Source: Enterocloster lavalensis (GTDB lineage: Bacteria > Bacillota > Clostridia > Lachnospirales > Lachnospiraceae). Taken from it: a stretch of 64,000 bases of DNA. Numbering within the stretch: position 1 is the stretch's first letter; each line of letters opens with the position of its first letter. Location: assembly GCF_902364025.1 (NCBI RefSeq), contig NZ_CABJCG010000013.1, positions 62,001 through 126,000 of the forward strand. The letters are read 5' to 3'. The notes beneath the pieces were generated by a model, which was given only the letters and a program-made list of their open reading frames with translations, did no database searches and had not been told where the DNA came from. Below, in pieces: positions 1-64,000 of the stretch. Position numbers and translations under genes: made by a program.

Positions 1-365
1 AACGCCTGGAGTACCGGATTCAGTATGATCCCGACACCGGGCAGACCCGGATTCCCAAGCTGCTTTTACAGCCTCTGGTGGAAAATGCGATTATCCACGG
101 AATCGAGCCGTCCGGCCAGAACTGTCACCTGAATCTGTCCGTGTTCCGCCTCTCGCCCTCCCGGATCATGATCACCATCGAGGACGACGGCATCGGCTTT
201 GACCAGGAAATGACCACAAGGCACATGGGGCTTTCCAATGTCGCCAAACGCCTGACGCTGATTGACAGCCGCAACTGTATGGAAATTGAGAGTTCTCCGG
301 GAGAGGGAACGATCATCACACTTGAGATACAGACAGAGGAGCCCCATGAAATTTCTGATTGCTGA
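1..365 (+). CDS. Sensor histidine kinase, LytS/YesM type (3' end only)
   Basis: The reading frame is open from the left edge (codons start at base 3) and stops with TGA at 363-365, so only the last ~120 residues are present. They hold the end of the His-kinase domain and the HATPase: the N-box LLLQPLVENAIIHGIEP and the G1 box DDGIGFD, then a GLSNVAKRL stretch. This arrangement (LQPLVENAI..HG) is typical of the LytS/YesM class of membrane kinases, often linked to carbohydrate or extracellular signals. The gene overlaps the response regulator by 20 nt, so the two are translationally coupled and form a two-component pair. Its sensor domain and ligand lie outside the window. Confidence 0.9.
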   Translation, partial: RLEYRIQYDPDTGQTRIPKLLLQPLVENAIIHGIEPSGQNCHLNLSVFRLSPSRIMITIEDDGIGFDQEMTTRHMGLSNVAKRLTLIDSRNCMEIESSPGEGTIITLEIQTEEPHEISDC

Positions 366-1776
366 CGATGAACAGCTGGTCCGGCTGACCATTCGGACCA
401 TTTTGAACAATTACGGCATCGAGAACGAGGACATTTACCAGGCAGGCACCGGGCAGGAGATGCTGGCCGTGCTGAAGGAGCGCCGGGTCGACCTGGCTTT
501 TGTGGACATCCGCATGCCGGGGATGACCGGCCTTGAGGCGATCCGTCAGAGCATCGCCCTGTCCGGCCGCACCTCCTTCTACATTCTCACCGGGTATGAC
601 CGCTTTGAGTACGCGCGGGAAGCCATCTCCATCGGGGTGAAGGATTTTCTGCTCAAACCGCTGGAAACGCAAACCGTGGAGGAAATTTTAAAACGGGAGC
701 GCGCCCACCAGGAGAGCGCCCGCCGCCAGAAACGCAGCGAATTCGCCTCCCTGGTGTCCTCCGCCCTGCTGACCGGTTCCGGGAGCGCCTCCTCCGCGCT
801 CCACTGCCTCCCCTGCCTCTGCACCTTTGACCGGCCGGCCAACGTGGACCTGGAATTTTTTTACCGCTGTGAGGACGTTTTCACCTCCGTCCACACCGTG
901 ATCCTGCCCTTTCCCAATATGTCCTATGTGGTGTTCTGCTCCGCCGCGCCCGTTTCCGAGAAACCGCTGCTGGCGCAGATCCACACCCTGTTTTCCTCCG
1001 CCGCAGAGTCCCGGGGATGGGAAACCGCCTCGGCCTTCTGCTTTTCCACCGCAGTCTCCCCCGCGCAGCTGGCCGAAGCCTTTTCCACGCTGAAACGCTA
1101 CGCGGCCGTGCGCCTGACCCATGGGCTCAGACGGTTCTACACCGTTTCCCCGTCCCACCCGCCGGTGTCCGGCAGCCGTCTGCTCCCGGCCGTTCTGATC
1201 CTGCAGCTGAAGGACGACTATCTGGACGGCTCCTATGTGGATTATGTCAATCACCTGGAACAGCTCACGGCAGCGCTCAAAAACGCGCCCGATCTGTTCG
1301 GACGCGCCTCCCTGCACCATATCAACACCTGGCTTTCCCTGTGCTTTGCCAGGCCGGAAACGCCCCTGGACTCCCCGGAAGGCTTTTACCGGCATTTCCA
1401 GGCCCTGTCCCGCCATCTTTTGTCCCCCGGCGAGCAGAAAATGTCCTCCATCGAGACCATCATCCGCTACACGGACGACCACTACACCGAGGACATCTCA
1501 GTCAACGGCCTGGCCGACCAATTCGGCCTCACCCCCAATTATCTCAGCGCGCAGTTCAAGCGGGAGACCGGGATGAAATTCACCGACTACGTCACTGGAC
1601 TGCGTTTGGCGCAGGCAAAAAAACTGCTGGTGGAGTCGCCGCTTCAGGTAAAGCAGATCGCCTCCCGGGTCGGCTACTACACCACCAGCCATTTTATCAA
1701 GGCCTTCGTGCGCCGCGAGGAAATGACGCCCCTGGAATACCGGAACCGGTACAAAACGGTGAGACCGGAGGAATAA
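346..1776 (+). CDS. YesN-type response regulator with AraC DNA-binding domain
   Basis: 476 aa. An N-terminal receiver domain (about 1-125) has the acidic pocket ADDE (6-9), phosphoacceptor Asp54 in VDIRMPG and the conserved lysine in FLLKP. A poorly conserved middle region (about 130-365) links it to a C-terminal AraC-family double helix-turn-helix (about 370-470; ISVNGLADQFGLTPNYLSAQFK and IASRVGYYTTSHFIKAF). This is the YesN architecture, a transcription activator controlled by a YesM kinase, which here lies directly upstream. I use ATG 346, inside the end of the kinase gene, because the receiver domain begins there; an upstream in-frame start at 262 would only add residues encoded by the overlap. 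The target genes are probably outside the window, since the next gene converges. Confidence 0.9.
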   Translation: MKFLIADDEQLVRLTIRTILNNYGIENEDIYQAGTGQEMLAVLKERRVDLAFVDIRMPGMTGLEAIRQSIALSGRTSFYILTGYDRFEYAREAISIGVKDFLLKPLETQTVEEILKRERAHQESARRQKRSEFASLVSSALLTGSGSASSALHCLPCLCTFDRPANVDLEFFYRCEDVFTSVHTVILPFPNMSYVVFCSAAPVSEKPLLAQIHTLFSSAAESRGWETASAFCFSTAVSPAQLAEAFSTLKRYAAVRLTHGLRRFYTVSPSHPPVSGSRLLPAVLILQLKDDYLDGSYVDYVNHLEQLTAALKNAPDLFGRASLHHINTWLSLCFARPETPLDSPEGFYRHFQALSRHLLSPGEQKMSSIETIIRYTDDHYTEDISVNGLADQFGLTPNYLSAQFKRETGMKFTDYVTGLRLAQAKKLLVESPLQVKQIASRVGYYTTSHFIKAFVRREEMTPLEYRNRYKTVRPEE

Positions 1777-1820
1777 CCGGCAAGCGCCCGCAGGCTGCGC
1801 CAGCGGCCCGCTGCATCCGG

Positions 1821-1876
1821 CAAAAAACCGCCCATGGCAGCGGGTGTGACCGCAGTCATGGGCGATTTTTCTTCTT
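1821..1876. terminator. Bidirectional terminator between the response regulator and glnN
   Basis: The inverted repeat CGCCCATG (1829-1836) / CATGGGCG (1857-1864) is preceded by CAAAAAA and followed by ATTTTTCTTCTTTT. It would therefore give a U-tract in both directions and can end both convergent genes. Confidence 0.7.
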
Positions 1877-1893
1877 TTATTATAAATGGTTCA

Positions 1894-4008
1894 CTATACC
1901 TCGAAAATCAGATCTCCGTAGCTGGGCATGGGCCACAGATCCTTATCCACAATCATCTCCAGCCGGTCCGCCGGGGCGCGCAGCGCTTCCATAGCGGGGG
2001 CCACAACACCGTGGTAGGCCTCGGCCTGCTCCCGGCCACCGCCCATGGCGGAGGCCTTATCCGTAGCCTCGATCAGGGCTGCCAGGGCAACCTTCATATC
2101 GCTGAGCAGGTCGGAGGCCTCGGTCAGAAGCTCGGTCTGCACGCTCACGTCCGCCTCCGGGCAGGCGTTTCGCACCGCGCAGATGGACCCGGCCAGCTGG
2201 GTGGTATACTTGATCACCGCTGGGATAATCTGCTTGCTGGCCATGTCGATCATGGTCCTTGCCTCAATGTTCACGGCCTTGGAGTAGCCCTCGTACTCCA
2301 CCTCGGCTCTGGATTCCAGCTCCGCTCTGGTGAACACGCCGAATTCCTCGAACAGCTTCACGGCCTTCTCCGTGGTCAGGGCCGGGATAGCCTCCACCAT
2401 GGAGCCCAGGTTGGGCAGGCCCCTGCGTTCCGCCTCCGCGACCCATTCTTTGGAGTAGCCGTTGCCGTTGAAGATCACCCGGCGGTGTGCGGACAAAGTC
2501 TCCTTGATCAGGTCATGGACGGCCATGTCGAAGTCGCCGGCCGCCTCCAGAATATCCGCCGCCTCCTTGAACGCCTCGGCCACAATGGTGTTGAGCACCG
2601 TGTTGGGGCTGGCGATGGAGTCGGAAGCGCCCACCATGCGGAACTCGAACTTGTTGCCGGTGAAGGCGAAGGGCGAGGTTCGGTTGCGGTCCGTGGCGTC
2701 CTTATCCAGGTCCGGGAGAATGTTCACGCCGGTTTTTAAGGTGCCGCCCTTCTTGGAGTGGGTGGCCTCGCCGGTGCTGCACAGCTGATCAATCACGTCC
2801 TCCAGCTGCTCGCCTAAGAAAATGGAGATAATGGCGGGCGGGGCCTCGTTGGAGCCTAAGCGCTGGTCGTTACCCGCATCCGCAGCGGATTCCCGCAGCA
2901 GATCCGCGTGGATGTCCACGGCCTTGATAATACAGGCCAGCACCAGCAGGAACTGGATGTTCTCGTGGGGGGTGTCGCCGGGGTTGAGCATGTTGGTGCC
3001 GTCGTCCCCGGTCAGGGACCAGTTGTCGTGCTTTCCGGATCCGTTCACGCCCGCAAAGGGCTTCTCGTGCAGCAGGCAGGCCATACCGTGGCGGCCGGCC
3101 ACCTTTTTGAGGGTCTCCATCACAATCTGGTTGTGGTCCACCGCCAGATTGACCTCCTCGTAGATGGGGGCCAGTTCGTGCTGGGATGGGGCGGCCTCGT
3201 TGTGCTGGGTCTTGGCGGGCACGCCCAGCTTCCACAGCTCCTTGTTCACCTCGTTCATGTAGGAGCCGATGCGCTCGCGGATCACGCCGAAGTAGTGGTC
3301 CTCCAGCTCCTGGCCCTTGGGCGGCATCGCGCCGAACAGGGTCCGGCCGGTGTAGATCAGATCCTTGCGCTGCATGTACTTGGCCCGGTCCACCAGGAAA
3401 TACTCCTGCTCCGCTCCCACGGAGGGGGTCACGCGCTTGGCCGTGGTGTTGCCGAACAGCCGCAGGATTCGCAGGGCCTGCTCGTTGACCGCCTGCACGG
3501 AGCGCAGCAGCGGGGTTTTCTTGTCCAGCGCCTCGCCCTTGTAGGAGCAGAAGGCGGTGGGGATACAAAGGGTCACGCCGATGGCGTCCTCCCTCAGAAA
3601 CGCGGAGGAGGTGCAGTCCCAGGCCGTGTAGCCTCTGGCCTCAAAGGTGGCCCGCAGGCCCCCGGAGGGGAAGGAGGAGGCGTCCGGCTCGCCCTTGATC
3701 AGCTCTTTCCCGGAAAATTCCATGATCACCCGGCCGTCGCTTGGCGCGGAGATAAAGGAATCGTGTTTCTCCGCGGTCACGCCGGTGAGGGGCTGAAACC
3801 AGTGGGTATAATGGGTGGCTCCCCGCTCGATGGCCCAATCCTTCATGGCGTGGGCCACAACGTCGGCGATGCTGGGATCCAGCTCCGCTCCGTCCTCGAT
3901 TGTCTTCTTCAGTTTCTTATAAACACTCTTTGGAAGGCGGTCCCGCATCACGGCATCGTTAAATACGTTCCTGCCGAACATATCGGTCACATTCATTACC
4001 TCGCTCAT
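1894..4008 (-). CDS. glnN: Glutamine synthetase, type III
   Basis: About 704 aa, the large GSIII class (around 700-730 aa), which makes glutamine from glutamate, ammonia and ATP in the cytoplasm. Visible hallmarks are the GSIII N-terminus ([20 protein letters not shown]), the ATP/glutamate-binding stretch around [19 protein letters not shown] and the FEFRMVG segment. I start at ATG 4008 ([12 protein letters not shown]), as in relatives. An ATG at 4020 directly abuts the GAGAGAGG ribosome binding site and is the alternative; residues further upstream look like untranslated leader. It follows fba on the same strand after 226 bp and has its own candidate promoter, so it is probably a separate unit. 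GSIII is common in Clostridia and Bacteroidetes. Confidence 0.92.
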
Positions 4009-4144
4009 CGATTGTTCCATCCTCTCTCTATCTGAATCCACGGTGTCCTGTTCCCGGGCAATCGTCCGCAGGCTGCGGCAGCCCATTACCCCGGTCATTA
4101 AGAAAGCGTCCTCCCTGTAGAGAGAACGCCTTCGTTCTTTAAAT

Positions 4145-4173
4145 AAAATAAACCATTTCCTATCAAATTGCAA
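4145..4173 (-). promoter_or_regulatory. Candidate sigma-A promoter of glnN
   Basis: On the minus strand TTGCAA (4173-4168), a 17-nt spacer and TATTTT (4150-4145) lie about 125 nt upstream of the ribosome binding site. The A+T-rich stretch stands out from the surrounding G+C-rich coding DNA. The leader (about 4140-4009) shows no riboswitch I can recognise. Confidence 0.4.
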
Positions 4174-4234
4174 GAAAATCTTTTATAAAAAACCGCATTT
4201 ATTTTAATACATTTTATTAGCTTGGCTAATTAAT

Positions 4235-5098
4235 TCAAGCCTTGCCAACGGAACCGAACAGCTCCATTTTCTCCTTGACGGTGGCTTTAATCGCCTCAGC
4301 GCCGGGAGCCAGCAGCTTTCTCGGGTCAAAGCCCTTGCCCTGCTGATCCTTGCCGGCCTCGATGTAAGCTCTGGTGGCGTCCGCGAAGGACGTCTGGCAC
4401 TCGGTGTTCACGTTGATCTTGGCAACGCCCAGGCTGATGGCCTTCTTGATCATATCCTCCGGGATTCCGGTGCCGCCGTGCAGTACCAGAGGCATGTCGC
4501 CAACGGCGTCCTTCACCTTGGCCAGAACGTCGAAGTTTAAGCCCTGCCAGTTGGCCGGATATTTGCCGTGGATGTTGCCGATGCCGGCAGCCAGGAAATC
4601 GATGCCCAGGTCAGCGATGGCCTTGCACTCAGCGGGATCCGCGCACTCGCCTGCGCCCACAACGCCGTCCTCCTCGCCGCCGATGGAACCCACCTCAGCC
4701 TCTAAGGACAGGCCCATTGCATGGGCGATCTTCACCAGTTCTCTGGTCTTCTCAATGTTCTCCTCGATGGGATAGTGGGAGCCGTCGAACATGATGGAAG
4801 AAAATCCGGCCTTGATGCACTTGTAGCAGCCGTCGTAGGTGCCGTGGTCCAGATGCAGAGCCACCGGAACGGTGATGTTTAACTCCTCCATCATGGCCTC
4901 TACCATGGCCGCAACGGTCTTAAAGCCGGTCATGTATTTTCCAGCGCCCTCTGACACGCCCAGAATCACCGGGGACTGCAGTTCCTGAGCCGTCAGCAGA
5001 ACGGACTTGGTCCACTCCAGGTTGTTGATATTGAACTGGCCTACCGCATACTTGCCTTCTCTTGCTTTCTCGAGCATTTCTTTTGCTGCAACTAACAT
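4235..5098 (-). CDS. fba: Class II fructose-bisphosphate aldolase
   Basis: 287 aa, full length for the short class IIA/B aldolases. It interconverts fructose 1,6-bisphosphate with dihydroxyacetone phosphate and glyceraldehyde 3-phosphate using a divalent metal. The zinc-ligand motif HLDHG (about 83-87), the second histidine in GNIHGKYP, the LVLHGGTGIP loop and the INVNTE motif are all present. The start at 5098 is fixed by an excellent ribosome binding site (AAGGAGGG, 8-nt spacer). A TGC-extended TATAAT promoter lies immediately upstream, so it can be transcribed alone although thrC ends only 87 bp before it. Confidence 0.95.
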   Translation of the reverse strand: MLVAAKEMLEKAREGKYAVGQFNINNLEWTKSVLLTAQELQSPVILGVSEGAGKYMTGFKTVAAMVEAMMEELNITVPVALHLDHGTYDGCYKCIKAGFSSIMFDGSHYPIEENIEKTRELVKIAHAMGLSLEAEVGSIGGEEDGVVGAGECADPAECKAIADLGIDFLAAGIGNIHGKYPANWQGLNFDVLAKVKDAVGDMPLVLHGGTGIPEDMIKKAISLGVAKINVNTECQTSFADATRAYIEAGKDQQGKGFDPRKLLAPGAEAIKATVKEKMELFGSVGKA

Positions 5099-5146
5099 TT
5101 ATATACCCTCCTTAAAATTATTGTTATATATTTAACATTCTCAACC

Positions 5147-5175
5147 ATTATAGCAAACCTGCCCTGAAAAGGGAA
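5147..5175 (-). promoter_or_regulatory. Extended -10 promoter of fba
   Basis: On the minus strand TGCTATAAT (-10 TATAAT at 5152-5147 with an extended TG) is preceded after 17 nt by the weak -35 TTCCCT (5175-5170). A short GCCCT/AGGGC hairpin overlaps the -35 and could be the thrC terminator. Confidence 0.55.
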
Positions 5176-5185
5176 GGGCAAATTA

Positions 5186-6697
5186 TCAAATCTTTAAAAT
5201 GCCTTTTACCGTGTCCTTCATCCGGTCCACGTCGCACTCCAGGTTATGGCGGATGGGCGCGGTGCGGATCTCCTCCACCGCCTGGGGAACCGGCACGCCG
5301 GACAGGCTGCTGAGAGCGTCCACAACTGCGAACTCGTCCATAGCCGCGGTTTCGTCCGCGTTCCCATTCTCTCCCGCGCCCTGAACGGCTTCCATCACGC
5401 TGCGGGAGAACTTGAAGGGACTGGCCGTGGAGGCGATCACCGTCTTAGCCGTATCCTTTGTGCGATTTACATAGTCATAGTAAACGGCTGCGGCCACGCC
5501 GGTGTGCGTGTCCACCAGATATCCGGTATCTCCGAAAATACGGCGGATTGTTTCTGCGTTCTCTTTCTGGCCGGCATATCCGCCCACAAAGTCCTCCATA
5601 AACCGACGCATCTCATCGGTCACGGTGTAGCAGCCTTTCTCCGACAGCTCCCGCATCAGGGCTGCGCTCACGGACGCGTCGCTGCCCGCGCTGAGATAGA
5701 TCAGGCGCTCCAAGTTGCTGGAGATCAGAATATCCATGGAGGGAGAGTTGGTCAGGATAAACTCCCGCTTCCGGTCATAGGTGCCTGTGGTGAAAAAGTC
5801 GTACAGGACCTTGTTGTCGTTGGAAGCGCAGATCAGGGTCTTGATGGGAAGTCCCATACGCTTGGCAAAATAGGCGGCGAGAATGTTGCCGAAGTTGCCG
5901 GTGGGCACGGTGACGTTGATCTGCTCATCTTTTTCAATTTCGCCGTTCTCAAATAGTTTGGCATACGCATATACATAATATACGATCTGCGGAACCAATC
6001 TTCCTATATTAATAGAATTGGCAGATGAAAACCGGAACCCGCGATCCGCCAGCTCAGCCGCCAGATCCTTGTCCGCGAAGATCTTCTTCACGCCGGTCTG
6101 GGCGTCGTCGAAGTTGCCGTGAATGGCCACCACGCTGGTGTTTTCGCCCTTCTGGGTGCGCATCTGCAGCTCCTGGACTTTGCTTACGCCGTCCTTGGGG
6201 TAGAATACGATGATCCGGGTCCCGGGCACGTCCGCAAATCCGGCCATCGCCGCCTTTCCGGTATCCCCGGAGGTGGCCGTGAGAATCACAATCTCCTGAT
6301 CCACATGATTTTTTTTCGCCGCGGTGGTCATCAGGTGGGGAAGAATGGAAAGCGCCATGTCCTTAAAGGCAATGGTGCTGCCATGGTACAGCTCCAGGAA
6401 ATAAGCCCCGTCCGCCTTAGCCAAAGGCGCAATCTCTTCCGTATCGAACTTGCTGTCGTAAGCCTTTTCGATACAGCCCTTTAACTCCTCCTCCGTAAAA
6501 TCCGTCAGGAACAGCTTCATCACCTCGTAGGCCGTCTCCTGATATGTCATCCCGGCCAAACGCTCCACCGGAACGTCAAGCGCCGGAATCCTGTTGGGCA
6601 TGAACAGGCCGCCGTCGTCTGCCAGACCCTTTAAAATCGCCTGGGAAGCAGTCACTCCAGCCTCGCCGCCCCTGGTACTCTGATAGGATAAACTCAT
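5186..6697 (-). CDS. thrC: Threonine synthase
   Basis: 503 aa. A PLP enzyme that converts O-phosphohomoserine to threonine. The N-terminus (YQSTRGG...KGLADDGGLFMP) is the long-form threonine synthase signature. The PLP-binding lysine is Lys112 in HGSTIAFKDMAL, and the cofactor phosphate loop is TATSGDTGKAA (about 140-150). The length matches the ~490-510 aa clostridial/proteobacterial form rather than the short Bacillus form. The ribosome binding site GCGAGGA supports ATG 6697. No other thr genes adjoin it. Its probable promoter lies just beyond a palindromic mobile element (6747-6884), so that element would be transcribed as the thrC leader. Confidence 0.94.
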   Translation of the reverse strand: MSLSYQSTRGGEAGVTASQAILKGLADDGGLFMPNRIPALDVPVERLAGMTYQETAYEVMKLFLTDFTEEELKGCIEKAYDSKFDTEEIAPLAKADGAYFLELYHGSTIAFKDMALSILPHLMTTAAKKNHVDQEIVILTATSGDTGKAAMAGFADVPGTRIIVFYPKDGVSKVQELQMRTQKGENTSVVAIHGNFDDAQTGVKKIFADKDLAAELADRGFRFSSANSINIGRLVPQIVYYVYAYAKLFENGEIEKDEQINVTVPTGNFGNILAAYFAKRMGLPIKTLICASNDNKVLYDFFTTGTYDRKREFILTNSPSMDILISSNLERLIYLSAGSDASVSAALMRELSEKGCYTVTDEMRRFMEDFVGGYAGQKENAETIRRIFGDTGYLVDTHTGVAAAVYYDYVNRTKDTAKTVIASTASPFKFSRSVMEAVQGAGENGNADETAAMDEFAVVDALSSLSGVPVPQAVEEIRTAPIRHNLECDVDRMKDTVKGILKI

Positions 6698-6738
6698 GCT
6701 TTTTTCCTCGCTTTTACCATAAAATCTCGATGTTTATT

Positions 6739-6892
6739 GATTTCGTGTAACTGTTCAGCAGGTCCGCGCACTTGCTGCGCTGACCGTACGAAAATCTAAG
6801 CTTACAGGCAAAAATCCCATCGACGAAGCCGATTTTAAATGGAGTTTTGCTCTGCCCGTATCTGTGAAGGTGCTGAACAGATACGATTTCAT
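6739..6892. mobile_element. Palindromic mini-element 1 (MITE-like) with target duplication
   Basis: The core at 6747-6884 (138 bp) is bounded by GTAACTGTTCAGCA and its near-perfect inverse TGCTGAACAGATAC. The 8 bp on each side are GATTTCGT and GATTTCAT, an almost perfect target-site duplication. The interior carries no gene; a 61-codon frame inside it lacks a ribosome binding site. The ends match the other GTWACWGTTCA elements of this window, but the interior differs from copies 2 and 3. Confidence 0.7.
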
Positions 6893-6921
6893 TATACATG
6901 ATATTAGCATATTTAAGTCAT
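6891..6921 (-). promoter_or_regulatory. Candidate thrC promoter at the outer edge of mini-element 1
   Basis: A perfect TATAAT lies on the minus strand at 6896-6891, with only a weak -35 (ATGACT or TGACTT, 18-19 nt upstream). Transcription would start close to the element end at 6884. The remainder of 6922-7027 is A+T-rich with no gene. Confidence 0.35.
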
Positions 6922-7027
6922 GGGTGCAACTGAATAATTGTGAGCCCGTCCCACCTTATTAAATGAAGTCACAATGCATTAATTGTGGTCCTGACAATAA
7001 AAAAGTTGTATATTTTTCGAAAAACTA

Positions 7028-7056
7028 TTGACTTTTAAAAAAAAACAGAATATAAT
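7028..7056 (+). promoter_or_regulatory. Strong sigma-A promoter of the amino-acid ABC operon
   Basis: TTGACT (7028-7033), an exact 17-nt A-rich spacer and TATAAT (7051-7056). The transcript leader runs about 195 nt to the first gene. I could not identify a known riboswitch in it. Confidence 0.8.
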
Positions 7057-7255
7057 CTGTTACATCGCAGGGGCAAAGTGCTCCGAACAAGTACGATCTG
7101 TGACAGCAGACAGAGAACTCAACAAAATTAAGGAAGCACGGTGGGCAAAGGCGCTCAGGAATTCTAGGGAGAGATTGCGGATTCTTTGGGTGTTTTTTTA
7201 TACCCATTCACCGGTTTCCCGACCATAGCAAAACGATAGAAAGGTGGTACAGAGT

Positions 7256-7978
7256 ATGATCCAGGTAAAAAATCTGAAGAAAAATTTCGGTGATTTGGAA
7301 GTGCTTAAAAACATCAACTTAACGGTGCAGGAAGGCGAGAAGCTGGTAATTATCGGACCGTCCGGAAGCGGCAAGAGCACTCTCATCCGCTGCATGAATT
7401 ATCTGGAGGAGCCCACGGCCGGGGAGGTTTACATCAACGACCAGAGACTGACTCACAAGAACCGCGGCGAGATGGCCCGCAAGTATTCTTCCATGGTGTT
7501 CCAGCAGTTCAACCTGTACCCGCACATGACCGTGCTGCAGAACCTGACGCTGGCTCCCATCAAGCTGCAGAAGGTTCCGAAGGCCGAGGCGGAAGCCGAA
7601 GCCATGAAGTATTTAGAGCGCGTCGGTCTGGCCGACAAGGCGGACTGCTATCCCCAGAACTTATCCGGCGGCCAGCAGCAGCGTGTAGCCATCGCCCGCG
7701 CCCTGTGCACCAAGCAGAAACTGATCCTGTTTGACGAGCCGACCTCCGCTCTGGACCCTGAGATGGTTCAGGAAGTGTTGGACGTTATGGTAAACCTTTC
7801 CAAAGAGAACATCACCATGGTCTGCGTAACCCACGAGATGGGTTTTGCCAAGCAGGTTGCGGACCGCGTCATTTTCATGGACGACGGCACCATCGTGGAG
7901 GAAGGGACTCCCGAACACTTCTTCGAGAATCCTGAGAACGAGCGCACCAAAGCGTTCCTCAGCAAGATCCTTCACTAA
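7256..7978 (+). CDS. Polar amino-acid ABC transporter ATPase (GlnQ/HisP type)
   Basis: 240 aa cytoplasmic ATPase. It has Walker [10 protein letters not shown] (about 34-42), Q-loop [11 protein letters not shown], signature [15 protein letters not shown], Walker [14 protein letters not shown] and the H-loop [15 protein letters not shown]. The length and sequence match the GlnQ/ArtP/HisP family. I start at ATG 7256, because AAAGGTGG lies 8 nt upstream; a GTG at 7244 lies inside that ribosome binding site. It is the first gene of an operon with a binding lipoprotein and two permeases. Substrate specificity (glutamine, glutamate, cystine or another polar amino acid) cannot be told from the sequence. 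Confidence 0.93.
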
Positions 7979-8028
7979 TTTTTGCCAATGATCACAGAGC
8001 CCTCAGGGGACAAAGGTTTCAAAGATAT

Positions 8029-8048
8029 CGCCGGGCAACCGGCGTTTT
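8029..8048 (+). terminator. GCAA-capped hairpin between the ATPase and binding-protein genes
   Basis: CGCCGG - GCAA - CCGGCG (8029-8044) is followed by TTTTCT. It sits in the 101-bp gap between the ATPase gene and the lipoprotein gene. It could act as a partial terminator or as a 5' stabiliser for the downstream message, which encodes the subunit needed in excess. Confidence 0.5.
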
Positions 8049-8079
8049 CTAAAACGTAATAAAAGAGGAGGACACAATT

Positions 8080-8997
8080 ATGAAAAAGAATCTTAAAATG
8101 AGCGCTGCCATCTTAGCTGCCGTTATGGTGATGGGTTCCCTGACAGCCTGCGGAGGCTCTTCCAGCGATCCCACCACCGCTGCCGCTAAGGACACTACCG
8201 CCGCTGCCGCAGACTCCGGTTCCACTGCCGCTGCAGATTCCGGTTCCGCCACCGGCGACGTGACCGCGGATGTTCAGAAGATCATCGACGCAGGCGTGTT
8301 AAAGGTTGGCGTCAAGACAGACGTTCCCTGCTTCAGCCTTCAGAATACCGCCACCGGCGAGTACGAGGGTCTGGAGGATGATCTGGCTTACAACATCGCG
8401 GGCAAGATCTTCGGCTGCACTCCCGACGAGGCCAAGGAAAAGAAACTGGTTGAGTTCCAGGGCGTTACCGCCAAGACCAGAGGTCCTCTTGTTGAGAACG
8501 GCGAACTGGATATGGTAATCGCCACCTTCACCATCACCGAAGAGCGCAAGGAGACCTACAACTTCTCCACACCGTACTTCACCGACGCCGTGGGCCTGCT
8601 GGTCCTCAAGGATTCCGGAATCAACTCCATCGAGGATCTGGACGGAAAGGTAATCGGCGTTGCACAGGGTTCCACCAGCCAGAAGGGCTTTGAGGCTTAT
8701 GTGGCTGAAAAAGGAATCAACGTGAAACCCACCTTTGAGGAATTTGACGGCTATCCCGCACTGGCTGCCGCTCTTTCCGCAAAGAACATCGACGTATTCT
8801 CCGTGGACCGCGCGATCCTGGCCGGCTACAGAGACGACACCAACAAACTGCTGGATGACCGCTATGCGGAGCAGGAGTACGGCGTTTGCACCAAGAAGGA
8901 AAACACCGGACTTGCGGAACTGGTTGACGGCGTTGTCACCGATTTAAAGGACAGCGGCAAATTAGCAGAAATGATCAAAGATTGGGGAATCGAATAA
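8080..8997 (+). CDS. ABC transporter substrate-binding lipoprotein (family 3)
   Basis: 305 aa. The signal peptide ends in the lipobox LTACGG (Cys24 is the likely lipidated residue), followed by an Ala/Thr/Ser-rich linker (about 30-60). After that comes a bacterial solute-binding protein family 3 domain (DVQKIIDAGVLKVGVKTD...; GELDMVIATFTITEERKE; the second-lobe start GKVIGVAQGSTSQ). It would sit on the outer face of the membrane and deliver a polar amino acid to the adjacent permeases. The start is set by the GAGGAGG ribosome binding site. Similar Ala/Thr-rich linkers occur in the trigger-factor lipoprotein at 33.7 kb and are common in Lachnospiraceae lipoproteins. Confidence 0.93.
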   Translation: MKKNLKMSAAILAAVMVMGSLTACGGSSSDPTTAAAKDTTAAAADSGSTAAADSGSATGDVTADVQKIIDAGVLKVGVKTDVPCFSLQNTATGEYEGLEDDLAYNIAGKIFGCTPDEAKEKKLVEFQGVTAKTRGPLVENGELDMVIATFTITEERKETYNFSTPYFTDAVGLLVLKDSGINSIEDLDGKVIGVAQGSTSQKGFEAYVAEKGINVKPTFEEFDGYPALAAALSAKNIDVFSVDRAILAGYRDDTNKLLDDRYAEQEYGVCTKKENTGLAELVDGVVTDLKDSGKLAEMIKDWGIE

Positions 8998-9000
8998 CTC

Positions 9001-9708
9001 ATGATTAAAGGTCTCTTTGAAGCAAAACGCTGGAATGCCCTGTTTCAGGTGTTCCCGGAAAAGTACATACCAGGCTTTATGATGACCTTAAAAGTAGCGC
9101 TAACAGGACTCCTGTTAGCGCTGGTTTTAGGGATCATTTTCGGTATGCTTTCCACATCGAAAGCAAAAATATGCCGGTTTTTCTCAAGGGTATACGTGGA
9201 GTTCTTCCAGAACACGCCGCTGGTGGTACAGGTATTCTTCTATTATAACTGTCTGCCCTACGTGATCGGCGGCCGCGTGCCCAAATTCATGCTGGGCGTG
9301 CTGGGTGTGGGAATCTACCACGGCGCCTACATATCCGAGGTAATCCGCACGGGCATCGAAGCCGTGCCCAAGGGACAGTTTGAAGCCGCTTACTCCCAGG
9401 GCTTTACCTATCTTCAGACTATGCGCTATATTATTCTGCCGCAGACCATTAAGCTCATCATGCCCTCCCTGGCAAACCAGGCGCTGAATCTGGTGAAAAA
9501 CACCTCCGTGCTGGCTATGGTAGCGGGTCTGGACCTGATGTATTTCGCGGATTCCTGGGGCAGCGACCGGGGCTACTTCGCCCAGGCGTATTTCTCCTGC
9601 GCGCTGCTGTATTTTGTGATCTGCTTCCCCCTGGCCCGGCTGGCCCGGTACCTGGAGGCGCGCGCCAAACGGCTGCCTGTTCCCAAAAAGCGGAAGGAGG
9701 TGGCGTAA
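9001..9708 (+). CDS. Polar amino-acid ABC transporter permease 1 (HisM/GlnP type)
   Basis: 235 aa integral membrane protein. The N-terminal segment GFMMTLKVALTGLLLALVLG and the motif VEFFQNTPLVVQVFFYY are typical of the His/Glu/Gln/Arg permease family. The EAA loop that docks on the ATPase is visible as EAVPKGQFEAAYSQGFTYLQ. It starts 3 nt after the lipoprotein stop codon and its own stop directly abuts the second permease ATG. The pair therefore probably forms a heterodimeric channel. Confidence 0.92.
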   Translation: MIKGLFEAKRWNALFQVFPEKYIPGFMMTLKVALTGLLLALVLGIIFGMLSTSKAKICRFFSRVYVEFFQNTPLVVQVFFYYNCLPYVIGGRVPKFMLGVLGVGIYHGAYISEVIRTGIEAVPKGQFEAAYSQGFTYLQTMRYIILPQTIKLIMPSLANQALNLVKNTSVLAMVAGLDLMYFADSWGSDRGYFAQAYFSCALLYFVICFPLARLARYLEARAKRLPVPKKRKEVA

Positions 9709-10380
9709 ATGGCGGAAGGTTTTAACCTGATTTTTACCAAAGCCAATTTCCTGTTTATGATGAACGGCCTTCTGATGACCATTTTGATTTCCATCGGAAC
9801 CATTTTCCTGAGCATGATTTTCGGCACCATTCTGGCGCTGCTGCGCCACTTCTGCACCGGCAAGTGGGCCTGGCTCTCCGGGCTGACGGGCGTCTACATC
9901 GAATTTTTCCGCTGTACGCCCAATATTCTGTGGATACTCTGGATCCGCTTCACCATCAAGGGCAATCCCCTGGTGCTGGCGATCTTCGCCTGCACGCTGT
10001 TTACCACCGCTGTGATGGCCGAGATTATCCGCGGCGGCTTGAACGGGATTCCCAAGGGGCAGTTTGAGAGCGCGGCCTCCCAGGGCTTCAGCTTCTTCCA
10101 GACGCTGTTCTACATCGTCCTGCCTCAGACTTACAAGAGCATCATCCCGGCCATGCTGAGCCAGGTGATCACCGTGATCAAGGACACCTCCTTCTTAAAG
10201 GTGGTGGATATTGCGGAGTTTATGCGCAATTCCTACGTGGTAATGGGTAAGCTCAGCGCTCCGGCGCACATTATTATGCTTTACAGTTTCATCGCGCTGT
10301 GTTATTTTATAATCTGCTTCTCCTTATCCTGCGGAGTCAGATATTACCAGAAAAAGGTATTGAGCGCAGCCAGAACGTGA
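9709..10380 (+). CDS. Polar amino-acid ABC transporter permease 2 (HisQ/GlnP type)
   Basis: 223 aa. It has the same family features as the preceding permease: NGLLMTILISIGTIFLSMIFG, VYIEFFRCTPNILWILW, and the EAA loop NGIPKGQFESAASQGFSFFQ. Its ATG immediately follows the TAA of permease 1, showing tight coupling. It is the last gene of the four-gene importer, which ends at a strong terminator (10390-10423). Confidence 0.92.
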   Translation: MAEGFNLIFTKANFLFMMNGLLMTILISIGTIFLSMIFGTILALLRHFCTGKWAWLSGLTGVYIEFFRCTPNILWILWIRFTIKGNPLVLAIFACTLFTTAVMAEIIRGGLNGIPKGQFESAASQGFSFFQTLFYIVLPQTYKSIIPAMLSQVITVIKDTSFLKVVDIAEFMRNSYVVMGKLSAPAHIIMLYSFIALCYFIICFSLSCGVRYYQKKVLSAART

Positions 10381-10387
10381 TTGTCAG

Positions 10388-10423
10388 GGCCCGCCGGGAT
10401 GGAACCGGCGGGTCTTTTTTTAT
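10388..10423 (+). terminator. Rho-independent terminator of the ABC operon
   Basis: CCCGCCGG (10390-10397) and CCGGCGGG (10405-10412) form an 8-bp stem followed by TCTTTTTTTAT. Confidence 0.9.
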
Positions 10424-10590
10424 ATGAGAGTAACAGTTCAGGACGGCGTGGAAATTGGTGCAGAAGGCAGCGTCAAGCTTGCTTGTAAGCTGCTTTCTGT
10501 AACAATTTCCACATCGGATGGACATCCGATGCTTCTTGACCGTCTTTTTTGGTCAAGAAGATGAGCCGTCCTGAACAGTTACATGTGAGA
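10422..10590. mobile_element. Palindromic mini-element 2 (MITE-like), 153 bp, with target duplication
   Basis: The core at 10430-10582 has 18-bp terminal inverted repeats (GTAACAGTTCAGGACGGC / GCCGTCCTGAACAGTTAC, one mismatch). Flanks ATATGAGA and ATGTGAGA form an 8-bp target duplication with one mismatch. Inside the outer stem are three further stems. They are GTGGAAATTG/CAATTTCCAC, a 9-bp CATCGGATG/CATCCGATG hairpin, and a 10-bp CTTCTTGACC/GGTCAAGAAG hairpin. It ends 20 bp before sfsA. It is a close relative of copy 3 (16117-16268). Confidence 0.85.
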
Positions 10591-10602
10591 AAGGAAATGG
10601 AA

Positions 10603-11331
10603 ATGGAGTATGTGGGAATTGTAGAGGGGATCTTTGAGAGCCGTCCCAACAGATTTATCGCCCATGTGAAGGTGAACGGAAAGACGGTGGTCAGCCATGT
10701 GAAGAATACCGGGCGGTGCCGGGAGCTGCTGCTGCCCGGCGCCAGGGTGTTTCTGGAATACCACCCCGAGGCGGCGGAGGGAAAGCGGAAAACCGCTTAC
10801 GACCTGATCGGCGTGTATAAGGGGGACACCCTGATCAACATGGACTCCCAGGCGCCCAACCGTGTGGCCTTCGAGTGGGTTCAGTCGGAACAGGGGGCCG
10901 CGTTTTTGCTGCCGGAAGGACGAGGGCGCATCCGGAATCTGCGGCGGGAGGTGGTGCACGGGGATTCCCGGTTCGACCTGGCCTTTGAGCTGGAATCAAG
11001 GGATCGGACTGTGACGCCTGCTTTTATGGAGGTCAAGGGCGTGACCCTGGAGGAAAACGGCGTGGCCATGTTCCCGGACGCCCCCACTGAGCGAGGGATC
11101 AAACACTTAAACGGGCTGGCCCGGGCCGTGAGGGAGGGATATGCGGCTTATGCGCTGTTTGTGATTCAGATGAAAGGTGTGAGGGAGTTCCGGCCCAATG
11201 ATGTCACCCACCCGGCCTTTGGGGAGGCGCTGAAAAATGCACGGGACGCGGGGGTTACGGTGCTGGCGTTTGACTGCCGGGTGACGGAACATACGTTGGA
11301 TATGGGGGATGCGGTGAAGGTGAGGTTGTAG
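10603..11331 (+). CDS. sfsA: SfsA family DNA/RNA nuclease-like protein
   Basis: 242 aa, the normal SfsA length. The sequence shows an N-terminal OB-like region (FESRPNRFIAHVKVNG, HVKNTGRCRELLLPGA). The conserved C-terminal block FMEVKGVTLEENGVAMFPDA followed by PTERGIKHL resembles a PD-(D/E)XK-type core. E. coli SfsA was first described as a sugar-fermentation stimulation protein that binds DNA; its cellular task in Firmicutes is not settled. I start at ATG 10603, with AAAGGA 8 nt upstream; an ATG at 10597 is too close to it. No promoter other than sequence within mini-element 2 lies between the upstream terminator and this gene. Confidence 0.9.
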   Translation: MEYVGIVEGIFESRPNRFIAHVKVNGKTVVSHVKNTGRCRELLLPGARVFLEYHPEAAEGKRKTAYDLIGVYKGDTLINMDSQAPNRVAFEWVQSEQGAAFLLPEGRGRIRNLRREVVHGDSRFDLAFELESRDRTVTPAFMEVKGVTLEENGVAMFPDAPTERGIKHLNGLARAVREGYAAYALFVIQMKGVREFRPNDVTHPAFGEALKNARDAGVTVLAFDCRVTEHTLDMGDAVKVRL

Positions 11332-11409
11332 GAGGACGTGCGCGGCCGGTGGCATTTTCGGGAATTCTGCATAGTATATGGTAAGGTTTCTCGTGATCGG
11401 GGGATTTCT

Positions 11410-11643
11410 ATGGTAGTTCCTCTAAGCCAGCTGAATGCGGGGGAACAGGCCCAGGTGGTCTGGATCGCCAGCGAGCCGGACACAGCCAGGCGGCTCACCG
11501 ATCTGGGCTTCGCTCCCCAGGAACCGGTCACCTGCGTGATCAAGGGGCCGGACCGCTGCATGTCCGCCTACCAGGTTCGGGACTCGGTTATCGCCCTCAG
11601 GGCCGCCAATGCGGCGGAAATCCTGGTGAAGTTGAGTTCTTAA
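11410..11643 (+). CDS. feoA: FeoA domain protein
   Basis: 77 aa. An SH3-like FeoA domain (LSQLNAGEQAQVVWI..., RRLTDLGFAPQEPVTCVIKG, YQVRDSVIALRAANAAEILV) fills the whole protein. FeoA is the small cytoplasmic partner of the ferrous-iron transporter FeoB. A feoB-like gene lies 12 kb downstream on the same strand (23884), not adjacent. The start ATG 11410 has a modest GGGGGAT ribosome binding site; the in-frame extension upstream to 11338 does not look like FeoA. A shared terminator follows. Confidence 0.85.
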   Translation: MVVPLSQLNAGEQAQVVWIASEPDTARRLTDLGFAPQEPVTCVIKGPDRCMSAYQVRDSVIALRAANAAEILVKLSS

Positions 11644-11691
11644 GGGCATGTTGAAACAGATCTTCGCAAACGCTCTCCTTTTTACTTCAAA

Positions 11692-11727
11692 GGACCCGCC
11701 GGGGAATTTGTCCGGCAGGTCCTTTTT
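11692..11727. terminator. Terminator shared by convergent feoA and paaK-like gene
   Basis: GGACCCGCCGG (11692-11702) pairs with CCGGCAGGTCC (11712-11722) with one internal mismatch. TTTTT follows on the plus strand. On the minus strand the stem is followed by only a short CCTTT. Confidence 0.8.
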
Positions 11728-11763
11728 GTTGTATACGCCAGGGTATTTTCCCAGTATTTTCCA

Positions 11764-12996
11764 TTAATACCGGTTGTCGAACACCCGCGTGGATTTTTTC
11801 TCGCTTCTGGGCAGCTCTCCCATATCCACCAGCTTGACCACCGGGGTCAGGCCGATGCGGCCCTTGAACTGGGTCTGAATCTCGATCTCCAGGGCGTAGC
11901 GGTTGACGCCGGGCTCGATCTCCACAAACAGGGTCAGCACGTCCTTGCCCATGAGGTGGTCCACCATGACCTGATACTCGCTGGAAGCCCCTTTGATCAC
12001 GGTGAGCAGCTCCTCGATCTGGCTGGGGAAGATGTTCACGCCCTTTACCTTCACCATGTCGTCCGTGCGGCCGATCAGGGTGTCGATGCGCGGGAAGGGG
12101 GAGCCGCAGGGGCAGTCTCCGGGCACGATCCGGGACAGGTCGTGGGTGCGGTAGCGGATCAGCGGCGCGCCCTGCTTGCGCAGGGTAGTGATCACAATCT
12201 CGCCCACCTCGCCGTCGGGCAGGACTTCGCCGGTCTTGGGATCCACGATCTCCAGATAGATGTAATCATCCCAGTAGTGCATGGCTCCCTGGGCCTGGCA
12301 GTTGATGGCGATGCCGGGGCCGTACACCTCGGTGAGGCCGTAGATGTCGTACAGGTCCACGCCCAGCTCATTGGCGATGCGCTGGCGCATCTTGTCGCCC
12401 CAGCGCTCGGAGCCGATCACGCCCTTTCTCAGGCAGATCTTATCCCCGATCCCCCGCTTCGCGATCTCCTCGGCCAGCAGCAGGGCGTAGGAGGAGGTGG
12501 CGCAGAGCACCGTGGATTTCATGTCCATCATCATCCGCAGCTGTTTGTCCGTATTTCCCGGCCCCATGGGAACCGTCATAGCCCCCAGGCGCTCCGCGCC
12601 CAGCTGGAAACCGATGCCAGCGGTCCACAGGCCGTATCCGGGGGTGATCTGGATGCGGTCCATGTTGGTGATCCCGGCCATCTCGTAGCAGCGCTTGAAC
12701 ATGAAGGCCCAGTCGTCCACGTCCTGCTGGGTGTAGGGAATAATCACCGGGGTGCCGGTGGTGCCGGACGAGGAGTGGATGCGCACGATCTTCTCCTCGG
12801 GTTCGGTCATCAGGCCCAGGGGATAGGCCTCCCGCAGGTCGCCCTTCCAGGTAAATGGGAGCTTCTCGAAGTCCTCCTGGGACTGAATCTGGTCAACGTT
12901 GACCCCTTCCAGCTTCTGCTTGTAAAAACATTCCTTTGAGGTAAGCTTTTTCAGCTGTTCCTTGATCAGAAGGAACTGGGATTCTTTCATTTTCAT
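11764..12996 (-). CDS. paaK: Phenylacetate-CoA ligase family protein (arylacetate-CoA ligase)
   Basis: 410 aa, an adenylate-forming enzyme of the PaaK family that joins arylacetates to CoA with ATP cleavage to AMP. The P-loop SSSGTTGTPVIIPYT (about 75-90), the YGLTEVYGPG motif (adenylate binding), and RYRTHDLSRI with the PaaK C-terminal domain (IFPSQIEELL...) are clear. It is the last gene of a unit with iorA and iorB, 41 bp downstream of iorB. The products of indolepyruvate or phenylpyruvate oxidation are aryl-acetyl-CoAs, so this enzyme either recovers arylacetate plus ATP or, in the opposite direction, activates arylacetates for reductive carboxylation. The T-box upstream of iorA favours the second reading (inference). 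Confidence 0.88.
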   Translation of the reverse strand: MKMKESQFLLIKEQLKKLTSKECFYKQKLEGVNVDQIQSQEDFEKLPFTWKGDLREAYPLGLMTEPEEKIVRIHSSSGTTGTPVIIPYTQQDVDDWAFMFKRCYEMAGITNMDRIQITPGYGLWTAGIGFQLGAERLGAMTVPMGPGNTDKQLRMMMDMKSTVLCATSSYALLLAEEIAKRGIGDKICLRKGVIGSERWGDKMRQRIANELGVDLYDIYGLTEVYGPGIAINCQAQGAMHYWDDYIYLEIVDPKTGEVLPDGEVGEIVITTLRKQGAPLIRYRTHDLSRIVPGDCPCGSPFPRIDTLIGRTDDMVKVKGVNIFPSQIEELLTVIKGASSEYQVMVDHLMGKDVLTLFVEIEPGVNRYALEIEIQTQFKGRIGLTPVVKLVDMGELPRSEKKSTRVFDNRY

Positions 12997-13037
12997 GGGT
13001 TTGGTCCTCTTTCTCTCTTCCGCTTTGGTCTTACGAT

Positions 13038-13631
13038 TTACCGGCTGCGCCCGTAGGCCAGGGCGCCCAGCTTCAGGGCCTTTAAGTTCATTTCCTTAAA
13101 TTTCTCCGGAACGCGCTTCTCCACGGCCTGCTCCATCTCTTCCATAGTCAGGCCGGTCAGACCGCTGGCCACAGCCGCGCCCAGCAGCACCACGTTCAGC
13201 ACCTTGGGGGAGCCGCATTCCTCACAGATGGCGGTTCCGTCCACCACTACCAGATTCTTTACCGTTTTCTCCAGATACTCCATCATCTCGCCGCCGGTGT
13301 AGCCGCCGCCCGAGAGGGACGCGGTGACCGGGCGGATGGGCGTGGGGCACACGATGGCGCAGCCGTCTGTTTTCAGGTAGGGAAGGCAGCGGACCGCCTC
13401 CGCGGGCTCAAAGCAGATCAGCACGTCCGCTCCCCGGTGGGGAATCATGGGGGAGTAAATATCCTGGCCGATCCGCACGTGGCTGACCACGCTGCCGCCG
13501 CGCTGGGCCATGCCGATGGTTTCCGCACCTCTGGCTTCCATTCCCTTTTCCATGGCCGCCAGGGCGATCAGGCGGGACGCCAGCACGGTTCCCTGGCCGC
13601 CCACGCCGCAGAGTAATACATTTTTCGTCAT
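13038..13631 (-). CDS. iorB: Indolepyruvate:ferredoxin oxidoreductase, beta subunit
   Basis: 197 aa, the gamma-type (POR/KOR C-terminal) domain that forms the smaller IOR subunit. The glycine-rich start VLLCGVGGQGTVLASRLIA and the motif RGAETIGMAQRGGSVVSHVR are diagnostic. Together with IorA it oxidatively decarboxylates aryl pyruvates to aryl-acetyl-CoA and reduces ferredoxin, or runs in reverse. The start is ATG 13631, which overlaps the iorA stop by one base (TGATG) behind GGAGGTG, so translation is coupled. Confidence 0.92.
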   Translation of the reverse strand: MTKNVLLCGVGGQGTVLASRLIALAAMEKGMEARGAETIGMAQRGGSVVSHVRIGQDIYSPMIPHRGADVLICFEPAEAVRCLPYLKTDGCAIVCPTPIRPVTASLSGGGYTGGEMMEYLEKTVKNLVVVDGTAICEECGSPKVLNVVLLGAAVASGLTGLTMEEMEQAVEKRVPEKFKEMNLKALKLGALAYGRSR

Positions 13632-15493
13632 CACCGCACCTCCTCTTCTATGGCGCCTACGGAGCAGATTCTGCCGCACAGGCCGCAGCCGGTACAGAGC
13701 CCGGACTCGATCTTTACCTGGCCGTCGTCCAGCACCAGGGCCGGGCAGCCGATTTCCGTGATACAGGTCCGGCAGTGGACGCAGCGGTCCGGGTCGATCC
13801 GGCAGCGCTTCGTGGGCTTTACAACGGCAATACAGGGGGATTTGAAGATCACCGCCTTGACGCCGTCCAGACCGGAGACCTCCTTCACCGTATTCACCGC
13901 CAGCTCCAGGTCCAGTGGATCCACGGTGACGATCTTCATCACGCCCACGGCCTCTAACACCTTCTCAATGCTCACCTTATCCACCACCTGGCCCATCATG
14001 GTGTGGCCGGTGCCGGGGTGTGGCTGGTGGCCGGTCATAGCCGTGGTGGAATTGTCCAGCACGCAGACGGTCAGGTTAGCCTGGTTGTACACCGCGTTTA
14101 CGATGCCGGTGATTCCCGAGGCGAAGAAGGTGGAGTCTCCCACAAAGGAGAAGTAGCGTTTGTCCGGCTCCACCCGGGAGAGTCCCTGGGCCATGGTGAT
14201 TCCGGCGCCCATACACAGGCAGGTGTCCACCATGTCCAGAGGTTTGGCGTTGCCCAGGGTGTAGCAGCCGATATCACCGCAGTAGACGCCCTCGATGGGA
14301 TCGCCCTCTCTCCCCTCGTTCAGGGACTCCACGGCCCGCTTGACCGCGTAGAAGGACGCACGGTGGGGACATCCGGCGCAGAGCACCGGCGGGCGGATGG
14401 GAAGGGGTGGCACCGGAAGGGACGGGGCTTCCGGCTCATCGCCTTCCAGGCTGTGCAGGTATTCTATGTAAGGATCGCCCAGCCAGGACTCCAGCGCAGC
14501 CCGGACGGACTCCACGCTGTTCTCGCCAGCGGGCTGTACATTTCCGGTGAGCTTTCCCTTTACGTTCACGGGCAGGTAGTGTCTGCCGCACAGGACCAGA
14601 AGCTCCGTCTCCAGCACCGGGTCCAGCTCCTCAACGGCCAGAACCTCCTTAAGGCCGTCCATGAACTTGAGCAGAAGGGACTCGGGCATGGGGTTGGGGG
14701 TGGCCACCTTGAGCACGCGGACGCCTTTGTAGCCCTTTAACGCCTCCATTACGGACTCGTAGTTGATTCCGTGGGTGATCACGCCTTTTGTGCAGCCGGC
14801 TCCCTCCTCCATATGCAGGTAATTGAAGCGGTAGGAGCTTAAATCCTCGCCGATCACCGGCAGGCGCTGCTCGATCATCCGGTGGTTGGCGTTGGAGAGG
14901 CGGGGGAAGATGACCCATTTACTGGAATCCTTGACGAAACCCTCGGGCTCCGGCCGTTTCAGGCGTTCCTTCACCTCCACGCTGGCGCAGCCGTGGCAGA
15001 CCCGGGTGGTGGGGCGAAACAACACCGGGGTGTGGTATTTCTCTGAATAGTCGAAGGCGTCCTCGATCATCTCGTAGGCCTCCTCGGGCGAGCTTGGATC
15101 GAACACCGGCAGCTTGGAAAACTGACCGAAATGGCGGGTGTCCTGCTCGGTCTGGGAGGAAATGGGGCCGGGATCGTCGGCTACAACCACCACCATACCG
15201 CCCTTCACTCCCACGTAGGCCAGACTCATCAGCGGGTCCGCGGCCACGTTTAAGCCTACCTGCTTCATGGTCACCATGGTTCTGGCTCCGGCGTAGGCGG
15301 CCGCGGCGGCCACCTCCATGCCGGCTTTCTCGTTGACCGACCACTCCACGTAGACGTCGCCCGGATTGTGCTTTGCCACGGTCTCTAAAATCTCCGTGGA
15401 CGGCGTTCCGGGATAGCCGGATACCACCTGGACGCCGGCGCGGATGGCGCCGAGGCCGATGGCTTCATTTCCCATTAAAAATGTTTTGGACAT
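13631..15493 (-). CDS. iorA: Indolepyruvate:ferredoxin oxidoreductase, alpha subunit
   Basis: 620 aa, the expected IorA size. The N-terminal pyrimidine-binding domain begins FLMGNEAIGLGAIRAGVQVV with SGYPGTPSTEI; the TPP domain carries CGDIGCYTLG...GDSTFFASG. Two 4Fe-4S motifs close the protein (CRIDPDRCVHCRTC and CTGCGLCGRIC, about 575-612). The start at 15493 is supported by AAAGGGG and by the N-terminal homology; the in-frame region upstream is intergenic tandem-repeat DNA. It is the first gene of iorA-iorB-paaK and is preceded by a T-box leader ending about 280 nt upstream. The enzyme is oxygen-sensitive and marks the host as an anaerobe. Confidence 0.93.
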   Translation of the reverse strand: MSKTFLMGNEAIGLGAIRAGVQVVSGYPGTPSTEILETVAKHNPGDVYVEWSVNEKAGMEVAAAAAYAGARTMVTMKQVGLNVAADPLMSLAYVGVKGGMVVVVADDPGPISSQTEQDTRHFGQFSKLPVFDPSSPEEAYEMIEDAFDYSEKYHTPVLFRPTTRVCHGCASVEVKERLKRPEPEGFVKDSSKWVIFPRLSNANHRMIEQRLPVIGEDLSSYRFNYLHMEEGAGCTKGVITHGINYESVMEALKGYKGVRVLKVATPNPMPESLLLKFMDGLKEVLAVEELDPVLETELLVLCGRHYLPVNVKGKLTGNVQPAGENSVESVRAALESWLGDPYIEYLHSLEGDEPEAPSLPVPPLPIRPPVLCAGCPHRASFYAVKRAVESLNEGREGDPIEGVYCGDIGCYTLGNAKPLDMVDTCLCMGAGITMAQGLSRVEPDKRYFSFVGDSTFFASGITGIVNAVYNQANLTVCVLDNSTTAMTGHQPHPGTGHTMMGQVVDKVSIEKVLEAVGVMKIVTVDPLDLELAVNTVKEVSGLDGVKAVIFKSPCIAVVKPTKRCRIDPDRCVHCRTCITEIGCPALVLDDGQVKIESGLCTGCGLCGRICSVGAIEEEVR

Positions 15494-15579
15494 TCTAATT
15501 CCCCTTTCTTTTGGCGCAGGTTGGGCGGGCGGCGCGGGCGGCCCGGCCATTCCTGTTCCCTGAGATGCGATTATCTGGC

Positions 15580-15750
15580 GGCGGATGTAAGGGCGCCGGG
15601 CCCTGAGGTGCGCTGAGTGCGGGCGGCGCGGCCTTTGGAATGCATTGGCGGATTGCGGCGCGGGGCTCCGAGGTACGCCGGCGGAATGCAGCTCGGGCCT
15701 CCGGCTTATGTCGGCGATCGCAGCGCGGGGCTCCGGGGTACCCCGGCCCG
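15580..15750. repeat. Degenerate ~33-bp tandem repeat in the iorA leader
   Basis: G+C-rich units starting GGCGGATG/GGCGGATT/GGCGGAATG/GGCGATCG can be aligned at about 15580, 15647, 15680 and 15713 (33-34-bp steps), each followed by GCGCGGGGCTCCG-like sequence. The array lies between the T-box terminator and the iorA start codon and encodes nothing I can support. It resembles in period, but not in sequence, the arrays near 56.4, 57.5 and 62.4 kb. Confidence 0.6.
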
Positions 15751-15772
15751 CCGGCAGTGCCGCCCGGTGCAT

Positions 15773-16054
15773 CTAAAAAACCTGCCCTCTCACTATCGAA
15801 AGGGCAGGTTCATCTCTCATATCCCTGCTATGCCACCTTATCGGATCGCAATTCACAAACATGCTGTCACATGCCTGGCCTGTAACGCGGGCCTGCGTCT
15901 CGGATAATCGGCGCGGCCTTAAAAGCCTGCCTTTCCCCTCACCCTCAGCGGTCCATTTGCCGTCCGGCTTATTACGGGGCTTCCACCTTCCCCCGCTCTC
16001 TGGAAATGCTCCCTACGGTTTGATCTCCGCTTCATCGGTTTATTGTTCAAGTTA
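15773..16054 (-). promoter_or_regulatory. T-box leader, predicted to sense tRNA-Trp, upstream of iorA
   Basis: Read on the minus strand, the leader has a Stem I base AGCGG (16031-16027) / CCGCT (15951-15947). It has an AGAGAG bulge and GGTGGAAG loop as in other T-boxes, and a specifier TGG followed by A (15955-15952). The linker contains GCGTTACAG. The T-box sequence AAGGTGGCATAGCAGG (about 15838-15824) contains UGGC. Its GCAGG can pair with CCTGC (15808-15804) as antiterminator. The competing terminator is AACCTGCCCT (15810-15801) / AGGGCAGGTT (15788-15779) followed by TTTTTT. UGG is the Trp codon and the C after UGG would pair with discriminator G73, which tRNA-Trp normally has. Uncharged tRNA-Trp should therefore raise iorAB-paaK expression. 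Confidence 0.85.
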
Positions 16055-16060
16055 TGGATA

Positions 16061-16089
16061 ATTATTGCAGATTTCGGGGCTTCTGTCAA
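16061..16089 (-). promoter_or_regulatory. Promoter of the T-box/iorAB operon
   Basis: Consensus TTGACA (16089-16084), exactly 17 nt, then AATAAT (16066-16061) with TGC directly before it (extended -10). Transcription would start near 16054. Confidence 0.85.
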
Positions 16090-16108
16090 TGACTTATTTG
16101 TTATATCT

Positions 16109-16276
16109 GATATGAGGTAACAGTTCAGACGGCGGGAAAATTGGCGCGGAAAGCCGCGTCAAGCTCGCTTGTAAGCGGGTTTTTGTGTCAATTTTCACAT
16201 CGGATGGACATCCGATGCTTCTTGACCGGTCTTTTTCGGTCAAGAAGATGAGCCGTCTGAACTGTTACGATATGAG
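16109..16276. mobile_element. Palindromic mini-element 3 (MITE-like), 152 bp, perfect target duplication
   Basis: The core at 16117-16268 has perfect 17-bp inverted ends, GTAACAGTTCAGACGGC / GCCGTCTGAACTGTTAC. It is flanked by the perfect 8-bp duplication GATATGAG (16109-16116 and 16269-16276). It has the same four-stem layout as copy 2, with compensating differences in the stems. It lies between the uraA-type permease stop and the iorA T-box promoter. Confidence 0.9.
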
Positions 16277-16302
16277 CCCTGTTTATAAAAAAGTACGTTT
16301 TC

Positions 16303-17559
16303 TCAATCCTGGTCATTGGTCAGGTGCGCCCGGTCCAGAAGATAGATCACCAGGCTCATCACCATTCCCACCACGCAGGCCAGCACCATGCCGGTGAGCT
16401 GGATGCTGCCGATCTTGAGGGCGATTCCCGACAGGCCTGCCACGAAAATGACGCTGGTCAGGGCCTGGTTACGGTTTTTGCTGTAGTCCACCTGGGCGTC
16501 TACCAGGATGCGCAGGCCGGAGGTGCCGATCATGCCGTAGAGCAGGAAGGAAATCCCGCCGATCACCGGCCCGGGAATGGTCTGGATCAGGGTGGAGAGC
16601 TTGCCGATAAAGGAGCAGGCGATGGACAGCACGGCCGCCCCGCCGATCACGCGCACGCTGTACACACGGGTCACCGCCATAACGCCGATGTTTTCGCCAT
16701 AGGTGGTGGTGGGCACGGAGCCGATCAGGCCGGAGATCATGGTGGAGAAGTTGTCGCCGAACAGGGAGCGGTGCAGCCCCGGGTCCTTCAACAGATCGCG
16801 GCCCACGATCTTGCTGGTCACCACCTGGTGGCCGATGTGCTCGGAGGTGATTACTAAGAGCACCGGAAGGATCATCATGATGGCGTTGAGGTTAAACTTG
16901 GGGGTGGTGAAATTGGGCAGGGCGAAAATGGGGGCCGCCGCCACCTGGCTGAAATCCACGATACCGCAGGCCACCGCCGCCACATATCCGGCCACAACGG
17001 CGATCAGGATGGGGATAACGGACAGGAATTTGCGGAACAGGATGGAGCCGAACACAGCGGTTCCCAGGGTGACCAGAAATACGATCACGTTCTTGGGGTT
17101 GATCACCGGATCCAGAAGCCCCGCGTTGGAGGCAGCGGAGCCGGAAAGCTCCAGACCGATCAGCGCCACCACCGGGCCCATGGCCGCAGGGGGAAGAACC
17201 ACGTCGATCCAGTCGGTGCCAAACTTGTATACAATATACGCCAGAATACATCCGCAGAAGCCCACTGCCACGAAACCGCCCAGGGCGTACTCGTAGCCGA
17301 AGTTTGCGATAACCACGCCGGCCGGAGCCAGGAATGCAAAGCTGGAACCCAGGTAGGCGGGAGCCTTGCCCTTTGTCACGAAAATGAAGAGCAGGGTGCC
17401 GATTCCATTCATAAACAGCACGATGGCCGGGCTGATATGAAATATGGAAGGCACCAGCACGGATGCGCCGAACATGGCGAACATGTGCTGTAAGCTCAGC
17501 GGTACCAGAAGATTAAAGGGTACCTTTTCTTCTACCTGAATGATGCGTCGATTGTCCAT
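16303..17559 (-). CDS. uraA: Uracil/xanthine permease (NCS2 family)
   Basis: 418 aa, polytopic (about 12-14 hydrophobic segments). NCS2 family features include the N-terminus VPFNLLVPLSLQHMFAMFGA, the TM3 region SSFAFLAPAG, GLELSG, and the TM10 motif ISGLIGSVPTTTYGENIGVM, which carries the acidic substrate-binding residue. The YGEN version points to the uracil branch (UraA/PyrP) rather than to xanthine transporters, but this is not certain. The ribosome binding site GGAGGA confirms the start. The 129-bp gap to the upstream helicase gene holds no obvious PyrR site that I can see. Confidence 0.88.
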   Translation of the reverse strand: MDNRRIIQVEEKVPFNLLVPLSLQHMFAMFGASVLVPSIFHISPAIVLFMNGIGTLLFIFVTKGKAPAYLGSSFAFLAPAGVVIANFGYEYALGGFVAVGFCGCILAYIVYKFGTDWIDVVLPPAAMGPVVALIGLELSGSAASNAGLLDPVINPKNVIVFLVTLGTAVFGSILFRKFLSVIPILIAVVAGYVAAVACGIVDFSQVAAAPIFALPNFTTPKFNLNAIMMILPVLLVITSEHIGHQVVTSKIVGRDLLKDPGLHRSLFGDNFSTMISGLIGSVPTTTYGENIGVMAVTRVYSVRVIGGAAVLSIACSFIGKLSTLIQTIPGPVIGGISFLLYGMIGTSGLRILVDAQVDYSKNRNQALTSVIFVAGLSGIALKIGSIQLTGMVLACVVGMVMSLVIYLLDRAHLTNDQD

Positions 17560-17688
17560 TTTCTTCCTCCGTTTGTCTCATTGTGGGCTGTCATCCGCTG
17601 CTCTGCCGGAAATGGCCGGGGCCGCGGATCGCTGCCTTGCTTTTTCATACGTTTTCCATCATTGTTTGGAGACGGCCGCAGACCTTTG

Positions 17689-19818
17689 TCACTGGGCCGC
17701 AGCGTTCTTCGCTTTTGCCGTCTTTCCCCCGTTATCCCGCTTCTGGCCGTAGCCGTTTCCGCGTCTGGAACGGCTGTGGCGGGAAGACGAACCGCCGCTG
17801 CCGCTGCCTCCGGGCCGGCCGCCGCCGTGCCCTCTGCCCCTGCCGGATCTGCCCCGCTCAAAACAGCGCTCGCAGATGGAGAAGGGGTAGTCCCAGGACA
17901 GCTCCTTGCCGCAGAAGGAGCATTTGCGGGTATAGCTGCCGCACTCGGTCTTTAAAATCCGGCTGATCTCCTCCTCCGTCTCGTGGCGTTCCTTTGCCAG
18001 GTTCTCCGCCTGGACGGGAAGCCCTACCTTTCGGGAGAACTGGAAATAGAGGTCCAGCATCTTGTAATAACTCTCCAGATCGTAGAGGTCGCCCCCCGGG
18101 CTGTAGGGAAATTCCAGCTCCCCCACCTCCCGGTAATCCCGGCAGTAATCCCGCCACAAATCCATGACCAGTTTGTTGTCAATATCGATGGCGCAGGTGA
18201 TGAGCTTGTAGATCTCCGGCTTTGGGAACTCCTCCATGTCGTCGTAGTGCACGTCCACGAAGTTCTGGTACAGGGCCAGCAGCTCGTCCACCTCCATTTT
18301 CACGTAAATGGAGGGCGTGTCCATTCCGGCCCAGATCTTCACCAGGGTGTCAATCTGCGCAGGGAGGCTTAAGAGCTGTTCCGGGAAGCCAACGTAGGCC
18401 TTCATGATCGGCAGGGGCAGGCGGCTCAATCCGTCCGCGATCACATCCACATCGTCCACGGCGGCCACAAAGCCCTCGTCGTAGAGGCCGTAGCGCCCGG
18501 CCCGGCCTGCGATCTGTTTGATCTCCTCCGGGTTCAGGGTGCGCTTGTTCACCCCGTCGAACTTGCGGGTCTCCACAAACACGATCCGCCGGATGGGCAG
18601 GTTTAACCCCATGCCAATGGCGTCGGTGCTGACCACCACCTCGGTCTCCTTTGCCAGGAAACGGCGCACCTGCTCCCGTCTTGTGGCGGGGGGCAGATTC
18701 CCGTAGATCACGCTGCAGTGCACGCCCTGATTCTCCAGGTGGGCGGCCAGGGCCAGCACGGACTTTTTGGAGAACACGATGAGGGCGTCCCCCTTTTTCA
18801 AATCCCGTCCCAGCACGTAGGGCTCCTCCTGAAGGGTCAGGCGGGTGTTGCGCTTGTGGCGGATGATCTTGAACTGATCCCCGCAGCGGCGGATCATCTG
18901 CACCACGATATCCTCCGCCTCAGGGGCCATGCACAGGTGGATCTCCTCCGCCCGCAGCCCCAGAATGGCTCTGGTCCAGTTGTGGCCCCGGTAGGGGTCC
19001 GCGATCATCTGGCATTCGTCCACCACCGCGATGTCGAAATACTCGTGATCATTTAACATTTCCACCGTGCATGCCTGACAGAGGGCGCCGGGAATCTCCA
19101 GGGTCTCCTCGCCGGTGATCATGGAGCAGGCCAGCCCCTCCGTGTTCAGCCGGTCGTAGACCTCCAGGGCCAGCAGGCGCAGGGGCCCGAAATAAGCCCC
19201 GTGGGCGCACTGCTTTAAGCGCTCCAGGGCGTCATGGGTCTTGCCGCTGTTGGTGGGGCCGATGTGGAGAATAAACCTGCGCTTCATCTCCCTTGCGCCG
19301 GGATATTCGAGCTCAGGCTTCTGCTGGATGGCCTCTTTTATGCCCTTCTGGATGGTCTTGGGCACGTAGAACAGCTCGTAGGCCCGCTCCAGGGAGTTGG
19401 ACAGGAGATAACGGCGGATACCCTGCATCCGCAGCACGTTCTCCAGGGCGTCCATGGACAGGCCCGGCGTGAATTCCAGGTCCTTCCTGGCTAAAAGGTC
19501 GCAGAATTCCAGCATTTTCCCGTACTGGTCCTCCCACTCCTCCTTCTGAGGACCGGGCTTTACGTTGTTCTCCCGCCGCATAAGATAGGAGCAGGACTTG
19601 GCCAGCATGGCGTGGATATCGTTCAGCTCGTTGGCCTTCTCCACCGCGTCCAGGCAGGCCTGGTTTAAACGGCTCACCCGCCGCTTCATGTCCGCCGCAG
19701 TCATGGCCCGGTAACGCTTGTTTACGTTGCCGAAAAACAGCTCCCGGTAGTATTCGCCCAGATAAGCGGCGCAGTCTGTGTGCGTTTCCGTGAAATTTCT
19801 CTCATCCATACGCGTCAC
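17689..19818 (-). CDS. Suv3-like DExH RNA helicase with zinc-ribbon and RG-rich tail
   Basis: 709 aa. After an N-terminal helical region (about 1-180) come Ski2/Suv3-type motifs: I GPTNSGKTHDALERL (187-201), Ia GPLRLLALEVYDRL, II DECQMI, then STDAIGMGLNLPIRRIVF (motif V) and QIAGRAGRYG (motif VI). A Suv3 C-terminal region follows, then a zinc-ribbon-like CSFCGKEL...CERC and a low-complexity Arg/Gly/Ser tail of ~45 residues. Suv3 is best known from the mitochondrial degradosome, so this suggests a role in RNA turnover. The start is GTG 19818, overlapping the upstream stop by 4 nt, or ATG 19809; neither has a strong ribosome binding site, as expected for coupling to the upstream gene. Confidence 0.85.
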   Translation of the reverse strand: MTRMDERNFTETHTDCAAYLGEYYRELFFGNVNKRYRAMTAADMKRRVSRLNQACLDAVEKANELNDIHAMLAKSCSYLMRRENNVKPGPQKEEWEDQYGKMLEFCDLLARKDLEFTPGLSMDALENVLRMQGIRRYLLSNSLERAYELFYVPKTIQKGIKEAIQQKPELEYPGAREMKRRFILHIGPTNSGKTHDALERLKQCAHGAYFGPLRLLALEVYDRLNTEGLACSMITGEETLEIPGALCQACTVEMLNDHEYFDIAVVDECQMIADPYRGHNWTRAILGLRAEEIHLCMAPEAEDIVVQMIRRCGDQFKIIRHKRNTRLTLQEEPYVLGRDLKKGDALIVFSKKSVLALAAHLENQGVHCSVIYGNLPPATRREQVRRFLAKETEVVVSTDAIGMGLNLPIRRIVFVETRKFDGVNKRTLNPEEIKQIAGRAGRYGLYDEGFVAAVDDVDVIADGLSRLPLPIMKAYVGFPEQLLSLPAQIDTLVKIWAGMDTPSIYVKMEVDELLALYQNFVDVHYDDMEEFPKPEIYKLITCAIDIDNKLVMDLWRDYCRDYREVGELEFPYSPGGDLYDLESYYKMLDLYFQFSRKVGLPVQAENLAKERHETEEEISRILKTECGSYTRKCSFCGKELSWDYPFSICERCFERGRSGRGRGHGGGRPGGSGSGGSSSRHSRSRRGNGYGQKRDNGGKTAKAKNAAAQ

Positions 19819-20210
19819 ACCATGGTCGTATCCACGAAATGTTCGAAGCCGGTGATTCCGAACTCCGCGCTGATGGCGTTGATGCCGTCCACGATCTCTT
19901 CCCTGGAATAGTTGTTGGTGTACAGGAAATCGTCGTCAAACTCGTTCAGATACATATAGAAGGCCAGCGCCATTTCCAGATACTTCTTGTCGGCCGGGTC
20001 CACCTCCTCAAAGAGCAGGTTCTCCGCCTCGTTGATATTGCCTTCCTCCGCCAGAGCGGTCAGGCGGCGGAACCGGTTGTCCATCTCCGTGTCATCCGCC
20101 TCGTTTGTGGGAAGGTCGTAGTCCACATTATCTTTTCCCAGAAACAGGCGTGCGATGGCCTTTACCAGGTCGCTGATGGTGCGCATCACGTAATCGTCCT
20201 GAAACCCCAT
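19815..20210 (-). CDS. DUF6483-type protein of unknown function
   Basis: 131 aa, acidic and mostly alpha-helical, with the opening QDDYVMRTISDLVKAIARLFLGK. This resembles the DUF6483 family of Lachnospiraceae, though I rely on memory of that family. No catalytic motif is apparent; the helical pairs may form TPR-like repeats. AAGGAG, 9 nt upstream, fixes ATG 20210. Its stop overlaps the helicase start, so the two are co-expressed and may act together. Confidence 0.7.
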   Translation of the reverse strand: MGFQDDYVMRTISDLVKAIARLFLGKDNVDYDLPTNEADDTEMDNRFRRLTALAEEGNINEAENLLFEEVDPADKKYLEMALAFYMYLNEFDDDFLYTNNYSREEIVDGINAISAEFGITGFEHFVDTTMV

Positions 20211-20419
20211 GAATGTTATCTCCTTTGTTCTCTGTTATTATGTGTCAAAAAACCGCATTAAAATAAGTATAATCGATATCACAGCCCCGGTCAATATATT
20301 ACTTTCCGGCGTAGCTCGGACAGGAAAAGGACGCAGACAGCTCATTGGTGCCTGATTGTGTGTTGGATATTTGTCAGAATTGTTCTTGAAAATCAGATCA
20401 GGCCAAAGCCTGACAGAGT

Positions 20420-20446
20420 GGCCGGCGGATCAGAAGGCCGCCGGCC
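20420..20446. terminator. Strong G+C hairpin downstream of the Rpn-type gene
   Basis: GGCCGGCGG (20420-20428) and CCGCCGGCC (20438-20446) form a perfect 9-bp stem. There is no clear U-tract on the minus strand, so it may protect the 3' end rather than terminate by itself. The remainder of 20211-20462 holds nothing I recognise. Confidence 0.4.
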
Positions 20447-20462
20447 GGAATTGTATGATGTT

Positions 20463-21329
20463 TTATTCGTTCATGTTCAGGATATCAGCAACCTCCGCCT
20501 GGGAGATGCCGCACTGGGCGGAAATCTCAGCGGCGCTCATGCCCTGGGCGTTCAGACGCAGCACGCGCTTGGTCAGGGCGATGCCCTCGGTGATGCCCTT
20601 GGCAATCCCCTTCTGAAGCCCTTCCTGAATCCCCTTTTGAATCCCCTGCCGCAGCCCGTCATCCATCTTCCGCTGCAGCATCTCTTCAAATGTCATATAT
20701 TTCGCCTCCCATCTCCGGTCTTCCTTCAGCCATGTAACTCTCTTATGAAGCTTTGCCACGGTCTCGTCCTGCGTGCTCTGCACGAACTCGTCGGTGGAGT
20801 TCTCTAGGTACTGCAAAAAATGGATCAGCTCCTTCGGCACGCCCTCCGGGCGGGTCCCCCTGGTGTTCAAAAAGATCTTGCACGTTCCGTCCCCCAGAGG
20901 CTTGCCGGTCTCCAGGCAACGGTTTTCAAAGGTATAGCGGTAGTACCCCTCGCCAAAGGGATCAAAGGCGCAGATAAAAATCACGTAACTGGGCCTCAGA
21001 CGCTTGAAATCCTCCCCCGGCTTCAAGGCCGCCGCGTCCATCTCCGCCTGGTAGAACCGGCTGCGCAGCGGCAGATTCCCCTGGTCCTCATTCTGCATCT
21101 CCAGATCGTACTCCGCCTCCATGCTGTCCCGGGCGTACACGTCCAGCCTGACGCTGCGGAACTCTTTGCTGTAAAGGATGCTCTTTTCCGGCTGCACCAT
21201 CACCTTATACACCGGCTTCTGCAGAATCACCTGCAGCACCAGGGCGCAGGCCTCAGGGTCGCTGAAGGCCAATGAAAACAGGAACGCATTGCTCAGATCC
21301 AGTTGCTTGAATTGCTCTTCGGCTTCCAT
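20463..21329 (-). CDS. Rpn family recombination-promoting nuclease / PD-(D/E)XK putative transposase
   Basis: 288 aa. The N-terminal part has the Rpn/transposase_31-like layout: QLDLSNAFLFSLAFSDPE, then the nuclease core RLDVYARDSMEAEYDLEMQ (Asp and Glu-x-Gln of the PD-(D/E)XK fold) and PSYVIFICAFDPFG. The C-terminus carries a repetitive coil of GIQKGIQEGLQKGIAKG type (about 230-250) and a small helix-turn-helix (GMSAAEISAQCGISQAEVADIL). Such proteins are abundant and variable in Lachnospiraceae. E. coli RpnA stimulates RecA-independent recombination. ATG 21329 has GGAGG 4 nt upstream. It stands alone between terminator-like elements. Confidence 0.85.
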   Translation of the reverse strand: MEAEEQFKQLDLSNAFLFSLAFSDPEACALVLQVILQKPVYKVMVQPEKSILYSKEFRSVRLDVYARDSMEAEYDLEMQNEDQGNLPLRSRFYQAEMDAAALKPGEDFKRLRPSYVIFICAFDPFGEGYYRYTFENRCLETGKPLGDGTCKIFLNTRGTRPEGVPKELIHFLQYLENSTDEFVQSTQDETVAKLHKRVTWLKEDRRWEAKYMTFEEMLQRKMDDGLRQGIQKGIQEGLQKGIAKGITEGIALTKRVLRLNAQGMSAAEISAQCGISQAEVADILNMNE

Positions 21330-21417
21330 CTCTCCTCCGTTCCGGCACAAAGAGCGTAAGCTGTTTCCTTTTCCTGATTCGATTATACTAAAACCCCGGC
21401 CCGATTTCAACCGCAGT

Positions 21418-23400
21418 TTACCCTTTCAGGCAGTGCATATAAGACTCCGCCGCGTCCCAGTTTACGGTAAATCCCGCGCCGTGGGAGCAGAACACCGAGG
21501 CCGAGGTGTGCTCCGTGTCCGCGCCCTTGTCGTATCCGGTCTGCCGGATCACTTCCTCAGGATTGTGGCATATATCATAGCCCGCGCTGACGGCGGAAAT
21601 GGACGCGCTGCCCCGGGTGGCCGAGGCCAGCTCCACGCTGTAATCCATAAAGGAAGCCACCGGACCGCGGCCCCGGACAATCACCACGTCCCCACACTGC
21701 TCCGGCAGCTGGGCCTGTCCGAACCGTTTTCGGATATCCGAGAGAATCCGGCCCAGGTATTCCGCCGGGGCGCTGATCTCAAACCGGTACCAGGGCTCCA
21801 GAAGCAGATTTTGCGCCTTCTCCAGCCCCTGGCGGATGGCCCGGTAGGTGGCCTCCCGGAAATCCCCGCCCTCCGTGTGTTTTAAATGGGACCGCCCGTT
21901 GGTCAGAACCACCCGGACGTCGGTGAGAGGCGAGCCGGTGAGAATCCCCCGATGCGTCCGCTCAAACACGTGGGTGCGCACCAGATTCTGATAATTTACG
22001 GAAAGCACGTCCACATGGCAGCGGCTCTCAAAAGTAATCCCGCTCCCCCGCGGCCCGGGCTCCAGCAGCAGATTGACCTCCGCGTAATGACGCAGCGGCT
22101 CATAATGTCCGTAACCCGCCACCGGCGCTGCGACCGTCTCCTGATAAAGCACCTGGGGCGGCGCAAATTCCACCTCCACGCCAAACCGGTCCTGAATCAG
22201 GCGTTTTAACACCTCCAGCTGGATCAGACCCATGATGCGCACGCAGATCTGTTCCTCGCCGCCCGGCATCCTGCGGCAATCCACCGCCATCTGCGGGTCC
22301 TCATCCTCCAGAATCCTCAAAATCTCCAGCAGCCGGTGATTGTCCGTTCCCTTTCCGGCCAGCGCCCGGGCTTCCAGGGCGGGTACCATCTGGAAATCCA
22401 CCTGCTCCGCCGCAGACGCCCCGCCCTCCAGGCTGATCCGCTGTCCGCAGACCGGAACCGAAAGCCCGGTCACCGCCGCAAGGTCTCCTGCCTCAGCCTG
22501 CTCCATGGCCCCGTATCTGGTCCCAAAGCAGCAGAATATCTGGTTTACCTTCTCCCGCACCGGCTCCCCATCATTTCCCATAAACTGGAATTCATCCCGT
22601 GTCCGAAGCATCCCCTGTTCCACCTTGATAAAGGTGATCCTGCGCCCTCCGGCATCCCGGCGCACCTTGTAGACCAGGCCGGAAAATGTTTCCCGGGGCC
22701 GGTAGTCCGTTGCGGTCAGGCGGTCGAACACCTGCCAGAACTCCCCGATTCCGCTGTCCCTCAGCGCAGAACCGGCCATGGCGATAAACGCCCGGCGCTG
22801 CCGGATCAGGTTCTGCAGCATTTCCAGGCCCATTTCCCTGGTCAGTTTTCCCTCCAGATAGGCCTCCAGGACCTCCTCGTCCCGCTCGGCCACAAACTCG
22901 GCCAGCGCTCCCTCCATGCCAAGCTCCTCAGGGCCGCCGATCAGCACGGCGTCCTCCGTGAGGCGGCTGCGGACAGCTTCCATGGCGCGGACGGCATCCG
23001 CGCCCTCCAGGTCCATTTTATTGATGAAAAAGAAAACCGGCACCCGGTAGCGCTCCAGCAGTTTAAACAGTGTGACCGTGTGGGCCGGGACTCCGCCGGT
23101 ACCGTCCAGAAGCAGAACCGCGTAGTCCAGGGCCATCACCGCCCGCTCCGTCTCCGCGCTGAAGTCCACGTGTCCCGGCGTATCCAGCAGGTAGTAGGTG
23201 TTTTGGTTGTACTCAAAATAGCCCTGATCCGCGAATATGGTGATTCCCCGCTCCCGCTCGATGGGGTTTGCGTCCATCACCGTGTCCCGGCTGTCCACCC
23301 GTCCCGGGGTGCGGATGGCCCCTGCGTGGTACAGAAGCTGCTCGGAAAATGTGGTCTTGCCCCCATCCACGTGGGCCAGTATGCCGATTGTTTTTTTCAT
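21418..23400 (-). CDS. TetM/EF-G-like translational GTPase
   Basis: 660 aa, colinear with ribosomal protection proteins (Tet(M)/Tet(O)) and EF-G. G1 AHVDGGKTT (9-17), switch I RERGITIF, G3 DTPGHVDF, G4 NKMD, then the beta-barrel, domain III (CVRIMGLIQLEVLKRLIQDRFGVEV) and domains IV/V. It belongs to the uncharacterised TetM-like GTPases found chromosomally in many Clostridia, so tetracycline protection should not be assumed. The domain IV loop is SVNYQNLVRTHVFERTHRG rather than a sequence I recognise from Tet(M). I start at ATG 23400 (MKKTIGILAHVDGG); the ribosome binding site is weak (AAGGCGG). It is followed downstream by the Rpn gene after 88 bp and preceded by repeat DNA. Confidence 0.85.
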   Translation of the reverse strand: MKKTIGILAHVDGGKTTFSEQLLYHAGAIRTPGRVDSRDTVMDANPIERERGITIFADQGYFEYNQNTYYLLDTPGHVDFSAETERAVMALDYAVLLLDGTGGVPAHTVTLFKLLERYRVPVFFFINKMDLEGADAVRAMEAVRSRLTEDAVLIGGPEELGMEGALAEFVAERDEEVLEAYLEGKLTREMGLEMLQNLIRQRRAFIAMAGSALRDSGIGEFWQVFDRLTATDYRPRETFSGLVYKVRRDAGGRRITFIKVEQGMLRTRDEFQFMGNDGEPVREKVNQIFCCFGTRYGAMEQAEAGDLAAVTGLSVPVCGQRISLEGGASAAEQVDFQMVPALEARALAGKGTDNHRLLEILRILEDEDPQMAVDCRRMPGGEEQICVRIMGLIQLEVLKRLIQDRFGVEVEFAPPQVLYQETVAAPVAGYGHYEPLRHYAEVNLLLEPGPRGSGITFESRCHVDVLSVNYQNLVRTHVFERTHRGILTGSPLTDVRVVLTNGRSHLKHTEGGDFREATYRAIRQGLEKAQNLLLEPWYRFEISAPAEYLGRILSDIRKRFGQAQLPEQCGDVVIVRGRGPVASFMDYSVELASATRGSASISAVSAGYDICHNPEEVIRQTGYDKGADTEHTSASVFCSHGAGFTVNWDAAESYMHCLKG

Positions 23401-23442
23401 AATCCCATTCCGCCTTCCATTGTGTCTGTCGCTCCCCATTTT

Positions 23443-23496
23443 ACCATAAACTCCAGGCTCGTGAAAGACTTCGCCAAATGTTTCGGTATGTATTCA
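23443..23496. repeat. Dispersed 60-bp repeat, copy A (interrupted by mini-element 5)
   Basis: The run CATAAAC...CTCGTGAAAGACTTCG...TGTTTCGGTATGTATTCAC matches 50472-50528 at most positions. Both copies are interrupted by a GTTACTGTTCA-type element at nearly the same place, just after the TATTCAC / GATTCTCAC stretch. Confidence 0.6.
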
Positions 23497-23665
23497 CACC
23501 AGACGTTACTGTACACTCCGTTCCCAGTAACACGCTTCGCGATGCACAGAAACGGCAAAAAACGCCGTTTCGCACTGCTATCCTCGGGTTTTCTGTGACT
23601 TCCGCTGCGCTCCACTCACAAAAAACGCCTCGCGGGATATTGCCTGTGAACAGTAACCACCAGAC
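23497..23665. mobile_element. Palindromic mini-element 5 (MITE-like), 153 bp, perfect target duplication
   Basis: The core at 23505-23657 begins GTTACTGTACA and ends TGAACAGTAAC. The perfect 8-bp direct repeat CACCAGAC flanks it (23497-23504, 23658-23665). Internal stems include AAACGGC/GCCGTTT and CACAGAAA/TTTTCTGTG. It lies between the TetM-like gene and feoB; no gene is inside. The stretch 23666-23883 carries a GCCG/CGGC hairpin and no recognisable gene. Confidence 0.85.
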
Positions 23666-23883
23666 TCCTAAATCTCTCGTGAAATGTCCGCACAATACCA
23701 CGGCCCTTCCCCGGTGTCATCCCACTCCCCCTGAGAAATACCGCCGTTCCCGTATGCCCAGGCACTTTCCCCTTCCGGGCCGCATATTTAGATTATAAGG
23801 TTCTTCCGCCGGAGCAGCGTCTCTGCTGTTTTCGGCGGTTTCACTGTCCGCCCCCCACGGCGGCGGGCAGGATGGAGGTTAGC

Positions 23884-25761
23884 ATGAAAGACGGACGCAC
23901 ACTGATCGCATTGACCGGCTGCCCCAACACGGGCAAGACCACCATTTTCAACGGTCTGACCGGCCGGAGCACGCCCACCGGGAACTGGTCCGGCACCACC
24001 GTGGAGCCGGCGGTGGGTTCCTTTATGTACAGCGGCTGCACCTATCTGATGGCGGATATTCCCGGCTCGGACAGTCTGTCCGCGGGAAGCGGATGGGAGA
24101 CACTGACCCGGGATTTTCTGCGCTCCGGCCTGGCGGACGCTGTGTTGGTGGTGTGCAGGGCTTCCGCCCTGGAGCGGGGGCTGTCTTATCTGGACCGCAT
24201 CCTCCGCCTGGAACGGGTGCGGCAGACGGGCCTGCCGGTGGTGCTCTGCTTAAACCTCTGGGACGAGGCCCGCAAACGCTGCGTCTCCATCGACTTAGAC
24301 CTCCTGTCCGATGTGCTCCAAATCCCCGTGGTTCCCTGCTGCGCCCGCTGCCGCGAGGACCTGGACGATGTGAAAACAGCAGTCCACCACGCCTGCACCA
24401 CAGCCCCGCGCAGCCGCTTCCGCTACGAATGCCTGGACTTCTCGCCCAAGCGCCTGGCGGACGCCTGCTGCGGACACCGCCGCAAGTCCCCGGCTGCCGT
24501 TCTCCCCTTTGACCGGGTGGTCACGGATCCCCTGTACGGAAAGCTGTTTTTCCTCTTCCTGATGCTCGCCCTGTTCTGGACCACCATGGCCGTCTCAGCC
24601 CCTCTGGCCGCCCTTCTCCAGCAGGGTATGACACGCCTTGGCGTTCCATTTGCCGCGTTTCTCTCCTGGTTGGACGCGCCGGAGTGGCTCATCTCCTGCC
24701 TGGTGCGCGGAATCGGCCTTCCCCTGGCCTGGGCTCTGCCGTATATGCTGCCCCCCATGGCGGTCTTTTTCCCGCTGCTGGCGCTGGCCGGGGAAACCGG
24801 CCTGCTGCCCAGGGCCGCCTTTGCCATGGACCGCTGTCTGGAACGCTGCCGGGCCTGCGGCAGGCAGTGCATGTCCATGGCGGTGGGACTTGGCTGCTCC
24901 GCCGCCGGGGTGCTTAGCTCCCGTGCGATCGTCTCCTACGGACACCGCCTAACCGCCATCCTCACCTGTTCCCTCATCCCCTGCAGCGGAAAGTTTCCCC
25001 TGCTTGCCGCCCTGGCGCTTCTGTTTTTTGCCGGGTTTCCGGCTTCCGGGCTAACAGGCGGTCTGACCCGGGCGCTGATCCTCACAGGCGCCTTCCTGGC
25101 CGCCTTTGGCGTAAATCTGGGGCTCTCCCGCCTTCTCTCCCGCGTCCTTTCGGGAAACCGGTCCCCGGCTTTCATCCTGGAGCTGCCGGAATACCGGCGG
25201 CCCCGTTTCGGCCGGGTAATCCTGGGTTCCCTGTTCAGCCGCGTGCTGCTTGTGCTGGGCCGCATGGCCGCCGTGGCCCTTCCAGCCGGGATGCTCATCT
25301 GGATCTCAGCCCGCCTCTATTGTCCGGGACCGTCCGGGGGGTGGTTTACATTCACGGCTCCGGCCGGCCGGATTCCCAGCCTGTTGGACGCCCTGATCCG
25401 GCTCCTGGCCCCCGCCGGCGACCTCATGGGGCTGGACGGCGCAATCCTGGCCGCTTTTCTGATCGGACTTCCAGCCAATGAGGCCGTGTTTCCCCTGATC
25501 CTGATGATCTACCTCCAGGCAGGCTCCGTGACTTCCGCCGCTTCCCTCAGCCAGTTCCTGGCCCTTCAGGGCTGGACCTGGCGCACCGCCCTCTGCCTCA
25601 TGACCCTCTGCGTGTTCCACTGGCCCTGCCTCACCACCTGCCGTACCATCCGCCGGGAGACCGGCTCCCTCCTCTGGACGGCCGCAGCCGTCTGGCTGCC
25701 CACCCTGGCCGGCCTGCTGCTCTGCGCCTGCTTAAACCGCCTGCTGTCTCTGGTCCCCTAG
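23884..25761 (+). CDS. feoB: FeoB-like ferrous iron transport GTPase
   Basis: 625 aa. The N-terminal FeoB G-domain has G1 GCPNTGKT (12-19), a switch I with TGNWSGTTVE, G3 DIPGSDSLS and a variant G4 LNLWDEA (usually NMMDEA). A helical regulatory part is followed by a membrane region with two Gate/nucleoside-recognition units (LGCSAAGVLSSRAI; LPANEAVFPLIL). It is on the short side for FeoB. ATG 23884 has GGAGG 5 nt upstream; an upstream in-frame ATG (23872) precedes that site. feoA is not adjacent (11410-11643). The variant G4 and odd spacing suggest a diverged member; it may carry Fe(II) or another divalent metal. Confidence 0.82.
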   Translation: MKDGRTLIALTGCPNTGKTTIFNGLTGRSTPTGNWSGTTVEPAVGSFMYSGCTYLMADIPGSDSLSAGSGWETLTRDFLRSGLADAVLVVCRASALERGLSYLDRILRLERVRQTGLPVVLCLNLWDEARKRCVSIDLDLLSDVLQIPVVPCCARCREDLDDVKTAVHHACTTAPRSRFRYECLDFSPKRLADACCGHRRKSPAAVLPFDRVVTDPLYGKLFFLFLMLALFWTTMAVSAPLAALLQQGMTRLGVPFAAFLSWLDAPEWLISCLVRGIGLPLAWALPYMLPPMAVFFPLLALAGETGLLPRAAFAMDRCLERCRACGRQCMSMAVGLGCSAAGVLSSRAIVSYGHRLTAILTCSLIPCSGKFPLLAALALLFFAGFPASGLTGGLTRALILTGAFLAAFGVNLGLSRLLSRVLSGNRSPAFILELPEYRRPRFGRVILGSLFSRVLLVLGRMAAVALPAGMLIWISARLYCPGPSGGWFTFTAPAGRIPSLLDALIRLLAPAGDLMGLDGAILAAFLIGLPANEAVFPLILMIYLQAGSVTSAASLSQFLALQGWTWRTALCLMTLCVFHWPCLTTCRTIRRETGSLLWTAAAVWLPTLAGLLLCACLNRLLSLVP

Positions 25762-25805
25762 CCGGGAGGCGGCACCCGGATTATTATTTTCCGTTTTTTT
25801 ACAGT
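25762..25805 (+). terminator. Likely terminator of feoB-like gene
   Basis: CCGGG (25762-25766) / CCCGG (25775-25779) directly follows the stop codon and is followed by ATTATTATTTTCCGTTTTTTT. Confidence 0.55.
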
Positions 25806-25813
25806 TGATTTTC

Positions 25814-25842
25814 TTGACTGTTCTAACATAATTTTCTATAAT
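25814..25842 (+). promoter_or_regulatory. Strong sigma-A promoter of the DUF3810 gene
   Basis: TTGACT (25814-25819), 17 nt, TATAAT (25837-25842), about 110 nt upstream of the start codon. Confidence 0.8.
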
Positions 25843-25952
25843 ATAGGGAGGGATTTCAGCATTTTTACTGACAATTTTCAGGTTGTCCTCATGTTTTACA
25901 ATGAATTTTCATAGAATGTTGATAACTCAAACTGCAAAAGAAGGCGTATACC

Positions 25953-27086
25953 ATGCATTTACCACACTCCCCAAATACTTCAAACCGGCGCAGATTCCTC
26001 CGCCTGTCCCCCTGGACGGCGGGGGGAACTCTGCTGCTCGCAGCCGCTCTGCTCCAGCTGGCCGCCCGGAAGTTCACCGGCTTCGCCCAGTGGTACGCGG
26101 TCACCGTTTATCCCCTGATCGTGGGCACCCTGGGGCGCCTGACGGGGCTGTTCCCATTTTCCGTGGTGGAAATCGGCCTCTATGCCCTGATTCTGTTCTG
26201 TCTGTTCTGCCTGATCCGCAATTTCCGCCGCCCTGCAAAGCTCCTGTCCGGCGCGTTTCTCATCGCCTCGGCCCTGGCCTTCGTGTTCACAGTGAACTGC
26301 GGGATCAACTATTACCGCAAGCCCTTTTCCGCGGGCAGCGGCCTCACGATCCGCAAGTCCTCCACCGAAGAACTCTACACCCTGTGCAGCTATCTGGTGG
26401 ATCAGGTGTGCGCCGCCAAGGACGACCTGGACGCCTTGTCCCCCTATGAAGGGCAGACAAACGCCACCCCCGCGCCCACCCTGAGCGGCTTAAACCGCTA
26501 CGGCGCTTCCGGCCGGGAGGCCATGGAACATCTGGGAGAGCTGTTCCCGGACCTGGACGGATTTTACCCCCGTCCCAAGGCCCTGCTGGTGTCCCGCATT
26601 CTCTCCGTGCAACAGCTCTGCGGCATCTACTCCCCCTTTACCGTGGAGGCCAACTACAACCGGGAGATGCCCCGCTACAACATCCCACACACCATCTGCC
26701 ACGAGCTGAGCCACCTCAAGGGTTTCATGCGGGAGGACGAGGCCAACTTCATCGGCTACATGGCCTGCATTGGCTCCGACGATCCGGAGTTCCGCTACAG
26801 CGGCTACCTCACCGGCTGGGTCTACGCCGGCAACGCGCTGGCAAAGGCGGACATGGATGCCTACATAAGGCTCCACCAAAAGCTTCCCCCGGAAGCCGTG
26901 GTAGACCTGGCCTACAATAACGCTTACTGGAACCATTTCGACGGAAAGGTTGCCGAGGCCTCCACCCGCATGAACGACACCTACTTAAAGATGCAAAACC
27001 AGACCGACGGCGTCAAGAGCTACGGCCGCATGGTCGATCTGATGCTGGCCTACTACGCAGAATCTCTGGCCGGGACCGAGCCGTAG
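25953..27086 (+). CDS. DUF3810 family membrane-anchored putative zinc metallopeptidase
   Basis: 377 aa. Three hydrophobic segments (about 23-40, 62-90 and 95-115) precede an external domain that carries HELSH (250-254), the gluzincin-type zinc motif. A third ligand is probably the Glu in REDEANFIGYMAC. The C-terminal part has the conserved YNNAYWNHF segment of the DUF3810 family. The function of the family is not established; the zinc motif implies membrane-bound proteolysis. The ribosome binding site is GAAGG 8 nt upstream of ATG 25953. It is a single-gene unit between its own promoter and an 18-bp-stem terminator. Confidence 0.82.
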   Translation: MHLPHSPNTSNRRRFLRLSPWTAGGTLLLAAALLQLAARKFTGFAQWYAVTVYPLIVGTLGRLTGLFPFSVVEIGLYALILFCLFCLIRNFRRPAKLLSGAFLIASALAFVFTVNCGINYYRKPFSAGSGLTIRKSSTEELYTLCSYLVDQVCAAKDDLDALSPYEGQTNATPAPTLSGLNRYGASGREAMEHLGELFPDLDGFYPRPKALLVSRILSVQQLCGIYSPFTVEANYNREMPRYNIPHTICHELSHLKGFMREDEANFIGYMACIGSDDPEFRYSGYLTGWVYAGNALAKADMDAYIRLHQKLPPEAVVDLAYNNAYWNHFDGKVAEASTRMNDTYLKMQNQTDGVKSYGRMVDLMLAYYAESLAGTEP

Positions 27087-27217
27087 ATTTATTGCCGCAA
27101 TCCGGTTTCCCCCTGCGTTCCGGCAGAAACGGCGCGGGCCGCCTAACGCGCCCGTCGCCGGCCCGCAGGCAAAACCGGCAGCCGATTCCATCCGTCAGAA
27201 TTCGCCCATGACTGGCG

Positions 27218-27264
27218 GACAAAAAAGAAGTGCCGCCCTCCCGGACCGGCACTTCTTTTTTGTC
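27218..27264. terminator. Bidirectional terminator with perfect 18-bp stem
   Basis: GACAAAAAAGAAGTGCCG (27218-27235) pairs perfectly with CGGCACTTCTTTTTTGTC (27247-27264). The A and T runs give a U-tract on either strand. It serves the convergent DUF3810 and M3-peptidase genes and touches the latter's stop codon. Confidence 0.92.
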
Positions 27265-29210
27265 TACCGTTTTCGATCTTTCACCAACAACCAGATAATC
27301 ACAAATCCCGTGCAAAGCACCATCAGCTGCAGCACCGCAATCGCGCCCGCCACGCCTAAAAACAGCATGACCACCGGTTTCAGCCCATTTCCGTCCAGAG
27401 CCGCGCCAATTCCGGTCTCTCCCTTCTCTGCCTCGCGCTTCGTCTCCGCCCCGGGCAGATCCAGCCGTTCCCGAATCTCCCGGTCCAGATCAGGCAGCGC
27501 GTCTGCTTGGAAAATATCTCCAATTTCGCATTCCCGCAGCGTTTTCCGGTAAGGCTCGCTGCTTCCCGTAGCCGACAGCGTCATATACCGGTCCAGGGTT
27601 CCCTCCCAGTCCGTGTCGGACTCGATCCACAGCCGGAGCGCCGGAAACGCCGAGGTTCCGTAACTGATATAGTAGAGAGGGCTGTGGTAAATGTGCGGAA
27701 CCATGTCCCAGCCGTAACAATTTTCCCCGTCATAATCAAAGTACAGGCCGCCGTAATCCTCGGCGATGGAGGCGAACAGGCGGTTCATCTCGTCCAGCGG
27801 CATATCCGGATCCGCGTACACCGCCGTCTCGAACTCATCCATCATGGCCCCGGTGATAATGGAGTCCAGCAGGTCCGACACCGCTTCCATCTCGACGGCG
27901 CGCCCCACGTCCCCGAACATCTCATCCGCGTAATGCATCAGCAGCATCTGCAGCCCCTGGGAGTCGATTTCGCTGACGTCCACATATCCATACCGGAACA
28001 TGCTGGGCGCCGGATCCCCGAAAATGGACGCAAAATGACCGAACTCGTGGAAAACGCCAAGGTAATCGTCGTAATCCCCCTCCAGCGTCAGGAAGATAAA
28101 GCCATCCCCGTAATACGGCAGGTCGGTGGTAAAGCCTCCGCTGCGGTTCTCTCCCTCCTTCGCCCGTTCCATGTCATACAGGCCGTGCCTGCGCATATAT
28201 GAAAACGCCTCTCCCAGCTCTCCGCTCATCTGCCCCACATAGGGTTCCATCAGGTCGAGAATCTCGTCCGCGTCCGACGGCTCCAGCTCATAGAGCGCCT
28301 CGTAATCCACGCCGGAATACCAGCAGTCCACGATTAACGGCACAATGATCTCCTTCACATCCGCGCGGATCCGCTCCACGTCCTCCTTTGTAAAATCCCG
28401 GCCATACACGGACTGATAAGCATAATCCGCATAATTGTCATAACCGCACTCCTCGGCGATCTCCCGGCGCACCTGAACCAGCTGGCGGTAGATCTCCCCC
28501 ACGGTTTTGTTCCGTTCCCGGTCCAGCGCATTTTGAATTTCATAATACCGGCCGCTGTAGGGCTCCAAATCCTGCGCCAGGCGCTCGTACGTCCAGTCCT
28601 CCCCGTCGGCCTTCACCTGGTACTCCGCCGACGAGGCCTGATCGTACTCCAGCACCAGCTGCTGCTCCCGCTCCCCCAGTTCCTGCAGCACCGGATCCAT
28701 TTCCTCATAATACCGCAGGGAGCGGGCGTTTCTCTTACCCATCTGCTCCTCCAACAGGGGGCCGTAGGAGGTGTCCAGCGCCTCCTTCATCGCCGCGGCC
28801 GCCCGGTCGGTGCCCTGCGGGTACAGGGTCCGCATATACTCCGTCTCGTCCGCGGCGTCCTGATCGTCCATATTCCGGCTGTAGGCGATATCCGCCAGGC
28901 TGTACATGGTGCCCATGCGGTCCACCTCCTCCAGCAGCTCCCCGTAGGCCTCCAATACCTGCTGGTCCCCGTCCTCGGTCCCGGCAGCCTGCACCAGTTT
29001 TTCCGCGGCCGCCTCCATATCCGCCAGCTCATACCGCCGGTACTCCATCTGGGAGAAATCGACTCCGGCGTGTTCCTTGGGCGCGTACCAGCCGGTCTCC
29101 CGGGCGCTCTCCTGCGCAGCCGCCCCAAAACTCACAAAAGGCACTGCGATGGTAAACGCTAACACCCACGCCGCCGCACGCTTTATCCGCTGCTTTAAGT
29201 TCATTCCCAT
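27264..29210 (-). CDS. Exported, membrane-anchored M3-type (oligoendopeptidase-like) metallopeptidase
   Basis: 648 aa. An N-terminal signal peptide (hydrophobic about 10-30, AAAQ end) leads to an M3-like all-helical peptidase with the zinc motif HEFGH (388-392) and the third-ligand region EMEAVSDLL. A C-terminal transmembrane segment (about 613-642) ends in KDRKR, so the catalytic domain faces outward. Most M3 oligoendopeptidases are cytosolic, so the export signal and tail anchor are unusual. ATG 29210 is placed 8 nt after GGGGAGG. It is a single-gene unit. Confidence 0.85.
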   Translation of the reverse strand: MGMNLKQRIKRAAAWVLAFTIAVPFVSFGAAAQESARETGWYAPKEHAGVDFSQMEYRRYELADMEAAAEKLVQAAGTEDGDQQVLEAYGELLEEVDRMGTMYSLADIAYSRNMDDQDAADETEYMRTLYPQGTDRAAAAMKEALDTSYGPLLEEQMGKRNARSLRYYEEMDPVLQELGEREQQLVLEYDQASSAEYQVKADGEDWTYERLAQDLEPYSGRYYEIQNALDRERNKTVGEIYRQLVQVRREIAEECGYDNYADYAYQSVYGRDFTKEDVERIRADVKEIIVPLIVDCWYSGVDYEALYELEPSDADEILDLMEPYVGQMSGELGEAFSYMRRHGLYDMERAKEGENRSGGFTTDLPYYGDGFIFLTLEGDYDDYLGVFHEFGHFASIFGDPAPSMFRYGYVDVSEIDSQGLQMLLMHYADEMFGDVGRAVEMEAVSDLLDSIITGAMMDEFETAVYADPDMPLDEMNRLFASIAEDYGGLYFDYDGENCYGWDMVPHIYHSPLYYISYGTSAFPALRLWIESDTDWEGTLDRYMTLSATGSSEPYRKTLRECEIGDIFQADALPDLDREIRERLDLPGAETKREAEKGETGIGAALDGNGLKPVVMLFLGVAGAIAVLQLMVLCTGFVIIWLLVKDRKR

Positions 29211-29272
29211 AACTCCGGCCTCCCCTGATCCTTGATAGGTCTATTCTACCATAAACCCCCCGGAAAGGCAAA

Positions 29273-29302
29273 GAGGGCCGGCGCCTGGTCGCGCCGGCCC
29301 TC
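29273..29302 (-). terminator. Terminator of hsp20
   Basis: GAGGGCCGGCGC (29273-29284) and GCGCCGGCCCTC (29291-29302) form a perfect 12-bp stem with a 6-nt loop. On the minus strand it is followed by TTTGCCTTT. Confidence 0.75.
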
Positions 29303-29326
29303 CTGCGGAGAGTGCATCAATCTTTG

Positions 29327-29746
29327 TCAGCCTTCAATGGCAATGTACTTCTGTTCCTCAACCTGAGGTTTGTTCTCCACCTTGGGGATGGAAAGCTTGA
29401 GGATACCGTTCTCAAACTTCGCCCGGATGTCCTCCTCCTTCACGCCTTCGCCCACATAGAAGCTTCTGCTGCAGGAGCCCGCATAGCGTTCCCGGCGGAT
29501 ATAGCGTCCGTCCTTGTCCTGCTCGTCGTTGTTGGCGCTGGTGGAAGCGCTGATGGTCAGATATCCGTCCTTCAGCTGGGCCTTAATGTCCTCTTTCTTA
29601 AAACCAGGCATATCGATGTCCAGCTCATAACTGCTGTCCGTATCCCGGATATCGGTCTTCATCATGGTGTTGATCTTCTTTCCTCCAAAGGGGAAATCCA
29701 TAAAATCATCAAACAAGTTCTCTCCAAAAATACTCGGCATTAACAT
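29327..29746 (-). CDS. hsp20: Small heat-shock protein, Hsp20/alpha-crystallin family
   Basis: 139 aa ATP-independent holdase chaperone. The alpha-crystallin domain runs about 35-128 (YELDIDMPGFKKEDIKAQLKDGYLTISA to the typical FENGILKLSIPK motif), with a short N-terminal arm (SIFGENLFDDFMDFPF). The C-terminal tail lacks an obvious I-X-I/V anchor, apart from KYIAIEG. Transcription begins at a promoter overlapped by a CIRCE operator, so heat control through HrcA is expected. Confidence 0.95.
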   Translation of the reverse strand: MLMPSIFGENLFDDFMDFPFGGKKINTMMKTDIRDTDSSYELDIDMPGFKKEDIKAQLKDGYLTISASTSANNDEQDKDGRYIRRERYAGSCSRSFYVGEGVKEEDIRAKFENGILKLSIPKVENKPQVEEQKYIAIEG

Positions 29747-29851
29747 AATTCATCGCTCCTTTATCGTTCATACTATGCTCAGCCAACTCGTTTCCTGGAA
29801 ACTCGGAAGGGAAACCATCTGTGAGTTTCTTTCCTTCTTTGTTCTATCTGT

Positions 29852-29894
29852 AATATAACACTTATTATTAGCACTGTCAAGGGTCGAGTGCTAA
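29852..29894 (-). promoter_or_regulatory. hsp20 promoter overlapped by a CIRCE (HrcA) operator
   Basis: TTAGCACTG-N9-GAGTGCTAA (29868-29894) is a CIRCE inverted repeat with one departure from the TTAGCACTC-N9-GAGTGCTAA consensus. On the minus strand a perfect TTGACA (29880-29875), 17-nt spacer and TATATT (29857-29852) overlap it. HrcA binding would block the -35. Confidence 0.9.
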
Positions 29895-30003
29895 TTTTTT
29901 TAAATTTTTTCTCCCCCGCTTCTATACCAAAAATCCCCCGTCTGTTGTATACTGATTAACGGACATACCGTCAAACAATTCACAGAAACGGGGGAATTTA
30001 TCA

Positions 30004-30624
30004 ATGAAGCATAGAATGCCTGTTATCATCGGCATCGCCGGGGGGACCGGCTCCGGCAAATCCACCTTCACCAACCGGCTTAAAGATGAGTTCAAAGATC
30101 AGGTCACCGTGATCTACCACGACAACTATTACCGCGCCCACGACGAGCTGCCCTTCGAGGAGCGCAAACTGCTCAACTACGACCATCCGGATGCCTTTGA
30201 GACCGAACTCCTGCTGCGCCACCTGGAGCTTTTGAAGGCCGGAAAGACCATCGAATGCCCCACCTACGACTACAACCGTCACAATCGCGCCAAAGAAACC
30301 ATGCGCATCGAACCCGGACGGGTCATTCTTCTGGAAGGCATCCTGGTACTCTTCGACTCACGGATCCGGGATCTCCTGGACATCAAGGTGTTTGTGGACG
30401 CGGATGCGGACGAGCGGATTCTGCGGCGCATCCTGCGGGATACCAAGGAGCGTGGACGTGATGTGGAAAATATCGTGGACCAGTACCTGACCACCGTCAA
30501 ACCCATGCACGGCCTCTACGTGGAACCCACGCGCGCCTTTGCGGATATCATCACCAACAGCGGGATGAACGACGTGGCTTTTGACCTGGTGCGCTGTAAA
30601 ATCCGGGAAATCCTCAAGGCCTGA
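30004..30624 (+). CDS. udk: Uridine kinase
   Basis: 206 aa, full length. It phosphorylates uridine and cytidine to UMP and CMP in pyrimidine salvage. The P-loop GGTGSGKST is at 13-21. The nucleoside-binding segment HDNYYRAHDELPFEERKLLNYDHP and the motif PTYDYNRHNR are typical of Udk. ATG 30004 follows GGGGGAA. It faces away from hsp20, and a weak -10 (TATACT, 29948-29953) may be its promoter. It converges on the phosphoesterase gene with only 17 bp between. Confidence 0.93.
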   Translation: MKHRMPVIIGIAGGTGSGKSTFTNRLKDEFKDQVTVIYHDNYYRAHDELPFEERKLLNYDHPDAFETELLLRHLELLKAGKTIECPTYDYNRHNRAKETMRIEPGRVILLEGILVLFDSRIRDLLDIKVFVDADADERILRRILRDTKERGRDVENIVDQYLTTVKPMHGLYVEPTRAFADIITNSGMNDVAFDLVRCKIREILKA

Positions 30625-30641
30625 GCGCCCGGCCTTTGGCC

Positions 30642-32180
30642 TCACGGTTGCCCTTCCCACAGATAATAGTTGTTGTCCCGGTCGGAGTCCGCCATCATGG
30701 CCTCGATCTCCCGCAGCAGATAGCTGTCCGGCAGATTCCGCTCCCACCACTGATACCCCAGGCTGGAGCGCACCGCCTTCTGATCGATCTTCCGGCCCGC
30801 GTAGTAATCCATGTAGACCCTGGCGTAAACCCCGGACATGGATTTCATGATATCGTCTCCCAAATTCCGGATCACGCCTCCGATCTGGTCGCTGATCAGC
30901 TTCTGAATATATTGGTAGGACCAGTCCGGGAAATGCAGCAGGTCCTCATTTTCCACGCCGTGGGCACGGGCCCAGGCGGAGACGTCCACCGCCCGGGTGG
31001 CGTACTCCAGGCTGCCGTCCTCCTTCCATTCCAGAAAGCCGTACTGGCAGGGCGGAATGCTGAGCGCGTCCGTGACGATCTCCAGAATACCGTAATCCTC
31101 GTCCGGCACCCCCGGCTCCGCCTTGTGCTTGCGTATGCGCTGGACGTGCAGATGACCGCTGAAAAACAGGGGCAGGCGGTATTTCTGAAACAGATCGATC
31201 ACCTCTGTGTTGTTCTCCATCGCGCATTGGGTCGTGTACATGCGGCTCTGGTACAGCAGGTTGTGGTGGGCGACGGGGAGCACAAACACCCCCTGCTCCT
31301 GAGCCTGGGCCAGAATCCCGTCCATCCAGGCGAGTGTGCTCTCCTTAAGCCTCCCCTCCACCCGGTTCACCGGGTCGTACTGAGCGGAATCCAGCATCAG
31401 CATCCAGTTCCGCTCATCCAGGGCATACGCATAGCTCAGGGAATTCTCATCCCGGCTGAACGCCTGATCGTATCCGTATTCGCGGTAAATCTCATAGAAT
31501 TCACGGGCATCCACCGTCTCCGCCGGAGTTCTGGCATCCCCGAAAAATACCGACGCGTCGTGATTGTTGATATCGTGATTCCCCGGGATAATCAGTACCT
31601 GTATCCCGGCGTCCTGCACCCGCTTCAGACGCTGCGCCAGCTCCTGATGGTTGATCTTCTCTCCGTTCATGGTGATATCTCCACTGAGCACCAGGGCCGA
31701 CGGCCGCTCTGCGATCACCTCGTCTAAAAACGCCTCCAAAAGCTCCGGCAGGTAGCGAACCACCTTCCCGTCGCTGTGTTCCACAAATTCCTGAAATGCC
31801 TTTCCCCCGTCGTCCGCCGCCGCGCTCTGGTAATGCAGGTCCGTGGCCAACACAAGGCGGGGCGGGCGGTAGGGCTCCGGCGTTTCCTCCGGGGGCGTCC
31901 AGGCCCCGGCGATCTGCTGCTTCCAGCCCTCGTACCCGTGATCCACCGGCTTCCAGTCCTCCTCCGCCTGAGGCAGCGCAGGCTCAGACGGGGTGGCGAC
32001 GGGACGGCTCTCTGCCGGAACGGCTTCGGATGGGCTGCCGTTCCCCGGCGTCCCGCTGCTCTCCGCAATCCCAGGGCTTCCGGGCTCCATAATTTGATCC
32101 ATAATATGTAAAACCCCGAAGCATGCCAGAAAAACCGCGGCATACATCAGGGCGATCATAATCCAAGTCCTTTTTTTCAT
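30642..32180 (-). CDS. Membrane-anchored calcineurin-like metallophosphoesterase
   Basis: 512 aa. An N-terminal hydrophobic segment (about 6-28) is followed by a Pro/Ser-rich linker and a metallophosphoesterase domain with the five ordered metal motifs: ATDLHYQS, SGDITMNGE, GNHDINN, VAHHNLL and GHLHVQRI. It would act outside the membrane; the substrate is unknown. I use ATG 32180, which overlaps the HAD stop codon (TGATG), rather than the GTG one codon upstream. It is coupled to the HAD phosphatase, which suggests linked phosphate-ester metabolism. Confidence 0.85.
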   Translation of the reverse strand: MKKRTWIMIALMYAAVFLACFGVLHIMDQIMEPGSPGIAESSGTPGNGSPSEAVPAESRPVATPSEPALPQAEEDWKPVDHGYEGWKQQIAGAWTPPEETPEPYRPPRLVLATDLHYQSAAADDGGKAFQEFVEHSDGKVVRYLPELLEAFLDEVIAERPSALVLSGDITMNGEKINHQELAQRLKRVQDAGIQVLIIPGNHDINNHDASVFFGDARTPAETVDAREFYEIYREYGYDQAFSRDENSLSYAYALDERNWMLMLDSAQYDPVNRVEGRLKESTLAWMDGILAQAQEQGVFVLPVAHHNLLYQSRMYTTQCAMENNTEVIDLFQKYRLPLFFSGHLHVQRIRKHKAEPGVPDEDYGILEIVTDALSIPPCQYGFLEWKEDGSLEYATRAVDVSAWARAHGVENEDLLHFPDWSYQYIQKLISDQIGGVIRNLGDDIMKSMSGVYARVYMDYYAGRKIDQKAVRSSLGYQWWERNLPDSYLLREIEAMMADSDRDNNYYLWEGQP

Positions 32181-32989
32181 CACAGAGACACCCGGCTGCG
32201 GACGATCCCCAGCTGCTCCATGGCATAGGCGATCCCGTCTTCCTCAACGCTTCTGGTCACAAACGTGGCAAAGGGGTCCAGCTCCGGGCTGTGCTTCTCC
32301 ATCACCACGCAGTTGCTGGCGTACTCGAACATGGCCAGATCATTGCTGCTGTCGCCAAAAACATAGGCCGATTCCAGGGGAAGCCCGTAATACTCCAGCA
32401 CGCGCTCGATGGCCGTGGCCTTGGAGTGGCCGGACGGCACGCACTCGTAGAAACCGCCCCCGCGGTCAATGATATCCATCTGCTTCATCCGCGCAAACAG
32501 GCCTTCGCAATCGCTCAGGCAGTCGGAAGCCAGATAGCACTTGTCGTACTCATAGTAATCCACATCCCAGTTGTGGGACGAGAGGGCGCCGTTTGCCCGC
32601 AGGTCGGCCCGCAGACCTTCGATCTCCGGAAAACGCGAGGTCTGGCTGCGCATATAGCAGCTCTCCGCCCCCTCCAGAACACCGTCCAGGCCAAACTCCA
32701 CGATATCCCGTTTCAGGCGTACTCCCTCCTCGTGGGGAATAAAATAACGGTAGATCACCTGGTCCCCGGCAATAATGTGGGTCCCGCAGCCGCACAGATA
32801 TCCGTCGGCCTCGATCTGCCGTTTTACTTCATCCAGGTTGCAGTAGGTGCGCCCGGAATTGATAAAGATCAGATGCCCGTTGGAACGCGCTTCCTTAAGC
32901 GCGTTCCGGGCGCTCTCCGGGATCTGCCGCGTGCCCTCGGGCAGCAGCGTCCCGTCTACGTCAAAAAATAATGCCTTGCGATTCTTCAT
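32180..32989 (-). CDS. Cof-type HAD-IIB phosphatase
   Basis: 269 aa. HAD motif I DVDGTLL (near residue 8), motif II INSGR, the type-IIB cap, the motif III lysine in SGHSKATAIERVL, and motif IV FGDSSNDLAMFEYA are all seen. These cytosolic enzymes dephosphorylate sugar phosphates and related metabolites; the substrate cannot be told. The start is ATG 32989; the ribosome binding site is poor (GAGGA about 14 nt upstream), so an upstream GTG at 33022 remains possible. It is translationally coupled to the phosphoesterase gene. Confidence 0.85.
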   Translation of the reverse strand: MKNRKALFFDVDGTLLPEGTRQIPESARNALKEARSNGHLIFINSGRTYCNLDEVKRQIEADGYLCGCGTHIIAGDQVIYRYFIPHEEGVRLKRDIVEFGLDGVLEGAESCYMRSQTSRFPEIEGLRADLRANGALSSHNWDVDYYEYDKCYLASDCLSDCEGLFARMKQMDIIDRGGGFYECVPSGHSKATAIERVLEYYGLPLESAYVFGDSSNDLAMFEYASNCVVMEKHSPELDPFATFVTRSVEEDGIAYAMEQLGIVRSRVSL

Positions 32990-33055
32990 GCTTACTCGAT
33001 CAGTCCTCAAATTTTCAGTCACTGTGTACAGTAGCGCCGGTTGTCAGTCTGCAAA

Positions 33056-33640
33056 TCATTCGTCATCGCGGAATACGATGGTCTGGGTGTCCTCGTCCAT
33101 GCTCTCCACAATGGCCAGGGACTCCAGACGGATTCCCTCGGAGCGCAGCAGATCGCCGCCCACCTGAAAACCTTTTTCAACCACGATTCCGGCTCCCACG
33201 AGCTTGGCTCCGGAGTCCTTGACCAGCGCCACCAGCCCCTCCAGGGCCTTGCCGTTGGCCAGGAAATCATCGATCAGCAGCACCTTGTCGTCGGGTCCCA
33301 GGAATTCCTTGGATACGATGATATCGTACACTCTGCCGTGGGTAAAGGATTCCACCTTGGTGGTGTACACCTCACCGGCAATGTTCTTGGTCTGTGTTTT
33401 CTTGGCAAATACCACCGGCACGTCAAAATACTGGGCGACAATACAGGCGATGCCGATGCCGGACGCCTCGATGGTCAGGATCTTGGTCACCTCAGAGTCC
33501 GCGAAGCGGCGTTTGAATTCCTTGCCGATCTCACCAAACAGGCGAATGTCCATCTGGTGGTTCAAAAAGCTGTCTACTTTCAGCACGTTTCCGGCCTTGA
33601 TCTTGCCGTCTTTCCGTATTCTGTCTTTTAAAATCTGCAC
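33056..33640 (-). CDS. xpt: Xanthine phosphoribosyltransferase
   Basis: 194 aa. It converts xanthine and PRPP to XMP in purine salvage. The PRPP-binding loop is LLIDDFLANGKALEGL, the N-terminus LKDRIRKDGKIKAGNVLKVD is typical Xpt, and ILTIEASGIGIA and FAKKTQTKN complete the pattern. Translation probably starts at GTG 33640 (M-QILKDR), 7 nt after GGAGGA; the longer open frame upstream overlaps the trigger-factor gene in another frame and is a shadow. No purine riboswitch is visible in the 46-bp gap to the upstream gene. Confidence 0.93.
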   Translation of the reverse strand: MQILKDRIRKDGKIKAGNVLKVDSFLNHQMDIRLFGEIGKEFKRRFADSEVTKILTIEASGIGIACIVAQYFDVPVVFAKKTQTKNIAGEVYTTKVESFTHGRVYDIIVSKEFLGPDDKVLLIDDFLANGKALEGLVALVKDSGAKLVGAGIVVEKGFQVGGDLLRSEGIRLESLAIVESMDEDTQTIVFRDDE

Positions 33641-33686
33641 GAGAGAATCCTCCTTTTTCTTTAGATACGCTTTTTTTAACTTCGCA

Positions 33687-34877
33687 CTACTGTGCGTTCG
33701 ATTCTGTCTGCGCCTGAGTCGTCTCTTCTGCTGCTGTTGCATTTGCCGCGGTGGTCTCGGCTGCTGCGGTGGTCTCCGCCGCCGCGGTAGTCTCTGCCGC
33801 CGCTGTGCTCTCCGCTGCTGCGGTCTCGCCTGCCGCTGTGCTCTCCGCCGCCTCGGTCTCGCCTGCCGCTCCCTCTTCTGCCCCTGCGGTCTTTTCCACT
33901 GCGTTGTCGGCAAGGAACTTCATCACTTTGTAGTTCTTGACCAGCTCCGCCACAGTCTCCTCGCCGTAGGAATCCACCAGCGTGTTGATATCCGTGCCGT
34001 TCATCTCCGCAAACGCCTGACGGTCCGCGTCATCCGGCACCAGATTCTCCTGAGCCGCGATGGTGTCGATCACCTTCTGGGTCTTCATTTGCTGCTTTAC
34101 GGAAGCCATGATCATCTGCTTAAAGCCAGCCTCGTCGGTGCCGTAGCTCTGGGCCATGCCGGACAGCGTGGTGCCGAAGGCCTTGGCCTGCTGGGTATAG
34201 TTGTCCAGCTCCTGATTGTAGCGCTTGGAAACCTCGCTGCGGCTCAGCTTCATATCGGAATCGTTCACCACCAGGCTCAGAACATCCTGCTGCTTCTGGG
34301 TATCGATCTGCCGGTTCTTTTCAGTCTCCAGATCGGCCTTGGTATCCGTCATGAACTCGTCCACAGTCTGGAAGGGGGATACGCGCTGCACAAACGCGTC
34401 GTCCAGAACCGCGTCCTGCTTCTCCTTCACCGCATTCACATCAACAGAGAACTCCACAGCCTGGCCGGCCAGAGCGGCCTCGCTGTAGTTCTCCGGGAAG
34501 GTCAGGTTGAGAACCTTGTGGTCGCCCTTCTTGGTTCCGATCAGACCGGACTCAAAGCCCTCGATAAACCGGTTGGAGCCAAGGGTCAGATCCACGCCGT
34601 CTCCGGTTCCCCCTGCAAACTCCACGCCGTCCTGGGTGCCTACATAATCAATATTGACAATATCGCCTTCCTTGGCCGGGCGGTCCACCTCAACGTAGTT
34701 GGGGTTGGCGTCCATGATCTCCTTGACCTTGGCGTAAACCTCGCCCTCGGATACCTCCCTGGAAGCGACATAAACTTCTACTCCCTTATACTGAGCCAGC
34801 TTGTCACTGCCTGAGCAGCCGGTCAAAACAGCGGCGGCCACTGCCCCGCAGATACATAATAAAGCAAACTTTTTCAT
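33687..34877 (-). CDS. Lipoprotein with FKBP-type PPIase and trigger-factor C domain
   Basis: 396 aa. Lipobox LTGCSG (Cys21) anchors it outside the membrane. Residues 60-150 form an FKBP-type peptidyl-prolyl isomerase domain (GDIVNIDYVGTQDGVEFAGG...GFESGLIGTKKGD), followed by a trigger-factor-like C-terminal helical domain (about 155-335). A ~60-residue Ala/Thr/Glu repeat tail closes it. It lacks the ribosome-binding domain of cytosolic trigger factor, so it probably folds exported proteins, in place of PrsA (inference). ATG 34877 has AAAGGAAC upstream. A TGA-extended TATAAC lies in the leader. Confidence 0.88.
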   Translation of the reverse strand: MKKFALLCICGAVAAAVLTGCSGSDKLAQYKGVEVYVASREVSEGEVYAKVKEIMDANPNYVEVDRPAKEGDIVNIDYVGTQDGVEFAGGTGDGVDLTLGSNRFIEGFESGLIGTKKGDHKVLNLTFPENYSEAALAGQAVEFSVDVNAVKEKQDAVLDDAFVQRVSPFQTVDEFMTDTKADLETEKNRQIDTQKQQDVLSLVVNDSDMKLSRSEVSKRYNQELDNYTQQAKAFGTTLSGMAQSYGTDEAGFKQMIMASVKQQMKTQKVIDTIAAQENLVPDDADRQAFAEMNGTDINTLVDSYGEETVAELVKNYKVMKFLADNAVEKTAGAEEGAAGETEAAESTAAGETAAAESTAAAETTAAAETTAAAETTAANATAAEETTQAQTESNAQ

Positions 34878-35004
34878 CTTACACGTTCCTTTTCTATCCC
34901 TTCATTTCGCCCGCCCCCGGCGGTGCGCTGTACTTAGTTATATCATACCTGCCGTTGAAAAAAAAGCTTTTCCACGAATTTCATGAAATTTTAAGGTTAT
35001 TTGT

Positions 35005-35117
35005 GGAACAGTTCAGACGGCAGGGAAAATTGCTTGGGAAAGCCGCGGAAAACCAAGCCGCAAACAGTCTTTTCCACCGGCTTGCCAAACCGGAAGATAC
35101 GCCGTCTGAACCGCTCC
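35005..35117. mobile_element. Palindromic mini-element 4 (MITE-like, shortened), 113 bp
   Basis: The ends GGAACAGTTCAGACGGC and GCCGTCTGAACCGCTCC match over 15 of 17 positions. The left part (GGGAAAATTG, GGGAAAGCCGCG) resembles copy 3, but the two internal right-hand hairpins are missing. No clear target duplication remains. It ends 4 bp beyond the aminopeptidase stop codon and could serve as its 3' hairpin. Confidence 0.75.
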
Positions 35118-35121
35118 ATAT

Positions 35122-36516
35122 TTATTTATAAAATGCCTTGAACGCCTTGTAGGTGTTGTAAACATCCAGCTTGGACGCCAGCTCAAAGGGCGCGTGCATG
35201 GACAGGATCGGCACGCCCAGATCCACAGTATCCACATCCATTCCGGCCACAAATTTGGCGATGGTTCCGCCGCCGCCCGCGTCCACCGCGCCCAGCTCGC
35301 CCGCCTGCCAGTAAACGCCCTCGGAGTCCATGATTCCGATCACCTTGGCCATGGTCTCGGCGCTGGCGTCGTTGGAGCCGGACTTTCCTCTTGCCCCCGT
35401 GTATTTGGTCAGCACGCAGCCCTTGTTGATGTAGCTGGAGTTGCGGGCCTCGTAGACGTCGGAAAAGGTGGGGTCGTAGGCCGCGTTCACATCGGAGGAC
35501 AGGCAGAGCGAATTTCTCAGCACATCCCGTGCCTTCACTCCGGCCTGATCCGCCAGATCTTCTATGTAGTGGAGCACATAATCCGAATCCAGCCCCGTGT
35601 TGCCATTGGAGCCGATCTCCTCCTTGTCGGCCAGGATCGTCACCGTGGTGCGGGCCGGCTTCTTAGTCTCAATCTCCGCCAACAGGGCCGTGTACGCGCA
35701 AACCCGGTCGTCCTGTCCGTAAGCGCCCACCATACTGCGGTCAAAGCCCACGTCCGCGGCCTTGTGAGCCGGAACCATCTCGATCTCCGCCCGGTAGAAG
35801 TCGTGCTCCGTGATCCCATACATTTCGTTTAAAATCTGAAGCGCCAGAAGCTTGACCGGCTCCTTCACATCCTCGTCCTGGAACGGCACGGAACCGACGA
35901 CGATGTTCAGCTCCTCGCCCTTGATTCCCTCCGCCAGCTTCCGGTCGTTCTGCTTGGCGGCCAGATGGGGCAGCAGATCGGTCACGCAGAAAACCGGATC
36001 CCCTTCCTTCTCGCCGATGCTGATCTCCACCTTCTCCCCGTCCTTCTTCACGATCACGCCGTGCATGGCAAGCGGGATGGTCCCCCACTGGTACTTGCGG
36101 ATTCCACCGTAGTAGTGGGTCTTGAAGTAGGCAATGTCCTCCTTCTCGTAAACCGGGTTGGGTTTTAAGTCCAGACGCGGGGAATCGATGTGCGCGCCGT
36201 TGATGCGCAGCCCGTCGGTCAGCGGCTTTTTGCCGAAGGTGGTGGCGATAAGGGACTTCTCACGGTTGACGTAATACACCTTGTCCCCCGGCTCGTAGGA
36301 AGCCTTGGGGTCAAAGGGCTTGTAGCCCGCCTTTTTCAACATGCGGACCGCCAGGCGCACGCACTCCCGCTCCGTCTTGCCGCCGTTTAAAAATTCCTTG
36401 TAGCCCTCGCAGAACTTGGACGCCTTCTCCATCTGCTGCGGGGCGTCCTTTGCGATATGCGGGAACTTCCAGGTCAGCTTTTCCTGCAGTTCCTGTCCAT
36501 TTGTTTTCTTTGACAT
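35122..36516 (-). CDS. apeB: M18 family aminopeptidase
   Basis: 464 aa cytosolic dinuclear zinc aminopeptidase. Visible metal and catalytic motifs are GAHIDSPRLDLKP, YGQDDRVCAYT, LADKEEIGSNG (catalytic Glu-Glu), SSDVNAAYDP and LSMHAPFELAS. The length matches the bacterial ~460-470 aa M18 group. The start is ATG 36516 with AGGAGG 8 nt upstream; the first 16 residues of the longer frame come from an upstream ATG without a site. The gene follows the LRR gene after 37 bp. Confidence 0.93.
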   Translation of the reverse strand: MSKKTNGQELQEKLTWKFPHIAKDAPQQMEKASKFCEGYKEFLNGGKTERECVRLAVRMLKKAGYKPFDPKASYEPGDKVYYVNREKSLIATTFGKKPLTDGLRINGAHIDSPRLDLKPNPVYEKEDIAYFKTHYYGGIRKYQWGTIPLAMHGVIVKKDGEKVEISIGEKEGDPVFCVTDLLPHLAAKQNDRKLAEGIKGEELNIVVGSVPFQDEDVKEPVKLLALQILNEMYGITEHDFYRAEIEMVPAHKAADVGFDRSMVGAYGQDDRVCAYTALLAEIETKKPARTTVTILADKEEIGSNGNTGLDSDYVLHYIEDLADQAGVKARDVLRNSLCLSSDVNAAYDPTFSDVYEARNSSYINKGCVLTKYTGARGKSGSNDASAETMAKVIGIMDSEGVYWQAGELGAVDAGGGGTIAKFVAGMDVDTVDLGVPILSMHAPFELASKLDVYNTYKAFKAFYK

Positions 36517-36553
36517 TATATTTTCCTCCTGAATGTATTTTAATGAATCTTTA

Positions 36554-37588
36554 TCAGAGCTCAAACCTTCTTCTCACCGCGCTCTCGTTCTTAAAGCGCC
36601 GGTGCAGGCGGTCCATAAACAGCGCCAGGGCGGCGGCGTTTCCGGCCCGCTCCGCCTCGCCGATCATCGCCAGGAGCTGTCCGCGCTCCCGGGCCTCCTC
36701 CGCCAGCCGGGCGCTCATGGTTGCGTCCCGCTCCGCCATGGCCGCCCGGGCCGCCGCTGCCGGATGTTCCCGGATATACGCCCGGTACTCTTCCTGCGCC
36801 TCCGGCCCCAGTCCCGCCGGAAAACAGAGGCGGCAAAGGGCCAGCCCTGAGACGAACTCCTCCGGCTCCTGGGCCTGGACGTAGGGAAACAGGCGGTCAT
36901 ATTCCCGGAAATCAAAATCCCCTCCGTCAAAGCAGTAGCGGTACATATGGCCGCAGCCGTGAACCTCCCGCATGATGATGCGGGCCGGCGTGTTCTCCAC
37001 CGATTCCTCGTAAAACTCCGGAAATACGAGCCGCGCCGTCAACTCCCCCTCCGGATCGCACAAGTCCACCCTGAGGGCCTGGCGCAGCTCCGAGAGAATC
37101 TCCTTCAGGCAGGACTTCCGCCCCGGCAGAAGAGACACACTCAACCGCTCCAGCCCGGTGCAGCCCGTAAACGCGCCCGCCCCCCAGTCCGTTGTGGCGG
37201 AAGCACATTCCAGCTTTTTTAGGTCCTCGCAGCCATAAAATGCGTAGGCCCCCACCGCCTTCAACCCGTTTGGGAGACACAGTTCCCGCAGCGCTCCGCC
37301 ACAGACAGCGGGAAGCCCATCACATAGCTCCGTGTCCGCCTCTTCCCGTGAAACCGGTCTGGAAGCGCCGGGGAAATACGGGGATTCCCCGCTGTCCCAG
37401 AGAAACAGCGGCTCCTCAAAACCGCCCCGGTCCCGCAGCGCCCGCGCCATGGAACCGGAAAACAGATAGGCCGCCAGCCGGGTGACCGGCTCCCCAGCCA
37501 GGCTGTCCGGAATCTGTACCGTTCCGTCTAAACCAAAACAACGCTGGATGCAGATTCCATCCAGCGTTTTACTATACAATATCTTCAT
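36554..37588 (-). CDS. Leucine-rich repeat (BspA-like) protein, cytoplasmic
   Basis: 344 aa. No signal peptide. The first ~190 residues contain BspA-type LRRs (TVQIPDSLAGEPVTRLAAYLF; LCLPNGLKAVGAYAFYGCEDLKKLEC; GAGAFTGCTGLERLSV). The C-terminal ~150 residues are Ala/Arg/Glu-rich and helical, with a long stretch EERGQL-like resembling a coiled coil. Proteins of this kind are frequent and poorly characterised in Lachnospiraceae. ATG 37588 is preceded by GAGGA. A candidate promoter (CTTGAA / TATAAA, 16-nt spacer, 37676-37649) lies upstream. Confidence 0.75.
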   Translation of the reverse strand: MKILYSKTLDGICIQRCFGLDGTVQIPDSLAGEPVTRLAAYLFSGSMARALRDRGGFEEPLFLWDSGESPYFPGASRPVSREEADTELCDGLPAVCGGALRELCLPNGLKAVGAYAFYGCEDLKKLECASATTDWGAGAFTGCTGLERLSVSLLPGRKSCLKEILSELRQALRVDLCDPEGELTARLVFPEFYEESVENTPARIIMREVHGCGHMYRYCFDGGDFDFREYDRLFPYVQAQEPEEFVSGLALCRLCFPAGLGPEAQEEYRAYIREHPAAAARAAMAERDATMSARLAEEARERGQLLAMIGEAERAGNAAALALFMDRLHRRFKNESAVRRRFEL

Positions 37589-37718
37589 GTCTGTATCCTC
37601 GTCCAATCCTGCCGGTATTCAGTTTTCCTGAACATATATACCTAACAGTTTATACAGTTTACGAGGATTTTTCAAGTACATTTTCACGTTTTACAGGATC
37701 TTTCAATTTTGGCTTTCC

Positions 37719-37904
37719 CTACATGAGACCGGCGGCCCTGTAAAACAACCAGATCACGGTGCCGCCCGCCAGCGCGATGGCTCCCACCGCCGCCATCATG
37801 ACAACCGCCATCACGGCCTGCATCACTACCATGGAAAACAGCGGAAAACGGTCGCAGAACGCTTCCAGCGGAGCTTTCAGGTTCATCTTTAATTTCACTA
37901 CCAT
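37719..37904 (-). CDS. Small single-pass membrane protein
   Basis: 61 aa. A basic amphipathic N-terminus (VVKLKMNLKAPLEAFCDRFPLF) precedes a long hydrophobic region (about 23-56, rich in Val/Met/Ala) that could span the membrane once or twice. GAGAGGAAG lies 7-8 nt upstream of ATG 37904, which makes expression plausible. I do not recognise a family. It sits alone between the kdpD-type gene and the LRR gene. The gap 37905-38099 shows no further gene. Confidence 0.55.
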   Translation of the reverse strand: MVVKLKMNLKAPLEAFCDRFPLFSMVVMQAVMAVVMMAAVGAIALAGGTVIWLFYRAAGLM

Positions 37905-38099
37905 GAGATCACTTCCTCTCTATAGCAATCGCCCGCCGGCTGCGCCAGCGTCCTATTGCTTTCAATAAAAGGATACCATGGATGCTCATAAATTTTCCAT
38001 TCCATACGGCCCCGCTGCCGTAAATCTTCTATAAATAGAGAAGGAACGAAGCGTGCCTCCTTGACCTCCGCCCAATGTCCCGGCGTCCCGCCGCTGCCT

Positions 38100-40070
38100 T
38101 CACTCTCCCGCCAGCTCCGTCAGCCGGGCCGCCGCCTCCGCCGCGATGGTGTTGAGCACGTTTTTGTCATTGGGCGGGATGGTGTCGTCCCCTTTAAGCT
38201 CCACGCCGATCACCGCGTAGGTGGATTTTCCCCTGTAAACCGGGGTGTACCGGGCTTTGGCTCCGGGCAGGGTGTCCGTTGTGCGCCCCGCCTTGTGCCG
38301 GTTTTTGAAGGCCCAGACCGCCACCGCTTCCTCGTCGCTGCCGGAAAAGGTCTGGGCCGCGGATTCCTCCTGGCCCTCCAGCGCAAAGATCCTGCGGCCG
38401 GAGAGCTTACCGTCCGCTGTGCCGTAAACCACGATATTCCGGCCAAGCAGGCTTTTCACCTGCTTCCCGCAGATTTCCAGCACCTCCTCCGCGCTCCTGC
38501 CCTTCCTCAGGCTGCGGCTCACGTTCAGCAGCACCTGCATGTACCGGGAATCCCGCTCCGCAATCCCGGCCTGCTGCTTCAGCCGTCCGGCCAGGGTGCT
38601 GGTCACCAGCGCACAGAACAGCATAGCGCCAAAGGTGAAGGGATAGGAGGCCGCATCCGCCTGGAAGGTAAAGCGCGGCTCTGTAAAAAAGAAGTTGAAC
38701 AGCACCACGGAGGCCAGAGATGCTGTCACGCCCCAGCGCCTGCCTCCTGTCGCATAGGCCACCCACACCACGCCCATGATATAAACCATCACCACATTGA
38801 TCTCCCCGGCCCGAAGCCGGTACAGCAGCGCGGACAGCAGGGTGGCTGCGCCCAGAATCAGCGCTGTTTTCAGGAAATCGCTCTTGCTTTTCACCCGAAA
38901 CATTTCCAAAAATTCCCGTTTCCGTGACTGCGGTCCCGCGTTGCTGTCCGGAATCACATAAATGTCCATATTGGGAAGCCGCTTGATCAGCCGGTCGATC
39001 AGAGTGGGCTTCACATAAAACAGATGAGGCTTTTGCACCGTGCGCCCGATCACAATCTTGGAAATGCCGTTGCGCCTGGCATACCCGGCGATCTGCTCCA
39101 CGATGTCCTCGCCGTAGAGGGTGATCACATTAGCCCCGAACTGTTTGGCCAAAGCGATGTTGGCCTCCATTTTTTTGGATATTTTCGCGTTCTCCTGTTT
39201 GATCTGGGAGGTTTCCACCAGAATCGCCGTGAAGTCGCCGCGGAACGCCCCGGCCATGCGGGCGGCGGTGCGGATCACCCTGGCGTTGGTGGGGGACGGG
39301 GACAGGCAGACCAGCACGTGCTCCCCGGTGTAATAGTCCTTGCCCGCCGCCTCCCGCTCCCGGACCACCTCCCGGTTCACCCGGTCCGCGGTCCGGCGAA
39401 GCGCGATCTCCCGCAGCGCGGAGAGATTTTCTACTGTAAAGAAGTTCGCCGCCGCCCTCCCGGCCTGCTCCTTCCGGTAAATCTTCCCCTCCTCCAACCG
39501 CTTTTGCAGCTCCTCCGGGGAAATGTCCACCAGCTCCACCTGGTCCGCCTGGTCGAATACGCGGTCCGGAATGCGCTCGCTCACCCGGACATGGGTGATC
39601 GAGGCCACGATGTCGTGAAGGCTCTCCAGATGCTGCACGTTCACCGTGGTGTAGACGTCGATCCCCGCTTCCAATAGCTCAATCACGTCCTGCCAGCGCT
39701 TTCTGTGGCGGCAGCCCTCCACGTTGGTGTGGGCCAGCTCATCCACCAGAACCAGACCCGGGCGGCGCATCAGAACACCGTCCAGGTCAAATTCCCGCAG
39801 CTCGATTCCCCTGTATTTGATCCACCGGGGCGGCAGCACTTCCAGCCCGGAGAGCAGGGCCATGGTCTCCGGACGGTCGTGGGGCTCGATATACCCGGCC
39901 AGCACGTCCCGGCCGGCCGCCGCCTCGTCCCGCGCCGCCTCCAGCATCGCATAGGTTTTCCCCACCCCGGCCGCATAGCCGAAGAAAATTTTCAGCCGCC
40001 CGTGGCCGTTTCCTGACCCCTTGGGAAAATTCTTTTTTAAAATCTGTTCCGGATCCGGTCTGCCATCCAT
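38100..40070 (-). CDS. kdpD: KdpD-type K+ sensor lacking the histidine kinase domains
   Basis: 656 aa. The KdpD domain (Walker A GYAAGVGKTYAML; VDELAHTN; TTVNVQHLESL) is followed by a Usp domain (about 245-375) and four transmembrane segments of DUF4118 type (about 395-490). A GAF domain comes last and the protein stops at LNTIAAEAAARLTELAGE. The HisKA and HATPase modules of full KdpD (~900 aa) are absent. A separate DUF4118-GAF-kinase is encoded at 45641-47125 in the same cluster. This protein may therefore work as a regulatory partner of that kinase. It is the last gene of kdpFABCD, 165 bp after kdpC; that gap holds no gene. Confidence 0.88.
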   Translation of the reverse strand: MDGRPDPEQILKKNFPKGSGNGHGRLKIFFGYAAGVGKTYAMLEAARDEAAAGRDVLAGYIEPHDRPETMALLSGLEVLPPRWIKYRGIELREFDLDGVLMRRPGLVLVDELAHTNVEGCRHRKRWQDVIELLEAGIDVYTTVNVQHLESLHDIVASITHVRVSERIPDRVFDQADQVELVDISPEELQKRLEEGKIYRKEQAGRAAANFFTVENLSALREIALRRTADRVNREVVREREAAGKDYYTGEHVLVCLSPSPTNARVIRTAARMAGAFRGDFTAILVETSQIKQENAKISKKMEANIALAKQFGANVITLYGEDIVEQIAGYARRNGISKIVIGRTVQKPHLFYVKPTLIDRLIKRLPNMDIYVIPDSNAGPQSRKREFLEMFRVKSKSDFLKTALILGAATLLSALLYRLRAGEINVVMVYIMGVVWVAYATGGRRWGVTASLASVVLFNFFFTEPRFTFQADAASYPFTFGAMLFCALVTSTLAGRLKQQAGIAERDSRYMQVLLNVSRSLRKGRSAEEVLEICGKQVKSLLGRNIVVYGTADGKLSGRRIFALEGQEESAAQTFSGSDEEAVAVWAFKNRHKAGRTTDTLPGAKARYTPVYRGKSTYAVIGVELKGDDTIPPNDKNVLNTIAAEAAARLTELAGE

Positions 40071-40235
40071 ATATTCACAACCCCTGTCTTATTTATGAAA
40101 CTGCTGTTTTTTAACTACGTCTGCCGCCAGGTCTTGGGGAGGGGCAGATACAGCCCGCCCTCACATTTCCCCAACCGGAAAACGCACTGCAGAGCCGCCG
40201 CATACCGCGGCAGCTCGAAAGTGTTTCCCAAACAT

Positions 40236-40841
40236 TTACAATTTCCCATCCAGCGCCAGATTCACCTTCAGCACATTAACTCTCGGCTCGCCGAATAAAC
40301 CGAAGGTTCTGCCGGTCGTGTAACGGTCGATCACCGCCTGCACGTCCTCCGGCCGCATCCCTCTGGCGTCTGCGATCCGCTGAACCTGGTACTCGGCGGC
40401 CGCCGGCGAGATGTCCGGGTCCAGCCCGCTGCCGGAGCAGGTGACCAGATCCACGGGGATCGGTTCATCCCCCTGTTCCGGGTTGGCGGCCCGAAGCCGC
40501 TCAACCCGTTCCGCAACCAGCGCTTCAAGCTCCTCCCCGGCCGGCGATTTGTTGGACGCCCAGGAATACAGGAGCGGCTCTCCGTCCTCCCCGGTGAATG
40601 TGGCGGTATCCACGTTCATGATTCTGCCCCACATATAGTTCTCGCCGGTAAACTCCTGGGCCAGCAGCTCGCTTCCGTACCTTTTCCCGTCGTTTCCCAC
40701 AATGATGGACCCGGTCGCCTGGTCCGGAAACATAGCCCGGGCAGCCGCCGTGATGACCGCCGGATAGATGAGACTGGTGATCACCAGCATGACCAGGAAA
40801 AATCCCAGCATCTTCGGTATAACTGATTTTACTGTTTTCAT
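40236..40841 (-). CDS. kdpC: Potassium-transporting ATPase KdpC subunit
   Basis: 201 aa. One N-terminal transmembrane helix (about 7-32, MLGFFLVMLVITSLIYPAVI) and an external domain with the conserved KdpC motifs TGENYMWGRI, SNKSPAGEEL, VDLVTCSGSGLDPDISPAAA and GEPRVNVLKVNLAL. KdpC stabilises the KdpFABC high-affinity K+ pump. ATG 40841 follows AAGGAAGAAG. It lies 19 bp after kdpB. Confidence 0.95.
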   Translation of the reverse strand: MKTVKSVIPKMLGFFLVMLVITSLIYPAVITAAARAMFPDQATGSIIVGNDGKRYGSELLAQEFTGENYMWGRIMNVDTATFTGEDGEPLLYSWASNKSPAGEELEALVAERVERLRAANPEQGDEPIPVDLVTCSGSGLDPDISPAAAEYQVQRIADARGMRPEDVQAVIDRYTTGRTFGLFGEPRVNVLKVNLALDGKL

Positions 40842-40860
40842 AATCTTCTTCCTTCCCTTC

Positions 40861-42936
40861 CTATACAATCATGCCGGTGGCCGTGAGCAGCATATCGATG
40901 GCCTTTATGGCCGCAAAGGGGATGATGATGCCGCCCAGACCGTAAACCAGTAAATTTCCGCTGAGCATTTTTGCGGCGGACACCTCGCGGTATTTCACGC
41001 CCTTAAGGGCCAGCGGGATCAGCGCCACAATAATCAGCGCGTTGTAGATAATGGCCGAGAGCACCGCGCTCTGTGCGCTGTGAAGCCCCATGATGTTGAG
41101 GGCGGACAGCCCCGGGTAAAGCCCCATAAACAGAGCCGGAATGATGGCGAAGTATTTTGCCACGTCGTTGGCGATGCTGAAGGTGGTCAGGGACCCCCTG
41201 GTCATCAGCAGTTGTTTGCCGATTTTTACGATCTCAATCAGCTTGGTGGGCGAGGAATCCAGATCCACCATATTGCCGGCTTCCTTTGCCGCCTGGGTTC
41301 CGGTGTTCATCGCCACCGCCACGTCCGCCTGGGCCAGGGCCGGAGCGTCGTTGGTGCCGTCGCCGGTCATGGCCACCAGATGGCCGCCCGCCTGGTACTC
41401 CCGGATCATCTCCAGCTTTGCCTCAGGCGTGGCCTCGGCCAGAAAATCATCCACCCCCGCTTCCGCCGCAATGGACGCCGCGGTCAGCGGGTTGTCGCCG
41501 GTAATCATGATGGTGCGGATTCCCATTTTCCTTAAGTCGGCAAATTTCTCCTTGACGCCCTGCTTCACAATATCCTTCAGCGCCACAACGCCCAGCACCC
41601 GGCCGTCCCTGGCCACCACAAGGGGGGTTCCGCCCTGATTGGCGATGCGGGCGACCGTGTCCTCGCACTCCTTGCTGAAACGCCCGCCCTGGCCGGTGAC
41701 ATAAGCCTTCACCGCGTCCGCGGCGCCCTTTCGGATCTCCGAGCCGTGGATATTGACGCCGCTCATCCTGGTTTTGGCCGTAAAGGGCACAAACTCTGCG
41801 TTCAGCTCCTCCATGCTGCGGCCCCGGATTCCAAAGCGCTCCTTGGCTAATACCACGATGCTGCGGCCCTCCGGCGTCTCATCCGCCAGGGAGGAGAGCT
41901 GGGCGGCGTCCGCCAGTTCCTGCTCATCCGCCCCGTCCACCGGGATGAAAGCGTCCGCCTGCCGGTTTCCCAGGGTGATGGTGCCGGTCTTGTCGAGTAG
42001 CAGAGTGTCCACGTCCCCGGCAGCCTCAATGGCCCTTCCGCTCATGGCCAGCACGTTGGCCTGGTTCAAACGGCTCATGCCCGCGATGCCGATGGCGGAA
42101 AGCAGCGCGCCGATGGTGGTGGGCGCCAGGCAGATCAGCAGGGCCACCAGGTTGGTGATGGACGTGGGGTTCACGGTTCCCTTTTCCACGGAAGAAAACA
42201 GGGAATAGGAGTACAGAGCCGCGGTCACCAGAACAAAGATAATGGACAGGGCCACCAGAAAAATCTGCAGCGCCAGCTCATTGGGGGTTTTCTTTCTGGA
42301 AGCGCCCTCCACCATGGCGATCATCTTATCCATAAAACCCTCGCCGGGGTTGCTGGTGACCTTGATCACCAGCCAGTCGGAGATCACCGTGGTGCCGCCG
42401 GTCACGGCGCTGCGGTCGCCGCCGCTCTCCCGTATGACCGGGGCGGACTCGCCGGTAATGGCGCTCTCGTCCACCGAGGCCGCGCCCTCCACCACGTCGC
42501 CGTCGGCGGGAATCTGCTCCCCCGCCTGTACGATCACCAGGTCGCCTCTGCGCAACTCCGTGGATTTCACCATCTGAACCTCGGACTTGCGGTCCATGGA
42601 GGGGATTTTTGCAGCCGTCACGTCCCTGCGGCCCGCCCGCAGGGCGTCTGCCTGAGCCTTGCCTCTGCCCTCGGCAATGGCTTCCGCGAAGTTGCCGAAC
42701 AGGCAGGTAAACCACAGGATGACGGAGATCGCCAGTATGTATCCCGGATGGGCGTCCCGGATTCCCGCCAGAGCCAGCACAAAGAGCACAAGGGTCAGGA
42801 TGGCGGACACAAACACCATGAACATCACCGGATTTTTTACCTGGACTTTGGGGCTGAGCTTCAGCACCGAATCCCTCAGGGCCCGGTTCATCATGTTTCG
42901 GTCGGCAAATATACTTTTATTTTTTTGGTCCTTCAT
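40861..42936 (-). CDS. kdpB: Potassium-transporting ATPase KdpB (P-type ATPase subunit)
   Basis: 691 aa. P-type ATPase with the TGES actuator motif (161-164), phosphorylated Asp315 in DKTGT, the [10 protein letters not shown] nucleotide-binding segment and the [21 protein letters not shown] hinge. The polar [12 protein letters not shown] segment in the membrane region is typical of KdpB. It hydrolyses ATP to drive K+ uptake through KdpA. The start at 42936 follows GGAAGGAA. It lies 27 bp after kdpA. Confidence 0.97.
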
Positions 42937-42963
42937 ATCGATTCATTCCTTCCGTTATGCGAT

Positions 42964-44715
42964 CTATGCAATCATCTCAAAATATTCCGCCACAGGTCCC
43001 AGAGACAGGGCCGGGAAGAAGCTCAGCGCCCCGACCAGCAGCACCACGAAGATCAACAGGAAAATGAACATGGCGTTGTGGGTGGGCAGAGTGCCGGAGC
43101 TGACCGCCACCTTCTGTTTCTTTACCAGGCTGCCCGCGATGGCCAGGGTTGCAAACATGGGCACAAAACGCACGAACAGCATGACCAGCCCGATGCTCAC
43201 ATTCAAAAACGGCGTATTAGCGTTAAATCCCGCAAAGGCGGAGCCGTTGTTGCCGCCCGCGGAGGAAAACGCGTAGAGAACTTCGGAAAGTCCGTGGGCC
43301 CCCGGATTGTTTAAGCTGTCATGGGTTGCGGGAAGCAGAGCCGCGATCCCGCTGCCCACCAGGATCGCCACCGGAGTGGCCAGGCAGACCAGAACCGCCA
43401 TTTTCATCTCAAAGGGTTCGATCTTCTTGCACAGATACTCCGGCGTCCGGCCCACCATCAGTCCTGCGATAAACACCGTCAGAACGGCGAACCCGATCAT
43501 CCCGTAGAGTCCGCAGCCGGTACCTCCGAACACCACCTCGCCCAGCTGCATGAGCAGCATCGGGATCATGCCGCCGATGGGCGTGTAGCTGTCGTGCATA
43601 CTGTTGACGGAGCCGTTGGAGGCCGCCGTGGTGAATACGGCCCAGGTCGTGGACGAAGCGATGCCAAACCGGGTTTCCTTGCCCTCCATGTTGCCGCCCG
43701 CCTGCCCGTCGGTTCCCGTGTAGACCGCGCCGTTCTGGCTGATCTGCGGGGTGCCGCTCTGCTCGGCCGTTCCCACGACGGCAAGGGATACCGCCAGCAG
43801 GATAAACATGGCCAGGAAAATGGCGATCCCCTGCCGTTTATCCCGCACATTCCGGCCAAAGGTGAAGCACAGGGCCGCGGGGATCAGCAGAATGGAGACC
43901 ATTTCAAAGAGATTGGACAGGGGCGTGGGATTCTCAAAGGGATGCGCGGAGTTGTTTCCGAAGAAACCGCCGCCGTTGGTTCCCAGCTGCTTGATCGCAA
44001 TCTGGCTGGCCGCCGGCCCCAGCGGGATCACCTGCTTGGTAACCACCGTTTCCGTCCCGTCCTCATGTTCCACCGTAACAGGCTCTAACAGCTCTGTCTC
44101 CTCGTACCGGCTGAAGGTCTGGGGCGTACCCTGGGAGGCGATCACCAGGGAAACGATCACGGAAAGGGGAATCAGCACATACAGCACGGTCCTCGTCATA
44201 TCCGCATAAAAGTTTCCCAGGCCGGTTTTCTTCACCCGCACAAACCCCCGGATCAGGGCGAACAGCACCACAATGCCCACGGCGGCGGAGACAAAGTTCT
44301 GGAAATTCAACCCTAGCATCTGGCTGAAGTAGCTCAAAGCGGACTCGCCGGAGTAGGCCTGCCAGTTGGTGTTGGTGGCGAAGCTGGCCGCCGTGTTGAA
44401 TCCCAAATGCCAGCTCATATTGCCGGTCCCCTGGGGATTCATGGGGAGAAATTTCTGGAAGCACAGGATAAACCACAGCACAAACAGGCTGAATACACTG
44501 AACACCGCCGTGCAGACCGAGTATTTCTTCCAGTCCATATCCTCGTTTTCATCGATTTTCAGGAGTCTGTAAATCCCCCGCTCCGCCGGGCGCAGGATTC
44601 CGGAGAGAAATACCCGCTCCCCGTTCATCACCTTTGCAATGTAATTTCCCAGCGGGATTGCCAACAGAACCAGTATGATACAATATCCGATCATCTGAAC
44701 AGCCACATTCGTCAT
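42964..44715 (-). CDS. kdpA: Potassium-transporting ATPase KdpA (K+ channel-like subunit)
   Basis: 583 aa, about ten transmembrane helices. The four degenerate selectivity-filter regions are recognisable (SFATNTNWQAYSG; LGTNGGGFFGNNSAHPFENP; GSVNSMHDSYTPIGGM; SAGGNNGSAFAG). It overlaps kdpF by 4 nt (ATGA), so the genes are translationally coupled. GAGAGGTG precedes ATG 44715. Confidence 0.97.
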   Translation of the reverse strand: MTNVAVQMIGYCIILVLLAIPLGNYIAKVMNGERVFLSGILRPAERGIYRLLKIDENEDMDWKKYSVCTAVFSVFSLFVLWFILCFQKFLPMNPQGTGNMSWHLGFNTAASFATNTNWQAYSGESALSYFSQMLGLNFQNFVSAAVGIVVLFALIRGFVRVKKTGLGNFYADMTRTVLYVLIPLSVIVSLVIASQGTPQTFSRYEETELLEPVTVEHEDGTETVVTKQVIPLGPAASQIAIKQLGTNGGGFFGNNSAHPFENPTPLSNLFEMVSILLIPAALCFTFGRNVRDKRQGIAIFLAMFILLAVSLAVVGTAEQSGTPQISQNGAVYTGTDGQAGGNMEGKETRFGIASSTTWAVFTTAASNGSVNSMHDSYTPIGGMIPMLLMQLGEVVFGGTGCGLYGMIGFAVLTVFIAGLMVGRTPEYLCKKIEPFEMKMAVLVCLATPVAILVGSGIAALLPATHDSLNNPGAHGLSEVLYAFSSAGGNNGSAFAGFNANTPFLNVSIGLVMLFVRFVPMFATLAIAGSLVKKQKVAVSSGTLPTHNAMFIFLLIFVVLLVGALSFFPALSLGPVAEYFEMIA

Positions 44716-44801
44716 TGTTTATCACCTCTCAGCAGAATTATAATCAGGTATAGGAGTATCCCTACCGCGGCCGCTCCTACAAGGCCGTACATGATTGCCA
44801 T
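44712..44801 (-). CDS. kdpF: KdpF small stabilising subunit
   Basis: 29 aa, a single transmembrane helix: MYGLVGAAAVGILLYLIIILL flanked by MAI and RGDKQ is the familiar KdpF pattern (one helix ending in L-L-R-G-D/E). A strong ribosome binding site (GAGGAGG) lies 8 nt upstream of ATG 44801. Its TGA overlaps the kdpA ATG. It is the first gene of the kdpFABC-D transcript. Confidence 0.92.
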   Translation of the reverse strand: MAIMYGLVGAAAVGILLYLIIILLRGDKQ

Positions 44802-44848
44802 AGCTTTTTCCTCCTCGTTTTATGATAAGCTATGTTAGCACGGCCCCT

Positions 44849-44889
44849 GATAAAGATTCCATTGTTCACTTTCCGCTGTTCATAAAGAT
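44849..44889 (-). promoter_or_regulatory. Probable KdpE operator upstream of kdpF
   Basis: Two direct copies of ATAAAGAT (plus-strand orientation; GATAAAGAT at 44849-44857 and CATAAAGAT at 44881-44889) are 32 bp apart, close to three helical turns. They lie 48-88 bp upstream of the kdpF start, and the same word is repeated upstream of the regulatory genes (48074-48104). There is no good -35, as expected for an activator-dependent promoter. Confidence 0.6.
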
Positions 44890-44903
44890 CCCATAAACGC
44901 GAA

Positions 44904-44940
44904 AAGAGGAATCGTCCCGCCTGCCGAGACAATTCCTCTT
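44904..44940 (-). terminator. Terminator separating kdpE from kdpF
   Basis: AAGAGGAATCGTC (44904-44916) and GACAATTCCTCTT (44928-44940) form a 12-13-bp stem with one mismatch, followed on the minus strand by TTTTCGCG. The regulatory genes and the pump genes are thus separate transcripts. Confidence 0.7.
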
Positions 44941-44961
44941 CCTGTTTTCTTAAATTTCCCG

Positions 44962-45648
44962 CTATTCGTCCGCGAACCGGTACCCCACTCCCACCTCCGT
45001 GAGAATGAAGCGCGGGTTGGCGGTGTCGTCCTCGATCTTGCGCCGGATATTCGCCATAAACACCCGCAGAGACTGGTAATCGTCCGTTGTGTCATAGCCC
45101 CACACCTGGTTCTGGATGTAATGGTGCGTCAGCACCTTGCCGCTGTTGTTCACCAGCAGCGTCATCATCTTGTACTCGATGGGCGTCAGATGGATCTCCT
45201 GCCCATGGACAAAGATCTTGCGCTTCTCAAAATCAATTTTCAGAGAGTCCAGCTCGAACTCGGACATCTGCTTCTTCACCGTCCCCTTGTGGCGCAGGGC
45301 CACCCGGATCCGGGCCAGCAGCTCCTCCGCGTTGAAGGGCTTCATCACAAAATCGTCCGCCCCCTCGTCCAATGCCGACACCTTCTCCCGCTCCTGTCCT
45401 CTGGCGGACACGATGATGATGGGCACCTCGGACTTCTGGCGGACCTGACGCAGAACCTCCATGCCGTCGATGTCCGGCAGCCCTAAATCCAGCAGAATCA
45501 GGTCGGGATTGTCCGCGTAAAAATAGGAGATACCCGACAAGCCGTTGTCCGCCAGGATGTATTTATACCCCTTGGTCTGCAGGGATATCTTCAGAAAGTT
45601 CTGAATGGTTTTGTCGTCCTCGATCACCAGTATTGTCAGTTCATTCAC
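44962..45648 (-). CDS. kdpE: KdpE-like OmpR-family response regulator
   Basis: 228 aa. Receiver domain with EDD (10-12), phosphoacceptor Asp54 (LLDLGLPDIDG), Ser/Thr switch in IIVSARGQE and Lys in MKPF. A C-terminal winged helix follows (about 135-226, IHLTPIEYKMMTLLVNNSGKV...RVFMANIRRKIE...VGVGYRF). The start overlaps the kinase stop by 8 nt. It is the partner of the adjacent kinase and the expected activator of kdpFABC, probably at the TATAAAGAT repeats. Confidence 0.93.
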   Translation of the reverse strand: MNELTILVIEDDKTIQNFLKISLQTKGYKYILADNGLSGISYFYADNPDLILLDLGLPDIDGMEVLRQVRQKSEVPIIIVSARGQEREKVSALDEGADDFVMKPFNAEELLARIRVALRHKGTVKKQMSEFELDSLKIDFEKRKIFVHGQEIHLTPIEYKMMTLLVNNSGKVLTHHYIQNQVWGYDTTDDYQSLRVFMANIRRKIEDDTANPRFILTEVGVGYRFADE

Positions 45649-47125
45649 CTTTCATGTCCTCCATCGGCATTTCTACAGAAAAAGTCGCCCCACCGGCGCT
45701 GTTGTTGAAGGCCGAGATTCTTCCGCCCTGGGCCTCCACAATGGCCTTGCAGATGGTGAGCCCCAGGCCCACCCCCCGCTGGCGGTCGCCGTCCTGATAC
45801 GCGGTGGTAAAGAAATTGTCAAATATCTGCGCCATCTTGCCCTCCGGGATTCCCACCCCGTCGTCGGAGACCTGGAACCGGATGTTGTTTCCCACCCGCT
45901 CCGCGGAAATGGTCACGGTGGTTCCCTCGCCGGAATGGCGGAAGGCGTTGTCCAGCAGATTCACCAGCACCTGGATGAACAGGCGCCCGTCCACGGAAAA
46001 GAGCAGAATCTCCTCCGGCGTTTTCGTCTTAAGGCGGTGGGTCCCCACGCGCTTGGACACCAGTTTTACCGCGGAGCCGATGATATCGTCCACCACCTCC
46101 TTGGTCTTATTGATATCCAGCCTGCCCTCCTGGATTCTGGTCAGATTCAGCAGGTTTTCCACCATGGTGCTCAGCCACTCCGTGTCCTTGCAGATGTCCT
46201 TTAACATCCCCCGGACCGTGTCCTGGTCGATAATCCCGATGTTGTCGCACAGGAAACCGGCGTTGCTGCCGATGCCGGTCAGGGGCGTGCGCAGGTCGTG
46301 GGAGATGCTGCGCAGCAGCGTGCTCTTTAAGCGCTCCCGCTCCATCTGGATGCGGTTGTTCTCCTTCTCCCGGCTTAGCTGCTCCCGCTCGATCACCAGG
46401 GTGATCTGGGAGATCACCGTGTCCACGTAGACCTTCTCCTCCTCCCGGAGGGACCAGTCCGTGCAGTCGAACACAATCACGCCGTAGGTCTTTTCCCGGT
46501 TCTTGATGGGGATATAAAGGCCGCTGTCGCCCGGGAACTGGCACTCCCCATGGCCGCAGGGGAGGGACTGGTTGTAGCACCACTCCGCCAGTGCGTTGGG
46601 AAATTCCTCCCGCTCGCTCTCTTTGAGCATCACGGTCACCCGCTTGCCCGTCAGGCCCGCCAGGCTCTCCTCGCTGTAGCGCTTGATCTCGTCAAAGCCG
46701 GAAACGTTAAGAAAGCCGTTTCCGATGGTATTGATCTTGCTTGTGATCTCCCGTTTCTTGTTGGCGATCTGCATCTGGCGCTGTAATTTTACCATCAGGG
46801 TGGAGACGATAACCGCCACCACCACGAAAATCAACACGGAGATCGCGTAGTTGGCATCGTACATATGAAATGTCAGCTTCGGCTCCGTAAACAGGTAGTT
46901 GAAGGTCAGCGCGAACACAAACGCCGAGAGAATTCCCCAGGTCAGGCTGCCGGTCAGCACGATGCTGATCAGAACGCCCACCAGATAGACCAACAGCAGA
47001 TTTTCCGCCCGCAGGCCCGCTCTGCTCATCAGAATTGCCAGCATCGTGGACAATACCCAAATAATGGCGACTTTCATCCACGCTCCCACAAACTGCGCCA
47101 CTTCTTTTCCGTATTCATGAGACAT
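45641..47125 (-). CDS. DUF4118-GAF histidine kinase (KdpD kinase half)
   Basis: 494 aa. Four N-terminal transmembrane helices of the KdpD/DUF4118 type (about 17-112, including TFNYLFTEPKLTF) are followed by a GAF domain (about 125-240) and HisKA with phospho-His276 in SISHDLRTPLTG. The HATPase domain closes it (LVNLLDNAFRHSG, DDGVGIPEGKM, GVGLGLTICKAIVEAQGG). It corresponds to the C-terminal half of KdpD and lacks the cytoplasmic KdpD/Usp domains, which occur in the separate protein at 38100-40070. GGAGGG lies ~11 nt upstream of ATG 47125. Co-translated with kdpE. Confidence 0.92.
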   Translation of the reverse strand: MSHEYGKEVAQFVGAWMKVAIIWVLSTMLAILMSRAGLRAENLLLVYLVGVLISIVLTGSLTWGILSAFVFALTFNYLFTEPKLTFHMYDANYAISVLIFVVVAVIVSTLMVKLQRQMQIANKKREITSKINTIGNGFLNVSGFDEIKRYSEESLAGLTGKRVTVMLKESEREEFPNALAEWCYNQSLPCGHGECQFPGDSGLYIPIKNREKTYGVIVFDCTDWSLREEEKVYVDTVISQITLVIEREQLSREKENNRIQMERERLKSTLLRSISHDLRTPLTGIGSNAGFLCDNIGIIDQDTVRGMLKDICKDTEWLSTMVENLLNLTRIQEGRLDINKTKEVVDDIIGSAVKLVSKRVGTHRLKTKTPEEILLFSVDGRLFIQVLVNLLDNAFRHSGEGTTVTISAERVGNNIRFQVSDDGVGIPEGKMAQIFDNFFTTAYQDGDRQRGVGLGLTICKAIVEAQGGRISAFNNSAGGATFSVEMPMEDMKGE

Positions 47126-47163
47126 ATAAACTGTTTCCCTCCAGCAAATGCCGTCCGGGCCGG

Positions 47164-47556
47164 TCAGCCCTCTGCGGCGTATGCGGCTAAAAGCCGGGCC
47201 GGGCTGACGGCGCGGTCCACGCCCAGGCTTTCAAAAATCTCCACATTGGCCGGATTCCGGACCAGGCACGCGGTTTTCTCCGCCGCAAACAGGCGCTTGG
47301 CCATCTGGCACACCTCCAGATTGTCGGCGTCCTCCGGCAGCAGCGCCAGAAACAGGCCGCAGCCCCGGATTCCGGCGTCCGCCAGCACATCCTCCCGGCA
47401 GGGGTCCCCGCAGGTCACGGACATGTCGTATTTTGCGGACAGGTGCTCGCAGAAGGCGCGGTCCTCCTGGATCACCGCCACCTTGTGCCCCGCCTCTCTC
47501 AAAAGGCCGGTCAGATAATCCGCCGTCTCCCTGCCTCCGGCAACCGCAATCTTCAT
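47164..47556 (-). CDS. Single-domain TrkA-N (RCK-N) protein, second copy
   Basis: 130 aa Rossmann-like domain (MKIAVAGGRETADYLTGLLREAGHKV; DPCREDVLADAGIRGCGLFLALLPEDADNL). The nucleotide-binding glycine pattern is G-G-R-E-T, weaker than the usual GxGxxG. There is no TrkA-C domain. AGGAGG precedes ATG 47556, whose ATGA overlaps the stop of the first copy. Such proteins normally gate Trk/Ktr K+ channels, but no channel gene is present here, only Kdp. Confidence 0.85.
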   Translation of the reverse strand: MKIAVAGGRETADYLTGLLREAGHKVAVIQEDRAFCEHLSAKYDMSVTCGDPCREDVLADAGIRGCGLFLALLPEDADNLEVCQMAKRLFAAEKTACLVRNPANVEIFESLGVDRAVSPARLLAAYAAEG

Positions 47557-47990
47557 ACGGCCTCCTTCCGGCAGGCCTCGCCCACCAGCCGCGCGCACTC
47601 TTCAGCCGACGCCTCCAGCGGGCAGATGGTCTTGATACCCGAACCGCCGATGATTTTCTGGCGCTGCTGGTCCTCCAGCATCACGTACACGTGCTCGACC
47701 TCCATGAGACAGCGGGCGATCTGGCCCACCATCAGGTTTACATTGTCATTCTGGGTGGCTGCAATGAACGCCACGGCCTTTCCGGCTCCGCACCGCTCCA
47801 GCACCTTGGGGTCCGTCACGTCCCCCTCCACCTGGTTTCCGTTAAAATCTTCCGGCAGCTTGCGAAACGCGTCCCTCCGGCTGTCCACCACCACAACGTC
47901 GTAGCCTTTGCCGGAGAGCTGGCCGGCCAACCTTGCCCCCCATTGACTGGAACCGGCAATCACGATCTTTTTACCCTTGCGAAATAACAT
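47553..47990 (-). CDS. Single-domain TrkA-N (RCK-N) protein, first copy
   Basis: 145 aa. Rossmann fold with IVIAGSSQWGARLAGQLSGKGYDVVVVD, the acidic end of beta-2 (VDSRRDAF) suggesting NAD(H) or ATP binding, and GDVTDPKVLERCGAGKAVAFIAATQNDNVN. No TrkA-C domain. I start at ATG 47990 (GAGGAGGG, 6-nt spacer); ATG 48008 lies upstream of that site. It is the first gene of the four-gene regulatory transcript TrkA-N, TrkA-N, kinase, KdpE. Confidence 0.87.
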   Translation of the reverse strand: MLFRKGKKIVIAGSSQWGARLAGQLSGKGYDVVVVDSRRDAFRKLPEDFNGNQVEGDVTDPKVLERCGAGKAVAFIAATQNDNVNLMVGQIARCLMEVEHVYVMLEDQQRQKIIGGSGIKTICPLEASAEECARLVGEACRKEAV

Positions 47991-48073
47991 AGTACGCCCT
48001 CCTCTCATCTATATCCTGATTTAATTTTAACCGCAGAATATATAAAGAAGATAGACAAAATTTCCCGGGGCCG

Positions 48074-48104
48074 TATAAAGATTCTATAAAGATACTATAA
48101 AGAC
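48074..48104 (-). promoter_or_regulatory. Triple TATAAAGAT direct repeat (probable KdpE operator)
   Basis: TATAAAGATTC (48074-48084), TATAAAGATAC (48085-48095) and TATAAAGAC (48096-48104) follow each other with an exact 11-bp period. This is the tandem, same-face pattern used by OmpR-type regulators. The site is 84-114 bp upstream of the first TrkA-N gene, so the regulatory operon is probably autoregulated. Confidence 0.65.
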
Positions 48105-48116
48105 GTCTTTTCCGGC

Positions 48117-49118
48117 TCAGCCCAGCGCCTTTGCCCGCAAAATGGCCTGATCCGCGTCCGCCTCCATACGCGCAAAATCCTCGTTTGTCAGCTCCACGCC
48201 TGCGGACTTCACATTTTCCGCGATCTGATGAAGCTTCCTGGCCCCGCACAGAATGTTGAACCGCGGGCTGCGTTTTATGGACCAGGCGATCACCAGGTTG
48301 GCGATGGAACAGTTGTATTGATCCGTCAGATCCCGCCAGCCCGCCATCATCTCATTGGCGATGGCGATGGTCTGTGGCCTCCACCAGAGCTTGTTCTCCC
48401 TGGCCTCCCCGGGCTTCGGAACGTAGCTGTCCGGCACCGTGCCGGTGAGCAGCCCCTGCTCGATGGGGGAATAGGTCTGAAGGGTGACGGAATTGGCCTC
48501 GCAGTACGGCAGCAGTTCCTCCTCCACCCGTCGGTCCAGCATGCTGTATTTCTCCTGGATCACATCCAGCTGGCCGCTCTGCCGGTACTCCTCCAGGTGG
48601 CGCACCTGCACGTTGGACGCGCCGATGGCCCGGATTTTGCCCTCCTCCTTCATGCGCATGAGCTCGCCCATGGTCTCTGCGATGGGCACCAGACCGTAGG
48701 TTTTGCACTGCCAATGGGTGTAATAGACGTCGATATAGTCCGTACCCAGCGCCTTTAAGCTCAGCTCCAGATCCCGGCGGATGGCCTGGGGGCGCAGATC
48801 CCGGTGCACCCGGTGTCCGTCCCCGGTGAAATGGTACTCGCCGCCGTCGTCATACCACTGCAGGCCGCATTTGGTGGACAAAATCACCTCGTGGCGGCGG
48901 CCCTTAACGGCCTTTCCCACCACCTCCTCGCTGTGCCCGAAGCCGTAGACCCGGGCCGTGTCAATCCAGTTGATCCCCTGGTCCAGGGCCGCGTGGATGG
49001 TGCGGATGGACTCAGCGTCGTCGTTATCCCCCCACCAGGTTCCCCCTCCGATCGCCCATGCGCCCATGGACATTTCACTGGCAAATATTCCCGATGTTCC
49101 GATCTCTCTTTGCTTCAT
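48117..49118 (-). CDS. Aldo/keto reductase
   Basis: 333 aa NAD(P)H-dependent oxidoreductase with a TIM barrel. The catalytic tetrad is visible: Asp in DTARVYGFGHSEEVVG with Tyr58-like YGFGHSE, Lys in STKCGLQW and His in YYTHWQ. The C-terminal cofactor region contains LVIAWSIKRSPRFNILCGARKLHQIAEN. The sequence resembles the YghZ/general-stress Gsp69-type branch. The substrate is unknown. A GGGAG site supports ATG 49118. It lies upstream of the potassium regulon but is separated from it by the triple repeat. Confidence 0.9.
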   Translation of the reverse strand: MKQREIGTSGIFASEMSMGAWAIGGGTWWGDNDDAESIRTIHAALDQGINWIDTARVYGFGHSEEVVGKAVKGRRHEVILSTKCGLQWYDDGGEYHFTGDGHRVHRDLRPQAIRRDLELSLKALGTDYIDVYYTHWQCKTYGLVPIAETMGELMRMKEEGKIRAIGASNVQVRHLEEYRQSGQLDVIQEKYSMLDRRVEEELLPYCEANSVTLQTYSPIEQGLLTGTVPDSYVPKPGEARENKLWWRPQTIAIANEMMAGWRDLTDQYNCSIANLVIAWSIKRSPRFNILCGARKLHQIAENVKSAGVELTNEDFARMEADADQAILRAKALG

Positions 49119-49155
49119 ACCTCGACTCCCTTCGTCTGTTTTAAACTTGCTGGTT

Positions 49156-49890
49156 TTAATCGGCCCTGACCGCGCTGACTAACAGCATCATGGGCCGGCG
49201 CAGTTCGTCCGCCATTCCGGGGATTTCCATCATCTCCGGGTCAGGCCTTGGCTCCACCACGGCCTGGATCCGGAATCCGTGGGTCAGGAGCCCGTTTAAG
49301 TAGGTGGTCAGGGTCTTGTGCTGCTTGACCACGTGTTCACCCAGAAATACCGCGTCCCTGGGACCTTCCTCAAAATACCGGTCCACCGGCCAGTGCAGAA
49401 TCTTCCCGTCCTCCCCGTAGATCCAGTCCTGGCTCCCGTAAGCGGTGAAAATAGGATGCTCTGCGGAGAACACGAAGATTCCCCCGGGCCGCAGGCAGCG
49501 GTTCACGCCCCGGCAGACCGCCGCGAAATCGTCGATGTAGTGCAGGGCCAGGGAGCTGATCACCACGTCGAAGGCTTCCCGGGGGTATTCATATTCCAGA
49601 ATGCCGCACTGTCGGTATTCGATGCGGTCGGAAAAGTTGCGTTCTTTTGCCTCCTCCAGCATATTGGCGGATAAATCGATCCCCAGGGCCCGCCTGGCTC
49701 CCCGGTCCACCGCGTACTTGCAGTGCCAGCCGAAACCACAGCCCAGGTCCAACACGTCCTTGCCTGCAAAATCCGGCAGAAGCTTTTGCAGCTCGTGCCA
49801 CTCGCCCGCGCCTTTCAGGCCGTCCGTGGAACGGGACATCTGCTTGTACTGGTTGAAAAATGCTTCTTTGTCGTATTCGTTGTATTCCAT
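49156..49890 (-). CDS. SAM-dependent methyltransferase (class I)
   Basis: 244 aa. Motif I VLDLGCGFGWHCKYAVDRGA (about 46-65), motif II acidic residue in GIDLSANML, and motif IV FDVVISSLALHYIDD show a Rossmann-fold methyltransferase of the UbiE/Methyltransf_11 type. The C-terminal half (FSAEHPIFTAYGSQDWIY..., LLTHGFRIQAVVEPRPD) matches small-molecule methyltransferases of unknown substrate. AGGAGG is 6-7 nt upstream of ATG 49890. It is 9 bp downstream of the DUF2809 gene, in the same transcript. Confidence 0.88.
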   Translation of the reverse strand: MEYNEYDKEAFFNQYKQMSRSTDGLKGAGEWHELQKLLPDFAGKDVLDLGCGFGWHCKYAVDRGARRALGIDLSANMLEEAKERNFSDRIEYRQCGILEYEYPREAFDVVISSLALHYIDDFAAVCRGVNRCLRPGGIFVFSAEHPIFTAYGSQDWIYGEDGKILHWPVDRYFEEGPRDAVFLGEHVVKQHKTLTTYLNGLLTHGFRIQAVVEPRPDPEMMEIPGMADELRRPMMLLVSAVRAD

Positions 49891-49899
49891 ATGATCCTC

Positions 49900-50292
49900 C
49901 TACTTTCTCCGACCGCGCGCACAGCGCTCCGCAAGCGCCAGAACCAGGCAGCCGGTCCCATAACATAGTATATCCGCCCAGTCGAACACCGATCCAAGCA
50001 CCACCCGGGCGACGGGGTTTGCAGCGAAAACCGGCAGGTCCGAAAGGTTCAGGAATTGCAGCCATTCCACCAGAACCGCAAACCAGAACACGTAAAGCGG
50101 CAGCCGCTTCCACCCCCGCGGACGGACGGCCCGCACAAAACAATACACCACCCAGACAACCATCACGTCCCCCAGGTACGGCCGCACAAACCGGTCCCGC
50201 ACCCGTAGCGCGATAAACGCTTCCAGGGCAAATAAGGCCAGGAAGGCCAGGGTGTATCTGAGCCGAAGTTGATTATTTGTTACTTTCTCCAT
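49900..50292 (-). CDS. DUF2809 family small membrane protein
   Basis: 130 aa with four predicted transmembrane helices (about 12-30, 43-58, 65-85 and 108-125). The motif RPYLGDVMVVWVVYCFVRA and the ending DWADILCYGTGCLVLALAE are characteristic of DUF2809, whose function is unknown. ATG 50292 follows GGGAGGAAG. A terminator hairpin and a structured stretch lie within its presumed leader. Confidence 0.85.
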   Translation of the reverse strand: MEKVTNNQLRLRYTLAFLALFALEAFIALRVRDRFVRPYLGDVMVVWVVYCFVRAVRPRGWKRLPLYVFWFAVLVEWLQFLNLSDLPVFAANPVARVVLGSVFDWADILCYGTGCLVLALAERCARGRRK

Positions 50293-50363
50293 GACTTCCT
50301 CCCTTGGGGGCCTGGGGGCGGGGTAGCGCCCGGGGGGCTTGCGCCAACGGCCCTTTGCATCCA

Positions 50364-50409
50364 ACAAAAAGATGGGAGACTGCCGCCGCCGGGGCCGCCT
50401 CTCCCATCT
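50364..50409 (-). terminator. Terminator hairpin in the leader of the DUF2809 gene
   Basis: On the minus strand AGATGGGAGA (50409-50400) pairs with TCTCCCATCT (50379-50370), followed by TTTTTG. It lies 72 nt upstream of the DUF2809 start codon and downstream of a TGA-extended TATAAT (50473-50468). It therefore looks like an attenuator, or is left over from a lost upstream gene. Confidence 0.65.
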
Positions 50410-50471
50410 GTATCTCTATGCCTTCGACGTGCGCCGGTTTCCCGGACATGCAGCGTCAAGTGCTCCTATTA

Positions 50472-50528
50472 TATCATAAACGCGAAACTCGTGAAAGACC
50501 TCGTGATCTGTTTCGGTATGGATTCTCA
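50472..50528. repeat. Dispersed 60-bp repeat, copy B (interrupted by the 2.25-kb transposon)
   Basis: CATAAAC...CTCGTGAAAGACCTCG...TGTTTCGGTATGGATTCTCACC matches 23443-23496. Joined across the transposon (after removing one target copy), the site reads GGATTCTCACCGGATTCATGAGAACCC, whose outer GGATTCTCA/TGAGAACCC is an imperfect palindrome. Confidence 0.6.
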
Positions 50529-50536
50529 CCGGATTC

Positions 50537-50615
50537 GTTACTGTTCAGAGGCCAATGTCAGTTAGTTAAATGTCAGATGAAGGGAAGTGTATTTCTACAA
50601 ATGGATATCTAACAC
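50537..50615. repeat. Outer left transposon end (79-bp direct repeat, copy 1)
   Basis: It is identical to 51221-51299 except at two positions. It starts at the target duplication and contains the 33-bp terminal inverted repeat. Confidence 0.9.
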
Positions 50616-50871
50616 ATCTGCTACTGATGGTAAACGCCCGCTGAACGAAAAGGACGATGACAATCACACGCCATCCGGGCCATCTGGTGGCAAAGAAGAA
50701 AAGACAATTAAAGCAAGTACGTCTGATCCGGAAAGTGGATGGTTCCGCAAAGGGGAGCATAAGAAGGTTGTTACACATCACATATGGGAACCATATCTGG
50801 AAATGTGTGAAGATATCCGTCATACCTATGTGGATGAGGATACGCACGAATTGAAGTCTCCTGAAATTTGA
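50616..50871 (+). pseudogene. IS1182-type transposase remnant
   Basis: A continuous frame reads GKRPLNEKDDDNHTPSG, then KTIKASTSDPESGWFRKGEHKKV, which I recognise as the DDE-core lead-in of IS1182-family transposases (STTDPESG..KGEHKK). It then jumps to HHIWEPYLEMCEDIRHT, a segment that normally lies ~100 or more residues later. The middle, with catalytic residues, is therefore deleted, and the frame has no start signal of its own (the track of codons runs in from the transposon end). It is inactive. Confidence 0.65.
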
Positions 50872-50953
50872 ATCATGCAGAAAAGTAACAAGAGATATGA
50901 TGTAATCAAGGCGCTACCACCCCTAGACAGGTAGAGAAAGGGGGTGTGCGCCA

Positions 50954-51040
50954 ATGGGCGAAATACCATCGTTCATACTTCCTGTACTGGCAAGTGTGGT
51001 TGCGTACTACATATGCAAATGGCTGAACAGAGAGGATTGA
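50954..51040 (+). CDS. 28-residue hydrophobic peptide with structured leader
   Basis: MGEIPSFILPVLASVVAYYI followed by CKWLNRED: one short transmembrane helix and a Lys-Trp-Leu plus acidic tail. I recall near-identical small proteins (ending SVVAYYICKWLD) in many gut Firmicutes, but no function is assigned that I know. AAAGGGGG lies 9 nt upstream. It is buried in a hairpin: GGCGC (50910-50914) with GCGCC (50948-50952) and CACCCC (50918-50923) with GGGGTG (50941-50946). A 13-bp-stem terminator follows 43 nt after the stop. Size, hydrophobicity and the sequestered site resemble type I toxins; this is inference only. Confidence 0.65.
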   Translation: MGEIPSFILPVLASVVAYYICKWLNRED

Positions 51041-51083
51041 GGTAGCCAGCCTAGGGAATAAGCCACCCTCCCAAAACGGAATA

Positions 51084-51116
51084 GAAAGCCCCCAGAGTAG
51101 CAGTCTGGGGGCTTTC
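51084..51116. terminator. Terminator of the 28-residue gene
   Basis: GAAAGCCCCCAGA (51084-51096) and TCTGGGGGCTTTC (51104-51116) form a perfect 13-bp stem with a 7-nt loop. The run is symmetrical, so it may act in both directions, though no long U-tract follows. Confidence 0.75.
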
Positions 51117-51220
51117 GTGCGCTCAATGAGCGTACCATCGTTTTCTGATGACAGTATAACATATGCAAATTAAAATAGCAATATTCTTTTATCATAATTA
51201 ATTGCAATACCCGTCTTTAG

Positions 51221-51299
51221 GTTACTGTTCAGAGGCCAATGTCAGTTAGTTAAATGTCAGATAAAGGGAAGTGTATTTCCACAAATGGATATCTAACAC
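51221..51299. repeat. Inner left transposon end (79-bp direct repeat, copy 2)
   Basis: It has the same 79 bp as 50537-50615 with two substitutions. It marks the left end of the 1,569-bp IS proper (51221-52789). The bases to its left (GTCTTTAG) do not match the target duplication. The stretch 51300-51483 holds no gene. Confidence 0.9.
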
Positions 51300-51483
51300 T
51301 CAAAATAGAGGAATTTATGGAGAAAGGGCCCAGATTTATCCAATACGGTTGGCCTTGATTTTATTTTAACTACGACAAACAAGCAGATTTACATCTGCTT
51401 CAAAAGGGTCTAATAGTTGTTAGTGGAACTGTTTTATGCTGCACGATATATAAAATATTGGGGTTTTCGGAAATGAGCTGTTT

Positions 51484-52579
51484 TCAATCGGGGATATTGG
51501 CAGCCATTGAGAAATTCACTTTGTATTCATATTTAGTGTTTCCCTTTTTTAGGATTGTTTGATTAATGAGTGTTTCTGTCATGTTGTATGCAATCAGCTT
51601 TGCCCATATTTCCTGTTTGATGTAGCCTGGTCTGCAGGAATGAAAGTTGCTCAGCCTGTATATTTCAGCTTGCGGAAAGATCCCTCGATGGCCCATCTGG
51701 CATCGTATAGAAGTCTGATGTGTTCAGAGGGAAATTCCTCTGTAGGCAGATTGGTCACAATGCATTCATAAGAATCGTCCGCAATGGGAAACCTTACAAT
51801 CCGGAACGACAAATCATACGTGTCCAGGGCCCCGTATGCAGCGTAGTCGAAAGAAGCGTCAGCATCCACAAAACGTTTGTAGAAGCCTTCTACGATCGGG
51901 ATTGTTTTTTATGACTGCGGACCAAAGTAACATTTACCTGACAATCAAAGGAATCCACGTCCGGGATATCAAACTTTCCAACAAGTCCTTTGGAATGGAT
52001 GTCTTTGGTACGGAACAAAAAATACTGGTTCTTTTCCATGCCATGAGCCATGTTGTTATAAGAGCAATAGCCCCTGTCACCGACAAAGACATCTTGGGAG
52101 CCAGGCAGCGTGGTGTGCCGGTCTACCATGTCGCAGAAAGCCCGGAATTCATCTTTTTGGCGAACCGGCTGGATCCGTGCATCTGTATAAGTATGCTTCT
52201 GCAGGTCATATAACGCATTCAGGTGCATACTATAAAATCCCTTCACGGAATGCCCCTCGGAAACAAAATATTCGGGAGGTGAAAAAGAAGGTTTGCTGAA
52301 AAAAGTAAAGGTAGAGCCATCCAAGGCAAGGCAACGATAGTCTGAGTTTTTTTCCTAGCCAGGACAGAGGAATTAAACTGATAAAAGCAGCCTCCAGGGC
52401 CTCCGGTTTTAGTTTTGCCCGCTGTTGATTAAAAACGGAAGCGGATGGAGTATTTGGAACCATACCAAAGAAATTGAGAAGTTCCAGTCTGGTGCTGGAT
52501 GAACCGCATAAAGAGAGATATTGTCTGCAATCTGATTGACAGCATCCGAAAAAGCAGATTTGATTGATTCATGGGGCAT
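51484..52579 (-). pseudogene. IS4-family transposase, broken by several frameshifts
   Basis: A start with a perfect AAGGAGG site (ATG 52579, MPHESIKSAFSDAVNQIADN) is followed by segments in shifting frames. They are MVPNTPSASVFNQQRAKLKPEA, LDGSTFTFFSKPSF with DVFVGDRGYCSYNN (second catalytic Asp), and YDARWAIEGSFRKLKY, which fits the IS4 Y-2-R-3-E-6-K signature exactly. The last is SNFHSCRPGYIKQEIWAKLIAYN. Frame changes are needed near 52460, 52330, 51880 and 51670. The gene cannot make an active enzyme without correction, so movement of related elements would need an intact copy elsewhere. Confidence 0.85.
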
Positions 52580-52840
52580 AAATGAGTACCTCCTTGAATT
52601 GAAAAGACTATATTTCTAATTCAAGGGCCGCTTTCGCTACCTCTAAAATCAATCAGTAAGCGAAAGCGGCCGCACTATTTTGGCTGTTTGTCAATCCCTT
52701 TCAGAAAAATTTAATTAAATTTGGTTAGACCCCAATAAGAAATTTAAACTTGTAACTTAACTAACTGACATTGGCCTCTGAACCGTAACCCGGATTCATG
52801 AGAACCCTTGTTTTGTGTTCATGCGATGTCATAATCCCCA

Positions 52841-53599
52841 TTAAAACGCCAGCTTCCACACCGCAATCAATATGGAAAACACCGCAATCCCCTTTTTCAG
52901 GATGATCTGGTTAATCCGCACCGCATTTTTACTGCCGAATACCACCCCAACGCCGTGGGCCAGCAGCGCGGCCGCCAGCACGGGCAGCAGATCCAGCGCG
53001 GAGCACTGGGTCATATAGCCGATGCAGGCCGGGATGCCGATGAAAACCGAGTTGAACAACGCAATCCCCACCGCCGTGCGCACATTTACCCCCAGCACCA
53101 CCAGCAGTGGCATCACCAGCACCGGGCCGCCCGCGCCGGAGAGGGAGCAGATCATTCCGGTCACAAAGCCCAGGGCCAGGGTGGCGGGGAGGTGTTCGGT
53201 GATCTGATACCCCGCCTTCCCTCCGCCCTCAGCCTGCGCCTTGTCCTTGCGCAGGAGAATAGATACGCCGGACAGGAGCACCACCATGTACAGAAGGATT
53301 TTCACCTGTCCCTCGGGGATCACCAGGTTCAGCTTCACCCCCAGCACCGCCCCCACCAGGCTGCCGATGCTCAGACGGATTCCAAAGGGTATATCCAGAT
53401 TTCCCGCCCGCTTGTAGTTCATTGCGCCCAGGGCCCCGGAAACGATAAAGGCCGCAAAGCTCAGCGCCAGCCCCTCCGGCACGCCCATGCCCAGGGGGCC
53501 GGTGTACACGATGGGCAGCAGAAAGCCCGCCACGCCCGTCAGCCCCACCAGCACGCCGACAATCAGGTTTGCCAAAATTACGATCAGCCAGAAGCCCAT
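52841..53599 (-). CDS. TauE/SafE (DUF81) family membrane transporter
   Basis: 252 aa, about seven to eight transmembrane helices. The two DUF81 repeats begin VGVLVGLTGVAGFLLPIV and GFVTGMICSLSGAGGPVLVMPLLVVLG. Members export or import sulfite, sulfonates or other small organic anions. ATG 53599 has GGAGGAA 8-9 nt upstream; the extended frame upstream overlaps the end of the preceding gene. It closes a four-gene operon with the amidohydrolase and the DUF3100-type pair, and probably carries a substrate or product of that pathway. Confidence 0.85.
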   Translation of the reverse strand: MGFWLIVILANLIVGVLVGLTGVAGFLLPIVYTGPLGMGVPEGLALSFAAFIVSGALGAMNYKRAGNLDIPFGIRLSIGSLVGAVLGVKLNLVIPEGQVKILLYMVVLLSGVSILLRKDKAQAEGGGKAGYQITEHLPATLALGFVTGMICSLSGAGGPVLVMPLLVVLGVNVRTAVGIALFNSVFIGIPACIGYMTQCSALDLLPVLAAALLAHGVGVVFGSKNAVRINQIILKKGIAVFSILIAVWKLAF

Positions 53600-53618
53600 T
53601 TTACAATTTCCTCCAAGT

Positions 53619-54929
53619 TTAGTGTTTTGTTTCTTCCATATATTTGCGGGACTCATAGAGAATCCGCTCCTCGTCCAGGGTCAGCACGGTCCGGTTTTTC
53701 ATCAGAACCCGGCCGCCCACCACCATGTCGGAGACGTCTCCGGCGTTCACGCATTCCAGCAGCGTGTGGATCTGATCCCCAGTGGGGCACAGGTGGGGCT
53801 GGTTCATGTCGATGCCGATCAGATCCGCCTTGTACCCGGCTTCCAAGCGCCCCAGCTGCCCCTCCTCGCCCAGGGCCGCAGCGCCGCCCTCCAGCACCAT
53901 TCGCAGAATGGTCTCCGCGGGCATCACCTTGGGGTTGCGGTTGGGAACGCCGTGGATAATGTTCATCACGGAGCGGAAAATCTTCATCTCATTCCACAGG
54001 CTCAGTCCGCCGTGGGCCGCTCCGTCCGTGCCAAGGCCCACCGGGATACCCATTTCCAAAAGCTGGGGCGTGTCGGGCACCGCCTTGCCGCAGTTGCTGA
54101 AGGGGCAATGGCAGACTTTGACGCCGCGGTCCCTGACCAGCTCCTTCTCCCGGTCGGTGAGGATCAGGCTGTGGGCGCCCAGGAAATTGCCGCCCAGAAC
54201 CTGCATTTTCTCCAGGTACTCGTAGGGCCGCATGCCCTCCCGCTCCAGGATGCCGTTGACCTCGCCCATATACTCGTTCATGTGGGCCTGAAGCATGGTG
54301 TTCCGGTCCTTGGCGTGCTCCGCCTCCAGCTCCACCAGGCGGTTGGAACAGGAATTTAACGCCCGCAGGGAGTAGTACACCTTCAGATTGCCCTTTCCGT
54401 GGAAGGCGTCGAACAGGGAGTCCGTGCGCCTCACCGCCTCATTGGCGTCCATGGCGATGGATTCCGGCAGGCCCTCCTCGTCCATGGTGGAGTAACTGAG
54501 CGCGCCCCTAAGACCGCTCTTTTCGTAAACCGCCGCAGCGTCCTCCATAAAATAGCTGCCCGCGTCGATGAACCCGGCGGTGCCCGATTTGATCATTTCC
54601 AGAGCCGCCGCCTGGGCGGAAAGCCGCATTTTCTCCGGCGTCAGCGTGCTCTCAAAGGGAAGCATGACCCTGGTCCAGATAATGGGCTTGGCGTCCAGAA
54701 CCAGGCCCTTTAACAGCTGCTGCCCGGTGTGCATGTGGCTGTCCACCAGCCCCGGCATAAACAGCTTATACCGGCCGTCGATCGTCTCATCCGCCTCATA
54801 CTGTTTTGCCAGGTCCGCATCCACTGCCAGAATCCGGCCGTCCGCTATGACGATATCCACATTATCTCTCAGCTCACCGCTGTTTATCAACACATCCGCG
54901 CCCTTAATCAACAGATCACATTTCTGCAT
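53619..54929 (-). CDS. Amidohydrolase family metal-dependent deaminase/hydrolase
   Basis: 436 aa TIM-barrel enzyme of the chlorohydrolase/cytosine-deaminase-like branch. Metal ligands are in MPGLVDSHMHTGQQLLKG (His-x-His) and in HMNEYMGEVNGIL, GAHSLILTD and GLGTDGAAHGGLSLWNEM (Asp). The C-terminal small domain ends in ADLIGIDMNQPHLCPTGD and VVGGRVLMKNRTVLTLDEE. The family deaminates or dechlorinates purines, pterins, S-adenosylhomocysteine and similar heterocycles; the substrate is not clear here. GAGGAGG is 10 nt upstream of ATG 54929. It is operonic with the membrane genes on both sides. Confidence 0.88.
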   Translation of the reverse strand: MQKCDLLIKGADVLINSGELRDNVDIVIADGRILAVDADLAKQYEADETIDGRYKLFMPGLVDSHMHTGQQLLKGLVLDAKPIIWTRVMLPFESTLTPEKMRLSAQAAALEMIKSGTAGFIDAGSYFMEDAAAVYEKSGLRGALSYSTMDEEGLPESIAMDANEAVRRTDSLFDAFHGKGNLKVYYSLRALNSCSNRLVELEAEHAKDRNTMLQAHMNEYMGEVNGILEREGMRPYEYLEKMQVLGGNFLGAHSLILTDREKELVRDRGVKVCHCPFSNCGKAVPDTPQLLEMGIPVGLGTDGAAHGGLSLWNEMKIFRSVMNIIHGVPNRNPKVMPAETILRMVLEGGAAALGEEGQLGRLEAGYKADLIGIDMNQPHLCPTGDQIHTLLECVNAGDVSDMVVGGRVLMKNRTVLTLDEERILYESRKYMEETKH

Positions 54930-54948
54930 TCCCTCATTTCCTCCTCTA

Positions 54949-55395
54949 TCAAATCGCTCCGGTGAGCGTCAGAATCATCTGATCCCACAGACAGGAGCCC
55001 AAAAATGTCCCGGTCATCACGAAAATACCTACAATCAGGATCTTCCAGCCCTGGCTGAGAAATGTTTTCAACTGGTCGCTGATCGCCAGCCCGGCAAATG
55101 CGCCCACCATGGTGAAGGGGGCGGTGAAGTTAATGTTTCCGGCCGCCTGGATCACGAACTCCCGGACCGGGGAGAGGGGGCAGGCTGAGATCAGGCCGAT
55201 GATGGAGCAGTACGCCACGATGGGCAGCTTTAAGGGCAGTACCTTGGTGAGAAACACGGCGATCATGGAGATCACGATCAGCACCAGCAGGCCCGGAATG
55301 GAGTCCGTGAAGCTCACTCCGTATCCGATCAGGTTCGCAAGGCCCGTTCCGCAGGCCCCCAGAATAAACAGTACCAGCCATTCTATGTATCTCAT
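54949..55395 (-). CDS. Small polytopic membrane protein (partner of DUF3100-type protein)
   Basis: 148 aa with four to five hydrophobic helices (about 5-25, 33-52, 58-75, 92-110 and 118-138). It has no motif that I can assign. Its ATG overlaps the stop codon of the DUF3100-type gene by 4 nt (ATGA), so the two are made in equal amounts and are likely subunits of one transporter. The neighbouring amidohydrolase suggests uptake of its substrate. Confidence 0.75.
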   Translation of the reverse strand: MRYIEWLVLFILGACGTGLANLIGYGVSFTDSIPGLLVLIVISMIAVFLTKVLPLKLPIVAYCSIIGLISACPLSPVREFVIQAAGNINFTAPFTMVGAFAGLAISDQLKTFLSQGWKILIVGIFVMTGTFLGSCLWDQMILTLTGAI

Positions 55396-56249
55396 GCCGC
55401 TTTCTCCTCCTTCTTTTCCTTTAACGCAAACCTTCCAAGTTTCGGTTCCAGAACCCGGTAGAGCTTATCAGCCAGGGGAATCGCGATAAACATGGTAATG
55501 TAAATGCCCGTGATCCCAGCCATGGTCTCGCCCGCGCTTGCCATAGTGGAAATGAGCTCGGCGCTGCCCGGATAGATGGCGCACAGACTGGCGCTGGCAC
55601 TGGCCATCATGATCCCGGCTCCCACGCCGGAGGCCAGGCCCAGGGCCTGGGGATGGAACCACCCGGTCATGCCCACAACGGAGGCCATGAGACCGAAGTA
55701 GATGGTGCCCACCATGCCGCCCACAATGTAGATGGAAAGGCTGCCTCTGGCCTCTGCGGACTCCGGTCCGTAAATGTTATTGATCAGCGCCATATGGTAT
55801 TCCCGGTTGATGGAATGGCAGGCGCCCACGGCCTCCCGTTTCATACCCAGCAGAATGGCGATGGGCATTGCCAGCAGCGGCCCCAGCAGGTTGCCAAAGC
55901 CGTGCAGCAGAAGCGCAGGCCCGGAGTTGAGAATGGTGTCGATGTTTGCTCCCGCCGTGATTCCCAGCTTGGCGATAAAGGGACAGATACCCACCACCAC
56001 CAGCTTGGAAGCCGCCTTCACGTGGCGGTTATCCACGATTTTTAATACCTGCGGTCCGCTCAGCACGCCCAGAATAATGGCGTAAAATATGGGGAACAGA
56101 ATAAACATTCCCTTGCCCACCGGGATCTTGATCTGCCCGATGTTGTCCGCGATCAGGATGAACACAAAGGCCAGCGCAAATATTTTCCATTCCAGCGCAA
56201 ACCGTTCCCGCAGCGAACCGTACACATAAGTTTCCTTCTTTCCGCTCAT
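55392..56249 (-). CDS. DUF3100-type membrane protein
   Basis: 285 aa, about eight transmembrane helices. Glycine- and small-residue-rich motifs (LGITAGANIDTILNSGPALLLHGFGN; HSINREYHMALINNIYG; GLASGVGAGIMMASASASLC) suggest a transporter. I associate it with DUF3100 from memory. GGAGGGG precedes ATG 56249. It is the first gene of the operon, divergent from the Crp/Fnr-type regulator at 56589, which probably controls it. Confidence 0.75.
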   Translation of the reverse strand: MSGKKETYVYGSLRERFALEWKIFALAFVFILIADNIGQIKIPVGKGMFILFPIFYAIILGVLSGPQVLKIVDNRHVKAASKLVVVGICPFIAKLGITAGANIDTILNSGPALLLHGFGNLLGPLLAMPIAILLGMKREAVGACHSINREYHMALINNIYGPESAEARGSLSIYIVGGMVGTIYFGLMASVVGMTGWFHPQALGLASGVGAGIMMASASASLCAIYPGSAELISTMASAGETMAGITGIYITMFIAIPLADKLYRVLEPKLGRFALKEKKEEKAA

Positions 56250-56381
56250 AAGAGCCCCTCCTTCCCAGCCGGCTGTTATTTTTCACCCCGTCCGGCTGTC
56301 ACAATCACCTTGTAATCAGTATTTTAGCCAAATCAGCTGTTGTAAAAAAGGACAAATGAGCACTTTTCACGAAATTTTACG

Positions 56382-56411
56382 TTGATTTTGGAATTTGTTG
56401 GATGGTATACT
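56382..56411 (+). promoter_or_regulatory. Promoter of the Crp/Fnr-type regulator
   Basis: TTGATT (56382-56387), 18-nt spacer, TATACT (56406-56411). The 340-bp divergent region 56250-56588 also holds a tandem repeat but no clear palindromic operator. Confidence 0.6.
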
Positions 56412-56426
56412 TAGAGCAGTTGGAGG

Positions 56427-56540
56427 GGCGCGTGGGGAAGAGCCGTGGGGCGGAGCGACGGGCGTGTTGGGAAGAGCCTCGGGGCGGAGCGACGGGCGCG
56501 TTGGGAAGAAACACGGGGCGGAGCGACGGGCGCGCTGGCC
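56427..56540. repeat. 34-bp tandem repeat (about 3.3 units) in the regulator leader
   Basis: Units start at 56427, 56461 and 56495 with the pattern GGCGYGT.GGGAAGA...GGGGCGGAGCGACG, then a partial unit at 56529. It begins about 10 bp after the expected transcription start, so it would be transcribed in the 5' leader. Confidence 0.85.
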
Positions 56541-56588
56541 CGGAACGCGCTCCAACACTGCGCAGTACATAAGAATCGAGGGAGAGAA

Positions 56589-57296
56589 ATGACACTGACC
56601 GAATTGGAACGAAAGGTTCCAAAGCTTTTGGAATATACACGATATATGCCCGAGGACATCCGCAGCCGCTGCACGGTGCGCACACATGCCGCCGGGTCCA
56701 TTATCCATCAGAAAAATATGGAGCTTGGGTACTTCGGCATCGTAGCCCAGGGCGAAAACCGGGTGATCAATGAATTCGAAAATGGCAATGTCTATATGAT
56801 CGAGAGCAACAAGGCCATCGATTTCATCGGGGAGGTGACCATTCTGGCCGGGATGCCCCGGACCTCCGTCACCATCGAGGCGGTGACGGAAAACGTGGTG
56901 GCCTACATCAGCCGCAAGGACGCGGAGCGCTGGCTGTCCGAGGACATCAACATTTTAAGGCTCACCAGCCGGCACACGGCATTTAAGCTCTATCGCTCGT
57001 CCTACAACAACGGCGCAAAGCTCTTTTACCCGCCCGGGTATCTGTTGCTGGACTACATGGTAAAATATGGCCGCCAGTACGGCATCGACAGCCCTGCTCC
57101 TCCAAAGCAGGTCACCATCAGCCGGACCCGGCAGCTCCTTCAGGAGGAGATCGGCATCAACGTGAAAACCTTGAACCGGACGATACGGCAGTTGAAGGAG
57201 GAGGGATTTTTCACCCTGTGCAAGGGCAAAATCACGTTTAACAGAGAACAGTATGAGATGGCGCAGAGCTGGTTGGAGACAGCGCGGGATAAATAG
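56589..57296 (+). CDS. Crp/Fnr family transcriptional regulator
   Basis: 235 aa. An N-terminal cyclic-nucleotide-binding-like beta barrel (about 20-140, with AAGSIIHQKNMELGYFGIVAQGE and FIGEVTILAGMPRTSVTIEAVT) is followed by a long dimer helix and a C-terminal winged helix (ISRTRQLLQEEIGINVKTLNRTIRQLKEEGFF, about 175-210). The cAMP-binding RTSxAR-type motif is altered to PRTSVTIEA, so the effector is probably not cAMP. There is no Fe-S cysteine cluster as in FNR. GAGGGAGAG precedes ATG 56589. It is divergent from, and probably regulates, the DUF3100/amidohydrolase/TauE operon. Confidence 0.88.
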   Translation: MTLTELERKVPKLLEYTRYMPEDIRSRCTVRTHAAGSIIHQKNMELGYFGIVAQGENRVINEFENGNVYMIESNKAIDFIGEVTILAGMPRTSVTIEAVTENVVAYISRKDAERWLSEDINILRLTSRHTAFKLYRSSYNNGAKLFYPPGYLLLDYMVKYGRQYGIDSPAPPKQVTISRTRQLLQEEIGINVKTLNRTIRQLKEEGFFTLCKGKITFNREQYEMAQSWLETARDK

Positions 57297-57380
57297 AGTG
57301 AGACTGGCGGGTATGCGGTTAACATAAAACTGAAGGCTGTATTCTAAAAGAATGGGACTTGACATGCAAATGGACGAAAA

Positions 57381-57422
57381 CAGGCCGCGGGCTCTGAGAA
57401 TTTCATCAGAGGCTGCGGCCTG
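57381..57422 (+). terminator. Terminator-like hairpin after the regulator
   Basis: CAGGCCGC and CTCTGA (57381-57396) pair with TCAGAG and GCGGCCTG (57405-57422), giving an interrupted 14-bp stem. Only a weak T-rich tail follows. Confidence 0.45.
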
Positions 57423-57494
57423 CTGTTATGTATTTTGTGGATTCAGATATGTTTCTGTGTTGCTGCGCATGTTGCAGATTGAGGGGACGCAGCT

Positions 57495-57685
57495 GAATGC
57501 GGCATTTTACAGATCTGCAGTTGCGCTATTGATCCAACATTTTCGGTTTCGGAGCTACATCCTTGATTCGGCGTTTTATGGATCCGCAGTTGCACTCTTG
57601 ATCCGGCGATTTACGGATACGCTGCTACGCCCTTGATCTGGTTTTTACAGGTCCGCTACTACGCCTCCTGCTCCGGGTCCGTTTC
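57495..57685. repeat. Degenerate 35-bp tandem repeat (five units)
   Basis: The motif CTTGATCCGGC with GATCCGCAGTTGC between recurs at about 57529, 57563, 57598, 57633 and 57668 (steps 34, 35, 35, 35). The last unit overlaps the 3' end of the minus-strand gene at 57659. Unlike the 56.4-kb array the units are well diverged. Confidence 0.7.
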
Positions 57686-58756
57686 CGGCGCCGGTTCCTG
57701 GGTTGCGGCAGCGCTCATGCCCTTGGCCGGGTAATACTTAAGCGCAAGGAATTCGCTCAGCCCGCCAGCCAGCGTATTTCGGTAGGACATGTCGTTTCCG
57801 GTCACGATATGGCCCAGGCGGTCGTACTCCGCCATGGCTTTTTTCGTGCGCCCACCGGACAGAATCGCGGACGCAAACGATCCATCCAGGAATACCACGC
57901 CCATCTTGCTGATTGTATTTTTACCGCTCCGCTCAGAATAGGGGTAGACCCAAATAATGGAATCATTGTTGTGAACTGCGATTTTATCCGAGAGCATACC
58001 AAAGGTCCAGCGCTTGCCGACCCATATACTCCCCAGTTTCACCGCTTCTGCAAAATCCTGCTCCAACTCCTCCGCTTTGAACTGAGGGTTGGCTGCCAGG
58101 TAGGCGGCTACGCTCCGGCTGATCTCCTTGGAGGAAGATTTTGCAAGCAATGCGATTCCGAGCACAGCTATGACAACACCCAGCGCGCTGAATCCATAAA
58201 TCTCGCCAATCTTATCTCCTTTAATCTTTCCACCTGTAATCACATAGGCTGACTCCGGTACCTCGTCAAGCACGGAACCCAGGTTTTTTTTGTAATATCT
58301 GAGATCCTCGCCCATAAGCAGCTCCAGGCTTCCCTTGATCACGATCCCGGTCTCCGCCACATCACCCTGACCGTCCAGGGCCGCCCAGAACTGGTCCGCC
58401 AGATCTTCCATCTCGTCTTCCTGCTTCACCGCGCACTCCACCGCCAGGAAATCCTCCCGGTTCTCATCGTACACGATGTACCCCAGGCGGGATCTGGAGG
58501 TACCGGTGCTCACGCCGTTCACCTTTTTAGTGACCGTTTCCTCCATGTAGGTGCCCAGGGGATATTTTACCTCGTAGGACACATACTGCCCTTCCATCTC
58601 CTGTAAACTCATCTCCGCTGTCAGCTCAACCGGCCCTTTGATGGCATCGAACACTGAAAAATTCGTCATCGCAAACATAACATAACCGATCACCAGAAGT
58701 ACAAATCCAAGACAGATCTGCGGAGTCCGCACAGCCCAAGTCATTTTCTTAACCAT
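57659..58756 (-). CDS. Two-TM membrane protein of unknown function
   Basis: 365 aa. One helix near the N-terminus (about 14-34) and one in the middle (about 188-208, GFSALGVVIAVLGIALLA) bracket an external domain of ~150 residues (SYEVKYPLGTYMEETVTKK...). The C-terminal cytoplasmic domain (about 210-340) resembles a PH-like or DUF6709-type fold, but I cannot assign it with certainty. The last residues (ATQEPAPETDPEQEA) are encoded over a 35-bp repeat unit. I prefer ATG 58756, 8 nt after AAGGG; ATG 58762 is too near the site. Confidence 0.75.
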   Translation of the reverse strand: MVKKMTWAVRTPQICLGFVLLVIGYVMFAMTNFSVFDAIKGPVELTAEMSLQEMEGQYVSYEVKYPLGTYMEETVTKKVNGVSTGTSRSRLGYIVYDENREDFLAVECAVKQEDEMEDLADQFWAALDGQGDVAETGIVIKGSLELLMGEDLRYYKKNLGSVLDEVPESAYVITGGKIKGDKIGEIYGFSALGVVIAVLGIALLAKSSSKEISRSVAAYLAANPQFKAEELEQDFAEAVKLGSIWVGKRWTFGMLSDKIAVHNNDSIIWVYPYSERSGKNTISKMGVVFLDGSFASAILSGGRTKKAMAEYDRLGHIVTGNDMSYRNTLAGGLSEFLALKYYPAKGMSAAATQEPAPETDPEQEA

Positions 58757-58922
58757 ACTCATTTCCCTTCTTTATTCAATAGTATGTGAATATCATATCA
58801 ATTTCACAGCCGCCCCGCAAGAAGCCCTGCACGAACCGGAGCTTTACAGCACGAACAGCGCATTTTTCCATTTTATGTAACTACATGAGAGGGGGCGTTT
58901 GACCGTTTTTTCGCTATATTAT

Positions 58923-58965
58923 GCCGGAAAATCCGTCAAGGCTTTTCCGGCCAGTTTGATATAAT
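58923..58965 (+). promoter_or_regulatory. Extended -10 promoter with overlapping inverted repeat, upstream of the 50-bp array
   Basis: TGATATAAT (-10 TATAAT at 58960-58965, extended TG) has no good -35. The perfect inverted repeat GCCGGAAAA (58923-58931) / TTTTCCGGC (58943-58951) covers the -35 region and could be an operator. Transcription would start at about 58972, the beginning of the repeat array. Confidence 0.6.
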
Positions 58966-58969
58966 TAGG

Positions 58970-59219
58970 AAACGTAACTCTTATCGACAGCCTGCGGCTG
59001 CCGACAATGTATAGTAAGGAAACGTAACTCTTATCGACAGCCTGCGGCTGCCGACAATGTATAGTAAGGAAACGTAACTCTTATCGACAGCCTGCGGCTG
59101 CCGACAATGTATAGTAAGGAAACGTAACTCTTATCGACAGTCTGCGACTGCCGACAATGTATAGCAAGGAAACGTAACCCTTATCGACAGCCTGCGGCTG
59201 CCGACAATGTATAGCAAGG
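58970..59219. repeat. Five 50-bp tandem repeats, each a hairpin, in the GyrB-like leader
   Basis: Units begin at 58970, 59020, 59070, 59120 and 59170 (AAACGTAACTCTTATCGACA...). Each contains TCGACAGCC-TGC-GGCTGCCGA, a 9-bp stem with one A-C mismatch. In unit 4 both arms change together (CAGTC/GACTG for CAGCC/GGCTG), keeping the pair. Each unit boundary also reads ATG TAT AGY AAG GAA ACG TAA, a six-codon frame; in the last unit the same ATG reads on in frame into the topoisomerase gene. Confidence 0.92.
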
Positions 59220-59239
59220 AAAAGGAGTATTGCATCGCT

Positions 59240-61408
59240 ATGAGATCAGAAGGACCCTCCCCATCCCTGCCCGAGGCCGTGGGCACTGTGGTGAAAAATG
59301 AATACCGCGCAGAACAAATCCAAATTCTGGAAGGCTTGGAGGCAGTGCGCAAACGGCCCGCAATGTACATTGGCAACACGTCCTCTGCCGGACTCCACCA
59401 TCTGGTCTACGAAATCGTAGACAACGCGGTGGATGAGGCCCTGGCCGGACATTGCAGCGCCGTGTCCGTTACCCTGAACCGGGATGGCTCGGTTACCATT
59501 GCCGACGATGGACGGGGGATCCCGGTGGGCATCCAGAAAAAAACAGGCCTGTCCGCTCTCCAGGTGGTTTTCACCGTGCTCCACGCGGGCGGGAAGTTCG
59601 ACAGCAGCAATTACAAGGTTTCCGGCGGCCTCCACGGCGTTGGCGCTTCCGTGGTCAACGCACTGTCCCTGTGGCTTCGCGTGGAAGTGCGGCGGGATGG
59701 CGGAACCTGGAAGCAAAGCTATTCACGGGGCGTGCCGGATGGGGCGGTGACAAAGGAAGAGGCGGCGTGGGGCTGTGCAACCGGACCTTCGGCGCGGCAG
59801 GATGATCCGATTCCTTCGGTGCGGAATGAGGCCCCGTTTTCCCTGAAGCGGCAAGGCGCTCCAGATACGGTCCCCGTCTCCGGAACCACCGTCACCTTCC
59901 TCCCGGACCCGGAAATCTTCCGGGACCCTGTATTTCAGTATGAGGTGCTGAAAAAACGGATGCGGGAGACCGCATTTCTCACCAAAGGATTGTCCCTGAC
60001 ACTGACAGACCTGCGGGTAGACTGCAAAAACGGTTCCAACACCACCACTCCCGCTGCTACAACCGCCTATGCCTCCAAGTCCCAGGAATCCCCGAATCTG
60101 CCTCAGCCAACGCTTCCCCGCCAGGACCATTTTCTCTGCGAAAAAGGTCTGGAAGATTTTGTAAACTGGCTAAACCGGGACGCCTCCCCGCTTTACAGCG
60201 AAATCATCTGCGGCAGCGAGGATTCCGGGGATATTCAGGTGGAGTTTGCCATTCAGCACACCGCGGGTTACGACCAGCGCCTGTACAGCTTTGTCAACAA
60301 CATTTCCACCCCGGAGGGCGGCTCCCACGTGACCGGTTTTCACAGCGCCCTGGTGCGTGCGTTGAACCACTGTGCGCGGAATCTTAAGCTGCTGAAGGAG
60401 TCCGCGCCTCCCCTCTGCCGCGAGGAGCTGACCGAGGGCCTGACCACCGTCATCAGCGTCCGCATGCAGGACCCACAGTTTGAGGGCCAGACCAAACAGA
60501 AGCTGGGCAGCAGCCAGGCCAGGCCCGCGGTGGACAGTCTGGTATACCACCGCATGATCCTGTTTCTGGAACAGCACCCGGATGCGGCCAAGGCCATTTG
60601 CAGCAAGGCCATGCTGGCCCGCAAGGCAAAGGACGCAGCCAAAAGCGCCAGGGACCTGGCCCGCCGGAAAACCGCTCTCTCCGGCCTCACCCTGCCCGGA
60701 AAGCTGGCGGACTGTTCCGGCCGCAATCCTGAGAACTGCGAGCTGTTCATCGTGGAGGGAGATTCCGCGGGCGGCTCCGCCAAGGCTGCCCGCTGCCGGG
60801 AAAATCAGGCCGTGCTGCCCCTGCGGGGCAAAATCCTCAACGTGGAGAAGGCCGCCATGGACAAGATTTCCTCCAACGCGGAGATCAAAGCCATGATCTC
60901 CGCATTTGGCACCGGGATTCTGGAGAGCTTTTCTTTGGAACGGCTGCGCTATCACAAAATCATTCTCATGACCGACGCCGACGTGGACGGCGCTCACATC
61001 ACCACCCTGCTTTTGACCTTCCTGTTCCGCTTCATGCCGGAGCTGATCCGCAGCGGGCATATTTTTTTGGCCCAGCCGCCTCTGTACCGGGTAGAAAAAG
61101 GGCGCAAACTCTGGTATGCTTACAGTGACGCACAGCTGTCCCGCATTCTGGACGAAAACGGACGGGACGGCACTTACAAGATCCAGCGCTACAAGGGACT
61201 GGGGGAAATGGACGCGCAGCAGCTCTGGGAGACCACCATGGACCCGGAACGCCGCGTGCTGCTGAAGGTGACCACCGGCGGTGGGGCGGACTCGGACGTC
61301 CTGGCAGACACCGACCGCACCTTTTCCCTTCTCATGGGAAATGATGTGGAGCCCCGCCGGGATTTCATCCTGGCAAATGCCGGCCGCATTTCCATGCTGG
61401 ATGTATAG
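59240..61408 (+). CDS. Orphan GyrB/ParE-like type II topoisomerase subunit B
   Basis: 722 aa. GHKL ATPase (EIVDNAVDEA, DDGRGIPV, GGLHGVGASVVNALS), transducer domain, TOPRIM (EGDSAGGSAK, LRGKILNVEKA, MTDADVDGAHI) and the C-terminal QRYKGLGEMDAQQLWETTM that contacts subunit A. All key residues are present, so it should bind ATP and a GyrA/ParC partner. It is longer than a usual ~640-aa GyrB. The extra length is two low-complexity, Pro/Thr/Ser-rich stretches (about residues 180-215 and 265-300). No gyrA/parC follows; a LysR gene does. AAAGGAG lies 12 nt upstream of ATG 59240; ATG 59207 in the last repeat is an in-frame alternative without a site. Confidence 0.9.
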   Translation: MRSEGPSPSLPEAVGTVVKNEYRAEQIQILEGLEAVRKRPAMYIGNTSSAGLHHLVYEIVDNAVDEALAGHCSAVSVTLNRDGSVTIADDGRGIPVGIQKKTGLSALQVVFTVLHAGGKFDSSNYKVSGGLHGVGASVVNALSLWLRVEVRRDGGTWKQSYSRGVPDGAVTKEEAAWGCATGPSARQDDPIPSVRNEAPFSLKRQGAPDTVPVSGTTVTFLPDPEIFRDPVFQYEVLKKRMRETAFLTKGLSLTLTDLRVDCKNGSNTTTPAATTAYASKSQESPNLPQPTLPRQDHFLCEKGLEDFVNWLNRDASPLYSEIICGSEDSGDIQVEFAIQHTAGYDQRLYSFVNNISTPEGGSHVTGFHSALVRALNHCARNLKLLKESAPPLCREELTEGLTTVISVRMQDPQFEGQTKQKLGSSQARPAVDSLVYHRMILFLEQHPDAAKAICSKAMLARKAKDAAKSARDLARRKTALSGLTLPGKLADCSGRNPENCELFIVEGDSAGGSAKAARCRENQAVLPLRGKILNVEKAAMDKISSNAEIKAMISAFGTGILESFSLERLRYHKIILMTDADVDGAHITTLLLTFLFRFMPELIRSGHIFLAQPPLYRVEKGRKLWYAYSDAQLSRILDENGRDGTYKIQRYKGLGEMDAQQLWETTMDPERRVLLKVTTGGGADSDVLADTDRTFSLLMGNDVEPRRDFILANAGRISMLDV

Positions 61409-61454
61409 GGGGCGGCTGCCGTCCCCTGATATTCCGACCAGGAGGGGAAATCTC

Positions 61455-62390
61455 ATGAACCGTGACGACCTGCAGCTTTTTATGACCATTTTTGAGGAGA
61501 AAAATCTCCTGAAGGCCGCCGGGCTTTTATATCTGTCGCCATCCACAGCTGGCTCCCGGCTGCGGGCCATGGAGGAGGAGCTGGGCTTCGAGCTGTTTGA
61601 GCGCAAAAAAGGGGTGAAGGCCGCCGTGCCAACGCCCAAGGGCACGGAATTTTCCCGCATCGCCGCCCAAATGCTGTCCCTCTGGAACGAGGCGGACCAG
61701 CTGAGCCGGGCGAACGACTCCCCCCACTTGTCCGTGGCTACGGTAGACAGCTTTCTGGACTACAACCTGACGCCTCTGTACCGGGACCTGGTCTCACTCC
61801 ATGGCTTTTCCCTGGATATCAAATGCTATCCAGCGGATATGATCTACGCTCTGGTGGCCAAAAAACAGGCGGACCTTGGCTTCGCCCTCTACCACACCAG
61901 CGATCCCCACGTAAATGTGCGGCCGGTGATGGAGGACGACATGGTGCTGGTGGCGCCTGAGTCCTGCCCGTGTAATTCCCCCGTCGATCCCGCCGGGCTG
62001 GCGCCGGAGCGGGAGCTGTTCACCGGCTCCCATTTTAACAGCAACGTGGGCTGGGGCCCTGAATTCCGCCTGTGGCACGACCGGTATATCGGCGCTTCCT
62101 GCCGCCCCCTGGTCACGGCCTCCAGCATTTCCATCCTGACCGGATTTCTGGAGATCGGGGATTACTGGACGATCATGCCTTCCACCACGGCCCGGGGCCT
62201 GGCGGAACAATTTCCGATTAAAATCCTGGAGCTGGATCCCGCGCCTCCCAAGCGCACGCTTTATATGCTCACACACAAATCGCCGTCGGAACTGTCTGCG
62301 GCTAATACGGAGCGGTTTTGCGGGTATTTATGGGAATATTTGGAAGTTCTTCGACAGGAGAATGCAAAAACGCGGTTGTCCGGCGGCTGA
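61455..62390 (+). CDS. LysR family transcriptional regulator
   Basis: 311 aa. The N-terminal winged helix-turn-helix (about 1-60, LQLFMTIFEEKNLLKAAGLLYLSPSTAGSRLRAMEEELGFELFERKKG) and a periplasmic-binding-like effector domain (about 90-295) are standard. ATG 61455 follows GGAGGGG, 46 bp after the topoisomerase stop, so it may be co-transcribed with it. The HTH lacks the usual S-x-PS-x-S-x-Q-I glutamine pattern (PSTAGSRLR), a mild departure. The target and effector are unknown. Confidence 0.9.
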   Translation: MNRDDLQLFMTIFEEKNLLKAAGLLYLSPSTAGSRLRAMEEELGFELFERKKGVKAAVPTPKGTEFSRIAAQMLSLWNEADQLSRANDSPHLSVATVDSFLDYNLTPLYRDLVSLHGFSLDIKCYPADMIYALVAKKQADLGFALYHTSDPHVNVRPVMEDDMVLVAPESCPCNSPVDPAGLAPERELFTGSHFNSNVGWGPEFRLWHDRYIGASCRPLVTASSISILTGFLEIGDYWTIMPSTTARGLAEQFPIKILELDPAPPKRTLYMLTHKSPSELSAANTERFCGYLWEYLEVLRQENAKTRLSGG

Positions 62391-62394
62391 GCAG

Positions 62395-62525
62395 GCGGCG
62401 GGGCACAGGATGCACCGACGTTTGAGTAGATAGCGCGGCGCAGGATGCACCGACGTTTGAGCAGATGGCGCGGCGCGGGATACACCGACGTTTGAGCAGA
62501 CGGCACGGCGCAGGATTCGCCGACA
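62395..62525. repeat. 35-bp tandem repeat (3.5 units) between LysR gene and spoIIID
   Basis: GAT-CACCGACGTTTGAG recurs exactly every 35 bp (62409, 62444, 62479, with a diverged fourth at 62514), separated by GCGCGGCGC. It lies just after the LysR stop codon. Confidence 0.88.
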
Positions 62526-62540
62526 GCACACCGCAGCCAA

Positions 62541-62573
62541 CAAAAAAGCCGCCCCTAACCGGAACGGCTTTCT
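62541..62573. terminator. Terminator of spoIIID, possibly shared with the LysR gene
   Basis: On the minus strand AAGCCG (62570-62565) pairs with CGGCTT (62551-62546), with an inner CCGG/CC pairing, followed by TTTTGTTGG. On the plus strand it is followed by TCTCCTC. Confidence 0.65.
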
Positions 62574-62616
62574 CCTCATTCGTTTCAATTTTGAATCCCT
62601 TTTGAACGGGCGCGCC

Positions 62617-62892
62617 TTAATCGTCGTCTTTGCTGCACATCTGAAGTCTGTGCTGATACTTTTCACGCGTGGCCAGTCCGCCACGAATATGGCGTTCGGA
62701 TTTATTCACATCCAGAACCACCCTGGCCTGAGATGCCAGGGTCGGGTTGATGTGCTCCAATCGGTCGGTAACGTCCTTATGTACCGTGGACTTGGAGATC
62801 CCGAACTTTTTCGCTGTCTGCCTCACCGTTGCATTGTGGTCTATAATGTAATTGGCGATGGCTACGGCCCGTTCTTCAATGTACTCCTTCAA
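62617..62892 (-). CDS. spoIIID: Sporulation transcriptional regulator SpoIIID
   Basis: 91 aa, the normal size. The helix-turn-helix TVRQTAKKFGISKSTVHKDVTDRL (about 22-45) and the C-terminal basic motif HIRGGLATREKYQ are the SpoIIID signature. It is a mother-cell DNA-binding protein acting with sigma-E to switch sporulation genes. Translation apparently starts at TTG 62892 (TTGAAGGAGTAC), preceded by AGGGGGA; there is no in-frame ATG. A candidate sigma-E promoter lies upstream. Its presence means that the host belongs to a spore-forming lineage. Confidence 0.95.
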   Translation of the reverse strand: MKEYIEERAVAIANYIIDHNATVRQTAKKFGISKSTVHKDVTDRLEHINPTLASQARVVLDVNKSERHIRGGLATREKYQHRLQMCSKDDD

Positions 62893-62919
62893 ACGAATCC
62901 CCCTGAGGATGTTTTTTAC

Positions 62920-62947
62920 ATCTTATGCATGACATAAGTGGAATAGC
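62920..62947 (-). promoter_or_regulatory. Candidate sigma-E promoter of spoIIID
   Basis: On the minus strand GCTATT (62947-62942), 14-nt spacer, CATAAGAT (62927-62920). This resembles the sigma-E consensus (ATATT, 13-15 nt, CATACAAT). In B. subtilis spoIIID is sigma-E dependent. Confidence 0.5.
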
Positions 62948-62968
62948 ACCATTCTCAAGGTCAGTTCC

Positions 62969-64000
62969 TCAATTTTTATCCCCGCCCGCCGCAAAACGCA
63001 ACAGTTCCTCCACCTCCGTGTAATCCACTGTCTGCAGATGGGCCAGGGTATTCCTCGTTTTGTGAAACAACACCAGCCTTCTCAAATCCTCGCCCGCCAC
63101 GGCCAGTTTCCCCAGGTCGCACAGATACTTTAACGTGCCCAGCTCCACCGTGCCCGGCTCGTCGAACACCTCACCGTAGACCGCCTGGAGGGGCAGAAGC
63201 CGCTCGATCTGGCTTCCGTATCGCCCGGTAAACTGCTGGCGGAACTGCTCGGTGATGGGAAACAGCACTTTCAGCTGCACCTCCCAGACCGCTTTTGCCG
63301 AAGTCTCCGCTGGGGGCGGCGGGAAATCCAGCTTTTCGCACTGTTTCTCTAAGCATTGCTGAGGATTTTCCGCCAGCTCAAGCCTGGCCGCGGAGAGCGC
63401 GCCGCAGAGCCTGGCGTTGTCCGCGGACAGCGCGGAGGCCAGCTCCGCCACATACTGCTTGTATATATCCGGTTTTTTCCACTCCGACAGCAACAGCAGG
63501 GCAAACATGGTGATGTCGTAACGCCCCACCATATCCTTCCACACAATATTGTGGATGCCGCGCTCTTTCCGCAGCGCTCCCACAGCCTCGTTCACTTCCA
63601 GAATAAAAACGCCCTTGCTCTTGCTCTTTACAGAGCGCTCGTATTCCGCGAGAAATTTTAGCCAGCTCCGGTACCGTTCATAGCTCAGATTGGACACCCA
63701 GATATACCGGGTGTTGAGCACGATATCCGGACACCCGGCCAGAAACTGGCCGTGGGTTTTGCTGGGCCGGTAATCCGCCTGGCGCTCCTCCTTGCAGTAC
63801 CGCCTTAAAACCAACTCGCCGGGCTCCATGGACTCCCCGGAATCGTCGATCCGCTCCAGAAGCCGCTCCGACTCCCGATTGTGCAGCTCCTCCCGGACCA
63901 TTTCCTGCATCTCCTCGTACCACTGCAGTTTTTCCGGTATCTGTATGACAATACTGTGGAGATCGAAGATTTCGTCCTGTATCTCCTCCCGGAATTTGCG
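62969..64000 (-). CDS. Unrecognised protein, 5' end beyond the window
   Basis: At least 343 aa; the frame is open to base 64000 with no start needed inside the window (an ATG at 63910 has no clear site). It is helical and charged, with no transmembrane segment or signal seen. Recognisable stretches are YIWVSNLSYERYRSWLKFLAEYERSVKSK, VFILEVNEA and DITMFALLLLSEWK, then a Leu-rich helical C-terminus (LRRLVLFHKTRNTLAHLQTVD). The RNTLAH segment resembles the R-X4-6-H motif of HEPN-type proteins, but the match is short and not enough for a family call. It is followed by spoIIID. Confidence 0.6.
   Translation of the reverse strand, partial: RKFREEIQDEIFDLHSIVIQIPEKLQWYEEMQEMVREELHNRESERLLERIDDSGESMEPGELVLRRYCKEERQADYRPSKTHGQFLAGCPDIVLNTRYIWVSNLSYERYRSWLKFLAEYERSVKSKSKGVFILEVNEAVGALRKERGIHNIVWKDMVGRYDITMFALLLLSEWKKPDIYKQYVAELASALSADNARLCGALSAARLELAENPQQCLEKQCEKLDFPPPPAETSAKAVWEVQLKVLFPITEQFRQQFTGRYGSQIERLLPLQAVYGEVFDEPGTVELGTLKYLCDLGKLAVAGEDLRRLVLFHKTRNTLAHLQTVDYTEVEELLRFAAGGDKN

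Follow-up and report, generated by a model that had tools for sequence, protein, structure and literature searches.

In a 64,000-nucleotide stretch of Enterocloster lavalensis DNA (hereafter the window), a T-box RNA that is almost certainly specific for tRNA-Trp precedes an iorA-iorB-paaK operon. From this control and the gene content, we infer that the operon serves tryptophan acquisition by reductive salvage of indoleacetate, a reading of direction and substrate to which we assign a probability of roughly three in four. T-boxes turn supply genes on when their tRNA is uncharged, and by its sequence the leader appears to be an ordinary T-box RNA with an unusual target.

The first-pass annotation had reported a promoter, Stem I, a UGG specifier, UGGC, antiterminator and terminator alternatives and six U residues between positions 15773 and 16089; all of these were located on the minus strand, in a leader running from 16089 to 15775 that fits this interval (Table 1). 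The promoter hexamers match the consensus at 11 of 12 positions. A promoter scan gave one hit in 901 bases, where shuffled sequence yields 0.6 (sd 0.7); this is weak taken alone. TTGACA with AATAAT or TATAAT was seen by eye upstream of the orthologous leaders of L014, L015, L017, L019, L096, L098 and G001, the nearest genome, whose IorA is 97% identical to that of the window. The specifier loop reads CAAA-UGG-ACC. Antiterminator and terminator have one arm in common and are mutually exclusive, and the U run is present. Compared with shuffled sequences, the terminator is far more stable (-24.0 kcal/mol, z -8.2) and the antiterminator unexceptional (-11.7 kcal/mol, z -1.5); a simple terminator scan returned none, although the hairpin and six U residues are present. 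The bulge departs from the usual UGGNACC, with AUA replacing ACC in both the window and G001, and the bulge of the G001 TyrS leader (UGGUAGC) is likewise not ACC. Taken together, these elements are those of a leader predicted to work as a switch.

Table 1. Predicted elements of the T-box leader and the genes downstream of it (positions in the window).
Feature	Position	Strand	Basis or detail
Promoter	16061..16089	-	-35 TTGACA 16089-16084, 17-bp spacer, -10 AATAAT 16066-16061
T-box leader	15797..16044	-	RF00230 alignment, full model
Stem I: specifier loop, AGAGA bulge side, GGUG distal loop	15943..16038	-	RF00230 alignment
Specifier codon UGG (Trp), then A	15953..15955	-	RF00230 alignment; position calibrated 8/8 in G001
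Stem III (CGCAGGCCCGCG), then UUA	15886..15897	-	RF00230 alignment
Antiterminator	15800..15839	-	AAGG 15839-15836/CCUU 15803-15800 and GCAGG 15828-15824/CCUGC 15808-15804
tRNA-end bulge, 7 nt, UGGCAUA	15829..15835	-	inside antiterminator
Intrinsic terminator hairpin with U6 (15780-15775)	15775..15811	-	5' arm common to antiterminator
Spacer from terminator to iorA start, 71% GC	15494..15774	-	281 nt
iorA, indolepyruvate:ferredoxin oxidoreductase alpha subunit, 620 aa	13631..15493	-	TIGR03336 714.6 bits, cut-off 650.9
iorB, POR gamma / IOR beta domain	13038..13679	-	PF01558 136 bits
paaK-like AMP-forming ligase	11764..12996	-	TIGR02155 390.4 bits; PDB 4r1l E 2.4e-110

The spacer between terminator and iorA is the longest of those measured, at 281 nt; it measures 127 nt in G001, and in L014, L015 and L096 it spans 42-58 nt. 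It leaves the iorA frame open up to 15772, so that automated gene callers may extend the protein by 93 residues; the start is most likely the ATG at 15493, which is conserved among relatives, and not the ORF start at 15772. On the upstream side of the leader, some 28 bp from the -35 box, lies a 152-bp palindromic multi-hairpin element (16117-16268) with 17-nt inverted ends, flanked by 8-bp direct repeats (GATATGAG) at 16109-16116 and 16269-16276. G001 has the same site without the element, and its 16-nt end occurs 25 times in G001 and is present, counting G001, in 11 of 17 genus genomes; on these features it is a MITE-like repeat family. Also in the window are an Rpn-family nuclease/transposase-like protein (20463-21410, TIGR01784) and an EF-G-family GTPase (21418-23439) that resembles ribosomal protection proteins and reaches none of the curated cut-offs among the listed full-protein models.

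A covariance search with Rfam model RF00230, which the first-pass annotation had proposed, aligned the leader end to end (model positions 1-219 of 219) with an E-value of 7.3e-9 in a 1-kb search, at a score of 46.5 bits that lies below the gathering cut-off of 93 bits. The leader was thus found by E-value search; the Rfam scan of the window at the gathering threshold listed nothing, and the T-box falls short of the curated score. Orthologous leaders before iorA, at 36.7-67.4 bits, are also below this cut-off. So are 6 of the 13 T-boxes detected in G001, including those before TrpE, ValS, IleS and AspS, with the trpE T-box (L010) at 74.8 bits against the 46.5 bits of the window leader. Because 6 of 13 T-boxes in G001 miss it, 93 bits is strict for this lineage, and the window leader is still classed as a T-box.

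The UGG specifier and the tRNA-end base had both been taken to point to tRNA-Trp, an assignment that our calibration bears out. As controls we used eight G001 T-boxes that stand before a tRNA ligase or TrpE, as named by HMM; the IleS and TrpE proteins are cut by the fetched stretch and have HMM scores below cut-off. The same position gave the expected codon in all eight: UAC for TyrS, CUG for LeuS, UUC for PheS, CCG for ProS, GUA for ValS, AUC for IleS, AAC for AspS/tRNA-Asn and UGG for TrpE, with the IleS and AspS leaders read by eye from raw sequence and the others from alignments. A first pattern for the tRNA-Trp gene found it in 0 of 17 genomes; a looser one found it in G001, where the discriminator is G (G73), which fits the window bulge UGGC. 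The corresponding bulge base is C in the window, G001, MCC353 and chh4-2; the other orthologous leaders have U. A U at this position is consistent with a Trp leader, as the one before G001 trpE has it too.

Eight distinct genomes have a UGG T-box in front of iorA, either directly or with transporter genes in between: that of the window, G001, G003, G004, G008 (L014), G012 (L015), G269 (L017, MCC353) and G414 (L019, chh4-2), counting the duplicate genomes G008/G415, G012/G416 and G269/G413 once each. The specifier is that of tRNA-Trp, not Phe or Tyr, in 8/8, and both alternative hairpins recur in the seven further genomes. A MAFFT alignment of mixed T-boxes was poor in its 3' half. In a separate set of eight aligned 3' halves of these leaders, 97.5% of cells in both helices are paired, and one pair (22-37) at the end of helix A2 is lost in the window and G001. 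Two of ten antiterminator pairs and two of ten terminator pairs are changed on both sides. The covariation score was reached by 11 (antiterminator) and 12 (terminator) of 500 shuffles, and the count of double-changed pairs, reached by 248 and 74 of 500, is not above shuffles. Because the aligned sequences are related, covariation lends modest support only.

In a 117-row IorA tree built by a quick method, from which IorA fragments shorter than about 500 aa (L099 among them) were excluded, the T-box rows fall within one 12-row clade (support 99) comprising 11 rows with a T-box and one without, duplicates included. No T-box was seen in the 11.8 kb of the clade member L016, from a metagenome-assembled genome (MAG), or in the 1.5 kb upstream of L099 in G010, a fragmentary relative. 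Outside the clade, an Rfam scan found a T-box within about 1.5 kb at none of 21 iorA loci. These derive from the 29 family loci L138-L166, of which 22 were scanned, minus L138; the latter belongs to MCC353, where the T-box, 3.3 kb ahead of iorA, is outside the stretch scanned for that locus. In motif searches over 80 iorA loci, a fixed T-box-core motif flagged L014 and L015 together with chance-like matches, and requiring a second motif flagged L015, L017, L019 and one chance match and missed L014. Rfam was therefore applied to chosen loci, with the E-value scan among the 80 run on L014-L017 and also on the genomes behind L014-L017 and L019.

Three of the 13 G001 T-boxes carry UGG, and these precede trpE of a trpEGDCFBA operon (its TrpA is cut by the fetched stretch), a TrpX-type transporter and iorAB-paaK. 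The TrpX-type substrate-binding protein, encoded with a permease and an ATPase, scores 256 bits with NF041285, below the cut-off of 390. A T-box lies directly upstream of trpE in 7/7 checked genomes having a TrpE match, its specifier having been read in G001 and G414 only. In two genomes, MCC353 and chh4-2, TrpP-type ECF transporter genes stand between the T-box and iorAB-paaK: the order in MCC353 is T-box, TrpP-family protein (PF17099, 39.6 bits; cut-off 27.2), two ABC ATPases, a CbiQ-type protein and iorA-iorB-paaK, and chh4-2 has the same order by reading. A further UGG T-box in MCC353 precedes a TrpX-like protein, named by likeness. Since the UGG T-box class is common to tryptophan synthesis, the TrpX transporter and iorAB-paaK, the operon belongs to a tryptophan-acquisition regulon. 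At L221 8529-9617 in MCC353, a UGG T-box also sits, oddly, in front of a glycerol dehydrogenase-type, iron-containing alcohol dehydrogenase with NCBIfam scores below cut-off.

The operon itself encodes an IorA with PF02775, PF01855 and Fer4 domains, in keeping with a TPP- and ferredoxin-type oxidoreductase. Its IorB is below cut-off for all NCBIfam IOR beta models (best 183.9 against 230), and the true iorB start probably lies inside the reading frame listed in Table 1. The third product falls under the PaaK equivalog cut-off of 646.3 bits for TIGR02155, and its closest PDB chains are deposited as phenylacetate-CoA ligases; by these comparisons it is a PaaK-like relative within the AMP-forming family, and we do not assign it as a phenylacetate-CoA ligase proper. 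At 66 of the 80 iorA loci paaK follows iorA; at the other 14 no call was made for iorA or for paaK, in several cases because the contig breaks off. A second type of IorA, 43-45% identical (L100-L103), occurs in G003 and G008 and is the sole IorA found in G015 and G017; it has a paaK-like reading frame upstream and no T-box by motif search.

Whether the operon replaces tryptophan synthesis was assessed on the premise that genomes with iorA should lack trpC more often. Over 397 family genomes there was no such association: of the 49 genomes with iorA (E <= 1e-200), 33 had trpC over cut-off, as did 253 of the 348 others (p 0.50). A TrpE match in 7/9 relatives checked also goes against replacement, a reading that is thus unsupported. 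No TrpC or TrpE match was found in MCC353 (a 97% complete draft of about 190 contigs), which has its ior operon under a Trp T-box, or in the MAG behind L016, which showed no T-box either; an assembly gap could hide an entire trp operon.

Compared with the T-boxes of tryptophan genes (RF00230, such as L010 before G001 trpE), the window leader has the same Stem I, UGG, Stem III, UGGN bulge and antiterminator/terminator pair, but its target is iorAB-paaK and not chorismate-based synthesis, a transporter or a tRNA ligase. Mechanistically, charged tRNA-Trp would let the leader fold its terminator. With uncharged tRNA-Trp, the anticodon would bind UGG and the GCCA end would bind UGGC; the antiterminator would then form and iorA-iorB-paaK be transcribed. 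PaaK would then convert indoleacetate and ATP to indoleacetyl-CoA, IOR would use reduced ferredoxin to carboxylate this product, giving indolepyruvate, which a presumed aromatic aminotransferase of general type would turn into tryptophan.

Rumen bacteria use arylacetates, according to older literature. The excerpts of PMC13285125, a 2026 paper, cite a proposal that the anabolic IOR of Methanobacterium thermoautotrophicum runs in reverse. That archaeal enzyme shares its family with the window IOR, and its proposed direction is arylacetyl-CoA + CO2 to arylpyruvate, whereas the window IOR comes with an AMP-forming PaaK-type ligase and stands under a T-box. The same paper argues that an AMP-forming arylacetate-CoA ligase beside Bacteroides IOR points to aromatic amino acid biosynthesis; the gene pairing is that of the window operon, but in a different phylum, and these excerpts mention no Trp-specific regulator. 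A search for 'T-box' with 'indolepyruvate' returned no paper in the open-licence literature, outside which most subscription journals lie, and the main text of a large gut amino acid pathway reconstruction (PMC9026213) does not mention an indoleacetate route. Reverse IOR is already known or proposed elsewhere and the kind of T-box RNA is known; the target did not turn up in the open-licence search.

The first-pass annotation had also proposed that the enzyme works backward to make tryptophan. A tRNA-Trp T-box on iorAB-paaK in eight genomes, the UGG regulon and the AMP-forming ligase all strengthen this proposal, with direction and substrate being what we infer from them. The chief competitor, which we consider unlikely, is a broad arylacetate assimilation in which phenylacetate and 4-hydroxyphenylacetate are converted alongside indoleacetate, or even more than it, and tryptophan shortage is merely the signal chosen by this lineage. 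Characterised IORs act on phenyl-, hydroxyphenyl- and indolepyruvate (PMC13285125, excerpts), and the main substrate may therefore be something other than indoleacetate; among PDB chains the ligase is closest to those deposited as phenylacetate-CoA ligases, and the frequent iorA-paaK pairing goes without a T-box at the scanned loci outside the clade. Against this breadth, the T-box reads tRNA-Trp and not tRNA-Phe or tRNA-Tyr in every genome that has it before iorA, and a TrpP-type gene sits inside the MCC353 operon.

Reductive salvage is favoured over oxidation because the ligase is of the AMP-forming PaaK type and the operon shares Trp T-box control. In an oxidative role, IOR would degrade indolepyruvate to indoleacetyl-CoA, PaaK would run backward or do something else and the T-box would serve a need other than supply. 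Precedents are the Bacteroides thetaiotaomicron IOR, reported in phenylalanine-to-phenylacetate conversion, and the IOR of Pyrococcus peptide fermentation (both cited in PMC13285125), and the 2-oxoacid oxidoreductases of oxidative Stickland metabolism have the same 2-oxoacid:ferredoxin chemistry as the window IOR. As described in that paper's excerpts, however, the Stickland enzymes run in the opposite direction and are tied to acyl-CoA use by an ATP-yielding phosphotransferase and kinase or an ADP-forming ligase, whereas the window has an AMP-forming one. A degradative role would also be self-defeating, since tryptophan starvation would induce a tryptophan-consuming step, and control shared with trpEGDCFBA and TrpX in G001 points to supply; we regard oxidative use as highly improbable. 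Least credible of all is that a once functional Trp T-box gave rise to a leader which has stopped responding in the window strain: the low Rfam score, the AUA bulge and lost 22-37 pair common to the window and G001, and the long GC-rich spacer would suit such decay, but the leader retains an intact promoter, UGG, UGGC, both hairpins and U6, the G001 TyrS bulge is also non-canonical and the orthologous leaders score similarly low.

Reductive salvage of indoleacetate could be taken further, to a tentative and rather doubtful picture in which the Trp switch drives CO2-fixing indoleacetate salvage in gut Lachnospiraceae. In species without trpE and trpC, such as MCC353, the TrpP-type ECF transporter might then import indoleacetate, supplied by neighbours or diet, instead of tryptophan, and salvage would be the cell's sole means of making the amino acid. 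In gut anaerobes the direction of IOR is disputed, the Bacteroides genes being cited both for phenylalanine-to-phenylacetate conversion and for the reverse (PMC13285125, excerpts), hence the interest of a tRNA-Trp switch on iorAB-paaK as an independent pointer to the indoleacetate-consuming direction in one clade. If the salvage reading is true, some gut bacteria would be indoleacetate sinks, and genomes without trp genes would not always be those of strict tryptophan auxotrophs.
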